Positions 1 to 64,000 of a stretch of DNA of 64,000 nucleotides are shown here, in pieces; the first letter of the stretch is position 1, and every line of letters starts with the position of its first letter. The translations under genes were made by a program, and so were the position numbers. Origin of the DNA: Hydrogenophaga pseudoflava. Lineage in GTDB: Bacteria > Pseudomonadota > Gammaproteobacteria > Burkholderiales > Burkholderiaceae_C. Under the pieces are notes generated by a model. It saw only the letters and a list, made by a program, of their open reading frames with translations, did no database searches and was not told the DNA's origin. The stretch spans positions 186,001 to 250,000 of the forward strand of contig NZ_JAVHJP010000006.1 in the NCBI RefSeq assembly GCF_031020795.1. Reading direction: 5' to 3'.

Positions 1-984
1 ACCACCCGCGTTGCGGACAGGCGAACGCCCTTCGCCTCCCTGAGGCATGCCGGCCGCCGTGGTCAGGCGCTCAATGTCCCGATGGTCCAGTTCTAGCCAG
101 ACGCCACGCTTGAGTCCGCGTGGGAGCATCATGGCCCCGTAGCGAATGCGGATCAGCCGGCTGACAGCATGCCCAACCGCCTCGAACATGCGACGAACCT
201 CGCGATTGCGCCCCTCGGCAATGGTCACCCGGTACCAGCAGTTGGCCCCCTCGCCACCGCCCTCTTCGATGGACGCAAACTGGGCCATCCCGTCGTCGAG
301 CTTCACCCCATCAAGGAGACGCTGCTTTTCTTCACCGGACAGCGCACCCAGCACACGAACGGCATATTCCCGCTGCAATCCAAACCGGGGGTGCATCAGC
401 CGGTTGGCCAGTTCGCCGGAGTTCGTGAGCAGCAGCAACCCCTCCGTGTTGAGGTCCAAGCGCCCCACCGACTGCCACTTGCCAGTCTGCAACCTGGGCA
501 GACGGCGGAACACCGTGGGCCGGTTCTGCGGATCGTCGTGCGTCACCACCTCGCCAGCCGGCTTGTGATATGCGAGCACCCGCGGCGGAGGCGGAGCAAT
601 GCGCACCCTCACCGGCTTGCCGTTGACTTTGATGGTGTCGCCGAACTGGATGCGCTGGCCGATGTGGGCCGGCTCTCCGTTGACAGAGATGCGCCCCTCG
701 AGAATCAGCTGCTCCATCTCCAGGCGGGAGCCCAGCCCCGCTTGGGCCAGCACCTTGTGGAGTTTGGGCGCATCCGCCTCGGGCTGAAGCACGCGCTTGC
801 CAGGCAAGGGCAGCTCCTGCTCCTGCACCGCATCAAACGCCCCGCTGACAACATCGTCAAAGGCCATGTCGCCGGAAACCGGAGTGGCGGCGGGCTGGGG
901 CGCCGGTACGGACCCGCCTGGCCCTGCGGCCAGACCTTCGTCGGGATCGGTCTCACTCGGCGGGCGTGGGGGCACGATGTTCAT
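1..984 (-). CDS. rluB: 23S rRNA pseudouridine synthase RluB (3' end beyond window)
   Basis: Makes pseudouridine in 23S rRNA helix 80 (position 2605 in E. coli), acting in the cytoplasm during ribosome assembly. The reading frame is open to the window edge, so the C-terminus is missing; about 328 codons are present. After a low-complexity N-terminal extension there is an S4 RNA-binding domain (about residues 72-118) and the RsuA/RluB catalytic domain with the [19 protein letters not shown] motif, whose Asp177 is the expected catalytic residue. Further on is [18 protein letters not shown], typical of this subfamily. The ATG at 984 has AGGA just upstream and lies inside the 3' end of scpB (32-base overlap), which suggests translational coupling. 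The N-terminal extension makes the exact start a little uncertain. Confidence 0.93.
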
Positions 985-1609
985 GCTGTTCCTGGAAAAG
1001 TTCGGATGTCTGGGATTCCACAGGTTCGCCGGCCTGCTCCGGAGCACCGACGCTCAACGCCCCGAAGTCCAGTCGTCCCAGCGCGGACTCCTGAACCTCG
1101 CTGCTGTCCAGCGGCGGCAACTGATCGAGCGACGACAGGCCAAGGTCGTCCAGAAACTGCCGAGTCGTGGCAAAGAGAGCGGGCCGCCCAACGGTCTCCC
1201 GGTGGCCGATGACCTCGATCCAGCCCCTGTCTTCCAATTGCTTGAGGATCAGGGAATTGATGGTCACGCCGCGGATGTCTTCCATGTCGCCCCGCGTCAC
1301 AGGTTGCCGGTACGCAATGATGGCCAGCGTCTCCATGGCAGCCCGCGTGTACTTGGGCGGCTTCTCGGGATGCAGCCGATCCAGAAACGGCCGCAGCTCG
1401 GGGCGACTCTGAAAGCGCCAACCGGAAGCCACCTGGACCAGCTCGACGCCCCGACCGGTCCACTCCGCCTGAAGGTCGGTCAACAGGGTCTTGAGCGTGT
1501 CGGCCGACACTTCTCCATCGAAGAGCACACCCAGCTCCTTCAGGGACAAAGGCTGGGAAGCACAGATGAGGGCCGTCTCGACGACGCGCCGGGCATCCGA
1601 GGTATTCAT
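953..1609 (-). CDS. scpB: Segregation and condensation protein ScpB
   Basis: Winged-helix subunit that joins ScpA (kleisin) and Smc in the bacterial condensin that compacts and segregates the chromosome. The 218-residue protein has the family signature in order: [17 protein letters not shown] near the N-terminus, then [19 protein letters not shown] and [19 protein letters not shown], followed by an acidic variable tail. The frame extends 38 codons further upstream, but that part is not ScpB-like; the ATG at 1609 begins the conserved protein. scpA is not adjacent, so its partner must lie elsewhere. It sits between rluD and rluB on the same strand and overlaps rluB by 32 bases. Confidence 0.93.
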
Positions 1610-1750
1610 CGGGGGTGCCTGAAAATGAGTGTTGGGGTCCTGACAAAACCGCAGCAGCGGCAGCTGGCGTCGCGCAGGACCGACCGGGTGTACAGGGACC
1701 GGAGAATGGACGCCGCACCTCACAGGCCCTGGGGGCCGTCGGAACCGGGT

Positions 1751-2746
1751 CTACAGATCCCCATCATTGTAACGGAGGCCAGATGCCTGCAGAGTGGCCA
1801 GGAAATCCGCAGGCGGCTCGCTGGAGAAAGCCAGCTCGGCGCCGGACACGGGATGATGCAGGCGCAGGCGGGCAGCATGCAGAGCCTGGCGCTGTATACC
1901 CCACGCCGGGCGCCCCCCATACAGCGCATCCCCCACCAGCGGATGGCCCAGCCAGGCCATGTGGACCCTGATCTGGTGGGTCCGGCCAGTGTGGAGCTTG
2001 CAGGCCACCAGCGAGGCCTGCTCGACGGCATCCATCAGCCGGAACGTCGTGCGCGCCGGCTTGCCCGCCGGGCTGTCCTTGCGCAGCACCGCCATTCGCA
2101 GACGATTCCCCGGATCGCGCCCCACAGGCTGATCGACTTCGCAGACATCTTCACGCGACCATCGGCCATGGCCGATGGCCAGATACTCGCGCTGGACCTC
2201 GCGTGCCGCAATCGCCCGCACCAGAGCATCCACGGCACGGCGGCTCTTGCCCACCAGCATGAGCCCGGAGGTGTCCTTGTCCAGCCGATGCACGATGCCG
2301 GCGCGGGGCAAGCTGGCAGCACCGGCGTGATGGGCCAGCAGGCCGTTGAGCAGCGTGCCGCTCCAGTTGCCGGCGGCCGGATGGACCACCAGCCCCACCG
2401 GCTTGCAGATCACCATCAGGTCGTCGTCCTCGTGCACGATGTCCAGCGCCATCGGCTGGGCCACGAAAGCCATCGCCTGCTGCGTGGGACGCAACTCTGC
2501 GCGAAGCCGACCGCCGGCCACCACACGCGCCGAAGGCTTGGTGGCGGGCCGACCGTCCAGCGACACCGCACCCTCCCCCATCAGTTGCTGAAGATATGAC
2601 CGGGACAACTCGGGCACCAGGGTCGCCAGCGCCTTGTCGATGCGCCAGCCATGCATGTCGGCGGGCACCAGAAGGTCCCGCACCTCCGCCTCCGCCAGCA
2701 CATCACCGGTATCGCTGTCACCCTCGTTCGCACCGGGGCCGTTCAC
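1751..2746 (-). CDS. rluD: 23S rRNA pseudouridine synthase RluD
   Basis: Makes the pseudouridines of helix 69 in 23S rRNA (1911, 1915 and 1917 in E. coli). It has an N-terminal S4 domain (RIDKALATLVPELSRSYLQQ) and the RluA-family core with HRLDKDTSGLMLVGKS, which contains the catalytic Asp, then LHTGRTHQIRVHMAWLGHPL. The start is uncertain: the frame opens with a TTG at 2776, overlapping the bamD promoter, whereas a GTG at 2746 (used here) and further GTGs lie downstream; none has a clear ribosome-binding site. It is divergent from bamD, the same neighbour relation as in E. coli. No pgeF gene follows; scpB comes next after 141 bases. Confidence 0.92.
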   Translation of the reverse strand: MNGPGANEGDSDTGDVLAEAEVRDLLVPADMHGWRIDKALATLVPELSRSYLQQLMGEGAVSLDGRPATKPSARVVAGGRLRAELRPTQQAMAFVAQPMALDIVHEDDDLMVICKPVGLVVHPAAGNWSGTLLNGLLAHHAGAASLPRAGIVHRLDKDTSGLMLVGKSRRAVDALVRAIAAREVQREYLAIGHGRWSREDVCEVDQPVGRDPGNRLRMAVLRKDSPAGKPARTTFRLMDAVEQASLVACKLHTGRTHQIRVHMAWLGHPLVGDALYGGRPAWGIQRQALHAARLRLHHPVSGAELAFSSEPPADFLATLQASGLRYNDGDL

Positions 2747-2758
2747 CCCCCCCGTCGA

Positions 2759-2764
2759 TATAAT
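2759..2764 (+). promoter_or_regulatory. Candidate -10 element of bamD
   Basis: A perfect TATAAT lies about 42 bases upstream of the bamD GTG start, in an AT-rich island between the divergent rluD and bamD genes. No good -35 hexamer is visible at 16-18 bases spacing, so this rests on the -10 alone. It would give a leader of about 35 bases. The island also covers the TTG that is the longest possible rluD start, an argument for a shorter RluD. Confidence 0.5.
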
Positions 2765-2805
2765 TTCTGCAGCCAATCCGGTGTTCCAGTTGTGAAGGTA
2801 AGCGT

Positions 2806-3612
2806 GTGATTCCTCGTTCGAGATTATCGGTCGTGCCCCTGTGTGCCGTTGCCGCCGCGCTCAGCTTCTCCGGTTGCAGTTCCACCCCTGTCGACCCGAC
2901 CAAGGACTGGAGCCCCAACAAGATCCACAGCGAGGCGATGGACGAGCGCAACGCCGGCAACTACGAGAAGGCCATCGGCCTGTACGAGAAGCTCGAAGGA
3001 CGAGCGGCCGGCACGCCGCTGGCGCAGCAGGCCCAGCTCGAGAAGGCCTACACGCAGTACAAGTCCGGCGAGCAGGCCCAGGCGCTGGCCACCATCGAGC
3101 GTTTCCTGCGCCTGCACCCGGCCAGTCCCGCCCTGGACTATGCGCTGTACCTCAAGGGCCTGGTGACATTCAACGAAAACCTCGGCCTGCTGGGCTCGCT
3201 GGTCCAGCAGGATCTCTCCGAGCGCGACCAGAAAGCGGCCAAGGAGTCGTTCGAGGCGCTGCGAGAGCTGACCACGCGGTTTCCGGAATCGCGCTACGCG
3301 CCGGACGCCCGGGCTCGCATGACGCACATTGTCAACTCGCTGGCCCAGTCGGAAGTGCACGTGGCCCGCTACTACATGAGCCGGGGTGCGTACCTTGCTG
3401 CGGTGAACCGGGCGCAAACTGCCATCACCGACTATCCCAAGGCCCCGGCTCTGGAAGAAGCCCTCGCGATCCTCGTGGGCAGCTACGACGCCCTGGGCAT
3501 GACCCAGCTGCGCGACGACGCACGCAGGGTGCTGCAGTCCAGTTTTCCGAACAGTGCCTACCTCGGGCGTCCCACGAGCACCGGCGGCAAGCCATGGTGG
3601 AAGCTCTGGTGA
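2806..3612 (+). CDS. bamD: Outer membrane assembly lipoprotein BamD (ComL)
   Basis: Lipoprotein of the BAM complex that folds beta-barrel proteins into the outer membrane together with BamA, whose gene is at 48896-51196 in this window. The 268 residues start at GTG with AAGG upstream, then a signal peptide ending in a lipobox FSGC, with Cys24 as the predicted lipidated residue (Phe at -3 is slightly unusual). The mature part is made of TPR-like helical repeats (YEKAIGLYEKLEG, AQALATIERFLRLHP, SFEALRELTTRFPESRYAPDA), as in the BamD/ComL family. Length and the divergent rluD neighbour fit the family. Confidence 0.95.
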   Translation: MIPRSRLSVVPLCAVAAALSFSGCSSTPVDPTKDWSPNKIHSEAMDERNAGNYEKAIGLYEKLEGRAAGTPLAQQAQLEKAYTQYKSGEQAQALATIERFLRLHPASPALDYALYLKGLVTFNENLGLLGSLVQQDLSERDQKAAKESFEALRELTTRFPESRYAPDARARMTHIVNSLAQSEVHVARYYMSRGAYLAAVNRAQTAITDYPKAPALEEALAILVGSYDALGMTQLRDDARRVLQSSFPNSAYLGRPTSTGGKPWWKLW

Positions 3613-3702
3613 CACACCGCAGCCAGCCGCAGGGGGCTGGAAATTAGTGGTTACCATGCGGACCAGTGCAGGCAGCCCGCCCGCTCCACACGACCTCTTC
3701 CC

Positions 3703-4461
3703 ATGACCAAAGGCTATCGCATCCATGCGTCCACCGGCATCCACCGCGGTGACCGTGACTACCAGCAGGATCAGGTCTGCCTGCTGCACCATCCTCGCGA
3801 AAGCGGTTGCCTGCTGGCGGTGGTGGCCGATGGCATGGGTGGCCGAAGCGGAGGGCGAAAAGCGTCGGACCAGGTGATGCTGACCTCGCGCCAGCTGTTC
3901 GAGCGCTACGACCCGGACACCGACGATGCGGCCGCCATGTTGCGCCAGGTCGTGGAAGAGTCTCACCTCGTGATCAAGCTCACCGCTGTGTCGGCCGAGC
4001 AAGAGCCCCATAGCACGATTGCCGCGTTCCTGCTCACTCCCAGCGGCAGCAGCCACTGGGTACACGCGGGCGACTCAAGGATCTACCACTTCCGCAACGG
4101 CAAGATGGTGTTCCGCACGATGGACCACTCCTACGTGCAGTCGTTGGTGAACCAGGGGGAGATCAGCGAGGAAGAGGCGCTGGACCACCCGCACTCGAAC
4201 ATCCTGATGGGCTGCCTGGGCACCGACAGCGATCCGCCGGTGGACCTTCACGTGGTCCCGCAGCTGGGCCCCGGCGACGCGATCATGGCCTGCAGCGATG
4301 GTGTTTGGCACTACTTCACGCCGGACGAGTTGGCCAGCACGGTGGCCATGCTCACGCCCCGTGAAGCCTGTGAGTTTCTGATCCAGAAGGCCCGGTCGCG
4401 GGCCAAGGGCATGGGCGACAACCTGTCGCTCACCATTGTCAAGCTCGACCCGCTGACCTGA
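3703..4461 (+). CDS. PP2C-family serine/threonine protein phosphatase
   Basis: Metal-dependent phosphoprotein phosphatase of the PPM/PP2C type, cytosolic (no signal peptide or membrane segment). The 252 residues carry the canonical motifs in order: RDYQQDQ (a variant of R-x-x-N-Q-D), VVADGMGGRSGG with metal-binding Asp, HAGDSRIYHFRNG, CSDGVWHYF with metal-binding Asp, and MGDNLSLTIV at the end. It contains only the catalytic domain. It follows bamD by 90 bases and converges on zapE. No Hanks-type kinase is encoded in the window, so the substrate is unknown; pairing with bamD may only be transcriptional. Confidence 0.9.
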   Translation: MTKGYRIHASTGIHRGDRDYQQDQVCLLHHPRESGCLLAVVADGMGGRSGGRKASDQVMLTSRQLFERYDPDTDDAAAMLRQVVEESHLVIKLTAVSAEQEPHSTIAAFLLTPSGSSHWVHAGDSRIYHFRNGKMVFRTMDHSYVQSLVNQGEISEEEALDHPHSNILMGCLGTDSDPPVDLHVVPQLGPGDAIMACSDGVWHYFTPDELASTVAMLTPREACEFLIQKARSRAKGMGDNLSLTIVKLDPLT

Positions 4462-4498
4462 TCGGCGCTCGCCGTCAGCCGGGGCTGATCAGGTCAGC
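4452..4498. repeat. 12-base inverted repeat over both convergent stop codons
   Basis: GCTGACCTGATC at 4452-4463 is repeated as its exact reverse complement at 4487-4498, separated by 23 bases. The left arm contains the stop of the PP2C gene and the right arm the stop of the convergent zapE, so both proteins end in Leu-Thr. Transcripts from either side could form the same 12-bp stem. No T-tract follows on either strand, so it is at best a weak bidirectional terminator or an RNA 3'-end stabiliser. Confidence 0.6.
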
Positions 4499-5586
4499 CC
4501 GGTGTCGACGGTCCGGTGCGCCAGCGCCAGGTATTCGGCCGACTGCATCTCCCCCAGACGCGACACCGTCCTGGGGAATTCATGTGCCATAGGGCCATCG
4601 GTGTACAGCTGTTCGGGCGGAACTGCAGCCGACATCACCAGCTTGACCCGACGGTCGTAGAGCACATCGATCAGCCAGGTGAAGCGGCGCGCCTCGGAGG
4701 CCTGACGAACCGCCATCTGCGGCACGTTGGACAGCAGCAGCGTGTGGAACTGGGTGGCGATTTCCAGGTAGTCGTTCTGCGAGCGCGGCCCGCCGCACAG
4801 TGTCTTGAAGTCGAACCAGATCACGCCACCGGCCCGCCGCTTGGACTGGATCTCGCGCGACTCGATGTGCATCACCGGGTCTTCGTCATGCGCTTCGGCC
4901 AGCTCACCGAAGGTCTTGTCCATCGCTGTATCGGCGGCTTCGCCCAGCGGACAGTGGTAGAGCTCGATGTGCGTCAGCGTACGCTGACGGTAATCGGTGC
5001 CGTTGTCGACATTGATGACTTCGAGCTTCTGCTTGAGCAGTTCGATGGCCGGCAGGATGCGATCGCGGTGCAAGCCGTTGGGATAGAGGCCGTCCGGATG
5101 GAAGTTGGAGGTGGTGACAAATCCGACCCCTGCCTTGAACAGCGCGTCCAGCAGGCGGTGCAGGATCATGGCGTCGGTCACGTCCGCCACATGGAATTCG
5201 TCGAAGCAGATCAGCTTGTAGCGCTCGGCAATGCGTCGACCCAGCTCGTCCAGTGGGTTGACCGTGCCCTGCAAATCGCGCAGTTCGCGGTGCACTTCCC
5301 GCATGAATTCATGGAAGTGCAGCCGCGTCTTGCGCCGGATCGGGACCGCGTTGAAGAAGCAGTCCATCAGGAAGCTCTTGCCCCGCCCCACCCCGCCGAA
5401 CATGTAGACCCCGCGCGGAATCTCGGGATGGACGAACATCTTCTTGAGCGCATTCGAGCGCTTCTGCTTGTAGTTCGTCCACTCCAGGGCGCACCGCTCC
5501 AGCGCGTCGATGGCACGCTGCTGGGCAGGGTCGGTGGTGTAGCCGCGCTGCTTCAGCTCGGCTTCGTAGGTGGCGCGGACCGACAA
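4489..5586 (-). CDS. zapE: Cell division protein ZapE (AFG1-like ATPase)
   Basis: AFG1/ZapE-family P-loop ATPase; in E. coli ZapE associates with the Z-ring during late division under stress. The 365 residues have Walker A GGVGRGKS, Walker B LICFDEFHV and the following DVTDAMILHRLLDALF helix typical of the family. It starts with TTG at 5586; no ATG or GTG fits the conserved VRATYEAELKQRGY N-terminus. It follows the odh lpdA stop by only 13 bases and is probably the last gene of the odhA-odhB-lpdA-zapE operon. Confidence 0.92.
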   Translation of the reverse strand: MSVRATYEAELKQRGYTTDPAQQRAIDALERCALEWTNYKQKRSNALKKMFVHPEIPRGVYMFGGVGRGKSFLMDCFFNAVPIRRKTRLHFHEFMREVHRELRDLQGTVNPLDELGRRIAERYKLICFDEFHVADVTDAMILHRLLDALFKAGVGFVTTSNFHPDGLYPNGLHRDRILPAIELLKQKLEVINVDNGTDYRQRTLTHIELYHCPLGEAADTAMDKTFGELAEAHDEDPVMHIESREIQSKRRAGGVIWFDFKTLCGGPRSQNDYLEIATQFHTLLLSNVPQMAVRQASEARRFTWLIDVLYDRRVKLVMSAAVPPEQLYTDGPMAHEFPRTVSRLGEMQSAEYLALAHRTVDTGLT

Positions 5587-5599
5587 GAGCGAACCCGGA

Positions 5600-7027
5600 T
5601 CAGAAGTTCAGGGTGCGCTTGTCCACGGCCAGGGCCGCTTCCTTGGTCGCTTCCGACAGCGAAGGATGCGCGTGGCAGATGCGGGCGATGTCCTCGGCGC
5701 TGGCCTTGAACTCCATGGCCACCACGGCTTCGGAGATCAGCTCGGACGCCATCGGGCCCACGATGTGCACACCCAGGATCTCGTCCGTCTTGGCGTCGGC
5801 CAGGAACTTGACCATGCCGGTCGTATCGCCCAGCGCGCGCGCGCGACCGTTGGCCAGGAACGGGAAGGTGCCCGCCTTGTACGCCACGCCGTCCGCCTTG
5901 AGCTGCTGTTCGGTGCGGCCAACCCAGGCGATTTCCGGGCTGGTGTAGATGACCCAGGGAATGGTGTTGAAGTTGACGTGTCCGTGCTGGCCGGCGATGC
6001 GCTCGGCCACTGCCACACCCTCTTCTTCCGCCTTGTGCGCCAGCATGGGGCCACGCACCACGTCACCCACCGCCCAGACGCCGGGCAGGTTGGTCTTGCA
6101 GTCGCCGTCGACGACGATGGCACCGCGTTCGTCCAGCTGCAGGCCCACGGCCTCTGCATTCAGGCCGATGGTGTTGGGCACGCGACCGATCGAGACGATC
6201 AGCTTGTCGGCGTCCAGCGACACCGCTTCGCCCTTGGCGTTGGTGTAGGCGACGTTCACACCCTTCTTGCCGGTCTTGATCTCGCCGACTTTCACGCCCA
6301 GCTCGATCTTCAGGCCCTGCTTGTCGAAGGCCTTCTTGGCTTCCTTGGCGATCTGCTCGTCCACCGCCCCCAGGAAGGTTGGCAGACCTTCAAGGATGGT
6401 GACCTCAGCACCCAGGCGGCGCCAGACCGAGCCCATTTCCAGGCCGATCACGCCGGAGCCGATCAGGGCGAGCTTCTTGGGCACGGCGCCGATGCGCAGC
6501 GCACCGTCGTTGGACAGAATGTTCTCTTCGTCGAACGGCACACCGGGCAGCGCACGGGCGTTGGAGCCGGTGGCGATCACAACCTGCTTGCCGGTGATGA
6601 CCTCTTCGGCGGCACCGGCCACCTTGACCTGGTAGCCGCCCTCGGCAGCGGCCACGAAGGAACCGCGGCCGTGGAAGAAGGTGACCTTGTTCTTCTTGAA
6701 CAGGTAGAGGATGCCGTCGTTGTTCTGCTTCACGACAGTGTCCTTGCGCCCCACCATCTTGGCCACGTCCATCGTCACCTTGCCGGTGCTGATGCCGTGG
6801 TCGGCGAAGTGGTGGTTGGCGTGCTCGAAGTGCTCGCTGGACTGCAGCAGGGCCTTGGACGGGATGCAACCGACGTTGGTGCAGGTGCCGCCAGGGGCGG
6901 GGCCGCCGGCCGCGTTTTTCCATTCGTCGATGCACGCGACCTTGAAGCCCAGCTGGGCTGCACGGATGGCGGCGATGTAGCCGCCGGGGCCGGCACCGAT
7001 CACGACGACGTCAAATGCTTGAGACAT
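5600..7027 (-). CDS. lpdA: Dihydrolipoyl dehydrogenase (E3) of 2-oxoglutarate dehydrogenase
   Basis: FAD enzyme that reoxidises the dihydrolipoyl groups of the 2-oxoglutarate dehydrogenase E2, producing NADH. The 475 residues show FAD-binding [14 protein letters not shown], the redox-active disulfide [13 protein letters not shown] (Cys49/Cys54), the NAD-binding [14 protein letters not shown], the second FAD motif [11 protein letters not shown] and the C-terminal [10 protein letters not shown] with the active-site His. It has no lipoyl domain, unlike the second E3 at 24413-26236. Its place behind odhA-odhB assigns it to the TCA-cycle complex. Confidence 0.95.
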
Positions 7028-7055
7028 GTTCTTTTCCAGAAATGGGGTTGGACAA

Positions 7056-7073
7056 ACGCCCCCGAAGGGGCGT
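7056..7073 (-). other. Intercistronic hairpin between odhB and lpdA
   Basis: ACGCCCC and GGGGCGT form a perfect 7-bp stem with a 4-base loop (TTCG on the transcribed strand) in the 65-base odhB-lpdA gap. It is followed by GTTTG only, so termination would be weak. An RNA-stability or partial-attenuation role is inferred. Confidence 0.5.
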
Positions 7074-7092
7074 CTGCAAAGTCACTGGTCGA

Positions 7093-8358
7093 TCAGATGT
7101 CGAACAGCAGACGGGCCGGGTCTTCCAGCGCTTCCTTCATCGCCACCAGACCCAGCACGGCTTCGCGGCCGTCGATGATGCGGTGGTCGTAGGACATGGC
7201 GAAGTAGTTCATCGGACGCACCACCACCTGGCCGTTCTCGACCATGGCGCGGTCCTTGGTGGCATGCACACCCAGGATGGCGGACTGCGGCGGGTTGATG
7301 ATGGGAGTGGACATCATCGAACCGAAGGTACCGCCGTTGGAAATGGAGAAGGTGCCACCGGTCATGTCGTCGATGCCCAGCTTGCCGTCCTTGGCCTTCT
7401 GGCCGAATTCGGCGATCTTCTTCTCGATGTCGGCGAAGCTCATCTGGTCGGCATTGCGCAGGATGGGCACCACCAGACCGCGCGGCGAACCGACAGCGAT
7501 GCCGATGTCGAAGTAGCCGTGGTAGACGATGTCGTTGCCGTCGACCGAAGCGTTGAGGATCGGGAACTTCTTGAGGGCGTGCACCGCAGCCTTGACGAAG
7601 AAGCTCATGAAGCCGAGCTTGACGCCGTGTTCCTTCTCGAACTTCTCCTGGAACTTCTTGCGCATCTCCATGACCGGGGCCATGTTGATCTCGTTGAAGG
7701 TGGTCAGGATGGCGTTGGTCGACTGCGACTGCAGCAGGCGCTCGGCCACGCGGGCGCGCAGACGCGTCATCGGCACGCGCTCTTCCGGACGGTCACCCAG
7801 GTCGGGCGCGACCACCGCCACTTGCGGCAGCACCTTGGTGGGCGCGCCGGTGGGGATGGCGGCGGGTGCTGCGACCGCGACCTTGGGCGCGCTGGCAGCG
7901 GCCAGCACGTCGCCCTTGGTGACGCGACCGTCCTTGCCTGTGCCGGCCACGGAGCCGGGCGCCATGCCTGCGTCGGCCATCAGCTTGGCGGCTGCGGGCA
8001 TGGCCACACCGGCCTTGCTGGCGGAAGCTGCCGCCACAGAGGCTGCAGCAGCAGCCGGTGCAAGTGCAGCCGCCGCTGGAGCGGGTGCAGCGGCCGGAGC
8101 GGCGGCTCCCGCCACCGCGGCGGTGTCGATCTTGGCGATGACCTGATCGGCGGCGACGGTCGCGCCGTCGCCCTGCACGATCTCGACCAGCACGCCGCCA
8201 GCAGGTGCCGGGCACTCGAGCACGACCTTGTCGGTCTCGATCTCGATCAGGATCTCATCAGCGGCGACAGCTTCGCCGACCTTTTTCTTCCACTGCAGCA
8301 GGGTGGCCTCGGCCACGGATTCGGAGAGCTGCGGAACCTTGACTTCTACGATTGCCAT
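7093..8358 (-). CDS. odhB: Dihydrolipoyllysine succinyltransferase (E2 of OGDH)
   Basis: Core acyltransferase of the 2-oxoglutarate dehydrogenase complex, transferring succinyl from lipoamide to CoA. The 421 residues comprise one lipoyl domain (lipoylated Lys44 in ETDKVVLE), an Ala/Pro-rich linker, a peripheral subunit-binding domain ([20 protein letters not shown]), a second linker, and the catalytic domain ending with [12 protein letters not shown], the His-x3-Asp active site. The ATG at 8358 follows AGGTAG and starts directly at the lipoyl domain; the longer open frame upstream is spurious. Second gene of the odhA-odhB-lpdA-zapE operon. Confidence 0.95.
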
Positions 8359-8402
8359 GTTTGTTCTACCTGGAATGTTTCGAGGGGCGCGGCCCAAGGG
8401 CT

Positions 8403-8426
8403 GCCCCGGCACGGGAAGGCCGGGGC
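8403..8426 (-). other. Intercistronic GC hairpin between odhA and odhB
   Basis: GCCCCGGC and GCCGGGGC pair over 8 G-C bases with an 8-base loop, within the 92-base odhA-odhB gap. No T-tract follows. It probably stabilises or marks processing of the polycistronic mRNA rather than terminating it. Confidence 0.45.
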
Positions 8427-8450
8427 GCGGGGCTCACAGCGCCGGAACGT

Positions 8451-11327
8451 TTATTTGGTGAGGATGAAGCCCTTGAGCTTGGCGAAGGCGGCCTCGATGA
8501 GGGCCTTCTGCTGGTCCTGGTGCAGGTGGGCGTACCCCACGGCCGGCGAGGCCGAGGCAGCGCGGCCGGCGTAACCGAGCTTCTGCCCTTCCAGCATGTT
8601 CTCGTGCACCTGGTGCTGCACGAAGAACCAGGCCCCCTGGTTCTGCGGCTCGTCCTGGCACCACACGATGTCGGTGGCGTTCGGGAACTTCTTGAGTTCG
8701 GCGCCGAACACCTTGTGCGGGAACGGGTAGAGCTGTTCAACGCGGATGATGGCCACGTCGTCGGCGCCCTTTTCCTCGCGCTTCTTGACCAGGTCGTAGT
8801 AGACCTTGCCCGAGCAGCAGATCACGCGCTTGACCTTGTCGGCCTTCTTGATCACGGCCTCGTTCTGCTCCGGGATCACGGTCTGGAAGCCACCCTTGGT
8901 GAACTCGGACAGCGGCGAGGTCGCGTCCTTGTTGCGCAGCAGGGACTTGGGCGTGAAGATCACCAGCGGCTTGCGCAGGTTGCGCACCATCTGGCGGCGC
9001 AGCAGGTGGAAGATCTGGCTGGCCGTGGTGGGCTGGCACAGCTGCATGTTGGTGTCGGCCGCCAGCTGCATGAAACGCTCGACGCGGGCCGAGCTGTGCT
9101 CGGGGCCCTGACCTTCGTAACCGTGCGGCAACATCAGCGTCAGGCCGTTGGCGCGGCCCCACTTGACTTCACCGGAAGCGATGAACTGGTCGATCACCAC
9201 CTGGGCGCCGTTGGCGAAGTCGCCGAACTGGGCTTCCCAGACCACCAGCGTGTTCGGGTCGGAGCCCGCGTAGCCGTATTCGAAGCCCAGCACCGCTTCT
9301 TCGGACAGGATCGAGTCGATCACCACGAACGGGGCCTGGCCCTCGCCCACGTTCTGCAACGGCACGTAGGTGCCTTCGTTCCACTTCTCGCGGTTCTGGT
9401 CGTGGATCACGGCGTGGCGGTGCGTGAAGGTACCGCGGCCGCAATCCTCGCCCGACAGGCGCACCGGGTAGCCCGACGCGACCAGCGATGCAAAGGCCAT
9501 GTGCTCGCCCATGCCCCAGTCGACGTTGATCTCGCCACGGCCCATGGCGGCGCGGTCGTCGTACACCTTCTTGACCAGCTGGTGCGGGGTCACGGTGGCG
9601 GGAATGGTCGTGATCTTCTCGGCCAGGCGCTTCCACTCGGCCAGCGGAATCGCGGTGTCGGCCTGATCGGTCCACTTCTTGCCCAGGAAGGGCGACCAGT
9701 CGACCGAGTACTTGCTCTTGAAGTTGGTCAGCACCGGATCGACCGTGTGCTTGCCCGCGTCCATGGCGGCGCGGTAGGCCTTGACCATGTCGTCACCCAG
9801 CGACTCGCCCAGACCTTGCGCGGCCAGCTTGTCGGCATACAGCTTGCGCGTGCCGGGGTGCTGGGCAATCTTCTTGTACATCAGCGGCTGGGTCAGGCTC
9901 GGGGTGTCCTGCTCGTTGTGGCCCAGCTTGCGGAAGCAGATGATGTCCACGACCACGTCCTTGCGGAAGGTCATGCGGTATTCCAGCGCCAGCTGGGTCG
10001 CCAGCACCACGGCTTCCGGATCGTCGCCGTTGACGTGCAGCACCGGCGACTCGACGCCCTTGACGATGTCCGTGCAGTACAGCGTGGAACGCAGGTCGCG
10101 CGGGTCGGAGGTGGTGAAACCGATCTGGTTGTTGATGATCAGGTGCACCGTGCCGCCCGTGGTATAGCCACGGGTTGCGGCCAACGCCAGGGTTTCCTGG
10201 TTCACGCCCTGGCCGGCAAAGGCGGCATCGCCGTGCACCAGCACCGGCAGCACCTGCTTGCCCAGCGGGTCGCCGCGGCGGTCCATGCGGGCGCGCACCG
10301 AGCCTTCGACCACCGGGTTCACGATTTCCAGGTGGGAGGGGTTGAACGCCAGCGAGAGGTGGACCGGACCGCCCAGGGTGGTCACGTCGGAGCTGAAGCC
10401 CTGGTGGTACTTCACGTCACCGGCGGGCAGCTCTTCGGGCGCGGTGTGGTCGAACTCGGCGAACAGGTCCTTGGGCATCTTTCCCAGGGTGTTGACCAGC
10501 ACGTTCAAGCGGCCGCGGTGGGCCATGCCGATCACGATTTCCTGCACGCCCTGTGCGCCGGCCTGCTGGATCAGCTCGTCCATGGCCGCGATGAAGCTTT
10601 CGCCACCTTCGAGCGAGAAGCGCTTCTGGCCCACGTACTTGGTGTGCAGGAAGCGCTCCAGGCCTTCGGCCGCCGTCAGGCGGTCCAGGATGTGCTTCTT
10701 CTTCTCGGCATTGAACGACGGCTTTGAGCGGATCGACTCCAGCTTTTCCTGCCACCAGCGCTTCTGGGCCTGGTCGCTGATGAACATGTATTCCGCACCG
10801 ACGCTGCTGCAGTAGGTCTCGCGCAGCGCGTTGATGAGGTCGCGCAAGGACATGACTTCCTTGCCGAAATAGGTGTTGCTCGTGTTGAAAACAGTTTCGA
10901 AGTCCGCGTCGGAGAAACCGTAGAACGAGGGATCGAGTTCGGGAATGTGCTCGCGCTCGGTGCGCTTGAGCGGGTCCAGGTCGGCCCAACGACAACCAAC
11001 GTTGCGGTAAGCGGCAATGAGCTGCTGCACGGCCACGCGCTTGCGACCCAGATCGGAGTCGGCACCTGCGGCCACGACGACTTTGGTACCGCCTTGCTTG
11101 GCGCGCTCGGCGAAGGCGTTGATGACGGGCTGGTGGGGAACATCGCGGGCATCGGTGCCATCAACCGCAGGCACGTGCTGCAGGGCATCGAAGTAGCCGC
11201 GCCAGTTGTCTGGCACGCTGCCCGGGTTCTCCAGGTATTTTTCGTACATCTCTTCGACGTAAGGGGCGTTGCCCCCGAAGAGATACGAGTTGCCCTTGTA
11301 GGCAACGTAGACGTTCGTCTCGCTCAT
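8451..11327 (-). CDS. odhA: 2-oxoglutarate dehydrogenase E1 component
   Basis: Thiamine-diphosphate enzyme that decarboxylates 2-oxoglutarate in the TCA cycle and succinylates E2. The 958 residues are the normal length for a proteobacterial E1o. Visible are the N-terminal E2-binding segment (SYLFGGNAPYVEEMYEKYLE), the first catalytic core with GMAHRGRLNVLVNTLGK and LHVNGDDPEAV, and the transketolase-like second core with LSGEDCGRGTFTHRHAV and LPHGYEGQGPEHSSARVERF. The ATG at 11327 is preceded by GGAGG at ten bases. First gene of the odh operon, with a candidate promoter at 11450-11478. Confidence 0.96.
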   Translation of the reverse strand: MSETNVYVAYKGNSYLFGGNAPYVEEMYEKYLENPGSVPDNWRGYFDALQHVPAVDGTDARDVPHQPVINAFAERAKQGGTKVVVAAGADSDLGRKRVAVQQLIAAYRNVGCRWADLDPLKRTEREHIPELDPSFYGFSDADFETVFNTSNTYFGKEVMSLRDLINALRETYCSSVGAEYMFISDQAQKRWWQEKLESIRSKPSFNAEKKKHILDRLTAAEGLERFLHTKYVGQKRFSLEGGESFIAAMDELIQQAGAQGVQEIVIGMAHRGRLNVLVNTLGKMPKDLFAEFDHTAPEELPAGDVKYHQGFSSDVTTLGGPVHLSLAFNPSHLEIVNPVVEGSVRARMDRRGDPLGKQVLPVLVHGDAAFAGQGVNQETLALAATRGYTTGGTVHLIINNQIGFTTSDPRDLRSTLYCTDIVKGVESPVLHVNGDDPEAVVLATQLALEYRMTFRKDVVVDIICFRKLGHNEQDTPSLTQPLMYKKIAQHPGTRKLYADKLAAQGLGESLGDDMVKAYRAAMDAGKHTVDPVLTNFKSKYSVDWSPFLGKKWTDQADTAIPLAEWKRLAEKITTIPATVTPHQLVKKVYDDRAAMGRGEINVDWGMGEHMAFASLVASGYPVRLSGEDCGRGTFTHRHAVIHDQNREKWNEGTYVPLQNVGEGQAPFVVIDSILSEEAVLGFEYGYAGSDPNTLVVWEAQFGDFANGAQVVIDQFIASGEVKWGRANGLTLMLPHGYEGQGPEHSSARVERFMQLAADTNMQLCQPTTASQIFHLLRRQMVRNLRKPLVIFTPKSLLRNKDATSPLSEFTKGGFQTVIPEQNEAVIKKADKVKRVICCSGKVYYDLVKKREEKGADDVAIIRVEQLYPFPHKVFGAELKKFPNATDIVWCQDEPQNQGAWFFVQHQVHENMLEGQKLGYAGRAASASPAVGYAHLHQDQQKALIEAAFAKLKGFILTK

Positions 11328-11343
11328 TGATCCGCTGACCTCC

Positions 11344-11360
11344 GTTTCCCTCAGGGAAAC
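11344..11360. promoter_or_regulatory. 17-base perfect palindrome next to the odhA ribosome-binding site
   Basis: GTTTCCC TCA GGGAAAC has 7-base arms around three bases and sits directly upstream of the GGAGG of odhA. In RNA it forms a tight hairpin touching the translation initiation region. It could also be a protein-binding site. The function is inferred from position only. Confidence 0.45.
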
Positions 11361-11449
11361 ATTAGCTGGTTAAAACAACCTTCCGCGACACGGCTGAACC
11401 GGTTGGCGGATGCGACAGTGACTTTGGAAGGACCTGACTGCAGCCCGAG

Positions 11450-11478
11450 ATTGTGCCACCACGAGCCCACCCCGGCAA
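11450..11478 (-). promoter_or_regulatory. Candidate promoter of the odh operon
   Basis: On the minus strand TTGCCG (-35) is followed after 17 bases by CACAAT (-10), which is itself preceded by TGG as in an extended -10. This is the best sigma-70-like match in the 246-base gap between arsR and odhA and would give a leader of about 115 bases containing the palindrome at 11344-11360. Confidence 0.45.
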
Positions 11479-11573
11479 ATGAAATGCCAGGGGAATTGCA
11501 TACCAGCTCAGGAAAGTGGCGCAGGATGTTGCTTGCTGGCGAAGAGACCGCCCACACCGTCAGCCGTTGGAAT

Positions 11574-11948
11574 TCAGGCGCCTACGCGCGGGGACAGCCG
11601 CTCGGACGCCGGCACGGCACTGGGTTCGTCCATCTCGATGGCGATCTGCGTGCACACGGTGCGACACAGCGTCACTGCCTTCTCGCTCTGCACTCGGTAG
11701 ATCACCTGTGTGCCTTCCTTGCGCTTGGCCAAGACGCCGGCGCGGTACAGCAGGTTCAGGTGCTGGGACAAATTGGGCTGTGTGGTTTGGATTTCCTGCA
11801 GCAGCTGCGAGACCGACTTCTCCCTGTCGCACAGCGCGCTGAGGATGCGCAGCCGCATCGGCGTGGCGAGCACTCCGAACAACTCTGCCGCCAATTCGAA
11901 CACCCGGACTTTCTCGGTTTGGGCATCCGCCCCGATCATTTGCTCCAT
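11574..11948 (-). CDS. ArsR/SmtB-family transcriptional repressor
   Basis: Small winged-helix regulator of 124 residues. The core runs from ELFGVLATPMRLRILSALC through the recognition helix region TTQPNLSQHLNLLYRAGVL to the wing KRKEGTQVIYRV. There are three cysteines: Cys40, after the first core helix, and Cys95 and Cys99 in the last helix. This layout resembles thiol or persulfide sensors of the BigR/SqrR type (Cys41 and Cys107 in SqrR); that is an inference and no metal site of the ELCVCDL type is present. A palindrome at 11963-11993 suggests autoregulation. No target gene is obvious next to it; odhA lies 246 bases downstream on the same strand. Confidence 0.85.
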   Translation of the reverse strand: MEQMIGADAQTEKVRVFELAAELFGVLATPMRLRILSALCDREKSVSQLLQEIQTTQPNLSQHLNLLYRAGVLAKRKEGTQVIYRVQSEKAVTLCRTVCTQIAIEMDEPSAVPASERLSPRVGA

Positions 11949-11962
11949 GGCTCACCACAAGG

Positions 11963-11993
11963 TTGTCAATATAAGCATGCATGATACTGACAA
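11963..11993. promoter_or_regulatory. Palindromic operator candidate upstream of arsR
   Basis: TTGTCAATAT and ATACTGACAA form an inverted repeat matching at 9 of 10 positions around an 11-base spacer, 15-45 bases upstream of the arsR start. The arms overlap promoter-like sequence on the minus strand (TATATT as a possible -10 at 11968-11973). ArsR-family repressors typically bind such repeats in their own promoter. Confidence 0.55.
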
Positions 11994-12032
11994 GCTCGGA
12001 CAAACCGACACCTTTCATACACCCAGGAGTTC

Positions 12033-12057
12033 AAAAAAAGGCGCCACAAGGGCGCCT
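12033..12057 (-). terminator. Intrinsic terminator of prpE
   Basis: AGGCGCC and GGCGCCT form a 7-bp stem around ACAAG. On the minus strand the stem is followed by seven T. It lies 28 bases after the prpE stop and separates prpE from arsR. Confidence 0.85.
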
Positions 12058-12084
12058 CTTATTTTGAGCAGGAAAAAACAGGGA

Positions 12085-13986
12085 TCAGGATTGCATGTCT
12101 TTGATCTGCTGCAGCGCAGCCGGATCGTCCATGGTGGTCAGGTCGCCCGGGTCGCGCCCCTCGCAAACCGCTTGGATGGCCCGGCGCAGCAGCTTGCCGC
12201 TGCGGGTCTTGGGCAGTACGCTCACGAAGCGCACACGGGCCGGACGGGCGACCGCACCGAGTTGCTCGTCCACCAGCTTCATGACCTCGCCCTCGAGCTT
12301 GAGCAGTACTGCCTCATCGCCAAACAGCGAGGTGTCCTTGAGCACGGCGAACGCCATGGCCACCTGTCCCTTGAGCTGGTCGGCAACGCCCACCACCGCA
12401 ACCTCGGCGATCTTCGGGTGGCTGGAGATGCTTTCTTCGATCTCGCGCGTGCCCAGGCGGTGCCCCGCCACGTTGATCACGTCGTCGGTGCGACCGAGGA
12501 TGAAGTAGTAACCGTCTTGGTCGCGAATGCCCCAGTCGAAGGTGCTGTAGACCTGACGACCCGGCACGCTCGACCAGTAGGTCTTGACGAAGCGCGCATC
12601 GTCGCCCCAGATGGTCTGCATGCAGCCCGGGGGCAGCGGACCCTCGACGGCCACCACGCCCTTGACGTCACCGCCCTCCAGTTCTTCGCCGGTCTGGTCG
12701 TCGAGCAGCTTGACGTTGTAGCCATAGACCGCCCTGCCCGGTGAGCCGAACTTGCTCGGCGCCTTCTCGACCCCGTTGCAGATCGCCAGGATCGGCCAGC
12801 CGGTCTCGGTCTGCCAGTAGTTGTCGACGATGGGTTTGCCCAGTTCGTCGGAGATCCATTTGGCGGTGGGTTCGTCCAGCGGTTCACCAGCCAGGAACAG
12901 GGCCTTGAGCGAGGACAGATCGTATTTCTTGATAAACGAAGAATCGTACTTCTTGAGCACGCGCACCGCCGTCGGTGCGCTGAACATCACCGACACCTTG
13001 TATTTCTCGACCAGGCTCCACCAGATACCGGCGTCCGGGCGGATCGGCAGACCTTCGTACATGATGGTCGCCATGCCACCGATCAGCGGGCCATAGATGA
13101 TGTAGCTGTGGCCGACCACCCAGCCGATGTCGCTGGTGGAGAAATAGGTCTCCCCGGGCTCGCCCATGTAGATGTGCTTCATCGACGCGGCCAGGGCCAC
13201 CGCGTAGCCACCGGTGTCGCGCTGCACGCCCTTGGGCTTGCCGGTGGTGCCGCTGGTGTAGAGCGTGTAGCTGGGATGTGTCGCGTCGACCCACTCGCAG
13301 GGCACGAGCGCGTCCATGACCTTGGCGCGCTCGGTCGCATAGTCGATGTCCCGACCTTCGACCGCGGTGAAGGCAGCCAGGCCACGGTTGACCATCACCA
13401 CCCTGTGCGGCTTGTGAGACGACAGCCGGATGGCCTCGTCCAGCAACGGCTTGTACTCGACCACCTTGCCGCCGCGCGAACCGGCGTCTGCGCTCACGAT
13501 GGCCACCGGCGAAGCGTCCTCGATGCGACTCGCCAGAGAGTGGCTGGCGAAACCACCAAACACCACCGAGTGGATGGCACCGATACGGACGCAGGCCAGC
13601 ATGGCGAATGCAGCCTCGGGAATCATCGGCATGTAGATCAGGACACGGTCGCCTTTCTTGACGCCCTGCGCCTGGAGGATGGCGGCCATGCGCTGCACCT
13701 CGGTGTGCAGTTCGCGGAAGCTGTAGGTCTTCTCGATGCTGGTCTCCGTCGACACGAAGATCAGCGCGTTCTGGTCCGGCCGGTCCTTCAGATGGCGATC
13801 GACTGCGTTGTGGCAGAGGTTGGTCAGGCCACCCTCGAACCAGCGGGCAAACGGCGGGTTGTCATAGTTGCAGACACGATCAAACGGCTTGTGCCAGTCC
13901 ACCAGCTGCGCCTGCTCGGCCCAGAATGCGTCGCGGTCGGTGATCGAGCGCTGGTGAAAGGCGGCGAAGCCCTGCGGGTTGCCCAT
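12085..13986 (-). CDS. prpE: Propionyl-CoA synthetase PrpE (acyl-CoA synthetase family)
   Basis: AMP-forming ligase that converts propionate, ATP and CoA to propionyl-CoA. The 633 residues follow the E. coli PrpE sequence closely, for example NPPFARWFEGGLTNLCHNA near the N-terminus and GRTDDVINVAGHRLGTREIE near the end, which favours propionate over acetate specificity. ANL-family motifs present are the P-loop-like YTSGTTGKPKG, the adenylate-binding DNYWQTETGWPI, and the C-terminal LPKTRSGKLLRR with the adenylation lysine. No methylcitrate-cycle genes are adjacent. A perfect palindrome lies 31 bases upstream and a strong terminator follows. Substrate preference between propionate and acetate remains inference from similarity. 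Confidence 0.9.
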   Translation of the reverse strand: MGNPQGFAAFHQRSITDRDAFWAEQAQLVDWHKPFDRVCNYDNPPFARWFEGGLTNLCHNAVDRHLKDRPDQNALIFVSTETSIEKTYSFRELHTEVQRMAAILQAQGVKKGDRVLIYMPMIPEAAFAMLACVRIGAIHSVVFGGFASHSLASRIEDASPVAIVSADAGSRGGKVVEYKPLLDEAIRLSSHKPHRVVMVNRGLAAFTAVEGRDIDYATERAKVMDALVPCEWVDATHPSYTLYTSGTTGKPKGVQRDTGGYAVALAASMKHIYMGEPGETYFSTSDIGWVVGHSYIIYGPLIGGMATIMYEGLPIRPDAGIWWSLVEKYKVSVMFSAPTAVRVLKKYDSSFIKKYDLSSLKALFLAGEPLDEPTAKWISDELGKPIVDNYWQTETGWPILAICNGVEKAPSKFGSPGRAVYGYNVKLLDDQTGEELEGGDVKGVVAVEGPLPPGCMQTIWGDDARFVKTYWSSVPGRQVYSTFDWGIRDQDGYYFILGRTDDVINVAGHRLGTREIEESISSHPKIAEVAVVGVADQLKGQVAMAFAVLKDTSLFGDEAVLLKLEGEVMKLVDEQLGAVARPARVRFVSVLPKTRSGKLLRRAIQAVCEGRDPGDLTTMDDPAALQQIKDMQS

Positions 13987-14016
13987 GTGAGTCTCCTGCG
14001 TGGTGGATCAAACTGA

Positions 14017-14032
14017 ATTCATAATTATGAAT
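14017..14032. promoter_or_regulatory. 16-base palindrome upstream of prpE
   Basis: ATTCATAATTATGAAT is a perfect palindrome 31-46 bases upstream of the prpE start, in the 107-base gap after the isochorismatase-like gene. Its TTCA-N6-TGAA frame is the same as in the two sites in front of the nearby tetR gene, so it may be an operator for that regulator. It could also contribute a -10 element (CATAAT on the minus strand). Confidence 0.5.
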
Positions 14033-14093
14033 CTCAGACTTTCTGGAGACTGACAAGGCCCTGGCAACGCCAGCGCCCCACCAGGACCACACC

Positions 14094-14690
14094 TCATTTG
14101 ATCAGCGCCTGAATCTCGCGGAAGTCCGGGTGTTCGGCCGAACGCAGCCACTCGAACAGCACCATCTCGGTGGTCACCAGTTCACAGCCCGTGCCCGCGA
14201 GCCTGTCGAAGGCCGCATCACGGTTGCGCTCGGTGCGCGAGGCGCAGGCATCGGTGACCACCCACACATCCATTTCTTCTTCCACCAGATCCAACGCCGT
14301 CTGGAGCAGGCAGACATGAGCCTCACATCCGGCGAGGACCACGGTGTTCCTCGGATGGGCCGCAGCAGACGGCTTCTGGAGGTGTTTGGGCAGGCTGCGT
14401 GCGTTGCCCCCCTTGGCTGCGGGGCGCAGACAGTCCAGCAGACCATCGGGTACGGCACTGAAATGCATCTTGGAGAGCGTGCGCTGGCACAACTCGCGCA
14501 GAGCCGGGTCGTTCTGCCCCAACTTGGAGGGGTTCTGCTCGGTCCCCCACACCGGCACCCGCAGACGCCGGGCCGCCTGGGCCAGCCGGCGCGCATTCGC
14601 CAACACGGACTCGCGCTCCGGCAACGCGGCCATCAGTCGCTCCTGGTAGTCCACCAGAACAAGTTGGGAGTCCGAAGCTTCGAGCAACAT
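14094..14690 (-). CDS. Isochorismatase-like (cysteine hydrolase) family protein
   Basis: Cytosolic hydrolase of the isochorismatase superfamily, YcaC-like branch, 198 residues. The expected catalytic triad is visible: Asp14 in LVLVDYQERL, Lys74 in SKMHFSAV and Cys127 in the segment GCEAHVCLLQTALDL. The substrate cannot be told from sequence; members hydrolyse C-N or ether bonds in small molecules. The ATG at 14690 has AGGA eight bases upstream; an in-frame ATG 19 codons further upstream lacks family similarity. It lies between tetR and prpE, all on one strand with gaps of 72 and 107 bases. Confidence 0.88.
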   Translation of the reverse strand: MLLEASDSQLVLVDYQERLMAALPERESVLANARRLAQAARRLRVPVWGTEQNPSKLGQNDPALRELCQRTLSKMHFSAVPDGLLDCLRPAAKGGNARSLPKHLQKPSAAAHPRNTVVLAGCEAHVCLLQTALDLVEEEMDVWVVTDACASRTERNRDAAFDRLAGTGCELVTTEMVLFEWLRSAEHPDFREIQALIK

Positions 14691-14762
14691 GAAAAAATCC
14701 TGAAACCGTCCGCACGGGCTGCGCGAACCGACCGGCGATTGTGACAAACAGACGCCGTGCGA

Positions 14763-15554
14763 TCACGCGGAGAAGAGATCGCCCTGTCCCGCCACATCTG
14801 CATCCTGCAGGGTAGCCGCCAAAGCCACATCCATCCATCGCTGGAGGCTATGCACAAAACGCGTTTCCATCAGCGCCTGACCCTCTCCCCGTTTGGGGCC
14901 CTGCAGCACCAGCAGACCCAGCCCGTAGGCCAGCACCTCGTCGTGCAACTGCTGAGCGGCATCCGGCGCCAGACCGCACGCCTGAAGGGTTTCGAGGCAG
15001 GGCTGGAGGGCAGCGGCCAGGCGGGCCAGCAACACCGACGCAGGCCCGCCCGTCTCGCCCGCCGCATCCGGCAGACCGTGTCCGCCATGCAGGACCAGCT
15101 GCAGCCGCTGGGTATCGCCCGCCAGCCAGGCCCACCACGCCACCGAGCGCTCGATGAACAGGCCCCGCGCCTGCACGACTTGCACCGAAGACACCGGACC
15201 GCCTTCCCGCCGCGATCTGGTCGGACGCTCGCCGCGCGGCGCCTTGATGCCCGCCACCAGCTCGGCCAACTCCTGTACCACGCGCTGCTGCAGCGCAGAC
15301 AGGATCGCCTCCCTTCCAGGGAAATAGGCGTAGAGCGCTCCGGCGGTGTAACCGGCGCGCTGTGCCAGTTGCCGCATGTTGAAGCCCTGCCCGCCTGCCT
15401 CCTGCCAAAGGGCCCAGGCCACATCCAGCAGTTGCTGCCGCCGCTCGTCCCCGAAGCGCTGTTGCCGCGCCTGGCGATCGGCCATGCGTTGCTGCTGTTG
15501 GCGGAGTTGCTCCGGGCTCAGGACCGGTGTGATGGCATCGAATTTGACCGACAT
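14763..15554 (-). CDS. TetR/AcrR-family transcriptional regulator
   Basis: 263-residue regulator, longer than a typical TetR protein because of a Gln/Arg-rich N-terminal extension (about residues 15-40). The helix-turn-helix is residues 57-78 (FNMRQLAQRAGYTAGALYAYF), followed by the usual basic GREAIL. The C-terminal ligand domain is Ala/Leu-rich and not assignable to a known ligand class. Two tandem palindromes lie 31-65 bases upstream and are likely autoregulatory operators. It is divergent from an NlpC/P60 gene and upstream of the isochorismatase-like gene and prpE, which may be targets. Confidence 0.88.
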   Translation of the reverse strand: MSVKFDAITPVLSPEQLRQQQQRMADRQARQQRFGDERRQQLLDVAWALWQEAGGQGFNMRQLAQRAGYTAGALYAYFPGREAILSALQQRVVQELAELVAGIKAPRGERPTRSRREGGPVSSVQVVQARGLFIERSVAWWAWLAGDTQRLQLVLHGGHGLPDAAGETGGPASVLLARLAAALQPCLETLQACGLAPDAAQQLHDEVLAYGLGLLVLQGPKRGEGQALMETRFVHSLQRWMDVALAATLQDADVAGQGDLFSA

Positions 15555-15584
15555 TTCTCTTGGCGAAGCCTGGTTATGCTCATG

Positions 15585-15619
15585 GTTCGATTATATGAAC
15601 ACAGTTCATTTATCTGAAC
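15585..15619. promoter_or_regulatory. Two tandem 16-base palindromic operators of tetR
   Basis: GTTCGATTATATGAAC at 15585-15600 and GTTCATTTATCTGAAC at 15604-15619 agree at 13 of 16 positions, each an inverted repeat of the form GTTC-N8-GAAC, with three bases between them (19 bases centre to centre). The arrangement suits two TetR dimers binding close together in front of tetR. The junction itself also forms a perfect 15-base palindrome, ATGAACACAGTTCAT. Confidence 0.65.
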
Positions 15620-15825
15620 ATAATAGATCAATTTTTTATGAGTTTTGTAGAACAAAACCGCAACAGACCAATGAGATTGCATTCTTTCCTCCGAACAAAG
15701 TACAAGTGATCAAACATCTGATGGCCCATCGAAGCCATAAAAAAGCCAAAAAATCCAACAGAATCAAACAACTGAACGACAAAGCTCGCTTGACTTGGCA
15801 GCAAGGCTTCGCGTAAGCTGCTTCG
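15620..15825. other. AT-rich divergent intergenic region
   Basis: This stretch between the tetR operators and the NlpC/P60 gene is clearly richer in A and T than its surroundings (runs such as ATTTTTTATG and AAAAAAGCCAAAAAAT). It should carry the promoter of the plus-strand gene, but no convincing -35/-10 pair stands out. A plus-strand open frame starts at the ATG at 15595 inside the operator and ends at 15816; it encodes 73 residues with a Lys/Arg-rich tail (RSHKKAKKSNRIKQL). I cannot tell whether it is translated; it has no Shine-Dalgarno sequence. Confidence 0.35.
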
Positions 15826-16389
15826 ATGCGTTTTTTCTGCGTCGTTGCTCTCCTTCTCGGATGGTCCTTGTGCCAAGCGGCCCCCACCGACCAGGCGCCT
15901 GACGAGATGGCAAGGATGCTGGAAGAACGCGGTGTGATCGCCCGCCTCGGCTCACAACTTCAGCAGGCCCGCAGCGACGTGGGGGAACGCGCCTCGGATC
16001 TGGTGATGCGAGCAATGGGATTCCTGGGGGTGCCCTACCGCTACGGCGGCAACAGCGAGGACACCGGGTTTGACTGCAGTGGCCTGGTCAGGGCCGTCTA
16101 TGAACAGTCCTTCGGAAAGATCCTTCCCCGGCGGGCCGACCAACAGGCGGCGGCCACGGAGGTCATCGACCGCAGCGACCTCAAACCCGGCGACCTTGTC
16201 TTCTTCAACACCATGAGGCGCGCATTCAGCCATGTCGGCATCTACCTAGGCGAGGGCAAGTTCATCCACGCGCCCCGCGCTGGCGGTGCAGTGCGGGTGG
16301 AGGACATGCGTGTGGCCTACTGGCAGACCCGATTCAACGGCGCGCGCAGGGTCCCCATCAGCGCACCGGACACCACCAGCAGCCCTTGA
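15826..16389 (+). CDS. Secreted NlpC/P60 (C40) peptidoglycan peptidase
   Basis: Likely periplasmic murein endopeptidase cleaving D-gamma-glutamyl-diamino acid bonds in peptide stems. Of 187 residues, the first 18 form a signal peptide ending near CQA-AP. A short helical linker follows, then the C40 domain: GVPYRYGGNSEDTGFDCSGL with catalytic Cys84, FSHVGIYLGEGKFIHAP with His136 and the polar third residue His148. No LysM, SH3 or lipobox is present, so it is a minimal enzyme of the Spr/NlpC size class. It is divergent from tetR and converges on the oxygenase gene. Confidence 0.92.
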   Translation: MRFFCVVALLLGWSLCQAAPTDQAPDEMARMLEERGVIARLGSQLQQARSDVGERASDLVMRAMGFLGVPYRYGGNSEDTGFDCSGLVRAVYEQSFGKILPRRADQQAAATEVIDRSDLKPGDLVFFNTMRRAFSHVGIYLGEGKFIHAPRAGGAVRVEDMRVAYWQTRFNGARRVPISAPDTTSSP

Positions 16390-16440
16390 TCCCGGCTCCT
16401 GGCAGATCTCTTTCCTGCCCCTCGCGCGGCCTCACCCCCG

Positions 16441-16465
16441 AAAAAAAGGCGCCCCGTTGGGCGCC
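16441..16465 (-). terminator. Intrinsic terminator of the 2OG-Fe(II) oxygenase gene
   Basis: GGCGCCC and GGGCGCC pair over 7 bases around CGTT; on the minus strand the stem is followed by seven T. It lies between the convergent NlpC/P60 and oxygenase genes. The A7-GGCGCC start is the same as in the prpE terminator at 12033-12057. Confidence 0.85.
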
Positions 16466-16487
16466 CTGACAGAAAGAAGGCAGGCAC

Positions 16488-17342
16488 TCAGCCGCGCTTC
16501 TGTATGGTGCGCTTGAAGTAGCGTTCACGCACACGGCGCGCCGTACGCCAGAGCACCGGAGGGGCAAAGTCCTGGCCCAGGCGCCACATCACGCCGGAGA
16601 AGCTTTCTTCCGGCCGCGACTTGAAGATGGTGGTGTGGATGCCATCCGCCTCCCCCTTGGGACGTCCATTGGTGTAGTAGTACAGCGCCAGCGACTTGCG
16701 GGTCATGTCTTCCGGGCAGTTCAGAGGGTCGGGATGCCCGTGGAAAGAGTCGCTGGTGGTGGTGAAGATCGCCAGCCGATTGAACACCGGCAGGATCTTG
16801 TCACCGCACACCTTTGTATCCTTGTCCCACATCTCGAGGTACCCGCCGTACTCCTCTTTCCAGTCTTTGTTCAGGTACAGCAGCACGTTGATGCGGCGGT
16901 CCAGGAAGGTGCTGTCGTGCTTGTTGAAGTCGGCGTGCAGCTTCAGGAGACCACCTCGGCGGATCTGGTGCAGGCCGCCGCCCCGCAGCAGCGGATCGGG
17001 AATCAGGTTGTCGATGCCGGTGAGTTTCTCCAGGAACTGCAGAAACGGGATCGAGTGGAACTGGTAGAACAACTGGCGGGTGACCGGGCCGAACTGGGTT
17101 TCGTCGGCACACACCAGCTTGATCTCGGTCTGGCGGTTGTAGTTGTGCCAGTCGATGTCGGCGGGCTTGGGGAACTCTGCAAGCACCGCCTCGGCCACAT
17201 CCGGAGGCAGGAAGTTGTCGAAATGGATGTGGGGAAATGGATCGCCCTTGGCGTACCGCTCCGCGTTATCCAGTGCCAGTTGGCGGTACTTGGGATCGTC
17301 AAAAACAAAACGATCGCTCAGATCCACGGTGGACATGTCCAT
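16488..17342 (-). CDS. 2-oxoglutarate/Fe(II)-dependent oxygenase, prolyl-4-hydroxylase-like
   Basis: Predicted mononuclear iron hydroxylase of 284 residues, cytosolic. The facial triad is visible: His136 and Asp138 in LLKLHADFNKHD, and the distal His201 in SDSFHGHPDPL. Arg215 in TRKSLALYYYTNG would bind 2-oxoglutarate. The double-stranded beta-helix strand INVLLYLNKDW precedes YGGYLEMWD, as in P4H-type enzymes found in polysaccharide loci. GGAG sits too close to the first ATG (17342) but well spaced for the ATG two codons later (17336), so either may be used. It lies downstream of the polysaccharide/kinase operon on the same strand, after a 305-base gap. Confidence 0.85.
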   Translation of the reverse strand: MDMSTVDLSDRFVFDDPKYRQLALDNAERYAKGDPFPHIHFDNFLPPDVAEAVLAEFPKPADIDWHNYNRQTEIKLVCADETQFGPVTRQLFYQFHSIPFLQFLEKLTGIDNLIPDPLLRGGGLHQIRRGGLLKLHADFNKHDSTFLDRRINVLLYLNKDWKEEYGGYLEMWDKDTKVCGDKILPVFNRLAIFTTTSDSFHGHPDPLNCPEDMTRKSLALYYYTNGRPKGEADGIHTTIFKSRPEESFSGVMWRLGQDFAPPVLWRTARRVRERYFKRTIQKRG

Positions 17343-17647
17343 GCGCTCCTCAGGATGGGTCGGTTCAATCCGACAAACCCGTCGATGCTAGGCTGCAAGA
17401 CTTAAGGTGCGTTTAAGCGAGCGTTGCTCCAGAGGGACACGGGGTCTTGCCCGTGACATCCGTCCGGGGCAGCACCCGCCCACCGCCTGGTTTTCCGTTG
17501 CCTGTTCGCAACGGAAGAGCGCCCCGCTGAACAACCAATGTTGAGAAGCGTTCTCAGGTTTTAAGCGCTGGATGAGACATGACTTTGGCCTCATTCTCAA
17601 AACGCATTCGCATTCTTGAGAGCCAAGCCATTAGAGAAGGTGCGCGC
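17343..17647. other. Gene-free 305-base stretch with three inverted repeats
   Basis: No gene is recognised. It holds a 9-bp hairpin TTCCGTTGC/GCAACGGAA (17493-17516), a perfect 15-base palindrome TGAGAA-GCG-TTCTCA (17542-17556), and TCTCAA/TTGAGA arms (17595-17621) just after the histidine-kinase stop. The last two could form the end of the kinase transcript but have no T-tract. The part near 17343 must contain the oxygenase promoter; no strong -35/-10 pair was found. Confidence 0.5.
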
Positions 17648-19801
17648 TCACGTGGATGGCAAGGCGATGCAGAAGGTGGCGCCCCGGCCAGGAGCGGCCG
17701 TGGCAGCCATCTGGCCGCCATGGCGGTGCACGATGCGCTGCACCGTCGCCAGGCCGATGCCGATGCCCGGAAACTGGTCTTCGCGGTGCAGGCGTTGAAA
17801 CGGCTGGAACAGACGGTCGGCGTGGGCCATGTCGAACCCCGCACCGTTGTCCGTGACGCAAATGCCCTGAAGTCCGTTCGCTTCGCCGGCGTGCACGCGG
17901 ATCTCGGGGTCTGCGGTCGCGCCGGTGTACTTCCAAGCGTTGTCGATCAGGTTGGTCATCACGGAAGCCAGCATGCGCTCGTCACCGACGACCACCAGCC
18001 CGTTCTCGACCGAGACACGCACCCGCCGCCCCGACTCATCGGCCAGTTGCCCCAGCCTCTGGCGGGCCAGCGCGGACAGGTCCACCCGGTCGTGGCGCAG
18101 CTCGCCGCGGTTGCTCCTGGACAGCGCCAGAATGCCCTCGATGAGCTCGCCCATGCGTGCGGCGGCCTGATGGATCCGGTCCAGATAGACCCTGGACTGG
18201 ACCGGGAGGCTCTCGCCAAAGTCCTCCTGTAGCGCCTGCGAGTAGCCACTGAGCGCGCGCAACGGTGCGCGCAGATCGTGCGAGACGGCGTAGGCGAAGG
18301 TTTCCAGTTCCCGGTTGGCGGCGCTGAGCTCGGCGGTGCGTTCGGAGACGCGGGCTTCCAGCGTGGCATTCATCTCCCGCAGCGTGGCCTCTGCGGACTT
18401 GAGCGCATCGATGTCGGTGTGGGTGCCCAGCATGCGCAACGGCCGCCCATCGGCGGACCGCTGCTCGATCTGTCCCAGAGAGAGGATCCACTTCCAGCGC
18501 CCGTCCCGGGTGCGCAGGCGGAACTCGACGCGGTAGGACTCCTCGCGACCCGCCAGATAGTCCTCCAGCAGACTGGCGGCACGGGCTTGGTCATCCGGGT
18601 GTAGTCTCTGGCGCCACGACACCAGGGACTCACGGAAATCGGCCGGGTCGTGTCCGAGCATGGCGGCGTACTCCGGACTCACGGTGGCTTCACCGGTTTC
18701 CAGATTGAGGTCGTACAGCCCCTGGCTGGCTGCGGCCAGGGCCAGGCGCAGGCGCTCCTCACTGTCGTGAAGGGCCAATTCAGTGGCCCGCCGGCCGCTG
18801 ATATCAAGAAATGTCACCGCGCACAGCCCCTCACCTGCTCGGAAAGCCGACACCGACAGAAAGGTGCCCAGGTGCTCGGACCCCTGCTCGAACTGCCTGG
18901 GTTCACCCGTCAGTGCGACCCTTCCATAGGTGCCGATCCAGTCCGCCCTGTCGTTCTCGATGCCGGGCAACACCTGCGTCAGCCGCTGCCCCGTGACGTG
19001 GGCCGGATCGAGTCCGGTGACGTCTGCAAACTGCTGGTTGGCGGCGAGGATCAGCAGATCCACCGGAGTCCCCTGCCCGTCCTGCACCAACTCGAACAGG
19101 ACAAAACCGGAGTTCATGTTTTCAAACAAGGAGCGATAGCGGGCCTCGGACTCGATCAGCCGCTGCTTGGCCTGGTTGCGCTCTGTGACGTCGCGCGCCA
19201 TACCGAAGGTGCCATGGATATGTCCTTGCGCATCGCGCAACGGCCCCTTGGTGGTCAGAAAGACCCGCGGCCCCTGGGCCGTGTCCAGGCGCTCCTCGTA
19301 GGTCTCCACCCGGCCGGACGTCAGCACCCGCCGGTCGACGACCCTGATCTGTTCCGCCTGCCCGGCAGGAAAGGCCGCACCGTCGTCCTGGCCCAGCATG
19401 GCGTCGGCGGGCCGGCCCATGTAGCGGGCCGCGGCGTCGTTGACCAGCAGGTAGCGACCCTGTTCGTCCTTGGCGAAGATCGCGTCACCGGAGCTTCTGG
19501 CAATGGCCGTCAGCAGATCCTGCGCCCTCGCCTTTTCTTCCGCCTGGGCCTGTTCGCGCCTGTGGGCAGCATCAAGCTGTCCGACCAGTTGCCGGACCAG
19601 CACGTACAGCAGCAGCGTGGTGACCGCGACAAAGAACCAGCCCTTGAGCATGCTGGCACGCACCAGCGCCTCAGGGTCGTGCCACAGCAAGCCCATAGCG
19701 CGGTCCGACAGCAGAATCCACAGACCTGCAAACGCGGCATACACCAGCGCCACCCTCAGGGCACCGCGCACCAGATCAACCCGTTGGTTTGATGTGTTCA
19801 C
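17648..19801 (-). CDS. Membrane-bound multi-PAS sensor histidine kinase
   Basis: Orphan histidine kinase of 717 residues. Two membrane helices (about 14-32 and 53-70) with almost no periplasmic loop are followed by a helical linker, three PAS domains (starting near SSGDAIFAKDEQGRYLLVND, RYRSLFENMNSGFVLFEL and AAASQGLYDLNLETGEATVS), a coiled coil with ARVSERTAELSAANRELET, the HisKA box AYAVSHDLRAPLRALSGY (His508) and an ATPase domain with NLIDNAWKYTG, VTDNGAGFDM and GIGIGLATVQRI. There is no receiver or output domain and no response regulator nearby. The GTG start at 19801 overlaps the stop of the glycosidase gene (GTGA), so it is translationally coupled to the polysaccharide genes. The longer open frame upstream is antisense-like shadow of that gene. 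Confidence 0.92.
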   Translation of the reverse strand: MNTSNQRVDLVRGALRVALVYAAFAGLWILLSDRAMGLLWHDPEALVRASMLKGWFFVAVTTLLLYVLVRQLVGQLDAAHRREQAQAEEKARAQDLLTAIARSSGDAIFAKDEQGRYLLVNDAAARYMGRPADAMLGQDDGAAFPAGQAEQIRVVDRRVLTSGRVETYEERLDTAQGPRVFLTTKGPLRDAQGHIHGTFGMARDVTERNQAKQRLIESEARYRSLFENMNSGFVLFELVQDGQGTPVDLLILAANQQFADVTGLDPAHVTGQRLTQVLPGIENDRADWIGTYGRVALTGEPRQFEQGSEHLGTFLSVSAFRAGEGLCAVTFLDISGRRATELALHDSEERLRLALAAASQGLYDLNLETGEATVSPEYAAMLGHDPADFRESLVSWRQRLHPDDQARAASLLEDYLAGREESYRVEFRLRTRDGRWKWILSLGQIEQRSADGRPLRMLGTHTDIDALKSAEATLREMNATLEARVSERTAELSAANRELETFAYAVSHDLRAPLRALSGYSQALQEDFGESLPVQSRVYLDRIHQAAARMGELIEGILALSRSNRGELRHDRVDLSALARQRLGQLADESGRRVRVSVENGLVVVGDERMLASVMTNLIDNAWKYTGATADPEIRVHAGEANGLQGICVTDNGAGFDMAHADRLFQPFQRLHREDQFPGIGIGLATVQRIVHRHGGQMAATAAPGRGATFCIALPST

Positions 19802-21477
19802 GACACCTCGCTGACCGGCTGCAACAGCAGCAGCCAGTCGCCGTCGCCGGCCGCGTTCCTGGCGGGTGGTGTGGCCTTCAGGCAGGTTCCTCGCAAAACG
19901 AAGTCTGCAGGAAGGGTCTCGAAGCTGGTCGGATCCACCCAGCGCCCCTTCAGGGGCTCCGCCACACCCCTCAGATCCAGCGTGAAGGCCCGGTTTTCGA
20001 TGGTGTAGGCGAGCACCGTGGACCGGGCGTCGGCCACCCCCACTGCGATGGGATCGGGCGAAGTAGGCCGCCACCCGAACTTGAGCAGCAGCCGTTGCAG
20101 GCGCGTGCTGCGAGGCAGGAAGCGCTCTCGACGACCGGGCTGGGGGAGCGGCGCGAACCCGTGCCACGGCAGGGTGGCGAGGAACGACCGGGCCAGGCCG
20201 ATGTGGCGGGCGCCAGGCAACTGCATGGCCTGCGGCCACGGCAGGTTGCCCCAGCAGGAGCCTGACGGCGACGGCCCGAATGGTCGCTGTCCGGTGTTGA
20301 CCTGCCAGATCCCGTTGGCGCCGTAGGTGTGTCCGGCCAGGCCGCTGCCGAGCGCATGCGCCCAGAAGGCCTCGCGCGCGTCGCGCGCCGTGACGGTGGG
20401 GTGGATATCCAGGGCTTCGTATCGGGACTCCCCGCTGATCACCGGCATGCGGGGCTCGGCGTTCCAGCCATCCTGCGCACGCCGCGCGTGGTGCAAGGTG
20501 GGCTGCCCGTGACCGGTCTGCTGCATCTCGAAGTCGAGCAAGCCCACGTCCGTGACCGATTCGCGGGCGCTGGTGACCGGGTGCGTGGAGATCAGGCGGT
20601 CAAAGGCGTTATGCCGGCGAATCTGGCGGATCACCTCGGTCCATTCCGTGCGCAGCCGGGCCCGCGAGGCGTCTTTCTGCAGAGGACCTTCCAGGTACCA
20701 CGGCATGGTCTGCTCGCCGGCCGCCACCCAGACGACGGGCAGGGCCCCCCAGCGCGCGATGAGGTGGCGCCAATGGCGCTGCATGTTGTCCAGACCGATC
20801 ATGGGCAGGTAGTAACCCCAGGCCCCCAGAATGCACGGCACCAGACCCTGCTCGACCAGGTGAAAAATCCGCTGGTCCGCCTCGTCAAAAAAGGCCGTAT
20901 TGATCCGGCCCAGGTCGGGCTCCCAGCTGAAGCCGCTTTCACTCAGACCTCGCTCGTCGAACAGCGGCATGTCCGGGTACAGACCGGCGACCAGCTGGAT
21001 CAGATTGAACCCGCGCTCCTTGCGGTTGCGCGCCAGCGCCTGGAAATCATCCGGCCAGGAGAGGCGGCCGCACAGGCCCATCCACCAGGTGTCGCCCAGC
21101 CAGAAAAAGGGCGTGCCATCGGTGTGGCAGAAGTGCCGCCGGTCCTCGGCCACCCGGATGCCGCCATGCCGGTACAGCGGGTTGTCACCCTCATAGGCCG
21201 TGACCTCGACCACCCCTGTCTGGTCATGCAGGCCTGCGTTGCCCGCGTCGCTGCAGCGGGTGGTGAAGCGATGGACCCCGGGCTCGGCGGATGAATACCG
21301 CACGCACCAGGTGTCTCCTCCGCGCCAGAACGCCGGCACCTCCAGAATCCGCTGACCGGGCGAGACGAACACCACGTCCAGCTGCACGTCCCTGAACGGC
21401 TCCGGGTATGCGGCGCCGGATTGGAAGCGGATCTCGACCGCCTTGTTCTGATGGGTACTGAGCGTCACGTGGTTCAC
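19798..21477 (-). CDS. Apiosidase-like (DUF4038) glycoside hydrolase without signal peptide
   Basis: 559-residue predicted glycosidase with three parts in order: a DUF5060-type beta-sandwich (about 10-80), an apiosidase/DUF4038 barrel (about 115-420) containing DGTPFFWLGDTWWMGL and VPCILGAWGYYLP, and a C-terminal Collagen_bind_2-like domain (about 460-559). Likely catalytic acids are Glu255 in VAAGEQTMPW and Glu350 in VISGESRYEAL, by analogy with GH140. Characterised relatives are secreted plant-pectin enzymes; this one starts directly with the sandwich and has no signal peptide or membrane helix. The GTG at 21477 overlaps the stop of the glycosyltransferase gene, and its own stop overlaps the kinase start. 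That context suggests a role in making or editing a surface glycan, which is inference. Confidence 0.85.
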   Translation of the reverse strand: MNHVTLSTHQNKAVEIRFQSGAAYPEPFRDVQLDVVFVSPGQRILEVPAFWRGGDTWCVRYSSAEPGVHRFTTRCSDAGNAGLHDQTGVVEVTAYEGDNPLYRHGGIRVAEDRRHFCHTDGTPFFWLGDTWWMGLCGRLSWPDDFQALARNRKERGFNLIQLVAGLYPDMPLFDERGLSESGFSWEPDLGRINTAFFDEADQRIFHLVEQGLVPCILGAWGYYLPMIGLDNMQRHWRHLIARWGALPVVWVAAGEQTMPWYLEGPLQKDASRARLRTEWTEVIRQIRRHNAFDRLISTHPVTSARESVTDVGLLDFEMQQTGHGQPTLHHARRAQDGWNAEPRMPVISGESRYEALDIHPTVTARDAREAFWAHALGSGLAGHTYGANGIWQVNTGQRPFGPSPSGSCWGNLPWPQAMQLPGARHIGLARSFLATLPWHGFAPLPQPGRRERFLPRSTRLQRLLLKFGWRPTSPDPIAVGVADARSTVLAYTIENRAFTLDLRGVAEPLKGRWVDPTSFETLPADFVLRGTCLKATPPARNAAGDGDWLLLLQPVSEVS

Positions 21478-22634
21478 CTGTCCCCGCGCGCCAGCCGACG
21501 CGCCTCTTCGAGCATGGGCGCGTCGCCGTAGCGCTCGATCAGTGATTCCGTGATCTGCGCCGTGGGTCCGCTCAGCCACATCGGCGACTTCTTCAGAAAG
21601 CCAAAACCCTGTTCGGGCAACGACCAGTGCGGCAAGGCATAGGCCGGCCCGGTGGCGGCCGTGGCCCAGAGAATGAAGCGGCGCAGCGCCTGCGGATCGG
21701 CCGCGGACCCGGGGTGCGCGGTCAGCGCCTGCTGTTCTTGCCGCAGCCGGGTGTCCTCGGGGATGACCAGGTTCGCGGCCAGTTCGCGCAACTGGGCGGC
21801 GTCCATGCGCTCCAGGTGCTGATCGAACCGGGTGATGTCCAGCGTTTCCGCGTGGCGGTAGCCTCGGTCGATGACCCAGCGGCTGAGGCCCACCTCGCCA
21901 CGGCGAATCGTCTCCAGCTTGTCCGCCGTGAGCGTCAGGCCCTGCCAGAACTTGCGGAAGCCCGGGTCCTTCAGGATGCGCACGCCGAACAGCAGTGCGA
22001 AGGAGCAGTAGTGCAGCTGCGGCGTGCCTGCATCGGGCACCCAGGGCCGCCCGCGGCCCGGGTCCGCCAGGAAGTCCAGCCAGCCGTCGTTGGACACCGC
22101 CCCCACCAGATCCATGTCCAGCGGCTCGGCCTGCGCTAGCCAGTCCGCCGTGGCCGGCACCGGGAACCACGCGGAGTCGTTGGCCATCAGCAGCCGGTCG
22201 AGCCTGGGCAATTCGTCAAGGGCCATCAGCACGCCCTCCCGGTAGGCGCCAAAGTCGTAGCCGTAGTTGGGCCGCTCCACCAGCCGCCAGCACAGCGGTC
22301 GCAAGCGTTCGCGCTCCTGCGGTGCCAGCGGCAGGTTGCTGACCACCAGCGGGACATAGCCCTTGCGCGCCAGGTAGGCCAGCGACGAGACATGGGACTC
22401 CTGCAGCCCAAGGCGTGGGTACATGACATACACCGCACAGCGCCGCTCGGCCGTCAATGCGCCGGCGGTGGTGCGCACCCGGCGCCGGAGCCAATGGTCG
22501 TGCCACAGGTTGCCGAAGCAGTGGTTGACAAGCAGGCCGGGCAACCGCCGCACCCGGCTCCAGCGCCAGGCCAGATGGTCGCGCAGCCGGGTAAGCCAGC
22601 GGCCGGCGGTCTGCGCGTGTGAGTCCAGCCCCAT
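21474..22634 (-). CDS. RgpF-type (rhamnan synthesis F family) glycosyltransferase
   Basis: 386-residue cytosolic protein of the rhamnan synthesis protein F family, whose members act in rhamnose-rich polysaccharide assembly. Recognisable segments are YVMYPRLGLQESHVSSLAYL, the family hallmark YGYDFGAY (residues 124-131) and LLMANDSAWFPVP (148-160), where Asn152-Asp153 resemble a sugar-nucleotide metal site, followed by GAVSNDGWLDFL and LHYCSFALLF. The ATG at 22634 lies 18 bases from the flippase stop. The gene ends in GTGA, coupling it to the glycosidase gene. The transferred sugar is unknown. Confidence 0.85.
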   Translation of the reverse strand: MGLDSHAQTAGRWLTRLRDHLAWRWSRVRRLPGLLVNHCFGNLWHDHWLRRRVRTTAGALTAERRCAVYVMYPRLGLQESHVSSLAYLARKGYVPLVVSNLPLAPQERERLRPLCWRLVERPNYGYDFGAYREGVLMALDELPRLDRLLMANDSAWFPVPATADWLAQAEPLDMDLVGAVSNDGWLDFLADPGRGRPWVPDAGTPQLHYCSFALLFGVRILKDPGFRKFWQGLTLTADKLETIRRGEVGLSRWVIDRGYRHAETLDITRFDQHLERMDAAQLRELAANLVIPEDTRLRQEQQALTAHPGSAADPQALRRFILWATAATGPAYALPHWSLPEQGFGFLKKSPMWLSGPTAQITESLIERYGDAPMLEEARRLARGDR

Positions 22635-22652
22635 GTTGCGCCTCGGTGCGGC

Positions 22653-24098
22653 TCAGGACACCGAGCGCCGGAGCATGGGCAGCACCAGCCGGTGGCCCAG
22701 CGGCGCAAACACCGCCACCTCCATCAGTCCCAGCAGCATCAGGCGCACGAACGGATGCTGCCCGGCCACCCAGGCCAGTTGGTGCACGAACCACCAACCC
22801 AGGGCCGAGGCTCCGATCATCAGGAACAGCAGGAGGCTCTCCATGCGCAGATTGCGCAGGCCCAGCTTCCAGCCCAGGCACTGGCTCGTCGCCCCGGTGA
22901 CCACCTCGGCACTGAGCACCGCCAGCACGGCCGTCTCGATGGAGTAGTCGAACTGGAGGTAGAGCCCGAGGAACAGCAGGAACGAGAGCACCTTGACCGC
23001 GCTGACGATGGCGATCCACTGCGGTTTGCCCATGGCCATGAAGGCCGCGCCGTAGATGCCGCTGAGGCTGCTGAACCAGACGCCCATGGCCAGCAGGGGC
23101 AGGAAGTCGCCTCCTTTGGCGTAGCGGTCGTCGTAGGCCAGATCGAAGAAGCTGCTGGCCCCGGTCACCAGCAAGACCACCAGAAAGGTCACCACCAGCA
23201 TCAGCGGCACGCGCGTGCGCCGGAAGGCCTCTTTCAGGGGCACCCCGTGGTCCAGCATGCGCGAGTACCAGGGGAACACGATGGAGGACTGCAGCGTCCC
23301 CACCAGCACCGCCACCATCAGCGACAGGCTGGTGGCGATGGAATAAACCCCCACCTCGGCCAGCGGGAAGATCGCAGCCAACAGCACACGGTCGATCTGC
23401 AGCGCCAGGAAGGAGATCATGGTGCTCAGGAACACCCACTTGCCGAAGCCGAAGATCGCTTTCACCGAGTCGCGGTCGAGCCGGAACCGGTCGGTCATCC
23501 CCGACAACATCGCATACGACAGCCAGACCCGCAGCCCGCTGCTGACCACACCTGCGATCGCCAGCGCATACACCGACCGCAGGTACCATGCCAGCCCGAC
23601 CATCAGCACCGCGTTCAGCACCTGCACCAGGATCTCGATCTTGGTCATGCTGGCGATGTCCATCCGGCGGGCCGCGGTGAGCATGCGCGAAGACTGAAAG
23701 CCATCGGCGATGGCCCCAAGGGCCACCAGCGGGATCAGCCAAAGCAGCTCGCGGGCCATCGGGTCGTTGGCGCCATAGATGTGGGCCATGGGCCACGCCA
23801 AGGCCGTCGCACCGACGAACAGGATCCCCCCCCGGATGACCTGCAGTGTCCAGGCGGTCTGCAGGAAGATCGGCTCGTCACCGCGCGGGTTCTGCACCAC
23901 ACTGGGCTTGAGCCCGAGGTCGGAGAACATCGCCAGACCCTGCATCACGGCCGCAACCAAAGCCATCAGGGCAAAGGCTTCTTGGAATAACAGAGAGGCC
24001 AGAGCAATGTTCGATGCCAGACGGATGATCTGCCCGCCACCAAAGGCGATGACGATCCAGAGCGTCCCGGTCCGGGCACGGGCGGAAATGTTGGCCAT
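22653..24098 (-). CDS. Wzx-like oligosaccharide flippase (polysaccharide transporter family)
   Basis: Inner-membrane protein of about 481 residues with 12-14 hydrophobic helices, of the Wzx/PST (MOP superfamily) type that flips lipid-linked oligosaccharides to the periplasm. The N-terminal TGTLWIVIAFGGGQIIRLASN and the following FSDLGLKPSVVQNPR are typical of the family. The frame extends 15 codons to a TTG at 24143, but the ATG at 24098, with GAGG upstream, begins exactly at the conserved N-terminus. It is the first gene of the four-gene operon flippase, glycosyltransferase, glycosidase, histidine kinase. No polymerase or chain-length gene is present in the window. Confidence 0.87.
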   Translation of the reverse strand: MANISARARTGTLWIVIAFGGGQIIRLASNIALASLLFQEAFALMALVAAVMQGLAMFSDLGLKPSVVQNPRGDEPIFLQTAWTLQVIRGGILFVGATALAWPMAHIYGANDPMARELLWLIPLVALGAIADGFQSSRMLTAARRMDIASMTKIEILVQVLNAVLMVGLAWYLRSVYALAIAGVVSSGLRVWLSYAMLSGMTDRFRLDRDSVKAIFGFGKWVFLSTMISFLALQIDRVLLAAIFPLAEVGVYSIATSLSLMVAVLVGTLQSSIVFPWYSRMLDHGVPLKEAFRRTRVPLMLVVTFLVVLLVTGASSFFDLAYDDRYAKGGDFLPLLAMGVWFSSLSGIYGAAFMAMGKPQWIAIVSAVKVLSFLLFLGLYLQFDYSIETAVLAVLSAEVVTGATSQCLGWKLGLRNLRMESLLLFLMIGASALGWWFVHQLAWVAGQHPFVRLMLLGLMEVAVFAPLGHRLVLPMLRRSVS

Positions 24099-24325
24099 AG
24101 CGGCCTCGCCAACATGCGCGACGGGTGTCACTGAATCGGTCAAGCAGCACTCCCAGGTGCCACATCATGAGCAGCTTGCAATCGCACCATTGGATACATC
24201 ACGGTTGGTTCTGGTGCTCGGGCAGGCACCCTGTTGCGCTCAGACGAATAAGAAAGTTCACCTGAGCGGAGCAAATTATCGCGAAGATTTCCCCTCCAGC
24301 GCGGTCAAGGCAAGACGCCCACGAC

Positions 24326-24360
24326 AAAACGCCCTCCGGAACACATGATCCCGGAGGGCG
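24326..24360 (-). terminator. Intrinsic terminator of the aceE-aceF-lpdA operon
   Basis: CGCCCTCCGG at 24330-24339 and CCGGAGGGCG at 24351-24360 form a perfect 10-bp stem with an 11-base loop. On the minus strand it is followed by TTTTG. It lies 53 bases after the lpdA stop. The 227 bases from here to the flippase start must hold that operon's promoter; a GATAAT at 24275-24280 is the only -10-like element I see. Confidence 0.8.
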
Positions 24361-24412
24361 AATTGATCTCTTTGCAGCCAACCTTCAGGATTCTGACGGC
24401 GGACGACAAGAA

Positions 24413-26236
24413 TTACTTCTTGCTCGGAGGCAGGTCCGTGCAGGACCCGTGTGCCACCTCCGCCGCCATGCCGATGCTCTCGCCCAGCGTGGGGTGCGGG
24501 TGGATGGTCTTGCCGATGTCCACCGCGTCCGCGCCCATCTCGATGGCCAGCGCGATCTCGCCGATCATGTCGCCGGCGTGGGTGCCCACCATGCCGCCGC
24601 CCAGGATCTTGCCGTGGCCATGGGCCTCGGGCGAATCGTCGAACAGCAGCTTGGTGAAGCCTTCGTCGCGGCCGTTGGCAATCGCGCGGCCTGAGGCCGT
24701 CCAGGGGAACAGGCCCTTCTTGACCTTGATGCCCTGCGCCTTGGCCTGGTCCTCGGTCAGGCCCACCCAGGCCACTTCGGGGTCGGTGTAGGCCACACTC
24801 GGGATCACGCGGGCGTTGAAGGCGGCCGCAGCCAGTTCCTTGTTGCCCTGCAGTTCACCGGCGATGACTTCCGCCGCCACATGCGCCTCGTGCACCGCCT
24901 TGTGCGCCAGCATCGGCTGGCCGACGATGTCGCCGATGGCGAAGATGTGCGGCACGTTGGTGCGCATCTGGATGTCGACGTTGATGAAGCCGCGGTCGGT
25001 CACCGCCACGCCGGCCTTGTCGGCGGCGATCTTCTTGCCGTTGGGCGTGCGGCCCACCGCCTGCAGCACCAGGTCGTAGGTGCCCTCGCTCTTCGTGCCG
25101 TCCAGGCCCTCGAACTGCACCTTGATGCCTTCGGGCGTCGCCTCAGCCCCGACCGTCTTGGTCTTGAGCATGATGTTGTCGAAGCGGCCCTTGTTCATCT
25201 TCTCCCAGACCTTGACCAGGTCGCGGTCGGCGCCCTGCATCAGGCCGTCCATCATCTCGACCACGTCCAGGCGGGCGCCCAGCGTGCTGTACACCGTGCC
25301 CATTTCCAGGCCGATGATGCCGCCGCCGACGATCAGCATCTTCTTGGGCACGCCCTTGAGCGCCAGCGCGCCGGTCGAGTCCACGATGCGATCGTCCTGC
25401 GGGAAGAACGGCAGGCGAACCGCCTGCGAACCGGCGGCGATGATGCACTTCTTGAAGGCCACGACCTTCTTGCTGCCGGTCTTGTCCTGGCCGGTGCCCG
25501 TCGTCTCTTCCACTTCGACGTGGTTCGGGCCGACGAAGGCACCGTAGCCGCGCACGGTGGTGACCTTGCGCATCTTGGCCATGGCCGCCAGGCCGCCGGT
25601 CAGCTTGCCGATGACCTTTTCCTTGTGGGCGCGCAGCTTGTCCACGCTCACCGTGGGCTTGCCGAACTCGACGCCCAGATCGCCCAGGTGCGAGACCTCG
25701 TCCATCACCGCGGCCACGTGCAGCAGCGCCTTGGACGGGATGCAGCCCACGTTCAGGCAGACTCCACCGAGCTGGGCGTAGCGCTCGACGATCACGACCT
25801 TGAGCCCCAGATCGGCGGCGCGGAAGGCAGCGGAATAGCCGCCAGGGCCGGCGCCGAGCACCAGCACGTCGCAGTCGATGTCGGCCGAGCCGCCGAAGCT
25901 GGCGGCCGTGGGGGCCACGACCGGCGCAGCGGCCGGAGCCGCGGCGGGCGCGGCAGCAGACGCCGGTGCCGCGGCCGGCGCGGGTGCCGCCGCAGCGCCC
26001 TCCGCGTCCAGCACCAGCACGACCGAGCCTTCGCTGACCTTGTCGCCCAGCTTGACCTTGAGCTCCTTGACCACGCCGGCGTGCGACGAGGGAATCTCCA
26101 TCGAGGCCTTGTCGGACTCGACGGTGATGAGGCTTTGCTCGGCCTTGACGGTGTCGCCCGGCTTGACCAGCAGTTCGATGACCGCGACTTCGTCGAAGTC
26201 GCCGATGTCGGGAACCTTGATGTCCATGAGTGCCAT
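24413..26236 (-). CDS. lpdA: Dihydrolipoyl dehydrogenase (E3) of pyruvate dehydrogenase, with lipoyl domain
   Basis: E3 subunit that reoxidises dihydrolipoamide of the pyruvate dehydrogenase complex. The 607 residues begin with a full lipoyl domain (Lys43 in [13 protein letters not shown]), an Ala/Pro linker to about residue 115, then the flavoprotein: [15 protein letters not shown], redox disulfide [17 protein letters not shown]-binding [32 protein letters not shown] and the C-terminal [15 protein letters not shown]3 with its own lipoyl domain is known from betaproteobacterial PDH complexes. The first 60 residues nearly repeat those of AceF, so the domain probably came by duplication. Last gene of aceE-aceF-lpdA, followed by a strong terminator. 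Confidence 0.96.
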
Positions 26237-26251
26237 GTTCAGATTCCCTTC

Positions 26252-27913
26252 TTACAGCAGCACGCGACGGAAGTCGCCGAGGATCTGGCCCAAGTACGCG
26301 TTGAACCGCGCAGCCGCAGCGCCGTCGATCACGCGGTGGTCCCAGGTCAGCGACAGCGGCAGCATCAGGCGCGGCTGGAAGGCCTTGCCGTCCCACACCG
26401 GCTCCATCTGGCTCTTGCAGACGCCCAGGATGGCGACTTCGGGCGCGTTGATGATGGGCGTGAAGTAACGGCCACCGATACCGCCCAGCGAGGAGATGGT
26501 GAAGGTGGCGCCTGACATGTCGGCGGGGCCCAGCTTGCCGTCGCGCGCCTTCTTGGCGAGTTCACCCATTTCCTGGCTGATCTGCAGCACGCCCTTCTTG
26601 TCGGCGTCCTTGATCACGGGCACGACCAGGCCGTTGGGCGTGTCGGCCGCGAAACCGATGTGGTAGTACTGCTTGTAGACCAGCGAGTCGCCGTCCAGCG
26701 AGCTGTTGAACTCGGGGAACTTCTTGAGCGCGGCGACCGACGCCTTGATCAGGAAGGCCAGCATCGTGACCTTGACGCCGCTCTTCTCGTTCTCCTTGTT
26801 GGTGGAGACGCGGAAGGCTTCGAGGTCGGTGATGTCGGCGTCGTCGTGGTTGGTGACGGCCGGGATCATCACCGCGTTGCGCAGCAGGTTGGCGCCGCTG
26901 ATCTTCTTGATGCGGCCCAGCTCCTTGCGCTCGATCGGTCCGAACTTGGCGAAGTCCACCTTGGGCCAGGGGATCAGGCCCAGCTCGGAGCCGCCACCAC
27001 CGCCCGACGCCGGTGCCTTGGCAGCCTGCGCCTTGGTCTGCACCGCGCCGGCCATGACCGACTTGGTGAAGGACTGGATGTCTTCGGCCGTGATGCGGCC
27101 CTTCAGGCCCGAGCCCTTGACCTCGTCCAGCGGCACGCCCAGTTCGCGGGCGAACTTGCGCACCGACGGCGAGGCGTGCGGCAGGCCCAGCGCCGGGGTG
27201 GCGGTGGGGTTGTGGGCCGGTGCGGCGGCAGCGGGTGCAGACGCCGCAGCGACCGGAGCGGCCACGGCAGCGGGAGCCGCAGCGGGCGCAGCCACCGGAG
27301 CTGCAGCGGCCGGCGCCGGCGCGGCGGCGCCCGCAGCACCCTCCAGGATCGCCAGCAGGTCACCGATGTTGACCTTGTCGCCGACCTTGACCTTGATCTC
27401 CTTCAGCACGCCAGCGTGCGAGGACGGGATTTCCATCGAGGCCTTGTCGGACTCGACCGTGATCAGGCTCTGCTCGACCTTGATGCTGTCGCCGGGCTTG
27501 ACGAACACCTCGATGACCGCGACGTCCCTGAAGTCGCCGATGTCGGGCACGCGCACTTCCACCGGGCCCGCGGCAGCAGGCGCTGCGGCCGGAGCAGCCA
27601 CCGGGGCTGCCGCAGGGGCCGGAGCCGGTGCAGCGGCGGCAGGTGCCGCAGCAGGAGCCGGCGCAGCGGCCTCGCCAGCGGCTTCCACCACCAGCACCAC
27701 CGAACCTTCCTTCACCTTGTCGCCCAGCGCCACGCGCATTTCTTTCACCACGCCCGCCGTGCTGGACGGGATCTCCATCGAGGCCTTGTCGCTCTCAACC
27801 GTGATCAGCGACTGCTCGGCCTTGACCGTGTCGCCCACCTTGACCAGCAGTTCGATGACCGCCACTTCGTCGAAGTCGCCGATGTCCGGGACTTTCACTT
27901 CTACCAGTGCCAT
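26252..27913 (-). CDS. aceF: Dihydrolipoyllysine acetyltransferase (E2 of PDH)
   Basis: Core of the pyruvate dehydrogenase complex, passing acetyl groups from lipoamide to CoA. The 553 residues contain two lipoyl domains, each with [13 protein letters not shown] around the lipoylated lysine (Lys43 in the first), separated by long Ala/Pro linkers, then a peripheral subunit-binding domain ([20 protein letters not shown]) and the catalytic domain ending in [20 protein letters not shown] with the His-x3-Asp site. It lies 18 bases after aceE and 15 bases before lpdA. Confidence 0.96.
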
Positions 27914-27931
27914 GTTGTTGTCTCCGGATGT

Positions 27932-30634
27932 TTAAGCGTAGAGCGGGTTGACCTTGTCCGTCTTGATGCCGTACTTCTTGATCGCCTCGGCGACCTTGGC
28001 CAGCGGCAGCTTGCCCTCGTCGGCCAGCGCACGCAGGGCGGCGACCACGATGTAGTGGCGGTTGATCTCGAAGTGCTCACGCAGCTTGCTGCGGAAGTCA
28101 CTGCGGCCGAAACCGTCGGTGCCCAGCACCTTGTATTCGCGGCCCTTGGGAATGAAGGGGCGGATCTGCTCGGCGTAGTTCTTCATGTAGTCGGTCGAGG
28201 CGACCACCGGACCGGCGTGCTTTTCCAGCTGCTGCGCCACGAAGGGCACGCGCTGTTTCTCGGTCGGGTGCAGCAGGTTGAAGCGCTCGCAGTCCTGGCC
28301 GTCGCGGGTCAGTTCGTTGAAGCTCGGGCAGCTCCACACGTCGGCCTGCACACCCCAGTCGGTGGCCAGCAGGGCCTGCGCGGCGATGCTCTCGCGCAGG
28401 ATCGTGCCGGAACCCAGCAGCTGCACGCGCTTGTCACCCTCGGCACCCGGCTTGCACAGGTACATGCCCTTGATGATCTGCTCTTCCGTGCCGGCGGTCA
28501 GGCCGGGCATGGCGTAGTTCTCGTTCAGCAGTGTCAGGTAGTAGAAGACGTTGTCCTGCTTCTCCACCATGCGCTTGAGGCCGTGGTGCAGGATCACGCC
28601 GACCTCGTGCGCGAAGGTCGGGTCGTAGCTGATGCAGTTCGGGATCGTGCCGGCCAGGATGTGGCTGTGGCCGTCTTCGTGCTGCAGGCCTTCGCCGTTC
28701 AGCGTGGTTCGGCCGGAGGTGCCGCCAAGCAGGAAGCCGCGGGCCTGCATGTCGCCGGCCGCCCAGGCCAGGTCGCCGATGCGCTGGAAACCGAACATCG
28801 AGTAGTACACGTAGAACGGCACCATGATGCGGTTGCTGGTGCTGTACGACGTGGCGGCCGCGATCCAGCTGCTCATGCCGCCGGCTTCGTTGATGCCTTC
28901 CTGCAGGATCTGGCCGGCCTTGTCTTCCTTGTAGTACATGACCTGGTCTTTGTCCACCGGGGTGTACTGCTGGCCAGCCGGGTTGTAGATGCCGACCTGG
29001 CGGAACAGGCCTTCCATGCCGAAGGTGCGGGCCTCGTCCACCAGGATGGGCACCACGCGCGGCCCCAGTGCCTGGTCGCGCAGCAACTGCGTCAGGAAGC
29101 GCACATAGGCCTGCGTGGTCGAAATCTCGCGACCTTCGGCGGTCGGCTCCAGCACGGCCTTGAAGGTTTCCAGCGAGGGCACGGTGAAGCTCTCGTCGGC
29201 CTTGGTGCGGCGCTTGGGCAGGTAGCCACCCAGGGCCTTGCGGCGCTCGTGCAGGTACTGCATCTCCGGCGTGTCGTCGGCGGGCTTGTAGAACGGGATC
29301 TTGGGCAGCTCGCTGTCCGGGATCGGGATGTTGAAGCGGTCGCGGAAGTATTTGATGTCCTCGTCGGTCAGCTTCTTGGTCTGGTGGACGGTGTTCTTGC
29401 CTTCACCGGCCTTGCCCATGCCGAAGCCCTTGACCGTCTTGATCAGCAGCACGGTCGGCTGGCCCTTGTGGTTCACGGCCTGGTGGTAGGCGGCGTACAC
29501 CTTCTGCGGGTCGTGGCCGCCGCGGCGCAGGTTCCAGATGTCGTCGTCGCTCATGTGCGAGACCAGTTCCAGTGCCTTGGGGTCGCGGCCGAAGAAGTGC
29601 TTGCGCACGTAGGCTCCGTCGTTGGCCTTGAAGGCCTGGTAGTCGCCGTCCAGCGTCTCCATCATGATCTTGCGCAGCGCGCCGTCCTTGTCGCGCGCCA
29701 GCAGCGGGTCCCAGTTGGAGCCCCACAGCAGCTTGATCACGTTCCACCCGGAGCCGCGGAACTCGCCTTCGAGTTCCTGAACGATCTTGCCGTTGCCGCG
29801 CACCGGGCCGTCCAGGCGCTGCAGGTTGCAGTTCACCACGAAGATCAGGTTGTCCAGGTTCTCGCGCGCGGCCAGGCTGATGGCGCCCAGCGACTCGACC
29901 TCGTCCATCTCACCGTCGCCGCAGAACACCCAGACCTTGCGGTTCTCGGTGTTGGCGATGCCGCGCGCGTGCAGGTACTTCAGAAAGCGGGCTTGGTAGA
30001 TGGCCATCAGCGGGCCCAGGCCCATCGACACCGTCGGGAACTGCCAGAACTCAGGCATCAGCTTGGGGTGCGGGTAGCTCGAGAGGCCCTTGCCGTCCAC
30101 CTCCTGGCGGAAGTGCAGCAGTTGCTCTTCGGTCAGGCGGCCTTCCAGGTAGGCGCGGGCGTACACGCCGGGCGACACATGGCCCTGGATGTACAGGCAG
30201 TCGCCCCCATGATTTTCGGATTCGGCGTGCCAGAAGTGGTTGAAGCCGGCGCCGAACATGTGGGCCAGCGAGGCGAACGAACCGATGTGACCGCCCAGGT
30301 CGCCGCCGTCGTCGGGGTTGTGGCGGTTGGCCTTGACCACCATGGCCATGGCGTTCCAGCGCATGTAGGCCCGCAGGCGTTCTTCGATCTCGATGTTGCC
30401 GGGACAGCGGGCCTCTTCGGTGGCCTCGATGGTGTTCACGTAACCGGTGTTGGCCGAGAACGGCATGTCGATGCTGTTCTGGCGGGCTTCCTCGAGCAGT
30501 TGCTCCAGCAGAAAGTGGGCGCGCTCGGGGCCCTCTTTTTCAATGACGGCGGCCAGCGCCTCCATCCATTCGCGGGTTTCCTGGGCATCGATGTCCCCGG
30601 CACCACGGTTGTTCTGAGCGTCGGACGCTGACAT
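27932..30634 (-). CDS. aceE: Pyruvate dehydrogenase E1 component (homodimeric type)
   Basis: Thiamine-diphosphate enzyme that decarboxylates pyruvate and acetylates the lipoyl groups of AceF. The 900 residues match the single-chain AceE family in length. The thiamine motif runs from VFCGDGEMDEVESLGAIS to FVVNCNLQRLDGPVRGNGK. Other family segments are GGDLGGHIGSFASLAHMFGAG near the N-terminus and the C-terminal GTDGFGRSDFRSKLREHFE. The ATG at 30634 has AGGAGA at the right distance. First gene of the operon, divergent from a two-component system across about 200 bases. Confidence 0.97.
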   Translation of the reverse strand: MSASDAQNNRGAGDIDAQETREWMEALAAVIEKEGPERAHFLLEQLLEEARQNSIDMPFSANTGYVNTIEATEEARCPGNIEIEERLRAYMRWNAMAMVVKANRHNPDDGGDLGGHIGSFASLAHMFGAGFNHFWHAESENHGGDCLYIQGHVSPGVYARAYLEGRLTEEQLLHFRQEVDGKGLSSYPHPKLMPEFWQFPTVSMGLGPLMAIYQARFLKYLHARGIANTENRKVWVFCGDGEMDEVESLGAISLAARENLDNLIFVVNCNLQRLDGPVRGNGKIVQELEGEFRGSGWNVIKLLWGSNWDPLLARDKDGALRKIMMETLDGDYQAFKANDGAYVRKHFFGRDPKALELVSHMSDDDIWNLRRGGHDPQKVYAAYHQAVNHKGQPTVLLIKTVKGFGMGKAGEGKNTVHQTKKLTDEDIKYFRDRFNIPIPDSELPKIPFYKPADDTPEMQYLHERRKALGGYLPKRRTKADESFTVPSLETFKAVLEPTAEGREISTTQAYVRFLTQLLRDQALGPRVVPILVDEARTFGMEGLFRQVGIYNPAGQQYTPVDKDQVMYYKEDKAGQILQEGINEAGGMSSWIAAATSYSTSNRIMVPFYVYYSMFGFQRIGDLAWAAGDMQARGFLLGGTSGRTTLNGEGLQHEDGHSHILAGTIPNCISYDPTFAHEVGVILHHGLKRMVEKQDNVFYYLTLLNENYAMPGLTAGTEEQIIKGMYLCKPGAEGDKRVQLLGSGTILRESIAAQALLATDWGVQADVWSCPSFNELTRDGQDCERFNLLHPTEKQRVPFVAQQLEKHAGPVVASTDYMKNYAEQIRPFIPKGREYKVLGTDGFGRSDFRSKLREHFEINRHYIVVAALRALADEGKLPLAKVAEAIKKYGIKTDKVNPLYA

Positions 30635-30837
30635 GGCTGTCTCCTGTGGGTTTGAAATAAAGCTTACGGCGGTGATTCCGCAGTGTCACGGATTTTTCCA
30701 CAGATCCCTTTCAATTTCAACATGTGCTTGTTAATTTCTTTATATGAAATACACAAATGCAAATTGTGTAGCGTTTGACGCGCGCGCCGCCGCTCCGGAT
30801 GCCCTTATTTCGGGGGCCGCCCCGTACACTCGACCGG
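30635..30837. promoter_or_regulatory. Divergent control region between aceE and the sensor kinase
   Basis: About 200 bases, AT-rich in the middle. It contains an inverted repeat ACACAA-N7-TTGTGT at 30751-30769 and TATATGAAAT beside it. The promoters of both aceE and the kinase must lie here, but no unambiguous -35/-10 pair was found for either. It is the most likely target of the adjacent FixJ-type regulator if that regulator controls aceE. Confidence 0.45.
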
Positions 30838-33396
30838 ATGATTCCCGCCCCCGAACAACCACCAGCAGGCCCGCCTGTCGGCACCCCGCTGGACTGGTGG
30901 CGCCGCTGGTGGCGCCGCCTCCCTCCCTCGCGCCAGGACCGCTTCGCCACCTTGGCGCCGCTGCTGTCCGTCCTGCTGTTTCTGTCGGCCATCGCGGTGG
31001 CCATCACCTACCTGCGCTACGAAGAACTCGAACGCGAGCAGGAGGCGGTCACGCGCGACGTCGAGTACGCGCAGCAGCGCATCCGGCTGCGGCTGCTCGA
31101 ACGCCAGGAGCAACTCATGCGCCTCGCAAGGGAAGTGGACAACAAGGAAATCAGCGCCGACGAGTTCGAGTTCCAGGCCGAGACGCTCATCAGCCAGTTC
31201 CCGGAGCTGCAGGCCATCAGCTGGGTCGACGCCCGCCGAATGGTCCAGGCCAGCCACGCCTCACCCAGTGCACCGCTGGCGCTGCTTCGCCCCAAGGGCA
31301 GCTCGATGGCGGCGGGGGACGGCGATGGCTCGTTTGAGCTGGCGCGCGACCTGCGCCAGCCGATCTATTCGAGACCGCTCGGTGACGACGCTCGCCAGTC
31401 GACCCTGATGTTGCAGGTGCCGCTGACCGAACAGGGCCGCTTCTCGGGCACTGTCATGGGCGAGTACTCCATCGACGGACTGATGCGGTTCGGAATGCCG
31501 CCGGAGATCATGGCCCGCTATGCCGTGGCCCTGCTCGACGACCGCGGGCGGGTGCTCGCAGGCAACCTGCAGTCACCCAGCGCGGTGCTGCGGCTGCTGC
31601 CCTGGTCGCCGCAGCCGCTGGAGCACGAAGTGCCGGTTTCTCCGGTCGGCAACGGTCTGATCCTCAAGGCCCAGGGCTACCGCACCTCGCAGGACATCGT
31701 GGGCAGCGGCTTTTTCTGGGTGATTGGCGCGCTCTCGGCCCTCACCGTGTGGATGCTGCTCGGCACCTGGCGACACACCCGCCGCCGCGTGCAGGCGCAG
31801 CAGGCGCTGATGTCGGAAACCAACTTCCGACGTGCGATGGAAAACTCCATGCTCACAGGCATGCGGGCACTGGACATGCAGGGTCGCATCACCTATGTCA
31901 ACCCTGCGTTCTGCTCCATGACGGGCTGGACCGAAAGCGAGCTGGTCGGCCGCACCGCACCCTTTCCCTACTGGCCGGAGGACGACCACGAGCAACTGGC
32001 CGCGCGGCTGGAGGACGAGCTCAATGGGCGGTCCACACCCGGTGGCTTCGAGGTGCGGGTGCAGCGCCGCGACGGCAGCATCTTCGACGCGCGGATGTAC
32101 GTCTCACCCCTGATCGATCCGAGAGGCCACCAGACCGGCTGGATGACCTCGATGACCGACATCACCGAACCCAAGCGCATCCGGGAAGAACTTTCCGCGT
32201 CCTACGAACGCTTCACCACGGTGCTGGAATCGCTGGACTCGGCGGTGTCGGTGGCGCCGCTGGGCAGCGACGAAATGCTGTTCGCCAACAAGATGTACCG
32301 CCTCTGGTTCGGCACCCGCGGCCAGGGCCACCGGCAACTGGTGGACCTGGCGGGCGACCAGCCCACGCCCAGCCCCGACAACGGCGATGCGGTGGACGCC
32401 TTCGCAGGCATGCCGACCGACACCCTGACCGATGCCGGCGCCGAAAACGCCGAAGTCTTCGTCGAAGAACTGGATCGTTGGCTGGAGGTCCGCACGCGCT
32501 ACCTGACCTGGGTCGACGGCCGTCTGGCCCAGATGGTGATTGCCAGCGACATCACCCCGCGCCGCAACGCCGAAGAACAGGCCGCGCGCCAAGCCGAGCG
32601 CGCACAGACGGCCAGCCGCCTGATCACCATGGGCGAAATGGCCTCGAGCGTCGCGCACGAACTCAACCAGCCGCTGACGGCCATCAGCAACTATTGCAAC
32701 GGCATGATCTCGCGGCTGAAGGAGCAGCGCATCACCGAAGAGGACATGCTTGCCGCGCTGGAGAAAACCGCCCGCCAGGCCCAGCGCGCCGGCCAGATCA
32801 TCCAGCGCATCCGCGCCTTCGTGAAGCGCAGCGAACCCAACCCCATGCCCTCGGACGTGGCGCAGATGGTGAGCAATGCGATCGAACTGGCCGATATCGA
32901 ACTGCGCCGCCACCAGGTGCGTCTTTCGCCCTACGTCGCCGCGCGCCTGCCCAGCCTGATGGTCGATCCGATCCTGATCGAACAGGTGCTGATCAACCTG
33001 CTCAAGAACGCGGGCGAGGCGATCGCGCAGGCGGGGCGTCCCCCTGGCGAGAGGTACATCGAGCTGCGCGTCGGTCCGCGCCGGCTCGACGACCAGGAGG
33101 TGGTGGAGTTCTCGGTGCGCGACTCCGGCAACGGCGTGCCCGCTGAAATGATCGAGCGCATCTACGAGGCGTTCTACAGCACCAAGAGCGAAGGCATGGG
33201 CATTGGCCTCAAGCTGTGCCGCAGCATCGTCGAGTCGCACCACGGCCGGATGCAGGTGCAGAACATCTACAATGGGGACGAAGTCGTGGGTTGCTGCTTC
33301 AGTTTTTGGATTCCGGTGCAGTCGCGTCTGACCCAGGAATCCGCGCCGGAAGCTCCCGCCGCGTCGTCGTTGACGGACACCGAAAGAGCGAGATGA
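30838..33396 (+). CDS. PAS-containing sensor histidine kinase with periplasmic domain
   Basis: Sensor of an adjacent two-component system, 852 residues. A membrane helix at about 36-59 and a second at VIGALSALTVWMLLG flank a periplasmic sensing region of about 200 residues. Then come a PAS domain (GRITYVNPAFCSMTGWTESE), a second PAS-like domain (RFTTVLESLDSAVSV), the HisKA box MASSVAHELNQPLTAISNYC with His607, and an ATPase domain with INLLKNAGEAIAQA and VRDSGNGVP. The sequence resembles FixL/DctB-type kinases. The ATG at 30838 is preferred over a TTG 21 codons upstream, though its ribosome-binding site is weak. It overlaps the response regulator by ATGA. The signal is unknown. Confidence 0.9.
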   Translation: MIPAPEQPPAGPPVGTPLDWWRRWWRRLPPSRQDRFATLAPLLSVLLFLSAIAVAITYLRYEELEREQEAVTRDVEYAQQRIRLRLLERQEQLMRLAREVDNKEISADEFEFQAETLISQFPELQAISWVDARRMVQASHASPSAPLALLRPKGSSMAAGDGDGSFELARDLRQPIYSRPLGDDARQSTLMLQVPLTEQGRFSGTVMGEYSIDGLMRFGMPPEIMARYAVALLDDRGRVLAGNLQSPSAVLRLLPWSPQPLEHEVPVSPVGNGLILKAQGYRTSQDIVGSGFFWVIGALSALTVWMLLGTWRHTRRRVQAQQALMSETNFRRAMENSMLTGMRALDMQGRITYVNPAFCSMTGWTESELVGRTAPFPYWPEDDHEQLAARLEDELNGRSTPGGFEVRVQRRDGSIFDARMYVSPLIDPRGHQTGWMTSMTDITEPKRIREELSASYERFTTVLESLDSAVSVAPLGSDEMLFANKMYRLWFGTRGQGHRQLVDLAGDQPTPSPDNGDAVDAFAGMPTDTLTDAGAENAEVFVEELDRWLEVRTRYLTWVDGRLAQMVIASDITPRRNAEEQAARQAERAQTASRLITMGEMASSVAHELNQPLTAISNYCNGMISRLKEQRITEEDMLAALEKTARQAQRAGQIIQRIRAFVKRSEPNPMPSDVAQMVSNAIELADIELRRHQVRLSPYVAARLPSLMVDPILIEQVLINLLKNAGEAIAQAGRPPGERYIELRVGPRRLDDQEVVEFSVRDSGNGVPAEMIERIYEAFYSTKSEGMGIGLKLCRSIVESHHGRMQVQNIYNGDEVVGCCFSFWIPVQSRLTQESAPEAPAASSLTDTERAR

Positions 33397-34019
33397 GTTT
33401 GATTCCCAAAAAAGGCACCGTCTATGTCGTCGATGACGACGAGGCCGTTCGTGACTCCCTGCAATGGCTGCTCGAAGGCAAGGACTACCGGGTCCGCTGT
33501 TTTGAATCCGCCGAAGCCTTCCTCAGCCGGTACGACGCGCGCGAGGTGGCCTGCCTGATTGCCGACATCCGCATGGGTGGCATGACCGGCATGGAGCTGC
33601 AGGAAAAGCTGATCGAACGCCAGTCCCCCCTTCCCATCGTCTTCATCACCGGTCATGGCGACGTGCCGATGGCGGTGGAATCCATGAAGCGCGGCGCGCT
33701 GGACTTCATCCAGAAACCCTTCAAGGAAGACCAGCTGGTGCTGCTGGTCGAACGCATGCTCGAAACCGCGAAGGAAGCCTTCGCCACCCACCAGCAGGCC
33801 GCCAGCCGAGACGCCCTGCTCTCCAAGCTCACGGGCCGCGAAGCCCAGGTGCTGGAGCGCATCGTAGCTGGTCGCCTGAACAAGCAGATCGCCGACGACC
33901 TGGGCATCAGCATCAAGACCGTGGAAGCGCACCGCGCCAACATCATGGAAAAGCTGGGCGCCAACACCGTGGCCGATCTGCTCAAGATCGCCTTGGGGCA
34001 GACACCCGCCAAGGCCTGA
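33393..34019 (+). CDS. FixJ/NarL-type response regulator
   Basis: 208-residue DNA-binding response regulator partnered with the preceding kinase. The receiver domain has VYVVDDDEAVRDSLQWLL, the phosphoacceptor Asp58 in CLIADIRMGGMTGMELQ, FITGHGDVPMAVESMKRGA and the conserved Lys in FIQKPF. A helical linker leads to the LuxR-type helix-turn-helix (LTGREAQVLERIVAG, LGISIKTVEAHRANIMEKLG). The ATG at 33393 overlaps the kinase stop (ATGA); the longer frame upstream is a shadow. Being divergent from aceE, the pair may regulate pyruvate dehydrogenase, but no target is shown by the sequence. Confidence 0.93.
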   Translation: MSLIPKKGTVYVVDDDEAVRDSLQWLLEGKDYRVRCFESAEAFLSRYDAREVACLIADIRMGGMTGMELQEKLIERQSPLPIVFITGHGDVPMAVESMKRGALDFIQKPFKEDQLVLLVERMLETAKEAFATHQQAASRDALLSKLTGREAQVLERIVAGRLNKQIADDLGISIKTVEAHRANIMEKLGANTVADLLKIALGQTPAKA

Positions 34020-34037
34020 CCCTCGACTCCCCCAGCC

Positions 34038-34070
34038 AACGCCCGCCCTTCCCGGCGGGCGTTTCCGTTT
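34038..34070 (+). terminator. Intrinsic terminator after the response regulator
   Basis: AACGCCCGCC at 34038-34047 and GGCGGGCGTT at 34054-34063 form a perfect 10-bp stem with loop CTTCCC, followed by TTTCCGTTT. The stem ends only 28 bases before the folD start, leaving no room for a separate folD promoter downstream of it. Confidence 0.75.
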
Positions 34071-34091
34071 CCCCTCCTCCGCCTGACCACC

Positions 34092-34943
34092 ATGACCGCC
34101 CAACTCATCGACGGCAACGCCCTTTCCAAACAGCTCCGCACCGATGTGTCGGCCCGCGTGACAGCCCTCAAAGCCAGGGGGATCACACCCGGTCTCGCGG
34201 TGATCCTGGTGGGCGACAACCCGGCCAGCCAGGTCTACGTGCGCAACAAGGTCAAGGCCTGCGAGGACACGGGCATGCACTCGGTGCTGGAGACCTGGCC
34301 CGTCACCATGACCGAGGCCGAGCTGCTGGCCCGCGTGGACGCCATGAACCGCGATCCGAGCATCCACGGCATCCTGGTGCAGCTGCCGCTGCCGGCCCAC
34401 ATGAACGCCCAGAGGGTCATCGAGGCCATCTCGCCCGAGAAGGACGTGGATGGTTTCCACATCGCCAGCGCAGGCGCGCTGATGACCGGCCTGCCCGGCT
34501 TCTGGCCTTGCACGCCCTACGGCTGCATGAAGATGCTCGAGTCCATCGGCTACGAGCTCAAGGGCAAACATGCCGTCGTCATCGGCCGCAGCAACATCGT
34601 GGGCAAACCCATGGCCATGATGCTGCTGCAACAGAACGCCACCGTCACCATCTGCCACAGCGCCACCAAGGACCTGAAGGCCATGACGCTGCAGGCGGAC
34701 GTGATCGTCGCTGCGGTGGGCAAGCGCAACGTGCTGACCGCCGACATGGTCAAACCCGGTGCCGTGGTGCTGGACGTGGGCATGAACCGCAACGACGAAG
34801 GCAAGCTCTGCGGCGACGTGGACTTTGCAAGCGTGAAGGAAGTGGCCGGCTGGATCACCCCGGTGCCCGGCGGCGTGGGCCCGATGACCATCACCATGCT
34901 GATGGTCAACACGCTCGAATCGGCGGAGCGGCGCGCCGCCTGA
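34092..34943 (+). CDS. folD: Methylenetetrahydrofolate dehydrogenase/cyclohydrolase FolD
   Basis: Bifunctional NADP-dependent enzyme converting 5,10-methylene-THF to 10-formyl-THF for purine and formyl-Met synthesis. The 283 residues show Tyr49 and Lys53 of the active site in [17 protein letters not shown], the folate-binding [23 protein letters not shown], the NADP motif [18 protein letters not shown] and the C-terminal [19 protein letters not shown]. No ribosome-binding site is evident before the ATG. It follows a strong terminator closely, so expression may depend on readthrough or a promoter inside the regulator gene. Confidence 0.96.
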
Positions 34944-34953
34944 GGTCCTGGTT

Positions 34954-36390
34954 TCAGCGCAGCAGCTCGCAGGGCGCCGGGTACAGCCTCAACAGCGGCT
35001 CCGACGGTGCCCCGGCAGCCAGCGGGCCCAGTCGCTGCCGCTCCATCAGGTCCCACTGTGCCTGGCGCCCGAGCCAGCCAGGCTGGAACTGTGCCCTGAC
35101 GTCCAGCGCCTGCAGGCGGGCGTCTGCGGCGGCCACCGCTCCACTGGTGCGGTACTGCTCCAGCCAGCACAGCTTCATGCCCGCGTAATAGCGGCCCAGC
35201 AGGTAGGCCTCGCGGGTTTCCGGCACCACGCGCACGGTGAACAGAAGCAGCATGACCAGCAGCAGAGGCGCCAGCCGGTCGCGCTGCCGGAACAGCAGCA
35301 GGTACACCGCCAGCAGACCCGGTAGAAGCAAGGCGGTGTAGCGCGAGGCCATTGCCGCCCCCACTCCCAGCTGCGCGCGCCCGTAGGCAGTCAGCAGGAC
35401 AAACAACAGGCTGCAGCCCGTGAGCACCACGCACGCCTGCCACAGCGGACACACACCCTCCCGCTCACCGGAGGGTCGCACGAGGCGGCGCACACCCCAC
35501 CCCCATGCGCCGACCCACGCCGCCAGCAGCAACGCGCCCGCCGGATACAGAACCCATGCCGAAGGGCGCTGAACAGTGAGCAGGAAATGGCTCAGCATGG
35601 CGGCCATGAACCTCAGGTAGTCGGTGGGGTCTGGCCGCAGCACCTCAAAGCCCTCGGCCGACACCACGAACTGGTAGCGGTGCAAGAACGCCAGCAGCGT
35701 GAGTGCGCCGGACGCCAGCACCACCATCCCCCGCCGCCGCAAGGCCCCAGTGCTGCGCCAGACGTCGATCAGGGCCACCAGCATCACGGCCGGCAAGGCC
35801 GTGAGACCAAAACCGGTGAAGCCCAGGCACACCACCAGTGCAATCACCGCCACGTGATTGAGAAAGCCGGGTGTCGCCAGCCACACATTGAGCAGCAGCA
35901 TCAAGAGCAACAGCGGGAAGATGCTGTGCGACGCATTTGGAGCCACGATCACGGTCTCGAAGGTGCACACGCCCCAGAATGCGAGCAACAGCACCGCATC
36001 CCAGAGCGACCAGGGTGCCGGCAGCAGGCGCCGCCGCAAGCGCAGCGCCAGCAGGCCGGCCGCCAGTTGCACCCCGGCGGTCCAGAGGCTGTCCCAGCGC
36101 ACGTTCCAGTCGCTGAAGTGGTAGGCCGGCAGGACCAGGGAGAAGTTCAGTCCCTGCCGGTGAGGACCGTGCTGCCATATGAAGGCGACGGCGGCGTCGC
36201 TCCACTGGAAGCCGTTGTACAGACGGGTGAGCAAGGCCCACTGGTCGGAAAAAGGCACATTGACCGCCAGCAGCCAGGTGAGTCCCAGCAGCCGCACGGC
36301 CAGCAGCGCCGCGGTCAGCGCCAGCAACCCGGTGACGATGGACGGAGGCAGCGCCGTCAGCCGCTGGGCCAGACGCTGCAGGACAGTCAT
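34954..36390 (-). CDS. Polytopic inner-membrane protein, possible GT-C glycosyltransferase
   Basis: 478 residues with roughly eleven hydrophobic helices, and a charged first loop containing NVPFSDQWALLTRLYNGF and WQHGPHRQGLNF. Large polytopic proteins with acidic and aromatic residues in the first external loop are often GT-C-fold glycosyltransferases using polyprenyl-linked sugars. I do not recognise a named family, so this is only a suggestion. The ATG at 36390 overlaps the stop of the DUF4149 gene (ATGA), and the longer frame upstream is a shadow. It ends 10 bases from folD, tail to tail, with no terminator visible. Confidence 0.65.
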   Translation of the reverse strand: MTVLQRLAQRLTALPPSIVTGLLALTAALLAVRLLGLTWLLAVNVPFSDQWALLTRLYNGFQWSDAAVAFIWQHGPHRQGLNFSLVLPAYHFSDWNVRWDSLWTAGVQLAAGLLALRLRRRLLPAPWSLWDAVLLLAFWGVCTFETVIVAPNASHSIFPLLLLMLLLNVWLATPGFLNHVAVIALVVCLGFTGFGLTALPAVMLVALIDVWRSTGALRRRGMVVLASGALTLLAFLHRYQFVVSAEGFEVLRPDPTDYLRFMAAMLSHFLLTVQRPSAWVLYPAGALLLAAWVGAWGWGVRRLVRPSGEREGVCPLWQACVVLTGCSLLFVLLTAYGRAQLGVGAAMASRYTALLLPGLLAVYLLLFRQRDRLAPLLLVMLLLFTVRVVPETREAYLLGRYYAGMKLCWLEQYRTSGAVAAADARLQALDVRAQFQPGWLGRQAQWDLMERQRLGPLAAGAPSEPLLRLYPAPCELLR

Positions 36391-36860
36391 GCCTGGGTCA
36401 CCCGCGGCTGGGGTCCGGCCAAGCGCCACAACACGCCCCCCGCACACAACCATTGCCCCAGCACCAGCACGAAGCCCAGGCTGTGCCAGAGGCGCAGGTC
36501 GCCACCGGTCGCACGCGCCGTCACGATCTTCCGTGCCACGCCAAACTCCTGCACCATGGCCAGCAGCACGGCCAGCACCACCAGGGCCATGGTCCACGTC
36601 AAGGCCCGAAGGTGCGACAGTCCCTGTTCAGAGCCTTCCGGGGAGAGTGATGCGCGCTGTCGCCGCAACACCAGCATCAGCCCCACGCCCAGCACGAGTC
36701 CGATCCAGCACTGAAAGGAAAAAAGCTGGGCCGCCACAGGTCCCGCCGTCATCGGGCTTCCCAGCTTGGCGAACAAGGTGGGCACCGCCACGAAGCTCAG
36801 CCCCGTGATGCCCCCCCACCAGAGCGCGGCGATGAGGACGGACAGGCGGTGCAGCGGCAT
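36387..36860 (-). CDS. DUF4149 (TMEM205-like) membrane protein
   Basis: 157-residue protein with four hydrophobic helices. The first, VLIAALWWGGITGLSFVAVP followed by TLFAKLG, is the hallmark of the DUF4149/TMEM205-like family; function unknown. The ATG at 36860 begins the conserved part; the 27 codons upstream overlap greA and are not family-like. It lies 10 bases after greA and overlaps the next membrane-protein gene by ATGA, so the three are probably one transcript. Confidence 0.85.
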   Translation of the reverse strand: MPLHRLSVLIAALWWGGITGLSFVAVPTLFAKLGSPMTAGPVAAQLFSFQCWIGLVLGVGLMLVLRRQRASLSPEGSEQGLSHLRALTWTMALVVLAVLLAMVQEFGVARKIVTARATGGDLRLWHSLGFVLVLGQWLCAGGVLWRLAGPQPRVTQA

Positions 36861-36870
36861 GCGGGCCGGC

Positions 36871-37344
36871 TCAGACGTAGCGCACCGCCACAATCTCGAA
36901 ACGGCGCGTGCCGCCGGGGGTCTGCACCTCGGCGGTGTCACCCTCTTCCTTGCCGATCAGCGCCCGCGCGATCGGGCTGCTGATGTTGACCAGCCCTTGC
37001 TTGAGATCGGCCTCGTCTTCGCCCACGATCTGGTAGGTCATCTCGTTGCCGCTGTCCTCGTCCGACAGCTCGACCGTCGAGCCGAACACCACACGGCCGC
37101 CCGCGTCCAGCGTCGAGGGGTCGATGACCTGCGCCGCCGAGAGCTTGCCTTCGATCTCGGCGATCCGGCCTTCGATGAAGCCCTGGCGCTCCTTGGCCGC
37201 GTCGTAGTCGGCGTTCTCGCTCAGGTCCCCCTGCGCGCGCGCTTCGGCAATGGCCTGGATCACGCCCGGGCGTTCCACGGTCTTGAGCTTGTGCAGCTCG
37301 GCCTTGAGCATTTCAGCGCCACGCTTGGTGATGGGATAGGTCAT
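36871..37344 (-). CDS. greA: Transcription elongation factor GreA
   Basis: Stimulates RNA cleavage by backtracked RNA polymerase. The 157 residues have the N-terminal coiled coil with the acidic tip in [20 protein letters not shown] and the C-terminal FKBP-like domain ([20 protein letters not shown]). The ATG at 37344 has GGAG nine bases upstream; the ten codons further upstream overlap a terminator-like hairpin and are not GreA-like. Immediately upstream is that hairpin with a T-rich tail (37366-37399), between the gene and its only plausible promoter. Confidence 0.95.
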
Positions 37345-37365
37345 TTTTCGAACTCCGGGATCGGC

Positions 37366-37399
37366 AAAAAGCAAACCGCCGATCGTTTCCGGTCGGCGG
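37366..37399 (-). terminator. Terminator-like attenuator in the greA leader
   Basis: On the minus strand CCGCCGA pairs with TCGGCGG (7 bp), with a C/A mismatch and two more pairs closed by a GAAA tetraloop, followed by TTTGCTTTTT. Only 21 bases, containing the greA ribosome-binding site, remain before the ATG, too few for a promoter. A CATAAT at 37412-37417 upstream of the hairpin is a plausible -10. Transcripts of greA should therefore pass through this structure. E. coli greA has such a leader terminator that yields the small RNA GraL. Confidence 0.7.
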
Positions 37400-37460
37400 C
37401 CAATGGTCCGGATTATGCATCGAAACCCGGGTTCTCAAGCCCGGGAAACCGCGGTTGCGC

Positions 37461-37840
37461 TCAGTCGCGGCCAGCCCGTTCGATCGCGTCGGCCGGCCGC
37501 TGCGGATCGGTGAAACACAACTCGTGGTTGCCACGGCACTCCACCAGCCGGAACAGGCCCAGCCGTTCGGACAGCCGGGGGTGCCAGGGAAGGCTGTGGG
37601 GCAGCGCCGTGTCCTGCTGGCAGTTGATGTAACTCTTGCCAAGGCTCATGGCCACCAATGGCGTCGACAGCTTCGCCGGGTCGGTGAAGGTCCTGTACGG
37701 CTGGGGGTTGAGCCATCCGTAAGTCTTCTCGGCCAGCGCGGCGATGCCGTCTTACAGGGCCACATACTGTGGAGGCACCAGGTCGTTGAGGCTCTCGCCG
37801 TCCAGCGGCACGAAGGCGTTCCACGCGATGGACGTCGCGC
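37461..37840 (-). pseudogene. Remnant of an alpha/beta hydrolase gene (C-terminal part)
   Basis: The minus-strand frame reads AFVPLDGESLNDLVPPQYVAL, then an in-frame TAA (37752-37754), then DGIAALAEKTYGWLNPQPY and on to KSYINCQQDTALPHSL and CRGNHELCFTDPQRPADAIE, ending at the TGA at 37461. This is the C-terminal half of a salicylate-esterase-like alpha/beta hydrolase, including the region of the catalytic His (GNHEL). About 30 residues normally between AL and the QPY segment appear to be deleted. The N-terminal half with the nucleophile is absent; at about 37840 the sequence passes into the AraC remnant. Not functional as it stands. Confidence 0.7.
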
Positions 37841-38420
37841 CTGAAATGGGAGGCGTCGGCGTAACCGCAGCGCCGTCCCACCTCGGCCATGTTCAGCCTG
37901 GACAGCCGGGGCTGCGCGAGCAGTTCGCACGCGCGCTCGATGCGCTCGTGGCGCCAGCGTCTCATCACCGTCTCACCCGCATCGGTAAACGCCCGGTGCA
38001 GGCTGCGCACCGACACCTGCAGCTGCGCCGCGAGCTCGTCGGCCCGCCAGCCAGGCTCCCCGCAGCGCTCCCTCATCAGGGCCACGGCCCGCTCGCGCAG
38101 ATCAACGGCACCGGGTGTGCCGTGATGCGCCACAGGCTCCATCGACGCCGCGAGCAAGGCACCAAACTGGTCCTCCAGTCAGTCGGGCGCCGTCTCAAGC
38201 GCTAGTTCGGGCTGGCGCCCCAGTTGCGGGCTCAGCGCCGAGAGCATCGCGCCCCAGCCCTGTTCGCGGTGCGCCACGCGCGCCTGCGGCACGTCCATGG
38301 CCTGCAGCCACTGCCCGACCCAGGCGCGCGGCATCTGCACCGACAGGCAGGTGACCGAATGAGGGAAGTGCAGCTCGTAGGCCTGGGCGGCGTCCACCAG
38401 CACCACATCAGAACTCAGGC
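37841..38420 (-). pseudogene. Remnant of an AraC-family regulator gene
   Basis: In one minus-strand frame, VVLVDAAQAYELHFPHSVTC and CLSVQMPRAWVGQWLQ match the middle of an AraC N-terminal sensor domain. After ELALETAPD comes an in-frame TGA (38179-38181); the same frame continues with LEDQFGALLAASMEP and the C-terminal double helix-turn-helix (ADELAAQLQVSVRSLHRAF, MAEVGRRCGYADASHF). The gene stops being AraC-like after DASHF, where the hydrolase remnant begins. The N-terminus is lost at the border with the GC-rich repeat next to carB. So it is truncated at both ends with an internal stop. Confidence 0.72.
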
Positions 38421-38499
38421 GATCCGGCGCTGGGCCGCCCCAAGCCGGATCAGCCCCCTCGGGGGGCAGCGACCCGCGCCAGCGGCGGAGCGTGGGGGC
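38421..38499. repeat. GC-rich intergenic hairpin repeat next to carB
   Basis: The gap between the carB stop and the AraC remnant contains GCCCCC-TCG-GGGGGC (38453-38467) flanked by CAAGCCGGAT and CAGCGACCCGCGCCAGCGG. I recognise this type of element, with the CCCCCTCGGGGGGCAGC core, as a repeat frequent between genes in Comamonadaceae, probably acting as a bidirectional 3' hairpin. Only one copy is in this window, so repetition cannot be shown here. Confidence 0.5.
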
Positions 38500-41778
<3,279 letters not shown>

Positions 41779-41812
41779 GGATTCGCTTGTGTGTCTTGGC
41801 GGCAGGTCGGGC

Positions 41813-42175
41813 TCAGGCCTGGCGCTGGGTTTCCAGTTTGTTCAGCAGGGCCTGCACGCGTTCGGCAGGCACGTTCTTCTGCATCAGCTGCAGCAGGCCG
41901 TCGCCTTCGATGATCGGGCGCAGCACCTCGATTTCGGCGGGATAGAACAAGACATCCCACTCAGCCATTTCGGTGTTGAAGGTCTCGTCGTCCCAGGACT
42001 TGCCCTTGGCAATCAGCGTCACCAGCGGCATGGCCTTGTTCTCGATGAAGGCTTTGCGGTAAGGCTTCTGCGTCCAGCGCTGCGCGAACCACTCTTTGTG
42101 GGGCGGCTCCAGTCCCAGTATGCGCTTGGCGATGGCTTTCTCGATCGCGAACACCGGGAAACTGAAGAGCTTCAT
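41813..42175 (-). CDS. Unrecognised 120-residue protein between carA and carB
   Basis: I do not recognise this family. It starts with ATG at 42175, has AAGGA seven bases upstream, and lies 25 bases after carA and 34 before carB on the same strand, so it is very likely translated as part of the car operon. The protein is soluble, with a basic N-terminal half ([40 protein letters not shown]) and an acidic, helical C-terminal half ([40 protein letters not shown]). There is no signal peptide, Cys pair or known catalytic motif. A link to carbamoyl-phosphate synthesis is suggested only by position. Confidence 0.7.
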
Positions 42176-42200
42176 GAAGGGTCCTTGTTGCGCAGCGGGT

Positions 42201-43355
42201 TCAGGCCTTGGCCTGCATCAGACCGATGAAGCGGTCGAACAGGTAGCCGATGTCGTGCGGGCCGGGCGAGGCTTCCGGGTGGCCCTGGAAGCAGAAGGCC
42301 GGCTTGTCGGTGCGGGCCAGGCCCTGCAGCGTGCCGTCGAACAGGCTCACATGGGTGGCGCGCAGGTTGGCCGGCAGGCTCTTCTCGTCGACGGCAAAAC
42401 CGTGGTTCTGGCTGGTGATGGAGACGCGGCCGCTGTCCAGGTCCTTGACCGGGTGGTTCGCACCATGGTGGCCGAACTTCATCTTGAAGGTCTTGGCGCC
42501 GGAGGCCAGCGCCATGATCTGGTGACCCAGGCAGATGCCGAAGGTCGGCGTGCCGGTCTCGATCAGTTCCCGCGCGGCGGTGATCGCGTAGTCGCAGGGC
42601 TCCGGGTCGCCGGGGCCGTTGGACAGGAAGATGCCGTCAGGCTGGTGCCTGAGCACTTCGGCGGCCGGCGTCTGCGCCGGCACCACGGTGACCTTGCAGC
42701 CGCGCTCGGCCAGCATGCGCAGGATGTTCTTCTTCACGCCGAAGTCGTAGGCGACGACATGGAACTTCGGTGCGGCCTGCTCGCCGTAGCCGGAGCCCAG
42801 CTTCCACTCCGACTGCGTCCAGGGGTACGGCGCGGTGGCGGACACCACCTTGGCCAGGTCCTGGCCGGCCATGCTGGGCGCAGCCTGGGCGGCGGCGACC
42901 GCCTGCGCGCGGTGTGCGTCGGTGACGGCCTCGCCGGCCGGCAGCGCGACGATGCAGCCGTTCTGTGCGCCCTTGGTGCGCAGCAGCCGGGTCAGCGCGC
43001 GCGTGTCGAGGTCCGCGATGGCCACGGTGCCTTCGCGCTGCAGGTACTGGGACAGCGTCTCTTCGCTGCGGAAGTTGGACGCCAGGAGAGGCAGGTCTTT
43101 GATGATCAGGCCAGCGGCGTGGATGCGGTCGGCTTCCACGTCCTCACGGTTCACGCCGGTGTTGCCGATGTGGGGGTACGTGAGGGTGACGATCTGCTGG
43201 CAGTAGCTCGGATCGGTGAGGATTTCCTGGTAACCGGTGATCGAGGTGTTGAACACCACCTCGCCGGTCGTCTGACCGGTGGCACCGATGGAAATCCCGG
43301 TAAAGACCGTGCCGTCGGCGAGCGCAAGAAGGGCTTTCGGATGGACGGGAAGCAC
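42201..43355 (-). CDS. carA: Carbamoyl-phosphate synthase small subunit (glutamine amidotransferase)
   Basis: Hydrolyses glutamine and channels ammonia to CarB. The 384 residues have the CarA-specific N-terminal domain ([20 protein letters not shown]) and a class I glutamine amidotransferase domain with the nucleophile Cys275 in [15 protein letters not shown] and the His/Glu of [12 protein letters not shown]. Start: GTG at 43355 with TGGAG seven bases upstream; an in-frame ATG 14 codons earlier has no ribosome-binding site. About 170 bases of leader separate it from a TATAAT and include a stable hairpin. Confidence 0.95.
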
Positions 43356-43424
43356 GGTTTTCTCCAGAGGTTTTTCGGACGCACCCGCGCCCGCCATGGG
43401 GCACAACCGGGGAGATTCGCGCCC

Positions 43425-43450
43425 GCTCCCGCATCGTCGCAAGCGGGAGC
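43425..43450 (-). promoter_or_regulatory. Hairpin in the carA leader
   Basis: GCTCCCGC and GCGGGAGC form a perfect 8-bp stem with a 10-base loop, 70-95 bases upstream of the carA start and downstream of the candidate -10 at 43533-43538. No T-tract follows directly, so it does not look like a simple terminator. carA leaders in other bacteria are regulatory; a role here is inferred. Confidence 0.4.
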
Positions 43451-43532
43451 GACAGCAGGGTTGGGACGGGGAACCTGGGCAGGAAGCCGGGGCGGACGCA
43501 GCAAGATGCGTCGATTGCGGGTAAACCCCGGA

Positions 43533-43538
43533 ATTATA
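43533..43538 (-). promoter_or_regulatory. Candidate -10 element of carA
   Basis: A perfect TATAAT on the minus strand, at the very end of the RNA methyltransferase gene. No recognisable -35 hexamer lies at the usual distance. It would give a carA leader of about 170 bases. Confidence 0.4.
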
Positions 43539-44313
43539 GCGGCAGGGCCCTGGCCGCCGCGCTGGCGTGCAGACAGATCGCTGCGGCAGCGGCCACGTTC
43601 AGCGACTCCTCGCCACCCGGCTGGGTGATGCGGACCGACCGGCTCGCCAGAGCCTCCAGTTCGGGGCGCACGCCCTGCCCTTCGTGTCCCATGACCCAGG
43701 CACAGGGCCAGGGCAGTTCGGACCGGTGCAGAAACTCGCCGCGGTGGGAACTGGTCACCAGCATCGGCACGGTGAGCGCGCGCAGATCGTCCGGCGCCAG
43801 CCCTTCGACCAGACGCAGCGCGAAATGAGCGCCCATGCCCGCCCGCAGCACCTTGGGCGACCACAGCCCGGCGGTGCCCTTGAGCGCCAGCACCTGGCCA
43901 AACCCCATCGCGGCGGCGCTGCGCAGGATGGAGCCGACGTTGCCGGCGTCCTGCAGCCGGTCCAGCACCACGGTGGCGCCCGCGAGATCCGGTGTCTGTC
44001 CTTGCGGCAAGCCCCAGACAAAGCCCATGCCGGCCGGGGATTCCAGCCCGCTCAGCCCAGCCATCAAGACCTCCGGAACCACCACCCGGTGCTCGCAGGC
44101 ATCGCGCAGGTCGTGCGGAGCGCCCGCCCAGCAGCGTTCGGTGAATACCGCGGTGACCGGGCGTTGCCCCCGTGCCAGCAGCGCACGGCAGAGATGATCC
44201 CCCTCCAGCCAGACCTGGCCCTGCTTGCGATAGGCCGTGCCGTCCTGGGACAACAGGCGCAGCCGTTTGAGCAAGGGGTTGTCCCGCGAGGTGACCTGGG
44301 TCGGCTCTTTCAC
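43534..44313 (-). CDS. SpoU/TrmH-family RNA methyltransferase
   Basis: SAM-dependent RNA 2'-O-methyltransferase with the knotted SPOUT fold, 259 residues. An N-terminal substrate-binding domain ([32 protein letters not shown]) is followed by the three SpoU motifs: [30 protein letters not shown] and [18 protein letters not shown]. The Asn and Arg of motif 1 and the SLN of motif 3 are intact. The target nucleotide cannot be assigned; the layout resembles 23S rRNA enzymes of the RlmB/TsnR type. The GTG at 44313 overlaps the rnhB stop (GTGA). Confidence 0.88.
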
Positions 44314-44939
44314 GCCACGTGCTCCTTGGTTGCCTGGGCCACGGGTGCGAACGAGCGCCGGTGCTCGGGCAAGGGACCGTGTTCGCGCAAGGCCGCCACA
44401 TGCTGCGCGGTGCCGTAGCCCTTGTGGCGATCGAACCCATAGAGCGGGTGCAGGGCATGAAGCTCGTCGAGCATGCGGTCGCGCGTGACCTTGGCCAGGA
44501 TGGATGCGGCAGAGATGGCGGGCACCAGCGCGTCACCGGACACGATGGCCTCAGCGACCACATCCAGCACCGGCAGGCGGTTGCCGTCCACCAGCACCTT
44601 GGCGGGCTTCAGGCGCAAGCCCTTGACCGCGCGCTGCATGGCCAACATCGTGGCCTGCAGGATGTTGAGCCGGTCGATTTCCTCGACCGTCGCGAGAGCC
44701 ACACTGCAGCACAGGGCCTTGGCCCGGATCTCGTCGAACAGTTTTTCGCGTCGCAAGGCCGTCAGCTTCTTGGAGTCGGCCAGCCCCTTGATCGGCTGGT
44801 GGTCGTCCAGGATCACTGCCGCCGCCACCACCGGCCCGGCCAGAGGCCCGCGGCCGGCCTCGTCCACACCAGCGACCAGCCCGGGAACGTCCCAGGCCAG
44901 AATGGCCTGCTCAGCCTGCAAGAACTTTTTCGATCGCAT
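44310..44939 (-). CDS. rnhB: Ribonuclease HII
   Basis: Removes RNA from RNA-DNA hybrids and misincorporated ribonucleotides. The 209 residues have the family motif [20 protein letters not shown] with catalytic Asp26 and Glu27, then [20 protein letters not shown] with a further conserved Asp, [19 protein letters not shown] and [18 protein letters not shown]. The ATG at 44939 overlaps the end of lpxB by 29 bases; no strong ribosome-binding site is seen, so the start may be a little further in. Part of the lpx cluster, as in many proteobacteria. Confidence 0.93.
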
Positions 44940-46050
44940 CGGTGGCCAGGCGCGCGGTATCCCGCTTGAGCAAGTGGTGCAGTTGGATGAAGCGATCCTC
45001 CAATGCCGCGACGCGCTGCGGGGAGTCCAGCCACGCGAGCGTCGCGTGGGCCAGGGCCTCCGGAGTCGCGGCGTCCTGGAGCAGTTCCGGGACCACGAAC
45101 TCGCCACTGAGAATGTTGGGCAAGCCCACCCAGGGCTGCAGCTGCTTGCGGCGCATGATGATCCACGACAGCCAGTGCATGTTGTAGGCGATCACCATGG
45201 GACGCTTGAACAGCGCCGCCTCCAGCGTGGCCGTGCCCGACGCAATCAGCGTCACGTCGCAAGCGGCCAAGACCTCGTGAGAGCGGCCCTGGACGATCAG
45301 CACCTCCTGCAGCCCGGCATCTCGCGCATGCCCCTCGATGGCTTCGCGCAAGGCCGGGACTGCAGGCACCACGAAGCGCAGATCCGGTCGGCGCGACCGC
45401 ATGAGCACCGCCGCGTCGAAGAACCGGCGGGCCAGGTACTGCACCTCCGAGCGGCGGCTGCCCGGAAGAATCGCAACGACCGGACCCGCCGCGTCGATGC
45501 CCAACGTGCGGCGTGCGGCCAGGCGGTCCGGCACCAGGGGGATCACGCTGGCGATCGGATGGCCCACGTAGGTGGCCCCGATACCATGGCGCGCGAGCAG
45601 TTCGGGCTCGAACGGGAAGATGCACAACACGTGATCGGCGCTGCGGCGGATCTTCTCCACCCGCTCCGGACGCCAGGCCCAGATCGATGGACAGATGAAG
45701 TGGACCGTCTTCACGTCCGCCGAGCGGAGGTCGCCCTCGAGGTCGAGGTTGAAATCGGGTGCATCGACACCGATGAAGACATCGGGCCGCTCCCACAGCA
45801 GTCGCTGCCTGAGTTGCGTACGGATACCGGCGATCTCGCGGTAGTGGCGCAGCACTTCGACATAACCACGCACCGCCAGCTTGTCGCTGGGCCACCAGGC
45901 TTCGAAGCCTTGCTTCGCCATGGCCGCACCACCGATGCCCACCGCGGACAGGTCGGGCCACCGGCCCCGGAGCCCCTGCAACAGCAGACCGGCCAGCAGA
46001 TCACCCGACGTCTCGCCGGCGACCAGCGCTACACGGCGGGACGCGTTCAT
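44911..46050 (-). CDS. lpxB: Lipid-A-disaccharide synthase
   Basis: Membrane-associated glycosyltransferase that joins UDP-2,3-diacylglucosamine and lipid X into the lipid A disaccharide. The 379 residues include the N-terminal [92 protein letters not shown] and the C-terminal [20 protein letters not shown], all characteristic of LpxB. It overlaps rnhB downstream and lies 16 bases after lpxA. Confidence 0.96.
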
Positions 46051-46066
46051 CGGTGAAGCAGTGCGG

Positions 46067-46855
46067 TCAGCGGGCGATGCCGCGAGTTGCAGCGGACAGG
46101 AAGCGGCCCATCAGGGCCACGTCCTCTGCCGCCTCTGGCGTCTCGGCGGCCAGCGCATCGATACCGGCCCGCGCGGCCTCCAGCGTGAGGCCCTGGCGGT
46201 AGAGCAGCCGGTGCATCTGCTTGATCGCGGCGATCCTTGCCGCAGAGAAGCCGCGCCGCTTGAGACCCACGGTGTTCAGGCCTCGCACCGACAGCGGATT
46301 GCCATCCACCAGCATGTAGGGCGGCACGTCCTGCGACACCGCACTGGCGAAACCGATCATCGCGTGCGCCCCCACCGAGACGAACTGGTGAATGCCGGTC
46401 AGGCCCCCCACGGTCACCCAGTCGGCCAGCAACACATGCCCTGCCAGGGTGGTGTTGTTCGCCAGCGTGGTGTGGTTGGCCACATGGCAATCGTGCGCAA
46501 TGTGGGTGTAGGCCATGATCCAGTTATGGTCGCCCACCGTGGTCCGGCCGCCTGCACCCGGCACCCCGAGGTTGAAGGTGCAGAACTCGCGGATCGTGTT
46601 GTGATTGCCGATGATCAGTTCGGTGGGCTCGCCCGCGTACTTCTTGTCCTGGGGCACCGCGCCGATCGAATTGAACTGGAATATGCGGTTGTCGGTTCCG
46701 ATGGTGGTGCGACCCTCGATCACACAGTGCGCGCCAATCATGGTGCCGGCACCAATCTTCACATGGGGCCCGATGATGGTGTACGGGCCGACCGACACCG
46801 ATTCGTCGAGATCGGCAGAGGGGTCCACCAGCGCGGTGGGATGAATCTGCGTCAC
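46067..46855 (-). CDS. lpxA: UDP-N-acetylglucosamine O-acyltransferase
   Basis: First enzyme of lipid A synthesis, transferring a 3-hydroxyacyl chain from ACP to UDP-GlcNAc. The 262 residues form a left-handed beta-helix of hexapeptide repeats ([20 protein letters not shown] and following), with the catalytic His in [18 protein letters not shown] and the C-terminal helical part with [16 protein letters not shown]. It lies 19 bases after fabZ. LpxA before LpxB and after FabZ is the conserved order. Confidence 0.96.
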
Positions 46856-46874
46856 GTCAGCAGCCCCCCGACAC

Positions 46875-47312
46875 TCAGGACACCGTGCGCATGGTGCACA
46901 TCAGTTCGGCCTCGCAGACCACATCGTCGCCCACCCGGGTCACGCCCTTGAACTTGTAGATGCCGGCGCGCACGCGGTCCAGTTCGATGTCCATCACGAG
47001 CTGGTCCCCGGGTTCCACCGGGCGCTTGAAGCGGGCACCGTCAATCCCGGCGAAGTAGTACACCGTGTTGTCGTCCATCGTGACGCCGGCGGTGTCGAAA
47101 GCCAGCAGCGCGGCTGCCTGGGCCATGGCCTCGAGCATGAGCACACCCGGCATGACTGGGCGGTTCGGAAAATGCCCGCCGAAAAACGGTTCGTTGATGG
47201 TGACATTCTTCAGCGCCTTGATGCGCTTGCCTTTGTCGATTTCCAGCACACGGTCCACCAGCAGGAACGGGTAACGGTGAGGCAGTTGCTTTCGGATCTG
47301 GTGGATGTCCAT
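46875..47312 (-). CDS. fabZ: 3-hydroxyacyl-ACP dehydratase FabZ
   Basis: Hot-dog-fold dehydratase of type II fatty acid synthesis. The 145 residues contain [15 protein letters not shown] and the active-site segment [20 protein letters not shown], with His47 and Glu61. It lies 12 bases after lpxD and before lpxA, balancing use of 3-hydroxyacyl-ACP between fatty acids and lipid A. Confidence 0.97.
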
Positions 47313-47323
47313 TGTGTTGATGC

Positions 47324-48367
47324 TCAGCTTTTCGGAATATCGTTGTCAATGCGTTGTTCGAGGGCACGCACGCGCTCGCGCAAGCGACCGAGTTGCTTGA
47401 GCGATGCGGCGTTCTTTTCCCAGGCCGCATTGTCGTCGATGGGGAACATGCCGGTGTACAGCCCCGGCTGATGAATCGACCGGGTCACCACCGTCGCAGC
47501 GGAGATGTTCACCCGGTCCGCGAGCGTGAGGTGACCAAGCACGATCGCGCCGCCGCCAACTGAGCAGTGGGCACCGATGGTCGCTGTGCCGGCTACGCCG
47601 ACACAACCGGCCATCGCCGTGTGATCGCCGACGCGCACGTTGTGGCCAATCTGGATCAGGTTATCGAGCTTGACCCCATGGCCGATGACCGTGTCGTCCA
47701 GCGCACCGCGGTCGATGCAGGTGTTGGCACCGATTTCGACGTCGTCGCCGATACGCACTGCGCCCAGTTGTTCGATCTTCACCCACTCGCCCTGGTTCGG
47801 CGCAAAACCGAAACCGTCGGCACCGATGACCACCCCGGGATGGAGAATGCAGCGCTGGCCCAGCACGCAGCGGTCGCCGACGCTGACCCGCGCGTAAAGA
47901 ATCGATTCCTCACCCACCAAGGCATCCCTGCCCAGCACGCAGTGCGGCCCGATCCGTGCGCCGGCACCGACCCGGGCCCCTGGACCTACGACGGCGAACG
48001 GTCCGATCGAGACCCGATCCCCGATGTACGCGGTCGGGTGGATGCTCGCGGAAGGGTCGACCCTGGGATCCTCGGCCGGCTCGTGCGCCGCTCGCCACCA
48101 CTGGGTCAGCCGGGCGAAGTAGAGATAGGGATCGTCTGCGACGATGCAGGCGCCTCGCGAAGCCGCCGAGTCCTTGAGAGCGACAGGCACGATCAGGGCA
48201 CCTGCTGCCGTGGTCTGGATCTGGCTGGCGTAGCGGGCCTGGGCGACAAAGGAAAGCTCGTCGTGCAGGGCCGTCGCGAGCGGCGCCAGACGGCGGATCG
48301 AGAGACCAGCGTCCCCGACAAGCTCCCCGCCCAGGGCGTCGACGATGGCGCCCAGAGACCGGGACAT
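47324..48367 (-). CDS. lpxD: UDP-3-O-acylglucosamine N-acyltransferase
   Basis: Third step of lipid A synthesis, N-acylating UDP-3-O-acyl-glucosamine. The 347 residues have an N-terminal uridine-binding domain ([20 protein letters not shown]) and a hexapeptide-repeat beta-helix ([19 protein letters not shown]) with the catalytic His in [20 protein letters not shown], then a C-terminal helix. The ATG at 48367 with AGGG upstream is preferred to a TTG two codons earlier. It lies 10 bases after skp. Confidence 0.95.
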
Positions 48368-48377
48368 GATCAAGCCC

Positions 48378-48896
48378 TTACTTGGCGCTGTTCAAGCCAC
48401 TGAGCACCTTGTCGGTGATGTCGTGCTTGGGGTTGATGTACACCGCCTCCTGAAGGATGAGGTCGTATTTTTCGGTTTCCGCGACCTGCTTGATCACGCG
48501 GTTGGCCTTTTCAAGCAGTTGCTGCACTTCTTCGTTCTTGCGCATGGTGACGTCCTCCTGGAACTCACGCTGCTTGCGCTGGAAATCGCGATCCTGATCA
48601 ACCAGTTGCCGTTGGCGGGTCACCCGTTGCGCTTCGGGCAGCGTCGGCGCATCGCGCTCAAGCTTCTCGGACGCGGCCTTGAGCTGTGCAGCCAGACCCT
48701 GCAGATCTTTCTCGCGACGCGAGAACTCCTGCTCCAGTTTGGTCTGCGACGCCTTCGCCATGTTGGCCTCGCGCAGGATGCGCTCGGTGTTGACAAAACC
48801 CACCCTGAAATCCTGGGCCACCGCCGTCAAGGTCACGCAGGTGGCTGCGAGAAAAACGGCCAGGTGACGGGCAAAACGGCGCTGCGAGGTCTTCAT
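48378..48896 (-). CDS. skp: OmpH/Skp-family periplasmic chaperone
   Basis: Periplasmic chaperone that holds unfolded outer-membrane proteins for the BAM complex. The 172 residues have a signal peptide ending near TAVAQ, then [16 protein letters not shown] and a long charged coiled coil ([20 protein letters not shown]), as in the trimeric Skp tentacles, and the C-terminal [17 protein letters not shown]. The ATG at 48896 shares one base with the bamA stop (TGATG), so translation is coupled. Confidence 0.94.
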
Positions 48897-51196
48897 CAAA
48901 ACGATGTTCCGATCTGAAACTGGAATTTCTGGATTCTATCGCCGGGGAACTTGCGCACCGGATTGGCCAGGGCGAAACGCAGAGGACCCACCGGCGAGAT
49001 CCAGCTCAAGCCGATGCCCACCGACGACCGCATCTTGCTGAAGTCGACGCTCTCGGACTCGCCATAAACGTTGCCGGCATCCACAAACGCAAACCAGCGC
49101 AAGGTGCGGTCGTTGCCGGCCCCGGGGAACGGCGCAATGAACTCGGCATTGAGGACGATATTGCGTGCTCCACCGATGTTGACCGTCTCACCTGTTGTTG
49201 ACCCGATGACCGCGGAGGTGGGGCCAAGAGTGCCCTGCTCGAAACCGCGAACCGAGCCGAGGCCACCACCGTAAAAGTTGCGCAGCACGGGAAAAGGCTT
49301 GCCGCCGAGGCCCTTGCCGACACCCAGTTCGGTGTTGAAGGCAAAGGTGTATTGGCGCGTGATGGGCAGGTATTGCTGGAACTGATAGGTCAGCTTGGCG
49401 TACCGCCGGTCACCGCCCAGGCCAAACTCGGAATTCAGGCGCTGCAAACGCCCTTCCGTCGGCACCAGCGCGCTGTCCCGGTTGTCTCGGGCCCAGCCGA
49501 TGGTGGCGGGCAGATAGGTACCACCCTGGTCTTTGTACGCCTCGGGCAGCTGGTCGCCTTCTTTCACCTTGACCCGTTCCGCACCCGCCCCGAAAAACAC
49601 AGTGTCGGTTTCGGTGAACGGCACGCCAAACCGCACGCCCACACCCGGCGTCGCGATCTCGTAGTCCCCACCCTGCGCGTCATAAGGGCGGGTGGTCTTG
49701 TAATACAGGTCGAAGGTCCGCGAGACGCCGTCCTGCGTGAAGTACGGGTCGGTGGTACTCAACACAAACTGGCGGTTGTATGAACTTGTGTTGAGATCCA
49801 GCCCCAGATAGTTGCCGGTGCCGAACACGTTTTCCTGCTTGATGCTGGCAATCAATGACAGCTTATCTGCCTGCGAATAACCCGCCCCGACGGACAGGTT
49901 GCCCGTGGGCTTCTCCGCCACGGTCACGGTGAGGTCGACTTGGTCATTGGTTCCGGGTACGGGCTCAGTGTCGATGCCGACTTCCGTGAAAAACCCCAAC
50001 CGGTCGACACGGTCGCGCGAAAGCCGGATCCGGTCACTGTCGTACCAGGCCGACTCAAACTGACGGAACTCGCGGCGGATGATTTCATCCCGCGTCCGGT
50101 TGTTGCCTTCGACGTTGATCCGGCGGACGTACACCCGGCGCGAGGGCTGGGCCTTGAGAGCAAACGCCACGCGGTTGTTGGAACGATCAATCACCGGCAC
50201 CGCTTCAACCTGGGCAAACGCATATCCGAAGGCACCGAAGTAGTCGGTGAACGCCTTGACGGTGCGGGCCACCTCTTCGGCGTTGTAGGCTTCACCGGCG
50301 CGAATGCTCACCAGCGATTTGAACTCCTGCTCTTTGCCGAGGTATTCACCCTCCAGAGCAACGGAGGACACCACAAACCGGCTGCCTTCGGTGATATTGA
50401 TGGTGACCGAAATGTCTTGCTTGTCGGGCGAGATGGCCACCTGGGTGGAGTCGACCTTGAACTCGAGATAACCGCGCGCCAGGTAATACGAACGCAGGGT
50501 CTCAAGGTCGGCATTGAGCTTGGCACGGGAGTAGCGATCGGCCTTGGTGTACCAGCTCATCCAGCCACCGGTGTCCAGATCGAACAGGTCACGCAGCGCA
50601 GACTCGGAGAAGGCCTGATTGCCAACGATCCGGATGTCCTTGATCTTGGCCACCTCGCCTTCAACCACGCTGAAGTTCAGGTTGACCCGGTTGCGTTCAC
50701 CAGGCGTCACGGTGGTCACCACCTGGGCCGCGTACATGCTGCGATTGATGTACTGGCGCTTGAGCTCCTGCTCGGCGCGGTCCGCCAGCGCTTTGTCAAA
50801 CGGCCGCCCTTCGGCGAGACCCACCTCGCGCAAGGCCTTCTTGAGGACCTCGGCGTCGAACTCCTTGATGCCGGTGAAGCTCACATCGGCCACCGATGGA
50901 CGCTCCTCCACGATCACCACCAGGACGTCGCCGTTGATCTGCAAGCGCACATCCGAGAAGAGCCCGAGGCCGAACAGCGCCCGGATGGCGGACGATCCTT
51001 TGTCGTCGTTGTACTGGTCACCGATGCGAAAGGGCAGGGAGGCGAACACGGTGCCCGGTTCGACGCGCTGGAGGCCTTCGACGCGGATGTCCTTGAGCGT
51101 GAAGGTATCCACGGCCCAAGCGGGCAGGGCCATCAACAGGGACGTGGCAACGGCGGACAGCTTGAGTCCACGCAGGCTGGGTGCAAATGGTTTCAT
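48896..51196 (-). CDS. bamA: Outer membrane protein assembly factor BamA
   Basis: Essential beta-barrel that inserts outer-membrane proteins. The 766 residues have a signal peptide (LLMALPAWAVD), five POTRA domains (first: FTLKDIRVEGLQRVEPGTVF), and the 16-strand barrel with the conserved L6 motif VRGF in GLGSVRGFEQGTLGPTS and the C-terminal beta-signal ending in Phe. The ATG at 51196 starts the signal peptide; 131 further codons upstream are shadow of rseP. Its partner gene bamD is also in this window (2806-3612). Confidence 0.96.
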   Translation of the reverse strand: MKPFAPSLRGLKLSAVATSLLMALPAWAVDTFTLKDIRVEGLQRVEPGTVFASLPFRIGDQYNDDKGSSAIRALFGLGLFSDVRLQINGDVLVVIVEERPSVADVSFTGIKEFDAEVLKKALREVGLAEGRPFDKALADRAEQELKRQYINRSMYAAQVVTTVTPGERNRVNLNFSVVEGEVAKIKDIRIVGNQAFSESALRDLFDLDTGGWMSWYTKADRYSRAKLNADLETLRSYYLARGYLEFKVDSTQVAISPDKQDISVTINITEGSRFVVSSVALEGEYLGKEQEFKSLVSIRAGEAYNAEEVARTVKAFTDYFGAFGYAFAQVEAVPVIDRSNNRVAFALKAQPSRRVYVRRINVEGNNRTRDEIIRREFRQFESAWYDSDRIRLSRDRVDRLGFFTEVGIDTEPVPGTNDQVDLTVTVAEKPTGNLSVGAGYSQADKLSLIASIKQENVFGTGNYLGLDLNTSSYNRQFVLSTTDPYFTQDGVSRTFDLYYKTTRPYDAQGGDYEIATPGVGVRFGVPFTETDTVFFGAGAERVKVKEGDQLPEAYKDQGGTYLPATIGWARDNRDSALVPTEGRLQRLNSEFGLGGDRRYAKLTYQFQQYLPITRQYTFAFNTELGVGKGLGGKPFPVLRNFYGGGLGSVRGFEQGTLGPTSAVIGSTTGETVNIGGARNIVLNAEFIAPFPGAGNDRTLRWFAFVDAGNVYGESESVDFSKMRSSVGIGLSWISPVGPLRFALANPVRKFPGDRIQKFQFQIGTSF

Positions 51197-51210
51197 GAGA
51201 GAGAGATCGT

Positions 51211-52575
51211 TCAGCCCACGAGACGGGTGATATCGTTGAAGAGGGCAACGCACATGAGGGCCAGCAACACAGCCACTCCCCCTCGCTGCAGCCGTTCCAG
51301 CCAGACGTCGGAAACCCCGCGGCCGGTCACACCCTCCCAAAGATAATACATCAGGTGTCCACCATCGAGGACCGGCAACGGCAGCAGGTTCAGCACCCCG
51401 AGGCTGACACTGATCAGTGCCAGGAACACGATGTAGGACGTCAGTCCCATGCTGGCGGATTTGCCGGCGTAATCTGCAATGGTGAGCGGGCCGCTGATGT
51501 TCTTGAGCGAGGCCTCTCCCACCAGCATCTTGCCCATCATCTTCAGCGTCAGCCAGGACACCTCCCAGGTTCGCTGGACACCCAGCCACAGTCCTTCCAG
51601 TGCGCCGTGACGCACCGTGGTCATGGCCGGCGCCGCACCGACATACGCGCCGATGCGACCGATCCAGGCGTCACCGGACTGCTCTGGCTTGGGCTCCACG
51701 GTCAGGCTCAGCGTGCGCCCGTCCCGGGAGACTTCCCACGTTTGTGGCTGTGTCCGGCCTTGGGCGTCGACACCGCTGCGGATGCGCTGCCTCAGGGCGG
51801 CGCCGTCGCTCACCGGCCGACCATCGACCCGCAACACCCGGTCCCCTGCCCTCAGCCCGGCGGCGGCGGCGGCACCACCGTCCACGACATCGCCCATCAC
51901 CGGTTCGGTCCACGGTGACAGGATGCCAATGCGCTGGAACAGGCTGGCATCGGCTTCTTTCACATCCAGCTGACCGAGCGGCAGCGTCAGTTCGCGAGAA
52001 GCGCCCCCTTCGTCACGAGACACCAGCAGCTGCATGTCCTGTCCCGACAGCGCCGCCTGGGTGAGTCGCCAGCGCAGATCCTCGAACGACCTGACGGGCG
52101 ACACCTCGTCACCGCTCACGTAAGCGCCCTGCACCCACTCCCCGCCGACAAGACCGGCCTTCTCCGCCAAAGAACCCGCCACGGGCGCCGCCAGCACCGG
52201 CTTGGGCTCCTCCACGCCACTCCAGTTCACCACCGCATACAGCAACACCGCCAGCAGCAGATTGACTGCTGGCCCGGCCGCCACAATGGCGGCGCGCGAA
52301 CGCAGCGGCTGGGTGTTGAATGCCAGATGACGCTCTGCGTGGTCCACCGGCGCCTCTCGCTCATCCAGCATCCGCACATACCCGCCCAGCGGCAGCGCAC
52401 ACAGCACGAACTCCGTCGGACTGCCGGCACGTTGCCAGCGCAGCAGGGGCTTTCCGAACCCGACGGAGAAGCGGAGCACCTTCACGCCGCAGGCCACGGC
52501 CACCCGGTAGTGGCCGTACTCATGCACAGCAATCAGCAGGCCCAGGGCCACGACAAAGGCAATCAGGGTGGTCAT
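51211..52575 (-). CDS. rseP: Site-2 zinc metalloprotease RseP
   Basis: Intramembrane protease that, in the sigma-E pathway, cleaves RseA after DegS and also clears signal peptides. The 454 residues start with a membrane helix containing the zinc motif HEYGH (His18, Glu19, His22), followed by FSVGFGKPLLRWQR, two PDZ-like regions (one with GLRAGDRVLRVDGRPVSDG) and the C-terminal helices with LNLLPLPVLDGGHLMYYLWE, the conserved LDG motif. The ATG at 52575 follows AGGGA. It lies between dxr and bamA, the conserved order. Confidence 0.95.
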   Translation of the reverse strand: MTTLIAFVVALGLLIAVHEYGHYRVAVACGVKVLRFSVGFGKPLLRWQRAGSPTEFVLCALPLGGYVRMLDEREAPVDHAERHLAFNTQPLRSRAAIVAAGPAVNLLLAVLLYAVVNWSGVEEPKPVLAAPVAGSLAEKAGLVGGEWVQGAYVSGDEVSPVRSFEDLRWRLTQAALSGQDMQLLVSRDEGGASRELTLPLGQLDVKEADASLFQRIGILSPWTEPVMGDVVDGGAAAAAGLRAGDRVLRVDGRPVSDGAALRQRIRSGVDAQGRTQPQTWEVSRDGRTLSLTVEPKPEQSGDAWIGRIGAYVGAAPAMTTVRHGALEGLWLGVQRTWEVSWLTLKMMGKMLVGEASLKNISGPLTIADYAGKSASMGLTSYIVFLALISVSLGVLNLLPLPVLDGGHLMYYLWEGVTGRGVSDVWLERLQRGGVAVLLALMCVALFNDITRLVG

Positions 52576-52639
52576 AGGTCCCTCGAAACATCCAATCGGC
52601 AGCCCCCACCTTGTCGTGGGGGGCTGAAGCAAGACCCGC

Positions 52640-53827
52640 TCAGCCGCGGCAGCGATCCACGTGGACCGAGGCCACCGCCCGCGCCTGCGCATCCAGCGCC
52701 AGCAGCGCTTCCAGGCCTTCGGTCTTGGAGGGTGCCAGGGCTTCCAAAGTTGCACGGTTGACCACGTGAATGTGATCGAAGCGCAGGCGCCGCTCCAGGA
52801 ACGCTGCCACCGCCACCTCGTTCGCCGCGTTGAGCACGGCGGTGGTGCCCGTCGGTCCGTCCAGCGCCTCCCATGCCAGCTGCAGGCCGGGAAAACGGAG
52901 GTTGTCGGGTTTCTCGAACGTCAGGGCACTCAACGCCGAAAAATCCAGCGCGGGCGCGCCCGACGCCATGCGCTCGGGCCACGAGAGACCGTAGGCAATC
53001 GGCACCCGCATGTCGGGTGTGCCGAGCTGGGCCACCACCGACCGGTCATGGAACTGAACCATCGAATGCACCACGCTCTGCGGATGGATCACGACCTCGA
53101 TCTGAGACGGGTTCACGCCGAACAGATACCTTGCCTCGATCACCTCCAGCGCCTTGTTCATCATCGTCGCGGAGTCGACCGAAATCTTGCGCCCCATCAC
53201 CCAGTTCGGGTGGGCACACGCCTCTTCCGGCGTCACCGCATGCAGGGTGGACGGATCACGCTGCCTGAAGGGGCCGCCCGAGGCGGTCAGCAGGATCTTC
53301 TCCACCCGCCGGGGCCAGGTCGAAGGGTCTTCGGGCAACGACTGGAAAACGGCCGAGTGCTCGCTGTCAATCGGTAGCAACCGGCCTCCGCCCTGCGCCA
53401 CGGCCGCCATGAACCACTCACCACCGACGACCAGCGATTCCTTGTTGGCCAGCAACAGCTTCTTGCCGGCCCGCGCCGCAGCGAGGCTCGGCTCCAGGCC
53501 TGCCGCGCCGACGATGGCCGCCATCACGGCGTGGACCTGCGGGTCGGCACTGACCTCGCACAAGGCACGGGCGCCCGACAACACCTGCACACGCAGACCT
53601 TCAGCCTTCACACGGTCCGACAGCACCTGGGCATGTTCCGGGCTGGCCATCACCGCGTAGTCGGGACGATGCATCTTGCACTGTTCGAGCAGGGCCTCCA
53701 CCTGGGTCGAGGCCGTCAGCGCGAACACCCGGTACTTTTCCGGGTGACGGGCGATGACATCCAGGGTGTTGGTACCGATCGACCCGGTGGACCCGAGCAC
53801 GGTGATGTGTTGTACGGACACGCTCAT
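52640..53827 (-). CDS. dxr: 1-deoxy-D-xylulose 5-phosphate reductoisomerase
   Basis: NADPH-dependent first committed enzyme of the MEP isoprenoid pathway. The 395 residues have the nucleotide motif ITVLGSTGSIGTNTLDVIAR, LLLANKESLVVGGEWF, LPIDSEHSAVFQSLPED with metal-binding acids, the flexible loop TASGGPFRQRDPSTL, and HPNWVMGRKISVDSATMMNK. The ATG at 53827 overlaps the cdsA stop (ATGA). It supplies isoprenoid precursors for UppS in the same operon. Confidence 0.96.
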   Translation of the reverse strand: MSVSVQHITVLGSTGSIGTNTLDVIARHPEKYRVFALTASTQVEALLEQCKMHRPDYAVMASPEHAQVLSDRVKAEGLRVQVLSGARALCEVSADPQVHAVMAAIVGAAGLEPSLAAARAGKKLLLANKESLVVGGEWFMAAVAQGGGRLLPIDSEHSAVFQSLPEDPSTWPRRVEKILLTASGGPFRQRDPSTLHAVTPEEACAHPNWVMGRKISVDSATMMNKALEVIEARYLFGVNPSQIEVVIHPQSVVHSMVQFHDRSVVAQLGTPDMRVPIAYGLSWPERMASGAPALDFSALSALTFEKPDNLRFPGLQLAWEALDGPTGTTAVLNAANEVAVAAFLERRLRFDHIHVVNRATLEALAPSKTEGLEALLALDAQARAVASVHVDRCRG

Positions 53828-54666
53828 TTCTCCAGCAGGTGGGCAAACAGCATGGCCACCGGCAACACGGGCAACAGGGCGTCCACGCGGTCGAGGACAC
53901 CACCATGGCCAGGCAACAACCGGCTCGAATCTTTCATGCCGGCACCGCGCTTGACCAGCGACTCGAGAAGATCGCCCACCACGCTGGCTGCGGTCAACAG
54001 CAGCAGCGCCACGAGGGTCCAGACCGGCCCGGCCTCCCACAACCGGCTGAACAGGCTGGGGGCATCCGAGGGGAAGCGCAGGTCGAACCACAGCCAGAAC
54101 AATGCCAGCAGGACAACCCCGAGGAGACCGCTGAACACCCCTTCCCAACTCTTGCCGGGGCTCAGGGTCGGCGCGAGCTTGCGGCGTCCGAATGCCCGTC
54201 CGCCCGCATAGGCGGCGATGTCCGCAGCCCATACGAGGGTCAACACCGAGAGCAGGAACAACAAGCCTGTCTGCCGGGCCTGCACCAGAGCCAGCCACGC
54301 ACACGCCAGCATCAACAGCCCGCCCGTCAAGCGCGAAGCCACAGGCCAGCGCTGCCATCCCGGCACCCCGCGCCTGAGCATGAGCAACGCCAGTGACAGC
54401 CAGACACCCGCCGACAGCCACCAGACCACAGGCCACGACCGGTCCAACCCTCCCCCGGCCCAGAAGAGCAGCAGCAGCGCACCCAGCCCGCCGCCGATCA
54501 GCAGAGCCGGACGACCCGACAGGGTATTCATACGGGCCCACTCCCAGCCGGCGGCGGCAACCATGACCACCGCCAGGGCGGCAAACGGAACGACCGAGGT
54601 GTGGAACATGGCCGGCAGCACCACGGCCAGCAGCACCAGGGCGGTGATGATGCGCTGCTTAAGCAT
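53824..54666 (-). CDS. cdsA: Phosphatidate cytidylyltransferase
   Basis: Polytopic inner-membrane enzyme that makes CDP-diacylglycerol from CTP and phosphatidate. The 280 residues have about eight membrane helices and the CDP-diglyceride synthase region: VWAADIAAYAGGRAFGRRKL, TLSPGKSWEGVFSGLLG and SLVKRGAGMKDSSRLLPGHG with DRVDALL. The ATG at 54666 overlaps the 3' end of uppS by 8 bases; 67 upstream codons of the open frame are shadow. Confidence 0.95.
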   Translation of the reverse strand: MLKQRIITALVLLAVVLPAMFHTSVVPFAALAVVMVAAAGWEWARMNTLSGRPALLIGGGLGALLLLFWAGGGLDRSWPVVWWLSAGVWLSLALLMLRRGVPGWQRWPVASRLTGGLLMLACAWLALVQARQTGLLFLLSVLTLVWAADIAAYAGGRAFGRRKLAPTLSPGKSWEGVFSGLLGVVLLALFWLWFDLRFPSDAPSLFSRLWEAGPVWTLVALLLLTAASVVGDLLESLVKRGAGMKDSSRLLPGHGGVLDRVDALLPVLPVAMLFAHLLEK

Positions 54667-55426
54667 GCGAGCCGCTGGCCGCCGGCAGCTGACCGGACGG
54701 TCCCACCTGTTCGGAGGTGAGTCCGAACCGGCGCTCACGCCCCGCATAGTCCCGGAATGCCCGGTCCAGTTCCTCGGCGTCGAAGTCAGGCCACAGACAG
54801 GGCGTGAAAAACAGCTCGGAATAGGCGCATTGCCATAACAGGAAGTTGCTGATGCGCATCTCGCCACCCGTGCGGATCAGCAGATCGGGGTCGCCCACAT
54901 GGGCGAGTGCCGTTGTTTCGCACAGGCCTGCCTCCGTGATCTCCCGCCCTTGGGCCACCAGCTGCCTGGCCGCATTCACAATGTCCCAACGACCGCCGTA
55001 GTTGAAGCAGACATTGAGAACCATGCGGTCGTTGTGGGCGGTGGTCTGTTCGGCATTGCGGAGCCCTTGAAGCAGGCGGGGCGACAAGCCCGAAGATTCA
55101 CCCGGGAAATGCAGTCGCACGCCGTTCTTGTCGAGCTTGGGCACCTCCCGCGACAGAGCCAGCACCAGGAGATCCATCAGCCCGGAAACCTCCTCGGCAG
55201 GCCGGTTCCAGTTCTCGGAAGAGAAAGCGAAGACTGTCAGCACCTGGACCTGCCGCTCCAGACAGGCCCGGACGGTGCGCCGAAGCGCATCCACGCCTTG
55301 CTTGTGTCCCGCCACTCGGGGCAGAAGACGCTTCTTGGCCCAGCGGCCATTGCCATCCATGACGATGGCCACGTGCCGAGGCACACCGATGGCATTCGGC
55401 ACACCGGGCTGGGGATTGGAAGACAT
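54659..55426 (-). CDS. uppS: Undecaprenyl diphosphate synthase (cis-prenyltransferase)
   Basis: Makes the C55 carrier lipid for peptidoglycan and O-antigen. The 255 residues have the IPP/FPP site HVAIVMDGNGRWAKKR with the magnesium-binding Asp, LTVFAFSSENWNRP, NVCFNYGGRWDIVNA, DLLIRTGGEMRISNFLLWQ and YSELFFTPCLWPDFD. The ATG at 55426 is preferred over a TTG two codons earlier. It lies between frr and cdsA, 46 bases after the frr stop. Confidence 0.96.
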   Translation of the reverse strand: MSSNPQPGVPNAIGVPRHVAIVMDGNGRWAKKRLLPRVAGHKQGVDALRRTVRACLERQVQVLTVFAFSSENWNRPAEEVSGLMDLLVLALSREVPKLDKNGVRLHFPGESSGLSPRLLQGLRNAEQTTAHNDRMVLNVCFNYGGRWDIVNAARQLVAQGREITEAGLCETTALAHVGDPDLLIRTGGEMRISNFLLWQCAYSELFFTPCLWPDFDAEELDRAFRDYAGRERRFGLTSEQVGPSGQLPAASGSHA

Positions 55427-55471
55427 CGGCAAGCGGACCTGGTGGGGGATGGGAGCGAAGGCGGCAGCGGA

Positions 55472-56032
55472 TCAGACAGCCAGAATGTCCTGTTCCTTGG
55501 AAGCCACGATCCTGTCGACCTCCGCAATCATCCGGTCGGTCAGCTTCTGAATGTCTTCCTGCGCACGGCGCTCGTCGTCTTCCGATACCAGCTTGTCCTT
55601 CAGAAGCTTCTTGACGTGTTCGTTGGCATCGCGGCGCAGGTTGCGGACAGCAACTTTCGCTGCCTCACCCTCGCCTTTGACCACCTTGGTCAGCTCCTTG
55701 CGACGCTCTTCCGTCATGGGGGGCATGGGCACGCGGATCAGGTCACCCTGGCTCGCGGGGTTCAAACCCAGATCCGATTCGCGGATGGCCTTTTCGATCT
55801 TGGCGCCCATGCCCTTTTCCCAGGGAGCCACCCCGATGGTTCGGGCGTCCAGCAGAGACAGGTTCGCCACCTGCGACAGCGGCAGCATGGAACCGTAGTA
55901 CTCGACATGCACTGTGTCCAGGATCTGCGGATTGGGCCGACCTGTGCGCACCCTGGAAAGGCTGTTCTTCAGCGCTTCCAGCGACTGGCTCATCTTGTGT
56001 TCAGCGTTCTGACGGATCTCGGCGATGCTCAT
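55472..56032 (-). CDS. frr: Ribosome recycling factor
   Basis: Splits post-termination ribosomes together with EF-G. The 186 residues match family length: coiled-coil domain I with [23 protein letters not shown] split around the hinge, the small domain with [20 protein letters not shown] and [20 protein letters not shown], and the C-terminal [20 protein letters not shown]. It lies 42 bases after pyrH, in the conserved rpsB-tsf-pyrH-frr order. Confidence 0.97.
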
Positions 56033-56074
56033 GAATGCTCCTATGGAAGACGGGTGCTCTCTACCAAACGCCGG

Positions 56075-56785
56075 TCAGACGTGGACGAGTGTTCCCTCGT
56101 CGCCGCCCAGCACCACATTGCGCAGCGCTCCGGGCTTGAAAATCGAAAACACCTTGACGGGCAGTTTCTGGTCGCGGCACAGGGCAAAGGCCGTGGCGTC
56201 CATCACCTGAAGGTTCTTGGCCATGGCTTCGTCGAAGGTCAACGAGGTGTAACGGGTGGCCTTGGGGTCCTTGTTGGGATCGGCGGTGTAGACACCGTCG
56301 ACCTTGGTGGCCTTGAGCACGATTTCGGCGCCGATTTCGGCGCCGCGCAGCGCCGCGGCAGTGTCGGTTGTGAAAAACGGGTTGCCTGTACCCGCAGCAA
56401 ACACCACCACCTTGCCCTCTTCAAGGTACTGCAGGGCTTTGGGGCGCACGTACGGCTCCACCACCTGCTCGATGGCGATCGCCGACATCACACGGGCCAC
56501 CAGACCGGCCTTGTCCATGGTGTCCGCCAGCGCCAGCGAGTTCATCACGGTGGCAAGCATCCCCATGTAATCGGCTGTGGCACGATCCATGCCGACGGAG
56601 CCGCCGGCGACGCCACGGAAGATGTTGCCGCCACCGATCACGATGGCCACCTGGACCCCCAGACGGGTCACTTCGGCAATCTCCTCGACCATTCGGACAA
56701 TGGTCGCTCGGTTGATGCCGAATGCATCGTCGCCCATCAGGGCTTCACCGGAGAGTTTCAGAAGAATGCGCTGGTAGGACGGCAT
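56075..56785 (-). CDS. pyrH: Uridylate kinase
   Basis: Hexameric bacterial UMP kinase producing UDP for nucleotide and sugar-nucleotide supply. The 236 residues have the amino-acid-kinase fold with [70 protein letters not shown] and [19 protein letters not shown]. The ATG at 56785 has GGA eight bases upstream and matches the conserved N-terminus; the longer frame is not conserved. Confidence 0.97.
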
Positions 56786-56900
56786 GGGAATTCCTGTGTG
56801 ACGACTCTTGTTGTATGGGCAGCCCGGCAAGTGTAGCGAGGAGCTGCGGGCGATTCGCGGCTCTGCGCCGCCAGACGCCGGAAAATTCGGATACCAGATA

Positions 56901-56928
56901 TGACAACGGGCCTTGCGGCCCGTTGTCA
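56901..56928 (-). terminator. Long hairpin between tsf and pyrH
   Basis: TGACAACGGGCC and GGCCCGTTGTCA form a perfect 12-bp stem around a 4-base loop, 26 bases after the tsf stop. On the minus strand it is followed by TATCTGG rather than a T-run, so it may slow or partly stop transcription, or protect the 3' end of rpsB-tsf mRNA, with pyrH expressed separately. Confidence 0.55.
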
Positions 56929-56953
56929 TGGTCGGCTAGGCATTACAGCGGAA

Positions 56954-57847
56954 TCAGGCGCCTTTGGCTGCGGCCACCTGGGCGGCCACTTCAGCAGCGA
57001 AATCGTCCACCTTCTTCTCGATGCCCTCCCCCACCACGTAGAGGGTAAAACCCTTGACCGTGGTGTTGGCGGCCTTGAGGTACGCCCCCACCGTCTGCTT
57101 GCCGTCGGCGGCCTTCACGAAGACCTGGTCGAAGAGCGAGACTTCCTTGAGGTACTTTTGCACCGATCCCTCCACCATCTTGGCGGCGATGTCGGCGGGC
57201 TTGCCGGACTCGGCGGCCTTGGCGGCCGCCACCGAGCGCTCCCGCTCGATCAGTTCCGCAGGAACGTCGGCCGAGGTCAGCGACACGGGCTTCATGGCGG
57301 CCACATGCATCGCGACATCCTTGGCGGCCGTGGCGTCACCGTCGAATTCCACCACCACGCCAATGCGCGTGCCGTGCAGGTAGGAAGCCAGCTGACCACC
57401 GTTGGCCCAGCGCTTGAAGCGACGGAAGGACATGTTCTCGCCGATCTTGCCGATCAGGCCCTTGCGCACGTCTTCCAGCGTGGGGCCGAAGCCGTCCTGT
57501 TCGTAGGCCAGGGCACCCAGAGCCTCGATGTCGGCCGGGTTGTGCTCGGCCACCAGCTTGGCGGCGGCGCTGGCCAGTGCCAGGAAGCTGTCGTTCTTGG
57601 TCACGAAGTCGGTTTCACAGTTGACTTCGATGAGGGCTCCGGTGTTGCCGCTGATGGCAGCAGCCACCACGCCTTCGGCGGTCACGCGGCTGGCAGCCTT
57701 TCCTGCCTTGGTGCCCAGCTTCACGCGCAGCAGCTCCTCGGCCTTGGCCATGTCGCCATCGGCCTCGGTCAGGGCCTTCTTGCACTCCATCATGGGGGCA
57801 TCGGTCTTGGCGCGCAGTTCAGCGACCATGCTTGCGGTAATTGCCAT
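56954..57847 (-). CDS. tsf: Elongation factor Ts
   Basis: Nucleotide-exchange factor for EF-Tu. The 297 residues have the N-terminal UBA-like domain ([20 protein letters not shown]), the core contact motif [17 protein letters not shown] and the C-terminal modules with [20 protein letters not shown]. The ATG at 57847 starts the conserved protein. It lies 111 bases after rpsB, separated from it by an attenuator-like hairpin. Confidence 0.97.
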
Positions 57848-57914
57848 TTCAGTTCTCCGTTGATCCAGGCCCGCGCAGCGGGCCCACACTGTTCAATGAT
57901 CGGTTTCGCTTGTG

Positions 57915-57937
57915 AAAAAGGGGCTACAGGAGCCCCT
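57915..57937 (-). terminator. Terminator-like attenuator between rpsB and tsf
   Basis: AGGGGCT and AGCCCCT form a 7-bp stem around CCTGT (transcribed strand), followed by TTTTTC. It lies 21 bases after the rpsB stop and upstream of tsf. A partial terminator at this position would set the rpsB to tsf ratio, an arrangement also known in E. coli. Confidence 0.75.
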
Positions 57938-57958
57938 CGTTCGCACAGGCTGCGAGGC

Positions 57959-58711
57959 TCAGGCCGCCGCGTCTTCCTTGACTTCGACGAACTCGTCGGC
58001 GCCTTCAGAGACAGCCTTGACCACGTCGGTCACGGCATTGGCACGGCCTTCGAGAATGGCGTCGGCAATGCCACGGGCGTACAGAGCCACGGCACGAGCC
58101 GAGTCGTCGTTGCCAGGGATCACGTAATCAATGCCCACGGGCGAGTGGTTGGTGTCCACCACGCCGACCAGCGGAATGCCCAGCTTCTGGGCTTCGGACA
58201 CGGCGATCTTGTGGAAGCCCACATCGATGATGAAGATGGCATCCGGCAGCGCGGTCATGTCCTGGATGCCGCCAATGTCCTTCTCCAGCTTCTCCATCTC
58301 ACGGGCAAACATGAGCTGCTCTTTCTTGCTCATGCTGTCCAGACCGGCCTCTTTTTGAGCCTGCATGTCCTTCAGGCGCTTGATCGAGGTCTTGACCGTC
58401 TTGAAGTTGGTCAGCATGCCACCGAGCCAGCGCTGGTCCACGAAAGGCACGCCAGCGCGACGGGCTTCCTGGGCGACGATGTCGCGCGAGGTGCGCTTGG
58501 TGCCGACCATCAGGATGGTGCCGCGGTTGGCAGACAGCTGCCGCACGAACTTGGCGGCCTCTTCAAACATCGGCAACGTCTTTTCGAGGTTGACGATGTG
58601 AATCTTGTTGCGATGGCCGAAAATGAACGGAGCCATCTTGGGGTTCCAGAAGCGGGTTTGGTGACCGAAGTGGACACCGGCTTCCAGCATTTCGCGCATG
58701 GAGATCGACAT
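57959..58711 (-). CDS. rpsB: 30S ribosomal protein S2
   Basis: Small-subunit protein needed for S1 binding and start-site selection. The 250 residues include [70 protein letters not shown] and [20 protein letters not shown], then an acidic tail. First gene of the long rpsB-to-rnhB cluster, preceded by a TATAAT-containing promoter and a structured leader of about 150 bases. Confidence 0.98.
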
Positions 58712-58739
58712 GATGCATTCCAGAGGTTGGGTCTAAAAT

Positions 58740-58776
58740 CCAGCCCCGATTGCTTCGGGCTCGCCCTTCGAAGGGA
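58740..58776 (-). promoter_or_regulatory. Structured leader of rpsB
   Basis: Two adjacent hairpins lie 30-65 bases upstream of the rpsB start: the self-complementary CCCTTCGAAGGG (58764-58775) and CCCGA/TCGGG with extra flanking pairs (58745-58759). Ribosomal protein S2 represses its own operon through the leader in other proteobacteria; these hairpins are candidates for that binding site. Confidence 0.4.
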
Positions 58777-58870
58777 CCTTGAACCGCGGAGCAACACCTG
58801 GTTGGGCTGGTTTGGGATTTGCCTGACGCCAGCACCCCTCAAACGGACCACCAGCAGCAAAGCCCGACGA

Positions 58871-58876
58871 TTATAG
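58871..58876 (-). promoter_or_regulatory. Extended -10 promoter element of rpsB
   Basis: TATAAT on the minus strand, preceded by TGC as in an extended -10 element, about 160 bases upstream of rpsB. The -35 region has no clear consensus. The remaining bases up to 59009 should contain the divergent promoter of the oxidoreductase gene, which I could not identify. Confidence 0.6.
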
Positions 58877-59009
58877 CAGCACCACTTTTGGTGCACGGCC
58901 GCCTCCAGCCCTGCACCTGTCACACGCCTCGCCCCCGACCATCCATGACCTGTGCCGACCGATCCTGCCCGCCTTGCGCACGCCGCCACCACTTCCGCAG
59001 GAGCCGCGA

Positions 59010-60227
59010 TTGAAGCTGGCTGTGCTGGGCGCTGGTGTGACCGGGGTCACCACCGCCTTTGAACTGGTCCAGGACGGCCACGAGGTCACCGTTTTTGAGC
59101 GGCGCCAGACCCCCGCAGAGGAGGCCAGCTTTACTCCAGGCGGACTGCTGGCCCCGGAATGGGCCGCAGCCCGAGCCACTCTGGAATGGGAACAGTCGGG
59201 CAAGCGCCCACCATGGTGGGCGAAGCTGCTGGGGAAGCGCCGCCCGGTCGGATCCAACCCCGGCCCGGCGCTGCTCGCCATGGCCTGTCATTCGCTTGAA
59301 CGGCTTTCCGAACTGTCTGAACAGCTGATGCCGTCCCTGGGTGAACAGCAGGGATTGCTGGCCGTGTGGCGCGACCAGCCGGGACACCCGATCGCCGCCC
59401 GGTTGCACAGCCTCCTTGCGGACTATGGCTGCAAGGCCTACCTGACCGACGCCGAACAGGCCAGGCAGCTGGAAGTGGCACTGAATCCCGACACCGCGCT
59501 CGCAGGATCACTGGTCGTTCCTGAGGCCTGGTCCGCCAACTGCCGGCAGTTCGTGCTCCAACTCAAAGCCCATGCCCGACAGTCAGGCTGCCGCTTTCAT
59601 TTCGGCACCGAAGTTCTGGGCGTGGAGCAGATGCCAGACCAACGCGGCGTCCGCGTCCGTATCAATCAAAAGAACGCCCGCGCCGAGCAATTCGATGGAG
59701 TGGTCGTTTGCACTGGCCAGGCATCACCCGAACTGCTGAAAACATGCGGGCTGAACCTCCCGCTGGACATCCGGGTGGCCCATGCACTGTCCGGGTCCAT
59801 GCGCGAACCCCTGGACGCTCCGTCCGCCACGGTGCACGATCTTCAGCAGGGCATCACGATCGCCCGCAGCGGGCAGTGGGTTCGTGCGGTCGGCCCTGCC
59901 CTGGGCGTATCTCGTGGGCCCCGTGGTGAGGCCGCGTTCAAGCCGTTGTATGCCGCCCTCAGCGACTGGTTTCCCGGAGCACTCAGGACCGGCGCGTCAG
60001 GCGCCGTGCAGGAGTGGACCGGCACAGTAGCGACCACCCCCGATGTACTGCCATTGCTGGGCCCGACAAGCACTCCTGGGGTCTGGATCAACGTGGGACA
60101 CGGCATGCATGGCTGGCTGCTGGCCTGCGGCTGTGCCCGGGTGCTGGCGGACCAGGTGTCAGGCCGGCCACCAGCACTCGACACCGCCCCGTTCCACGCA
60201 CAGCGAAGCCTGCCACTCGTGGCTTGA
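59010..60227 (+). CDS. DadA-like FAD-dependent oxidoreductase
   Basis: Predicted D-amino-acid dehydrogenase or related FAD amine oxidase of the DAO family, 405 residues. The N-terminal dinucleotide-binding LAVLGAGVTGVTTAFELVQD is followed by the acidic VFERR, then FTPGGLLAPEWA, ANCRQFVLQLKAHARQSGC, FDGVVVCTGQASPELL and the C-terminal DVLPLLGPTSTPGVWINVGH with GMHGW, which closes over FAD. The TTG at 59010 has AGGAG at the right distance; an upstream TTG at 58974 does not. It is divergent from rpsB and followed by nnr after 23 bases. The substrate is unproven. Confidence 0.85.
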   Translation: MKLAVLGAGVTGVTTAFELVQDGHEVTVFERRQTPAEEASFTPGGLLAPEWAAARATLEWEQSGKRPPWWAKLLGKRRPVGSNPGPALLAMACHSLERLSELSEQLMPSLGEQQGLLAVWRDQPGHPIAARLHSLLADYGCKAYLTDAEQARQLEVALNPDTALAGSLVVPEAWSANCRQFVLQLKAHARQSGCRFHFGTEVLGVEQMPDQRGVRVRINQKNARAEQFDGVVVCTGQASPELLKTCGLNLPLDIRVAHALSGSMREPLDAPSATVHDLQQGITIARSGQWVRAVGPALGVSRGPRGEAAFKPLYAALSDWFPGALRTGASGAVQEWTGTVATTPDVLPLLGPTSTPGVWINVGHGMHGWLLACGCARVLADQVSGRPPALDTAPFHAQRSLPLVA

Positions 60228-60250
60228 CGGACCTGCCCAAGCCGACCACC

Positions 60251-61801
60251 ATGGGCCACGTGAGACGCATTGAAGCCTTCCGCAGCGAGCAGCTGCATGA
60301 CACCCATGCCACGGGCGTGCTGGAACGCTGCATGGCCGAATCCCTGCCCCCCCATGAACTGATGGCGCGCGCAGGGCGCAGCGTGGCCCACCTGTCCCTG
60401 GCCCTGGCCCCCCACGCCCGCCGCGTCTGGATCGCCTGCGGCCCAGGGAACAACGGAGGGGATGGCCTGGTGGCCGCTCGCCACCTGTTCCTGCGAGCCA
60501 AGGAGCATCCTGGCCGGCCAGAGGTCGTCATCACGCTCAGCGGCGACCCCAGCCGACTCCCCCCGGACGCCGCACATGCGCTGGCCCAGGCGCTGGAGGC
60601 CGGCGTGCCACTCGCGTCTTCGCCGCCGGAGGCATTCGACCTTGCGATCGATGCCCTTTTGGGCATCGGCACCACCCGCCCGCCCTCGGGCGAAATAGCC
60701 GCTCATCTGGATCACATGCACCGCTCCGGTGCCACAGTGTTGTGCGTGGATGTGCCCAGCGGCCTCCTGGCCGACACCGGCGAGTACCTGGGCCCTGCAG
60801 CGGCACTGCCCAACGGCGCTCGCCACACGCTTTCCCTGCTGACACTCAAGCCGGGCCTGTTCACTGCATCGGGAAGGGACCAGGCTGGAACCGTATGGCT
60901 CGACACCCTGGGCGCGGCAGACGCCAACAAACCTGAACCGGTTGCCATGCTGCACGGCGCCGCCGATGCCCGGACGGGCCGCGCGCACGCCGCACACAAG
61001 GGCAGCCAGGGAGACGTGGTGGTGATCGGCGGCCAAGGGCTCGCCACCACCGGGGCGGGCATGACAGGAGCGGCCATCCTCGCCGCGAGGGCGGCACTCC
61101 ACGCCGGCGCCGGTCGGGTCTATGTCGGGCTGCTCGCGGACGATGCTCAGGCGCCTTCCTGGGATCCCCAATGCCCTGAATTGATGTTCAGACGAACAGC
61201 CACCCTGCTCGCCGATGCAGCACTGCTGCGGCAGGCCGCGGTGGTGTGCGGCTGTGGCGGTGGGCAGACGGTGGCCGAGCATCTGCCCCACATCCTGTCG
61301 GCCTGCCCGTCTCTGGTCCTGGATGCGGACGCATTGAACGCCATCGCCCGCGATGACGCATTGCGCAGCCTGCTCACCCAGCGCCTCTCCCGTGCATGGA
61401 CCACCGTCGTCACGCCCCACCCGCTGGAAGCAGCTCGTCTGCTCTCGACCGACACCTCGTCGGTGATGAAGGACCGGCTCGGCGCAGCGCGCCAGATCAG
61501 CGAGGGACTGAACGTGATCGCCGTGCTCAAGGGATCGGGAACGGTGATCCATGCACCGGGGAGGCTCCCCCGCATCAACGCCAGCGGCAACCCCGCTCTC
61601 GCCACCGCAGGCACCGGCGATGTGCTCGCCGGCTGGATGGGTGCCGCCTTGGCCGTGGCATCCGGCCAGTCAGTGGCGCCGTTGGACGCGGTGCTCAGGG
61701 CTGTGTCGGGTCACGGACACCTTGCAGACCAGTGGGTGAAGCATCATGACAACACGCTCACGGCCGGGCGGCTGGCCGAGCGCATTCTCGGAACACACTG
61801 A
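60251..61801 (+). CDS. nnr: Bifunctional NAD(P)H-hydrate epimerase/dehydratase
   Basis: Repairs damaged NADH and NADPH hydrates. The 516 residues fuse an N-terminal YjeF epimerase domain (MARAGRSVAHLSL, IACGPGNNGGDGLVAARHL, IDALLGIGTTRPPSGEI) and a C-terminal ADP/ATP-dependent dehydratase of the ribokinase fold (VVVIGGQGLATTGAGMTGAA, VLDADALNAIA, VVTPHPLEAARLL, NPALATAGTGDVLAGWMGA). An in-frame TTG at 60224 overlaps the previous stop (TTGA) and could be an alternative start; the ATG at 60251 is preferred. Both lack a strong ribosome-binding site. Confidence 0.93.
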   Translation: MGHVRRIEAFRSEQLHDTHATGVLERCMAESLPPHELMARAGRSVAHLSLALAPHARRVWIACGPGNNGGDGLVAARHLFLRAKEHPGRPEVVITLSGDPSRLPPDAAHALAQALEAGVPLASSPPEAFDLAIDALLGIGTTRPPSGEIAAHLDHMHRSGATVLCVDVPSGLLADTGEYLGPAAALPNGARHTLSLLTLKPGLFTASGRDQAGTVWLDTLGAADANKPEPVAMLHGAADARTGRAHAAHKGSQGDVVVIGGQGLATTGAGMTGAAILAARAALHAGAGRVYVGLLADDAQAPSWDPQCPELMFRRTATLLADAALLRQAAVVCGCGGGQTVAEHLPHILSACPSLVLDADALNAIARDDALRSLLTQRLSRAWTTVVTPHPLEAARLLSTDTSSVMKDRLGAARQISEGLNVIAVLKGSGTVIHAPGRLPRINASGNPALATAGTGDVLAGWMGAALAVASGQSVAPLDAVLRAVSGHGHLADQWVKHHDNTLTAGRLAERILGTH

Positions 61802-61809
61802 ACCCCACG

Positions 61810-62364
61810 TCATCCCAGCAGGATCAAGCCGACCTGGAGCAGAACAATGAGCACCAGTACGGACAGATCCACACCGCCGACCCGCGGCACCACTCTCCGG
61901 ATGGGACGCAGCAGGGGCGAGCACAGCCGGTCCAATGTGCCCATCACCGACGCCCCGGGTTGCACCCAGGAAAGCACCGCGTACACGAGCAGCAGGAAGA
62001 TAAGCCCCTGAAGCAGGACGCGGACCAGCAGGTAAAAGGCCAAACCTGGAATTGCGATGACTGGAGCCATCACGCCCCCAAGCGACGGCGCCAGTGCCGC
62101 ACCGAGCAACAAACGCAGGCCGCCGTATGCAATGGCCAGCAGAACCGCCGCCAGCAGACTGCCCCAGTCGACCCGGCTCTGAGCCATGGAGCGTGGCAGG
62201 ATCTTTCGCACCGGACCGACCAGCCAGTGTGTCAGCGCCATGGCAAAGCGGCCAGGCTGCCCCGACATGTTGATGCGAAGGTGGTTCATCCAGGCGCGCA
62301 GAAGCGCGGCGCCCACTAGCAGAAAAAACACCGTCTCGAGCAGGAAAAAGAGAGCCGCAGCCAT
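61810..62364 (-). CDS. YggT family membrane protein
   Basis: 184-residue inner-membrane protein made of two YggT units. The first has AWMNHLRINMSGQPGRFAMA and WLVGPVRKILPRS, the second LLVYAVLSWVQPGASVMGTL and LLRPIRRVVPRVGGVDLSVL, each flanked by hydrophobic helices. Members are linked with osmotic-stress tolerance and cell-division or secretion phenotypes, but the function is not settled. The ATG at 62364 shares one base with the rnr stop (TGATG). It converges on nnr with 8 bases between. Confidence 0.88.
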   Translation of the reverse strand: MAAALFFLLETVFFLLVGAALLRAWMNHLRINMSGQPGRFAMALTHWLVGPVRKILPRSMAQSRVDWGSLLAAVLLAIAYGGLRLLLGAALAPSLGGVMAPVIAIPGLAFYLLVRVLLQGLIFLLLVYAVLSWVQPGASVMGTLDRLCSPLLRPIRRVVPRVGGVDLSVLVLIVLLQVGLILLG

Positions 62365-64000
62365 CAGCGACGCCCCTTGCGCGTCTTGCCCGCACCGCCC
62401 CGAGCGTTGCCCCTGGCCTCCTTGCGTCCGCCTCCCTTGGCAGACGCGCCCTTGCCAGGCGCCGAGGACGCGCGGGAGGATGCCTTGCCCTGGGCCCGTT
62501 CGTCGCGCTCGCGCGGGCGTCTGCCCTGATCCGGCTCACCCCCTCCGCCGGTTTTGTCGCGCATCGCGCGCAGCACCGCGTCGTCGTTACCGGACACAAG
62601 CCTGAAGTCGATGCGCCGCCCGTCCAGGTCGACCCGGCTCACCTGAACCTGCACCCGCGACCCTAGGGCGTAGCGAATGCCCGTGCGTTCTCCGCGCAGC
62701 TCCTGCCGCGCCTCGTCAAAACGGAAGTACTCGCCACCCAGTTCGGTGATGTGCACCAGGCCTTCCACATACATCGCATCGAGCGTGACAAACAGACCGA
62801 AGCTGGTCACCGAGGTCACGACCCCACTGAACTCCTCGCCCAGGTGCTCGCGCATGTATTTGCACTTGAGCCAAGCCTCCACATCGCGACTGGCTTCGTC
62901 GGCACGGCGCTCGTTGGCGCTGCAATGCAGGCCGGCCGCCTGCCACGCAAGCAGATCGGCCGAGGGCTTCTTTGCCGTTTCTCCGGCCACGGGCGGACGA
63001 GCCCGGCTGGCCAGTCGCTTGCTCAGCTTGGCGTGCGCCTCCCCAGGTGTCGGCAAGGCCGGCAACTGGTACTTCTGTTTGGTCAGAATGGCCTTGATGA
63101 CCCGATGGACCAGCAGATCCGGGTAACGGCGGATCGGGCTGGTGAAGTGGGTGTAGGCATCAAACGCGAGGCCGAAGTGCCCCTGGTTCATGGGCGTGTA
63201 GATGGCCTGCGACATGGAGCGCAGCAGCATGGTGTGGATCTGCTGGGCCTCGGGCCGGTCCTTGGTCGCCTCGGCAATCTGCTGGAACTCGGACGGATGA
63301 GGGTTGTCGCTGATGGACTGCGGCACCCCCATGGCCTTGAGGTAGTTGCGCAAGGTCTCCTGCTTCTCCGGCGTAGGTCCCTCGTGCACACGGAACAGGC
63401 CGGCATGTTTGCTCTGGCCGATGAAGTCGGCAGAGCACACATTCGCCGCGAGCATGGCCTCTTCGATGAGCCTGTGGGCATCGTTGCGCGTGCGCGGCAC
63501 GATCTTTTCGATACGGCCGGACTCGTCGCACACGATCTGGGTTTCCACCGTTTCAAAATCGACGGCCCCGCGCTTGTTCCGAGCCGCGACCAGCGCACGG
63601 TAGACATCGTGCAGGTTCAGCAGGTGAGGAACCAGCGCCTTCCGGTTCTGCGCCTCGGGGCCCCGCGTGTTCTGCAGAATCGCAGCCACCTCCGTGTAGG
63701 TGAAACGCGCGTGGCTGTGCATCACCGCCGGGTAAAACTGGTAGGCGTGCACTTCTCCCTTGGCATTGACCAGCATGTCGCAGACCATGCACAGGCGATC
63801 CACATCGGGGTTCAGCGAGCACAGCCCGTTGGAGAGCTTTTCCGGCAGCATCGGAATGACCCGCCGAGGGAAATACACGGACGTGGCCCGGTCGTACGCA
63901 TCCACGTCGATCGGCGCACCGGTCTTCACGTAATGGCTGACATCGGCAATGGCCACCAGCAGACGCCAGCCCTTGCCACGCCCCACCCTGGCCGGTTCAC
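62364..64000 (-). CDS. rnr: Ribonuclease R (5' end beyond window)
   Basis: Processive 3'-to-5' exoribonuclease of the RNB family that degrades structured RNA. The frame is open to the window end, so the N-terminal cold-shock domains are missing; about 545 codons are present. Visible are the RNB catalytic region (LLVAIADVSHYVKTGAPID, YFPRRVIPMLPEKLSNGLCS, LCMVCDMLV with metal-binding Asp), THFTSPIRRYPDLLVHRVI, the S1 domain (GEEFSGVVTSVTSFGLFVTL), and a Lys/Arg/Gly-rich tail typical of RNase R. Overlaps yggT by one base. Confidence 0.95.
   Translation of the reverse strand, partial: EPARVGRGKGWRLLVAIADVSHYVKTGAPIDVDAYDRATSVYFPRRVIPMLPEKLSNGLCSLNPDVDRLCMVCDMLVNAKGEVHAYQFYPAVMHSHARFTYTEVAAILQNTRGPEAQNRKALVPHLLNLHDVYRALVAARNKRGAVDFETVETQIVCDESGRIEKIVPRTRNDAHRLIEEAMLAANVCSADFIGQSKHAGLFRVHEGPTPEKQETLRNYLKAMGVPQSISDNPHPSEFQQIAEATKDRPEAQQIHTMLLRSMSQAIYTPMNQGHFGLAFDAYTHFTSPIRRYPDLLVHRVIKAILTKQKYQLPALPTPGEAHAKLSKRLASRARPPVAGETAKKPSADLLAWQAAGLHCSANERRADEASRDVEAWLKCKYMREHLGEEFSGVVTSVTSFGLFVTLDAMYVEGLVHITELGGEYFRFDEARQELRGERTGIRYALGSRVQVQVSRVDLDGRRIDFRLVSGNDDAVLRAMRDKTGGGGEPDQGRRPRERDERAQGKASSRASSAPGKGASAKGGGRKEARGNARGGAGKTRKGRR

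Follow-up and report, generated by a model that had tools for sequence, protein, structure and literature searches.

A Hydrogenophaga operon joining a flippase, an RgpF-like glycosyltransferase, a GH140-like glycosidase and a sensor kinase is probably composite

Four minus-strand genes, coding for a flippase, an RgpF-like glycosyltransferase, a cytosolic glycosidase and a sensor histidine kinase, lie packed together in the 64,000-nucleotide stretch of DNA analysed here (the window; G000:C19:186001-250000 of a 4.98-Mb assembly whose genome groups with Hydrogenophaga). We interpret them as a composite operon, put together stepwise in the H. flava/pseudoflava group, whose flippase and transferase would serve an exopolysaccharide system in trans, and assign this reading a probability of about 0.62. 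A literature search that took in few subscription journals returned no description of the four-gene arrangement, and none stands in the available text of PMC4032388 and PMC1569441.

The genus set comprised 67 Hydrogenophaga genomes, many of them incomplete; 44 have a completeness of 90% or more and a contamination of 5% or less. The four-gene order occurs in three of them: the window species (G000) and its sisters H. pseudoflava (G409) and H. flava (G280). Of the conserved four-gene unit that had been expected, what stands is the tight packing of flippase, RgpF and glycosidase genes in all three genomes having this trio; the full order is confined to 3/67 genomes and the kinase overlap to one of these three. 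The order, seen in three genomes, may yet be selected as a unit.

Operon layout and the variable slot

The gene order and domains of the unit (17648-24098, defined from the ORFs and the sequence) are as originally described, with coordinates, strand and Pfam matches all in agreement (Table 1). There is likewise no internal promoter space: the flippase and rgpF genes are 18 nt apart, the next two junctions can be read as 4-nt overlaps, and a consensus scan, a weak method for a GC-rich genome, found no sigma-70-like site inside the operon. Both GTGA stop/start overlaps are present in the window. The ATG of the glycosidase gene in the sisters is homologous to the second GTG of the window copy, 5 nt past the end of rgpF, and translation may therefore begin there instead of at the first GTGA; the junction is a 4-nt overlap in both sisters, and in the window either the GTGA overlap or a 5-nt separation.

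Table 1. Features of the operon and its flanks, in window coordinates.
Feature	Position	Strand	Details
lpdA (encodes E3 of pyruvate dehydrogenase), upstream boundary of the slot	24413..26236	-	
Intrinsic terminator 3' of lpdA	24330..24360	-	13-bp stem
Operon leader region	24099..24329	-	sequence
MOP/Wzx-type flippase	22653..24098	-	481 aa; PF13440 126.3 bits, PF01943 66.9 bits
RgpF-like glycosyltransferase	21474..22634	-	386 aa; PF05045 55.1 bits, 170/503 positions
GTGA overlap, rgpF-glycosidase	21474..21477	-	sequence; alternative glycosidase start 21468
Cytosolic DUF5060 + GH140-like glycosidase	19798..21477	-	559 aa; 556 aa from homologous GTG 21468
GTGA stop/start overlap, glycosidase-kinase	19798..19801	-	sequence
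Two-TM, three-PAS sensor histidine kinase	17648..19801	-	717 aa
2OG-Fe(II) oxygenase, next downstream of kinase	16488..17342	-	PF13640 64.3 bits
NlpC/P60 gene, downstream edge of the slot	15826..16389	+	PF00877 110.8 bits

Upstream, the strong terminator after lpdA, whose site is also present in H. flava, is separated from the flippase start by approximately 230 bp; the unit therefore starts anew with its own leader, the flippase-proximal part of which looks conserved when the three species are compared by eye. The distance between lpdA and the NlpC/P60 gene is 66 bp in G413 and ranges from 1.9 to 9.0 kb, with other cargo, in G452, G454, G399 and G459, and from this varied spacing and content we take the operon to occupy a variable slot. 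No NlpC match was found within 12.5-13.6 kb of lpdA in six further regions (L114, L115, L117, L119, L120 and L121).

The flippase is well above the Pfam cut-off of 23 bits for PF13440 and falls under the NCBIfam cut-offs for PRK10459 (67.8 against 273 bits), TuaB (63.9 against 580) and Oglyco_Wzx (38.1 against 720). The match of the RgpF-like protein to its family profile is over the cut-off yet partial; its structure model, built from three sequences, is poor (pLDDT 44.2), and comparison of the protein with solved structures gave one chance-level match (E 0.87).

A distant exopolysaccharide cluster and a mosaic history

The exopolysaccharide cluster of the window genome lies at G000:C19:75289-81119, 127.5 kb from the operon flippase. 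In all three operon genomes it spans wza to wzy, after which comes an inverted AMP-ligase/acyltransferase gene that is 77% identical to the gene after rgpF in G435, and no flippase or rgpF match was found in the 19.5-kb regions searched (plus 14.5 kb in G000). Gene names such as wzc and wzx serve as labels for genes identified by their family matches. Six relatives keep a flippase beside wzy: in G435, G452 and G446 a flippase-rgpF pair closes a cluster ordered wza, unassigned ORF, wzc, tyrosine kinase, wzy, flippase, rgpF, and in G415, G412 and G442 the flippase follows wzy in a cluster giving no rgpF match. Adjacent flippase-RgpF pairs number six among the 67 genomes at the thresholds used, and three of the six have neither glycosidase nor this kinase alongside, kinase matches below 45% identity having been left out of the neighbourhood table; this goes half of the way to what would refute the original prediction.

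Since the cluster of the operon genomes holds no flippase match, the operon flippase is the candidate for its Wzx. PF01943 matches no other protein in G409 and one further protein each in G000 and G280 (42.8 bits in G000), the extra match sitting in an apparent second exopolysaccharide cluster whose genes were read by eye from ORFs. With PF13440, a further weak match of 32-33 bits, over the cut-off, occurs in each of the three genomes, and G000 has an additional match of 20.6 bits.

The components of this system differ in their closest relatives. The operon flippase is 77% and 71% identical to those of G435 and G452 and 54-55% identical to those of G412 and G442. For Wzy the pattern is the opposite, with 70% identity to its counterparts in G412 and G442 and 47-48% to those in G435 and G452. 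In trees of nine sequences, the operon flippases group with G435 and G452 (100/100), and Wzy and Wzc with G412 and G442 (100/99 and 95/95, respectively). As identities and trees agree, the system is a mosaic in which the flippase falls in a different cluster lineage from its Wzy and Wzc. These sequence comparisons suggest that the flippase was replaced from another lineage rather than simply moved out of its own cluster; whether the pair was relocated or gained, or the copy in the cluster was lost, would rest on nine genomes, too few to settle the direction of events. G446 combines an rgpF (45% identical) with a flippase that groups with those of G412 and G442, showing that rgpF accompanies more than a single lineage of flippases.

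The location of the pair apart from the cluster, together with a flippase history unlike that of Wzy and Wzc, could also mean that the two proteins have nothing to do with that cluster and build a separate minor glycan, such as an O-antigen decoration. We consider this unlikely, because no polymerase or export gene is among the genes identified at the operon locus, and because the cluster shows no flippase match in the three operon genomes, when six relatives retain one next to wzy. Even so, the operon flippase could serve a different glycan.

The genome of the window species contains the parts of Wzx/Wzy-dependent assembly (MOP flippase, transferase, Wzy, Wzc, tyrosine kinase and Wza), but departs from it in that the flippase gene is unlinked and shares an operon with glycosidase and kinase genes. 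The distant Wza, Wzc, tyrosine-kinase and ATPase proteins have pepcterm_export, pepcterm_ChnLen, pepcterm_TyrKin and pepcterm_ATPase as their best NCBIfam matches, all below the curated cut-offs (132.1/180, 248.9/278.85, 168.2/230.65 and 285.2/324.5 bits). These best matches are shared with XrtA/PEP-CTERM-type exopolysaccharide loci, from which the present system differs by the placement of flippase and RgpF elsewhere and by a kinase that is not PrsK: TIGR02916 matches the kinase core alone, at 80.1 bits against a cut-off of 300, and is over the cut-off in 0/3 genomes.

A cytosolic GH140-like glycosidase

The third gene encodes a DUF5060 domain (PF16586, 56.5 bits) followed by a PF13204 domain (213.2 bits against a cut-off of 26.5) with the predicted fold of GH140. 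Its catalytic carboxylates, placed by alignment, are E255, a Glu for Asp, and E350; both are invariant in 8/8 Hydrogenophaga rows and in 21/21 rows of a further alignment, where they are numbered one lower. The available text of PMC4032388 gives Asp187/Glu284 as the catalytic carboxylates of BT_1012 and Glu instead of Asp at that catalytic position in 17.3% of PF13204. Compared with the GH140 apiosidases BT_1012 (5msy, 3kzs) and 8t9w, the window enzyme has Glu where they have Asp, carries the additional N-terminal DUF5060 domain and lacks a signal peptide; to BVU_0362 (4n0r), a putative glycoside hydrolase, it is 18% identical. We regard it as a putative apiosidase-type enzyme by profile and fold, neither of which shows the substrate.

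The claim that the glycosidase has no signal peptide extends beyond the window, as a simple hydrophobicity measure found no signal-like N-terminus in any of the eight Hydrogenophaga copies; in the window the reading frame upstream runs back inside rgpF. A cytosolic enzyme produced together with the flippase and the finishing transferase might be imagined to proof-read or recycle lipid-linked repeat units of Wzx/Wzy polysaccharides before flipping, and to have come under the operon once a flippase was located outside its cluster, which we judge highly improbable.

The glycosidase is found in 8/67 genus genomes, and a PF13204 match over the cut-off in 6/399 genomes of the family sample. Directly upstream of it in G442, G435, G412 and G432 stands a 439-aa PF07995-like protein (called by Pfam and hydrophobicity on the G442 copy, to which the other three are 90-95% identical); the G442 protein has a hydrophobic N-terminus and is sugar-dehydrogenase-like. 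In G402 the glycosidase is the sole match in the 18-kb locus. We infer that the glycosidase is an older resident of the lpdA-NlpC slot than the flippase-RgpF pair. Outside the genus, no recurrent neighbour stood out among 80 loci, the next largest clusters covering at most 7 loci; ORF picking in this survey missed AT-rich loci, and eight loci were re-read. A plasmid search gave 102 records, and among the 20 listed the identity is at most 27.5%.

The sensor kinase and its link to the glycosidase

The kinase carries PAS_4, PAS_8 and PAS_3 domains followed by HisKA and HATPase_c, and is similar in its core to histidine kinases and bacteriophytochromes of known structure. Its hydrophobic segments (13-31 and 51-69) are approximately 20 residues apart, leaving no room for a periplasmic sensor domain, and neither neighbouring gene is a response regulator.

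Among the three species with the four-gene order, the GTGA overlap of glycosidase and kinase is private to the window species. The glycosidase stop and the homologous kinase GTG are 138 and 139 bp apart in H. pseudoflava and H. flava, respectively, and the two spacers align with each other; kinase starts up to 84 bp (H. pseudoflava) or 27 bp (H. flava) earlier are possible within them and still leave a gap. In the sister species the kinase would be transcribed separately. A consensus scan found no promoter-like site in the H. flava stretch holding the spacer, which speaks against a separate kinase promoter, albeit by a method that is weak for a GC-rich genome. Further away in the genus, glycosidase and kinase are 5.0 kb (G442) and 5.6 kb (G435) apart, a Crp-type regulator is among the opposite-strand genes that separate them, and the flippase-RgpF pair is absent from the locus. 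The Crp-regulator block is present in G442, G435 and G412, as well as behind lpdA in three genomes lacking a glycosidase match (G399, G416 and G454); the search of the window and 21 loci gave no match to it in the window or at the G409, G280 and G432 loci.

Kinase orthologues in which both halves match (61-87% identity) were found in G000, G409, G280, G442, G435 and G432, the G432 match being split over two ORFs. Among the matches listed, this amounts to 6/8 glycosidase genomes and 0/59 others (Fisher p 2.8e-7, from genomes that are not independent); with 16 candidates scored per genome and matches listed down to about E 1e-78, further orthologues are possible. All six stand at one shared locus in related genomes, and it is only through this shared locus and descent that chance assembly explains the co-occurrence. 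In glycosidase loci outside the genus, kinase matches are at most 28% identical among the first 25 of 80 loci, and the eight re-read loci gave none at E 1e-4.

These data bear on two other readings. Glycosidase and kinase could form a conserved pair, a glycoside-catabolic enzyme with a kinase that senses either its substrate or the redox state, and flippase-RgpF would be a passenger inserted ahead of the two. Both genes do occur at the locus in six of the 67 genomes, in three of them with no flippase-RgpF there, and the upstream partner elsewhere is sugar-dehydrogenase-like; however, G412 and G402 possess the glycosidase but no kinase orthologue, the two genes stand apart in G442 and G435, the G432 match is split, and outside the genus the kinase matches listed near the glycosidase reach at most 28% identity. 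We find this reading unlikely. Very unlikely, in our view, is the dedicated module of the original prediction, in which the kinase senses the envelope or glycan, the glycosidase edits or recycles the flippase-RgpF glycan and all four genes are co-regulated. The tight packing in the window, the biased distribution of kinase orthologues and the missing signal peptide would all suit such a module, but the overlap with the kinase gene does not carry over to the sisters with their spacers, the kinase lies kilobases from the glycosidase where flippase-RgpF is absent, and the protein has neither a periplasmic sensor domain nor an adjacent response regulator.

Proposed assembly and function

In the composite operon as we envision it, the RgpF-like transferase would act in the cytosol to complete a lipid-linked repeat unit. 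The flippase would then turn this unit outward, for polymerisation and export by the Wzy, Wzc, tyrosine-kinase and Wza proteins of the distant cluster. The glycosidase, as the earlier occupant of the slot, would be read with whatever is upstream, and its probable substrate is some small glycoside within the cytosol. In the simplest series of events, loss of the Crp-regulator block would have brought glycosidase and kinase together; the kinase, a neighbour with its own leader, would have joined last, when a small deletion in the window species created the GTGA overlap.

On this interpretation, a neat-looking signalling operon can arise via successive insertion and deletion, and an overlap by itself says little about joint function. 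The system would also be a natural example of a Wzx flippase that is encoded away from its Wzy system and belongs to another phylogenetic lineage, a situation relevant to how strict the fit between flippase and substrate is. Of interest as well is that in three species this unlinked, foreign flippase-transferase pair is joined to a GH140-like enzyme of the cytosol. GH140-like enzymes without a signal peptide form a group in Hydrogenophaga, whose members are 85% (G409), 83% (G280), 67-69% (G442, G435, G412 and G432) and 56% (G402) identical to the window copy.

Variation around the slot and related genes

Close to the glycosidase gene in the Hydrogenophaga genome G442 (locus L020, 12828-13526) lie fragments corresponding to lpdA residues 351-607, with a complete lpdA 4.9 kb beyond them; together, these could be the trace of an insertion at the lpdA end. 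A small lpdA fragment is also present in a second genome of the genus (G416, locus L115). At 10296-11073 of locus L123 (genome G454), two adjacent pieces match the Crp-type regulator, and the split suggests that this gene may be interrupted. In the H. pseudoflava locus L018 (13355-16586), lpdA and the flippase gene are separated by three additional opposite-strand genes, one of which resembles, by eye, a mandelate racemase/enolase.

Kinases with 50-54% identity to the window kinase are encoded in three fetched loci (L105, L106 and L108) and have a longer N-terminus (925 aa); an ORF judged by eye to be CheY-like adjoins the kinase gene in L105 and L108. The window itself contains a further PAS kinase, together with a response regulator (Table); this FixJ-like regulator scored 233.9 bits in the family profile search, below the cut-off of 255.

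Table. Coordinates of the PAS kinase and FixJ-like regulator and of ORF-glycosidase pairs
Feature	Location	Context
PAS kinase and FixJ-like response regulator	window, 30775-34019	divergent from aceE
Leucine-rich-looking ORF (by eye), then cytosolic glycosidase	L147, 8613-11638	proteobacterial contig
Leucine-rich-looking ORF (by eye), then cytosolic glycosidase	L143, 8656-11629	proteobacterial contig

Given the ORFs as called, the L147 pair overlaps by 4 nt. Elsewhere in the genome that holds the window (L230, G000:C21, 2964-17817) lies an apparent second exopolysaccharide cluster, its own flippase included.
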